The position numbers and the translations under genes are program-made. The notes under the pieces were generated by a model. That model had not been told where the DNA came from. It worked only from the letters and a program-made list of their open reading frames with translations, and did not search any database. DNA of 6,378 nucleotides, from positions 1-6,378 of the forward strand of contig JASIGD010000049.1 of NCBI GenBank assembly GCA_030045295.1, given 5' to 3'. Positions 1 to 6,378 of this stretch are shown piece after piece. This DNA comes from Streptosporangiaceae bacterium. Lineage in GTDB: Bacteria > Actinomycetota > Actinomycetes > Streptosporangiales > Streptosporangiaceae. The first letter of the stretch is position 1. The number at the start of each line of letters is the position of its first letter.

Positions 1-752
1 CCGCGGCCCCAGTAGGCCTTGGGTGAGATCTGGTCCTGGCCGAGGCCGCGCCCGGCTAGGACCTCCCGCAGCCGCGACACGACCGTCGCCTCGCCGAACA
101 GGTAGGCGTGGCCACGGCCGGGCGGCAGCTCGATCTCGGCTGCCTCGGCGGCCAGAGCCGACGGGTCACCGGCGGGCGCGCCGATGCGGTGCAGCCAGGA
201 GATGCGGATGGTTCCCGGGGCAGCCAGGTCCTGCTCGTCACTCTCCTCGGGGATCTCGAGCACGAGCGTGGCCGGGCGATCGGGCGGCAGCGCCTCGGTC
301 ATCGCGAATATCGCGGGCAGCGCCGACTCGTCGCCCATGAACAAGTGCCAGTCGGCCGTCGCCGACGTGGCGATCTTCCCGCGCGGCCCGATGCCCTCGA
401 TCTTGTCGCCGGACCGGGCCGATCGCACCCAGCGTTCGCCGGGACCATCGCCGTGCAGCACGATGTCGAGCGTGAGCAGCCGGTCGGCCGCGTCAAGCTG
501 CCGGATCGTGTAACGCCGCCGTACCGGGCGGTTACCCTCGGCCGCCACCAGCAGCATCACATCCTGGCCGGGCAGGTAGCTGAACCCGTCGAGCTGCGGG
601 GCCGTCAGCCTGAGCCGCTGCATGTGCGGGGTGAGCTGGGCTGAGCCGACGACCTCGAAATCCAGTCGCGTCGTGCCGGCCAGCGGCCCGGTCAGTTGCG
701 CTAGCGGATCATCCAGCGCCCCGCGAGCCGGTTCCGGCAGTGCGTCAGCCAT
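1..752 (-). CDS. Siderophore-interacting protein (FAD/NAD(P)H ferric-siderophore reductase), partial
   Basis: Cytoplasmic flavoprotein of the SIP/ViuB family. Members use NAD(P)H and FAD to reduce ferric siderophores and release the iron. Translating the minus strand from the ATG at 752-750 gives 250 complete residues with no stop before the left edge. The FAD-binding signature RRRYTIR lies at residues 78-84, followed by HGDGPGERW (100-108) and GPRG (122-125). The NAD(P)-binding half begins with the family motif GDESALPAI (140-148). Near the edge YLFGEA (217-222) and PKAYW (244-248) match the conserved C-terminal part. Family members are about 260-290 residues, so only the last few tens are missing. 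A purine-rich GGAAAGGGG lies about 11 bases before the ATG and supports this start. The gene is divergent from the MOSC gene. No canonical actinobacterial iron box (TTAGGTTAGGCTAACCTAA type) is visible upstream, so iron control is not shown here. The family call is firm; the siderophore is unknown. Confidence 0.93.
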   Translation of the reverse strand, partial: MADALPEPARGALDDPLAQLTGPLAGTTRLDFEVVGSAQLTPHMQRLRLTAPQLDGFSYLPGQDVMLLVAAEGNRPVRRRYTIRQLDAADRLLTLDIVLHGDGPGERWVRSARSGDKIEGIGPRGKIATSATADWHLFMGDESALPAIFAMTEALPPDRPATLVLEIPEESDEQDLAAPGTIRISWLHRIGAPAGDPSALAAEAAEIELPPGRGHAYLFGEATVVSRLREVLAGRGLGQDQISPKAYWGR

Positions 753-938
753 GAGACCGTGAGCCCCTTTCCGGGTGATGCCCGAGCGCCGGGCGACGAC
801 GCGATGCCGCGCCGCCGGCTAGCCCTTCACCGCGAATCCCGGCCAGCCCTGCCCCCATCAACGCTGCCTCGTGTCGCCTGCTTCCCCGGCCCGGTCGGGG
901 CGGCGGCGATGACAGGCCCGGCCGTCCGGCCTCTAGTC

Positions 939-968
939 CAGATACGATGATTCACAAAGCATGGTCAA
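939..968 (-). promoter_or_regulatory. Candidate promoter for the siderophore-interacting protein gene
   Basis: On the minus strand TTGACC (968-963) is followed after 18 bases by TATCTG (944-939). The -35 box matches five of six consensus positions. The -10 box is poorer, and the 5' leader to the ATG at 752 would be about 180 bases, which is long. On the plus strand TACGAT (943-948) fits an actinobacterial -10 (TAnnnT) for the MOSC gene, but no -35 partner is visible. This is the only A/T-rich stretch between the two genes. Confidence 0.3.
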
Positions 969-975
969 CCTGGGT

Positions 976-1017
976 GACGGCCGCGCTGGTAACCGCCGTT
1001 ACGGGCCGCTGGCCGTC
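976..1017. repeat. Nested inverted repeat upstream of the MOSC gene
   Basis: Outer 7-bp arms GACGGCC (976-982) and GGCCGTC (1011-1017) are perfect complements. They enclose an inner perfect pair, GTAAC (989-993) and GTTAC (998-1002), separated by CGCC. The arms are seen directly. The element could be a regulator binding site in the shared promoter region, or a hairpin in the MOSC leader transcript if transcription starts near 955. Neither role is shown. Confidence 0.5.
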
Positions 1018-1022
1018 TATTT

Positions 1023-1054
1023 ACGATCACGCGTGGTCGTCGGCATGCGCATGC
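1023..1054. repeat. Two adjacent palindromes just before the MOSC gene
   Basis: Positions 1023-1040 (ACGATCACGCGTGGTCGT) form an 18-bp palindrome with one mismatched pair. Two bases further, 1043-1054 (GCATGCGCATGC) is a perfect 12-bp palindrome. The group ends 20 bases before the MOSC ATG, in the position expected for an operator or leader structure. No known regulator consensus was recognised. Confidence 0.5.
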
Positions 1055-1074
1055 TTCGGGCGCTGAGGTGAGTC

Positions 1075-1860
1075 ATGGAAGTCCTGGGGTTGTGGCGCCA
1101 CGCCGTCAAGTCCTTGCAAGGCGAGCGGCTGGAGTCGGCCTGCTTCGAAGACGACGGGCTGGTAGGCGACCGGCGCTGGGGGATCCGCGATTTGCGGACG
1201 GGTCGGATCTTGACTGCCCGTCGTCGGCCTGAACTGCTTGGCGCGGTCGCGTCCTGTGACGGCGAGCTGCCGATGATCGCTCTTCCCGATGGCGGTACCG
1301 CCGTCGGGCCGGGGCGGGGTACCGACGGTCTCCTGTCGCGGTGGCTGGGGAGCCCGGTCTCGCTGGTGGCCTCCGCAGGAAACGCAGGTGGGCGAGCCGA
1401 GTACTTCGCGGACGCGACCGACGACAACAGCCAGGCGATCGAGTGGACGATGCCGGCGGGCCGGTACGTCGACTCCGCCCCCGTTCTGGTGCTTTCCACG
1501 GCGTCGTTGCGCACTGCCGCAGAGTTGCACCCCGACGGCGTCTGGGATCCCCGGCGCTTTCGGCCCAACGTGCTGATTGACGTCGAGGGCAAGGGCTGGC
1601 CTGAAGACGAATGGGTCGGCAGGACCCTGTCTATCGGAGCGGTCGTGCTGGTGCCCCTCGAGCCGTGCAGCCGGTGCACCATGGTGACCCGAGCCCAGCC
1701 CGGCCTGCAAGCCGATGTCGACGTCTTTCGCACCCTGGCCCGTCACCATCGTGGTCTCTTCGGCGTCTGGTGCGACGTGCTCACCGGCGGCACCCTGTCA
1801 GTCGGGGAAGAAGCGATCGTCGAAGCCCGCCGCCCCGTCGAGGGTTGCGCACACCGTTAG
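1075..1860 (+). CDS. MOSC domain-containing protein (YcbX/mARC-type molybdenum cofactor protein)
   Basis: A 261-residue protein with an N-terminal MOSC_N beta-barrel followed by a MOSC domain, the fold shared by the Moco sulfurase C-terminus, E. coli YcbX and eukaryotic mARC. The N-terminus shows the family pattern VKSLQGE (11-17), GLVGDRRW (28-35) and RILTARR (44-50). The MOSC part has RFRPNVLID (161-169) and PCSRCTMVT (197-205). By comparison with mARC/YcbX, Cys201 in the RCxxxT motif is the expected molybdenum ligand. Such enzymes reduce N-hydroxylated compounds using an external electron donor. YcbX carries a C-terminal 2Fe-2S ferredoxin domain that is absent here, so the donor must be a separate protein. 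The ATG is preceded by GAGGTGA at good spacing. The gene is divergent from the SIP gene and monocistronic as far as can be seen: the next plus-strand gene starts 501 bases on. Substrate and partners are unknown. Confidence 0.92.
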   Translation: MEVLGLWRHAVKSLQGERLESACFEDDGLVGDRRWGIRDLRTGRILTARRRPELLGAVASCDGELPMIALPDGGTAVGPGRGTDGLLSRWLGSPVSLVASAGNAGGRAEYFADATDDNSQAIEWTMPAGRYVDSAPVLVLSTASLRTAAELHPDGVWDPRRFRPNVLIDVEGKGWPEDEWVGRTLSIGAVVLVPLEPCSRCTMVTRAQPGLQADVDVFRTLARHHRGLFGVWCDVLTGGTLSVGEEAIVEARRPVEGCAHR

Positions 1861-2089
1861 CGGCCGTGTTACCCGAATTTCCGGCCGGGCACGTATAGCG
1901 TTTCGGCCACCTGCGGGTGAATCGCGTTCGATCGGTACGGCGATCGGCCGCACCGCGTTTACCGGCGGAACTGGCTTCGAGGGACCGGGCGAGACATCGG
2001 CAACCTATCTCGCGCTTCCCATAACCCGGCGATGACTGGCAGGGTCGCAATGCGCGCCACGTGCCCCGCAGAACGAACGCGCGGGACCC

Positions 2090-2158
2090 GGCAGGGATTC
2101 GAGCCGCCGGCGCTTTACGAAAGGCCCGCTCCCGGCCCGCGGATGCGCTAACCGCACA
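2090..2158 (-). pseudogene. Degenerate tRNA-like segment (possible class II tRNA remnant)
   Basis: Read on the minus strand, tRNA-like pieces appear in the right order. A D-arm-like hairpin TGTGC-GGTTA-GCGCA spans 2158-2144. A 5-bp stem TCCGC/GCGGG (2143-2139 and 2129-2125) holds a 9-base loop. A variable-arm-like hairpin CTTT-CGT-AAAG follows at 2123-2113, then the T-loop-like GGCTCGAATCC at 2105-2095. Against a working tRNA: the D loop is too short, the anticodon loop has no T33 and is too long, the T stem has only two good pairs next to the loop, and no acceptor 5' strand matches the sequence after the T arm. I read it as a decayed serine/leucine-like tRNA or chance similarity. The identity of the ancestral tRNA cannot be given. 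Confidence 0.3.
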
Positions 2159-2160
2159 GA

Positions 2161-2188
2161 TAGTACCGATTAGCTAGTACCGATCAGC
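2161..2188. repeat. 14-bp tandem direct repeat (TAGTACCGATYAGC, two copies)
   Basis: TAGTACCGATTAGC (2161-2174) is followed at once by TAGTACCGATCAGC (2175-2188), with one T/C difference. The repeat sits about 170 bases before the chosen start of the NTPase-kinase gene and directly next to the tRNA-like segment. It could be a pair of operator half-sites spaced about 1.4 helical turns apart, or a trace of an integration event. No promoter hexamers could be assigned with confidence. Confidence 0.65.
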
Positions 2189-2351
2189 GCACTGACGGCG
2201 CCTGCTGCGCAGGATGATCCGGGCCCTCTGCTTTGGCCGGCGCTCGCGACGAATGAGTGTCAGGACGACCTGGTTCAGGCAATTTGCTGCCCTTGCCCGG
2301 TGCCGATGCTTTGCTGGCTCTTATTCCTGTTGGGAGCTACGATCCGGGTTT

Positions 2352-2361
2352 GGGAGGGAAG
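2352..2361 (+). promoter_or_regulatory. Ribosome binding site deciding the NTPase-kinase start
   Basis: GGGAGGGAAG lies directly before the ATG at 2362, with GGAGG ending four bases upstream (5-6 bases by the usual purine-core alignment). The only in-frame upstream alternative, GTG at 2257, follows an in-frame TGA immediately and has no purine-rich site before it. Confidence 0.7.
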
Positions 2362-4959
2362 ATGGCCGGTAGGCGGCGTCGGCTCGACCCGGTGGGGCCG
2401 TTTGGCAATCCGGACGGGTCACGAGCCGACATCGAGGATGTGCTCAGCGAGTTCGTCGACTTCGGCGGCAACCCGGCCTACGGCCACCTCGCGACCCGTG
2501 CCAACGACTCCATGGTGCGGGTCATCGTGGGAAAGCTCGGGGCTGGCAAGACGGTATACCTGCGGCGTCTTCAGGATTTCCAGTCACATCAGGACTCGGT
2601 CTACGCCGATCTGCCGCAGCAGAGCTTGCCGAAGACCGAAGTCGTGGTGAAGGCGTGCCAGTGGTTCTCAGACAGTGTCCTGGTCGAGAAGTGGATGCAG
2701 ATCTGGGAGCGCGCGATCATGCGGTCGCTGGCCTCGCACCTGTTGTGTCGCACCGAGTTGCGTGAGCAGTTGCGCGACGAGCAGGCTGAGGAAATCGAGC
2801 GCTCGTACGCGCGGCTGCTGGATGGCTTCCGCCGGCCACGGTCGATCTATAGCGAGGTGCGCGACATCATCAATGGGCGGCAGACCGGCCATCAGCTGTC
2901 TACGTACCTCGACGATCCGCTCTGGGACGACCTGGAGGATCTGCTGGGCGAGGTAGTCGGCCAGTGCAAGCCGATGTATTTCTACCTGGACGCGGTGGAC
3001 GAGGAGTTCAGCCACGCCCCGATGTACTGGCTGAAGTGTCAGGAGGGGTTGTTCTACCAGGTGATGCGGCTGCTCCGCGACCACAGGCTGGGCGGTCGCC
3101 TGCATGTCGTGGTATGCATCCGCGACATCGTCATGTCATCGGTGTACCGGTCAGAACATGCGCCGCGGTACTACAACGAACCACACATCCGCGTCCTGAC
3201 CTGGGACCGCGGTTCGCTGCTGTACCTGCTGGGGCGAAAGCTAGAGCGGCTGCCGCCGTCAGTGCTGATGCGACGCGCCACCAGCGGCCCCCCCACGATC
3301 GGCGACTGGCTCGGGGTCGATGGCCACTGGCCGGGTCCCGATGGTGGCGAAACGATCGAGGATTACCTGCTCAGCCACACGAGGCTGATCCCGCGCGACA
3401 TCATCTCGCTCGGCAATGAGCTGAGCGAGGAGGTCCTACGGCAGAAGCAGGCTGGCCGCGGGGGCCTGCCGCCGGCGGTTCTGCAGGAAGTGGTTCGGCG
3501 CTGCGCGAAGCGGTTCGGCGACTCCCAGCTCGCGCAATGCGCCAACCAGGTCTCGTCGGACCTGATGCCGGAAAACGCTGCCCTGCACAACTACTCCGAA
3601 TTGTTTACCAGCACCCAGGCGTATATCAGCGGTGTGCAGGAGGACGTCCGCTCCTTCGTCCGGATGATCGGCGCCGACCGATTCTCGCGCGCGGATCTGG
3701 TGGCGCTGCAGGAAGTGGCGGATCTGCACTTCCAGAAGGCGACGCACCTCGCCTCGGTCCTGTGGCAGAACGGCCTGCTCGGGTACGTCGACGAAAGCGG
3801 GCGGCACCGGTTCTATTCCATGGGCGACATCGAGCAGTTTCACTTCCCGCCGGACGTAGACACGTACGTGCTGCATCCGTGCCTGGCGCATGCTGTCGGG
3901 GGAATACAGCATGTGGCGGCGGATGCTGCTGGAGCCGCAGGTGCGCGCCGCACCCGCCCGCTCCCGCCTCCTGACCGCAGCGATCGTCCCGGGACGTCGC
4001 GAGCCGCATCGCCCTCCGGCGGCAGCCAGGCGCTGCCGGAGGCCGACTCGGCAGAGGCGCGATCCTCGGCCGCGTCCGGGACTGGTGATTATGCTGTGGG
4101 CGACGTCCTTGAGGGCCGGTTCAAGATTCTCCAGATACTCGGACAGGGCAGCTTTTCGAAGGTCTATCGGGTGCGCGACGACGTCGAGGGCGCCGAGCGA
4201 GCGCTGAAGCTCTTCAATACCGCGGCCGGGAACGAGGCGGTGCGCCGCGAGATCGGCGCCCTGCGGAAAATCGATCATCCCAACGTGGTCAAGGTCTTCT
4301 GGGCCGGCAAGACCAACGCCGACGACTGGTATCTCATCACCGAGTTCATTGACGGGGAGTCACTGGATGAGTTTGTCGCCGGGAACAGGCGCCTCCGTGA
4401 CCGGGAAGCGGTAGATGTGGCACTCGACCTGCTAGACGCGCTCGTCGCCTTTCACCCTGATGCCGCGCGCCTCAAGCAGCTGGATGCCAAACGCCGCGAA
4501 GGCTGCCTCACCGAAGCCGAGTCGCGCGAGTGGACGGAACTGAGCGACAGGGGGTTGGTCCATCGCGATATCAAACCGCTCAACGTGATGCTCACTCGCA
4601 CCGGGGCGAAACTGCTCGACTTCAACATCGCCTCCCGGGTCGGCGACCCCGTGCATACTCGGTCAGGCACACCGCCGTATCAGCCACCCGACGCCAGCCT
4701 CACACGCTGGGACATCTCGACCGACCTGTTCGCCGTCGGCGTCTTGCTCTACCGGCTGCTCTGCGACGGCCACCACCCGTTCCCGAATGCGATGCCCATG
4801 GCCGACGTACCGGTGACCGATCCCAGAACGATCCGCCCGGACCTCAACCTCGGCCTTGCGGAGTTTCTCCTCAAGGCATGCGCCCCAGCCAGCGTTGACC
4901 GCTTCACCACCGCTGCTGACATGCGGTTCGCCTTGCGCAGCATTCGCACTGACCTCTGA
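2362..4959 (+). CDS. P-loop NTPase / winged-helix / Ser-Thr protein kinase fusion
   Basis: An 865-residue soluble multidomain protein; no signal peptide or membrane segment is visible. Residues 15-500 form a P-loop NTPase with Walker A GKLGAGKT (57-64, Lys63) and Walker B MYFYLDAVDEEF (205-216; Asp210, Asp213, Glu214). A conserved block follows: CIRDIV (252-257), RSEH (263-266) and HIRVLTWD (275-282), as in STAND/KAP-like ATPases. About 434-496 resembles a winged helix. Residues 518-575 are an Ala/Pro/Ser/Arg-rich linker. Residues 577-865 are a Hanks kinase: GQGSFSKVY (594-602), Lys616, Glu630, HRDIKPLN (734-741), DFN (753-755) and Asp788. Oddities are DFN for DFG, about 31 extra residues (699-730) before HRD, and PPD (775-777) for APE. 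The likely role is ATP-dependent sensing coupled to phosphorylation, perhaps in phage defence (inference). A GTG at 2257 would add 35 residues but lacks a ribosome binding site. Third positions look less G/C-biased than in the transporter gene. Confidence 0.92.
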   Translation: MAGRRRRLDPVGPFGNPDGSRADIEDVLSEFVDFGGNPAYGHLATRANDSMVRVIVGKLGAGKTVYLRRLQDFQSHQDSVYADLPQQSLPKTEVVVKACQWFSDSVLVEKWMQIWERAIMRSLASHLLCRTELREQLRDEQAEEIERSYARLLDGFRRPRSIYSEVRDIINGRQTGHQLSTYLDDPLWDDLEDLLGEVVGQCKPMYFYLDAVDEEFSHAPMYWLKCQEGLFYQVMRLLRDHRLGGRLHVVVCIRDIVMSSVYRSEHAPRYYNEPHIRVLTWDRGSLLYLLGRKLERLPPSVLMRRATSGPPTIGDWLGVDGHWPGPDGGETIEDYLLSHTRLIPRDIISLGNELSEEVLRQKQAGRGGLPPAVLQEVVRRCAKRFGDSQLAQCANQVSSDLMPENAALHNYSELFTSTQAYISGVQEDVRSFVRMIGADRFSRADLVALQEVADLHFQKATHLASVLWQNGLLGYVDESGRHRFYSMGDIEQFHFPPDVDTYVLHPCLAHAVGGIQHVAADAAGAAGARRTRPLPPPDRSDRPGTSRAASPSGGSQALPEADSAEARSSAASGTGDYAVGDVLEGRFKILQILGQGSFSKVYRVRDDVEGAERALKLFNTAAGNEAVRREIGALRKIDHPNVVKVFWAGKTNADDWYLITEFIDGESLDEFVAGNRRLRDREAVDVALDLLDALVAFHPDAARLKQLDAKRREGCLTEAESREWTELSDRGLVHRDIKPLNVMLTRTGAKLLDFNIASRVGDPVHTRSGTPPYQPPDASLTRWDISTDLFAVGVLLYRLLCDGHHPFPNAMPMADVPVTDPRTIRPDLNLGLAEFLLKACAPASVDRFTTAADMRFALRSIRTDL

Positions 4960-5145
4960 CCAGCCGATCCAGACGCTCCATCGTGGCAGGCTGGCCGTCT
5001 CGTCCGGGTCGAGCGCCGGGACGCCGAGCGAGGCCACCTCGCGGCGCGCGGAGCGCGGCCCGTCGAGGACCAGCGCGAGGTAACGGCGCCGCACGTCGCG
5101 GTTAACATCTCGCGCGTGATCGGCCGTGCTGGTCACCATCAGCAC
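4955..5145 (-). pseudogene. Decayed C-terminal fragment of a probable TetR-family regulator
   Basis: On the minus strand, the frame entering at 5145 reads VLMVTSTADHARDV followed by NRDVRRRYLALVLDG, which resembles the C-terminal ligand-binding domain of actinobacterial TetR regulators. The frame then drifts. After ASLP (about 4985) a one-base shift restores a plausible ending TMERLDRLVRG, suggesting a frameshift. The fragment has no helix-turn-helix, and no start codon has a ribosome binding site. Its recognisable end meets the antisense of the kinase stop codon (4957-4959), as if truncated there. TetR genes are often next to, and divergent from, the DHA2 transporters they repress, and this orientation relative to the gene at 5287 fits. 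The family call is from memory of such C-termini and is uncertain; chance coding on a G/C-rich strand is possible. Confidence 0.4.
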
Positions 5146-5148
5146 GGC
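5123..5148. repeat. Perfect 9-bp inverted repeat with 8-base spacer
   Basis: GCCGTGCTG (5123-5131) and CAGCACGGC (5140-5148) are perfect complements separated by GTCACCAT. No T-run follows on either strand, so it is not a typical intrinsic terminator. It overlaps the TetR-like fragment and abuts the next palindrome group. Confidence 0.6.
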
Positions 5149-5190
5149 AACAGGGTATTCCGAACGGAGATACCATCTCCGGTTCCTGTT
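5149..5190. promoter_or_regulatory. Operator-like palindrome group before the DHA2 transporter
   Basis: The core CGGAGAT (5165-5171) and ATCTCCG (5175-5181) form perfect 7-bp arms around ACC. GAAC (5162-5165) and GTTC (5182-5185) extend the symmetry with a one-base offset. AACAG (5149-5153) and CTGTT (5186-5190) add outer arms. An alternative, overlapping pairing joins GGTATTCCG (5155-5163) to CGGAGATACC (5165-5174) with one bulge. TetR repressors bind such palindromes upstream of efflux genes, so an operator is the simplest reading. A pair of mutually exclusive RNA hairpins is the other possibility. Confidence 0.5.
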
Positions 5191-5274
5191 ATCGTGGCAG
5201 GAGAAAAGACCCGGGGGATGTCACGCTCCTGCGGACTGCGCCGTCCCAGGGGTATGAAGATCACCAATCCAGGC

Positions 5275-5280
5275 AGGGGG
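5275..5280 (+). promoter_or_regulatory. Ribosome binding site of the DHA2 transporter
   Basis: AGGGGG-like sequence ends six bases before the ATG at 5287. Two in-frame upstream ATGs (5218 and 5254) have badly spaced purine tracts, so 5287 is preferred. The start at 5218 would add 23 arginine-rich residues. Confidence 0.6.
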
Positions 5281-5286
5281 CACCGG

Positions 5287-6378
5287 ATGCCAGAAACCGG
5301 CATGCCGCGTGACGCGGCACCGGAAACGGGGACGGGCCGGGCGGCTCCTGATCCGCGGCGCTGGCTGATCCTGGCGACCGTCGGGCTCGCCCAGCTCATG
5401 ATCGTGCTCGACCTGACGGTGATCAACATCGCGCTGCCGTCCGCGCAGCACACACTGCACTTCGCGACCGTGGACAGGCAATGGGTGGTGACCGCGTACG
5501 CGCTGGCGTTCGGCAGCCTGCTGCTGGTCGGCGGGCGGCTGGCCGACCTGCTCGGCCGCAAGGTTACGTTCATGGTGGGCCTGGCCGGGTTTGCGCTGGT
5601 GTCGGCCGTGGGCGGGGCGTCGGTGAGCTTCACCATGCTGGTGACGGCTCGCGCCTGCCAGGGCGCCTTCGCGGCGATCATGGCACCGTCGGCGCTATCG
5701 ATCCTGACCAACACGTTCCAGGATCCGAAGGACCGCGGCAAGGCGTTCGGCGTGTTCGGCTCGATCGCCGGGGCCGGCAGCGCGGTGGGCCTGCTGCTGG
5801 GCGGGGCGCTGACCTCGTACCTGTCCTGGCGCTGGACGCTGTACGTCAACCTGGTTTTCGCCGGGCTCGCACTGGTCGGCGCTGCGGTGCTACTGCGGCG
5901 GGAGCCGGCCCGCGGCGGCCAGCGGCTGGACCTGCCCGGCGCCGTCCTGGTCGCCGGCGGGATGTTCTGCCTGGTCTACGGGCTCGGCAATGCCGCCACG
6001 CACGGCTGGCACACGCCGTCGACCTGGGGCTTCCTGGTCGCCGGCGTCGCCGGGCTGGCCGCGTTCGCCGCCTGGCAGACGCGCGCGAAGGACCCGCTGC
6101 TGCCGCCCCGGGTGGTGCTGGACCGCAACCGCGGCGCCGCCTACCTGTCGATGTTCGTCGCAGCGGCCGGGCTGTTCGGGATCTTCTTGTTCCTGACCTA
6201 CTACCTGCAGGAGACGCTGAGGTACTCGCCGCTGGTGACCGGTGTGGCGTTCCTGCCGATCAGCGGCGGCCTGGTGGTCGCGTCCAACGTGTCCACGATC
6301 GTGCTGATGCCCAGGGTCGGGCCCAGGCCGCTGGTCACGTCCGGGATGCTGGCCGCAGCGGGCGGGGCGGTCTGGCTG
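5287..6378 (+). CDS. DHA2-family MFS drug:proton antiporter, partial
   Basis: The first 364 residues of an integral membrane transporter that continues past the right edge; complete 14-TM DHA2 (QacA/EmrB-like) proteins are about 460-550 residues. A charged cytoplasmic N-terminus (1-28) precedes TM1. Family motifs appear in order: LDLTVINIALP (41-51, the DHA2 motif at the end of TM1), GGRLADLLGRK (82-92, MFS motif A between TM2 and TM3), RACQGAFAAIMAPSAL (122-137, motif B in TM4), and GAGSAVGLLLGG (162-173, antiporter motif C in TM5, with the usual proline replaced). SWRWTLYVN after TM5 is also typical. These pumps export toxic or antibiotic compounds using the proton gradient; the substrate cannot be predicted. 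Third codon positions are strongly G/C. The gene is preceded by an operator-like palindrome and a probable TetR remnant, suggesting repressor control. Confidence 0.95.
   Translation, partial: MPETGMPRDAAPETGTGRAAPDPRRWLILATVGLAQLMIVLDLTVINIALPSAQHTLHFATVDRQWVVTAYALAFGSLLLVGGRLADLLGRKVTFMVGLAGFALVSAVGGASVSFTMLVTARACQGAFAAIMAPSALSILTNTFQDPKDRGKAFGVFGSIAGAGSAVGLLLGGALTSYLSWRWTLYVNLVFAGLALVGAAVLLRREPARGGQRLDLPGAVLVAGGMFCLVYGLGNAATHGWHTPSTWGFLVAGVAGLAAFAAWQTRAKDPLLPPRVVLDRNRGAAYLSMFVAAAGLFGIFLFLTYYLQETLRYSPLVTGVAFLPISGGLVVASNVSTIVLMPRVGPRPLVTSGMLAAAGGAVWL

What the first reader, a model, noticed from the sequence alone, without database searches (positions are those of the whole stretch)
2362..4959. 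Single-gene NTPase-wHTH-kinase fusion as a candidate undescribed signalling or defence system
One open frame joins a P-loop NTPase (Walker A residues 57-64, Walker B 205-216), a winged-helix-like segment, a disordered linker and a complete kinase domain. Known biological-conflict systems pair STAND-like ATPase sensors with effectors, and Hanks kinases act in Pgl/BREX (PglW) and in staphylococcal Stk2 defence. Here sensor and kinase sit in one chain without an adjacent methylase, nuclease or phosphatase, so phosphorylation itself would be the output. The architecture is seen in the sequence; the defence role is inference.
Basis: partly seen in the sequence, partly recalled or inferred. Interest (0 to 1): 0.75.

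Follow-up and report, generated by a model that had tools for sequence, protein, structure and literature searches.

The report
ATPase switch with swappable outputs
One gene of a soil bacterium joins an ATP-driven switch to a protein kinase, and relatives carry much the same switch joined to, or beside, a different signalling enzyme, which suggests an alarm module with exchangeable outputs whose trigger is still unknown.

Summary
Window 2362-4959 (+) encodes one 865-aa protein: a P-loop ATPase with a winged helix, a disordered linker and a complete Hanks-type kinase. The ATPase falls in NCBIfam's uncharacterised Sll1717 family. Its predicted fold is AAA+/STAND-like; the top Foldseek rows are RdrA (RADAR) and BrxC (BREX), but they are marginal.

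Versions 71-93% identical to the window's are fused to the kinase, fused to either of two class III nucleotide cyclases, or followed by an FRG-domain gene. One cyclase type sits behind a kinase-type linker, which points to domain exchange.

A small FHA (phosphothreonine-reader) protein occurs in 5 of 5 sampled genomes with the kinase fusion (adjacent in 3) and in 2 of 292 other genomes of the family. So phosphorylation as output gains a likely receiver.

Occurrence is patchy and disagrees with rpoB. Defence is not shown: no defence island seen, no full-length plasmid or phage match, a strongly conserved sensor, and PADLOC kinase hits that ordinary kinases exceed.

Best reading: a nucleotide-gated alarm switch with exchangeable outputs, serving conflict or stress signalling at about even odds.

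The parts
2362..4959 (+). Whole gene: Sll1717-family ATPase - linker - Ser/Thr kinase, 865 aa
2395..2418 (+). Subfamily signature GPFGNPDG (residues 12-19)
   Evidence: alignment of 14 ATPases; G15, N16, P17, D18, G19 invariant
2530..2553 (+). Walker A GKLGAGKT (residues 57-64)
2971..3009 (+). Walker B PMYFYLDAVDEEF (residues 204-216)
3616..3897 (+). Winged-helix-like segment (residues about 419-512)
   Evidence: predicted structure
3913..4089 (+). Variable, disordered linker (residues about 518-576)
4090..4956 (+). Hanks-type Ser/Thr kinase domain (residues about 577-865)
   Evidence: Pfam, invariant catalytic residues
4456..4548 (+). Kinase insert before the catalytic loop (residues about 699-729)
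   Evidence: variable in relatives; helices in a weak model
4561..4569 (+). HRD (residues 734-736)
4618..4626 (+). DFN in place of DFG (residues 753-755)
3..752 (-). Flank, not part of the system: siderophore-interacting protein
1075..1860 (+). Flank, not part of the system: MOSC-domain protein
5284..6378 (+). Flank, not part of the system: MFS transporter, cut by the window end

Best explanation
The gene is the kinase version of a modular signalling switch. A cytoplasmic AAA+/STAND-type ATPase (fold like Orc/Cdc6, SSO1545 and RdrA, with a winged helix) acts as an ATP-gated, probably oligomerising sensor. On a still unknown trigger it activates the enzyme tethered by the disordered linker, here a Ser/Thr kinase with a complete catalytic set (DFN in place of DFG). 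The kinase phosphorylates itself or targets, and a small FHA protein, encoded next door or elsewhere in the genome, reads the phosphothreonine. Relatives keep the sensor and exchange the output for a class III nucleotide cyclase or an FRG (ART-superfamily) protein. Its use is an accessory alarm response, in conflict or stress. Shown: architecture, conserved catalytic residues, fold class (predicted), different outputs on closely similar ATPases, co-occurrence with the FHA gene, patchy distribution. Inferred: oligomerisation, gating, trigger, FHA binding of the product, biological purpose.
Against: No biochemical evidence for gating or oligomers; the full-length model is too weak to show an interface. 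Foldseek rows do not reach E 0.001. The FHA gene is not beside the window's gene, and is not adjacent in 2 of the 5 kinase genomes. A single origin of the cyclase fusions is not rejected (AU p 0.24). The FHA count is not corrected for kinship, and all genomes outside the nine loci come from incomplete or unnamed assemblies.
Confidence: 0.55

Rival explanations
1. Anti-phage system proper: the ATPase senses infection and the kinase, cyclase or FRG output stops the cell, like RADAR, STAND/NLR-type systems or Stk2. This is one version of the best explanation, with the purpose fixed.
For: Top Foldseek rows RdrA and BrxC; FRG partner matches PADLOC candidate PDC-S15 at 1.7e-62, and FRG is described as a potential antiviral ART-superfamily effector (PMC9503650, passages); exchangeable outputs; patchy occurrence and rpoB disagreement.
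Against: Among 88 neighbour proteins of 13 loci the only specific defence-candidate match traced is the FRG gene; no plasmid or phage match covering 80% of the query, no viral contig; sensor strongly conserved, mean 88% in 51 fusions, not diversifying; kinase scores on defence models below those of ordinary kinases.
Confidence: 0.42
2. General stress or developmental signalling of filamentous actinobacteria: the switch follows an internal cue (energy, DNA or envelope state) and has nothing to do with phages.
For: Ordinary, varied chromosomal neighbours; kinase, FHA and class III cyclase are common actinobacterial signalling parts (established knowledge); strong conservation of the sensor.
Against: Patchy occurrence (8 of 297 family genomes, all 8 already known), disagreement with rpoB and the FRG output are unusual for a developmental regulator.
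Confidence: 0.42
3. Member of a known kinase defence system (BREX/Pgl PglW, MADS MAD6, PD-T4-6).
For: The kinase domain matches these models.
Against: Scores far below the curated cut-offs (PglW 70.5 of 990, MAD6 165.3 of 460 bits). Ordinary kinases reach 307-483 bits on PD-T4-6 and 241-260 on PADLOC mad6 against 142 and 138 here, and 197 and 159 on NCBIfam MAD6. No such partner gene in the window.
Confidence: 0.03
4. The output differences are artefacts of assembly or of chance gene neighbours.
For: Several fusions are frameshifted, and many records are metagenome assemblies.
Against: Thirty cyclase clusters from several sources with intact D and GD motifs in the 28 checked; FRG gene beside the ATPase in two distant genomes with 60% identical FRG proteins.
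Confidence: 0.04

Closest known systems
NCBIfam NF047389, P-loop ATPase, Sll1717 family
   Same: Residues 14-510 match the whole model above its cut-off
   Different: Canonical members sampled (L019-L024) lack the GPFGNPDG signature (I saw it in none when reading) and align at only 19-22% identity; no function is given by the model, and 0 papers held name Sll1717
RADAR RdrA / BREX BrxC / Cdc6-Orc / SSO1545 / NLR (AAA+ and STAND ATPases)
   Same: Predicted fold: P-loop ATPase core with winged helix
   Different: 10-15% sequence identity; no RdrB deaminase or BREX gene in the window; output here is a tethered kinase
NTP-dependent conflict systems of multicellular bacteria (VMAP ternary, iSTAND, EAD systems; PMC7159879, PMC8195603, passages only)
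   Same: NTPase combined with exchangeable kinase, FHA, cyclase and other modules, common in actinobacteria
   Different: The vWA, MoxR, VMAP and EAD parts that define them were not seen in the window; ATPase of another family; sensor and output often in one chain
Kinase-based defence: Stk2 and KKP (PMC11341870, abstract start and one passage), PD-T4-6 and MAD6 (models only)
   Same: Hanks-type kinase as the proposed output
   Different: No such ATPase part is mentioned in what I saw; kinase similarity is lower than that of ordinary kinases on PD-T4-6 models

Membership tests
Sll1717-family P-loop ATPase (NF047389) | Score above the curated cut-off of 75 bits over the model length | tested here: met
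   87.5 bits, residues 14-510 to model 1-452 of 454
AAA+/STAND ATPase superfamily | Walker A, Walker B, P-loop fold with winged helix | tested here: met
   Motifs in 338 and 339 of 342; model and structural rows; placement in a particular clade is open
AAA+/STAND ATPase superfamily | Nucleotide-dependent oligomer | not testable with these tools
   Needs biochemistry
Hanks-type Ser/Thr kinase | Catalytic Lys, Glu, HRD, Asn and DFG Asp | tested here: met
   Invariant in 52 fusions, with DFN in place of DFG; activity not tested
BREX/Pgl PglW | PglW equivalog score of 990 bits | tested here: not met
   70.5 bits, kinase part only
MADS MAD6 | MAD6 equivalog score of 460 bits | tested here: not met
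   165.3 bits; ordinary kinases 197.1 and 159.3
RADAR | RdrA with an RdrB adenosine deaminase | tested here: not met
   No deaminase gene in the window; ATPase part has no PADLOC match at 1e-5; fold resemblance only
VMAP ternary / iSTAND / EAD conflict systems | vWA, MoxR, VMAP or EAD components | tested here: inconclusive
   None among the window's genes; the neighbour scan showed only 25 of 119 Pfam families
Anti-phage defence system | Enrichment beside known defence genes | tested here: inconclusive
   88 neighbour proteins of 13 loci; specific candidate match traced: FRG (PDC-S15); PDC-M05A/B matches not traced
Anti-phage defence system | Protection from phage | not testable with these tools
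   Needs plating assays

The most novel reading that the evidence does not exclude
An undescribed bacterial alarm or immunity platform in which one highly conserved Cdc6/NLR-type ATPase sensor is combined plug-and-play with a kinase (read by a dedicated FHA protein), either of two nucleotide cyclases, or an FRG ADP-ribosyltransferase-fold effector, so that different soil actinobacteria answer the same danger signal with different chemistries.
Probability: 0.35. Interest if true: 0.82.

Novelty: new variant of a known kind. Interest (0 to 1): 0.62.

Why it matters
If true, it is a natural experiment: the sensor stays nearly the same while the output enzyme changes. The signal recognised by an uncharacterised ATPase family could then be found with whichever output is easiest to assay (kinase activity, cyclic nucleotide, NAD consumption). 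It would tie phosphorylation/FHA signalling, cyclic-nucleotide signalling and ART-type effectors to one Cdc6/NLR-like switch.

Tried and rejected
Rejected: kinase matches to PADLOC and NCBIfam defence models as evidence for defence. Three ordinary kinases from annotated plasmid records (L042, L043, L044) gave 321, 307 and 483 bits on their best PD-T4-6 model and 260, 241 and 259 on mad6; the window gave 142 and 138. On NCBIfam MAD6, two of them (L042, L043) gave 197 and 159 against 165. Rejected: carriage by plasmids or phages. Of 168 plasmid and 11 phage records with a match, none covers 80% of the query; the 20 plasmid rows and 11 phage rows shown are kinase-domain matches (148 plasmid rows not shown). 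Viral contigs gave none, with two peptide patterns only. Rejected: new C-terminal domains in P0279 and P0310. Read by eye they are frameshifted kinase copies; Pfam found nothing there.

Led nowhere: PDB sequence search with the ATPase, Rfam (0 hits), promoter and terminator scan (chance level), tRNAs (0). Sll1717 is in 0 papers held; 'P-loop ATPase' with 'FRG' gave 2 papers, seen in the listing for these terms. The full-length model is weak, so no domain interface is claimed. On the ATPase tree kinases and cyclases interleave (15 changes of four labels on 109 rows), but few branches there are firm and one cyclase clade is not rejected. rpoB was found in 9 of 12 genomes. In one search pairs with G340 and G006 were dropped because the frame picked was not usable rpoB; that of G001 is a 429-aa fragment. 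My gene calls rest on a simple GC3 rule and some are wrong: the FRG gene of L008 was missed by it. Of 109 neighbour calls I scanned 88, leaving out 21 short or doubtful ones by eye. Of the PADLOC neighbour matches, mad3 (4 of 4) and mad8 (3 of 3) were traced to ABC-type ATPases in L006 and L008, one of two C3a156 and one of two mad2 to single proteins (0 of 10 matched); PDC-M05A/B were not traced. Neighbour comparison also gave weak cross-locus matches between sigma-factor-like and ABC-type proteins (31-32%), which I read as common families.

Full report
CHECK OF THE OBSERVATION. The window is a GC-rich stretch (62-73% G+C) with four evident genes: a siderophore-interacting protein, a MOSC protein, the finding's gene and an MFS transporter. 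No whole genome is held for it; named close relatives are labelled Streptosporangiaceae. The gene has 865 codons from the ATG at 2362, the start shared by homologues. This is far beyond chance: a search with residues 1-560 returned 1,500 proteins, and 119 of the 120 listed carry the kinase domain, at 86-93% identity apart from the window's own entry.

THE KINASE. The catalytic residues are conserved, with DFN in place of DFG in 234 of 235 fusions held (held proteins, not independent genomes). An insert precedes the catalytic loop: the FHP-to-HRD spacing is 37 in 196 of the 220 fusions where it could be measured and shorter in 24. The nearest solved structures by sequence are StkP/PknB-type and calcium-dependent kinases.

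THE OUTPUTS DIFFER ON CLOSELY SIMILAR ATPases. Nine loci in named species records carry the ATPase: kinase fusions in L001-L005, class III cyclase fusions in L006 (PF00211, 47 bits) and L007 (by motif, cut by the contig end), and stand-alone ATPases in L008 and L009. In the last two an FRG-domain gene follows at once (ATGA overlap in L008, 1-base gap in L009; PF08867 68 and 75 bits). In a phylum sample of 396 genomes the FRG protein occurs in 1, where it is the one beside the ATPase. A search with the L006 cyclase fusion listed 30 PF00211 proteins among 120, itself included: 23 at 83-88% and 6 at 70-71% identity. The two cyclase types are 42% identical to each other while their ATPases are 84% identical, and the six-member type keeps a kinase-type linker (SGG.QAL.EP, then VR) to the junction (three of the six shown). 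That is what an exchange of the C-terminal domain would leave behind. On the tree kinases and cyclases interleave, but a single cyclase clade is not rejected (AU p 0.24). Other members, at 52-59% and some at 71-73% identity to the window, are stand-alone ATPases with partners unknown. One (L029/L037) has a 333-aa gene just upstream with no Pfam match.

THE FHA PARTNER. Directly after the kinase gene in L003, L004 and L005 lies a gene for a small protein with a conserved N-terminal segment and an FHA domain (PF00498). Over 297 genomes of the family, 107 have some match to it at 1e-8, but only 7 at 1e-39 or better; the next best is 2e-12, and nearly all of these weaker rows cover the FHA part alone (an exception is G097, residues 17-140, 5e-10). 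The 7 are all 5 kinase-fusion genomes (adjacent in G003, G004, G005; elsewhere in G001, G002) and 2 of the other 292, one of them a fragment at a contig end (G060). Fisher p is 1e-9, not corrected for kinship. Only up to 13 candidates per genome were scored, so absences are soft. The cyclase genomes G006 and G007 and the FRG genome G008 have no such strong match. FHA domains bind phosphothreonine (established knowledge), so a kinase-to-FHA relay is the natural reading. No FHA gene lies in the window.

DISTRIBUTION. The ATPase was found in 8 of 297 genomes of the family: all 8 were already known, and 0 of the other 289 has it. Elsewhere: 1 of 394 of a class sample, the centre genome itself; 3 of 30 of another order, one of them the centre (one search is the same set); 1 of 3 of a third order, the centre. 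The Sll1717 model found 12 of 396 in the phylum sample, 11 over the cut-off. Many assemblies are metagenomic, so absences are soft. Flanks are mostly not shared between loci; exceptions are the FHA genes, L038 with L039, a methyltransferase upstream of both L001 (kinase) and L007 (cyclase), and weak matches of common families. ATPase and rpoB disagree: G009-G605 rpoB 93.5% but ATPase 55.6%; G009-G004 rpoB 68.8% but ATPase 72.7%; G004-G008 rpoB 91.8% but ATPase 72.5%. Other pairs agree: G605-G683 95.7 and 87.3%, G004-G007 88.6 and 85.5%. Horizontal transfer and old paralogues with loss both fit.

DEFENCE OR NOT. For: fold neighbours; an FRG partner that matches PADLOC's PDC-S15 candidates (1.7e-62; PMC12482510, passages, says such candidates are still uncharacterised); FRG as a potential antiviral effector (PMC9503650, passages); different outputs; patchiness. 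Against: no other specific defence neighbour traced among 88 proteins of 13 loci; no full-length plasmid or phage match and no viral contig; strong conservation of the sensor; kinase scores that ordinary kinases exceed. I put defence proper and stress signalling at about even odds. Both are versions of the best explanation with the purpose fixed, so these numbers do not sum to one with its own.

NOVELTY. Closest in spirit are the NTP-dependent conflict systems of multicellular bacteria with kinase, FHA and cyclase modules (PMC7159879 and PMC8195603, passages). Their defining parts were not seen in the window. My searches brought up no paper that I could tie to this ATPase; they cover open-licence PubMed Central only, and I read listings and passages, not whole papers. 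I call it a new variant of a known kind.

Noticed in passing
P0279, P0310, P0242, P0191 (homologues of window 2362-4959): Kinase fusions whose reading frame shifts in or after the linker, leaving an intact ATPase without a kinase; sequencing error, decay or phase variation cannot be told apart.
   Followed up: partly
L037:9443-10444 (-), same gene as L029:2711-3712: A 333-aa protein with a hydrophobic N-terminus encoded just upstream of a stand-alone ATPase; no Pfam, NCBIfam or PADLOC match. Possibly another output.
   Followed up: partly
P0270 (1229 aa): ATPase-cyclase fusion that continues into a second AAA/STAND-like ATPase (PF13401, PF13191).
   Followed up: no
L001:180-995 and L007:560-1519: Methyltransferases 52% identical (PF04672 in L007) lie upstream of a kinase fusion and of a cyclase fusion, perhaps one locus with an exchanged output, or chance in a large family.
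   Followed up: partly
L005:12104-12550, L004:12635-13162, L003:2999-3433: The N-terminal segment of the FHA protein (about 70 residues) is conserved but has no Pfam match.
   Followed up: no
window 4456-4548: The kinase insert before HRD varies in length between close relatives (FHP-to-HRD spacing 6 to 37 residues), so it may be regulatory.
   Followed up: partly
L038:5692-8445, with a fragment like it at L039:8497-9453: In two genomes the stand-alone ATPase lies beside a gene for another ATPase with a P-loop, read by eye; flanks are shared there.
   Followed up: no
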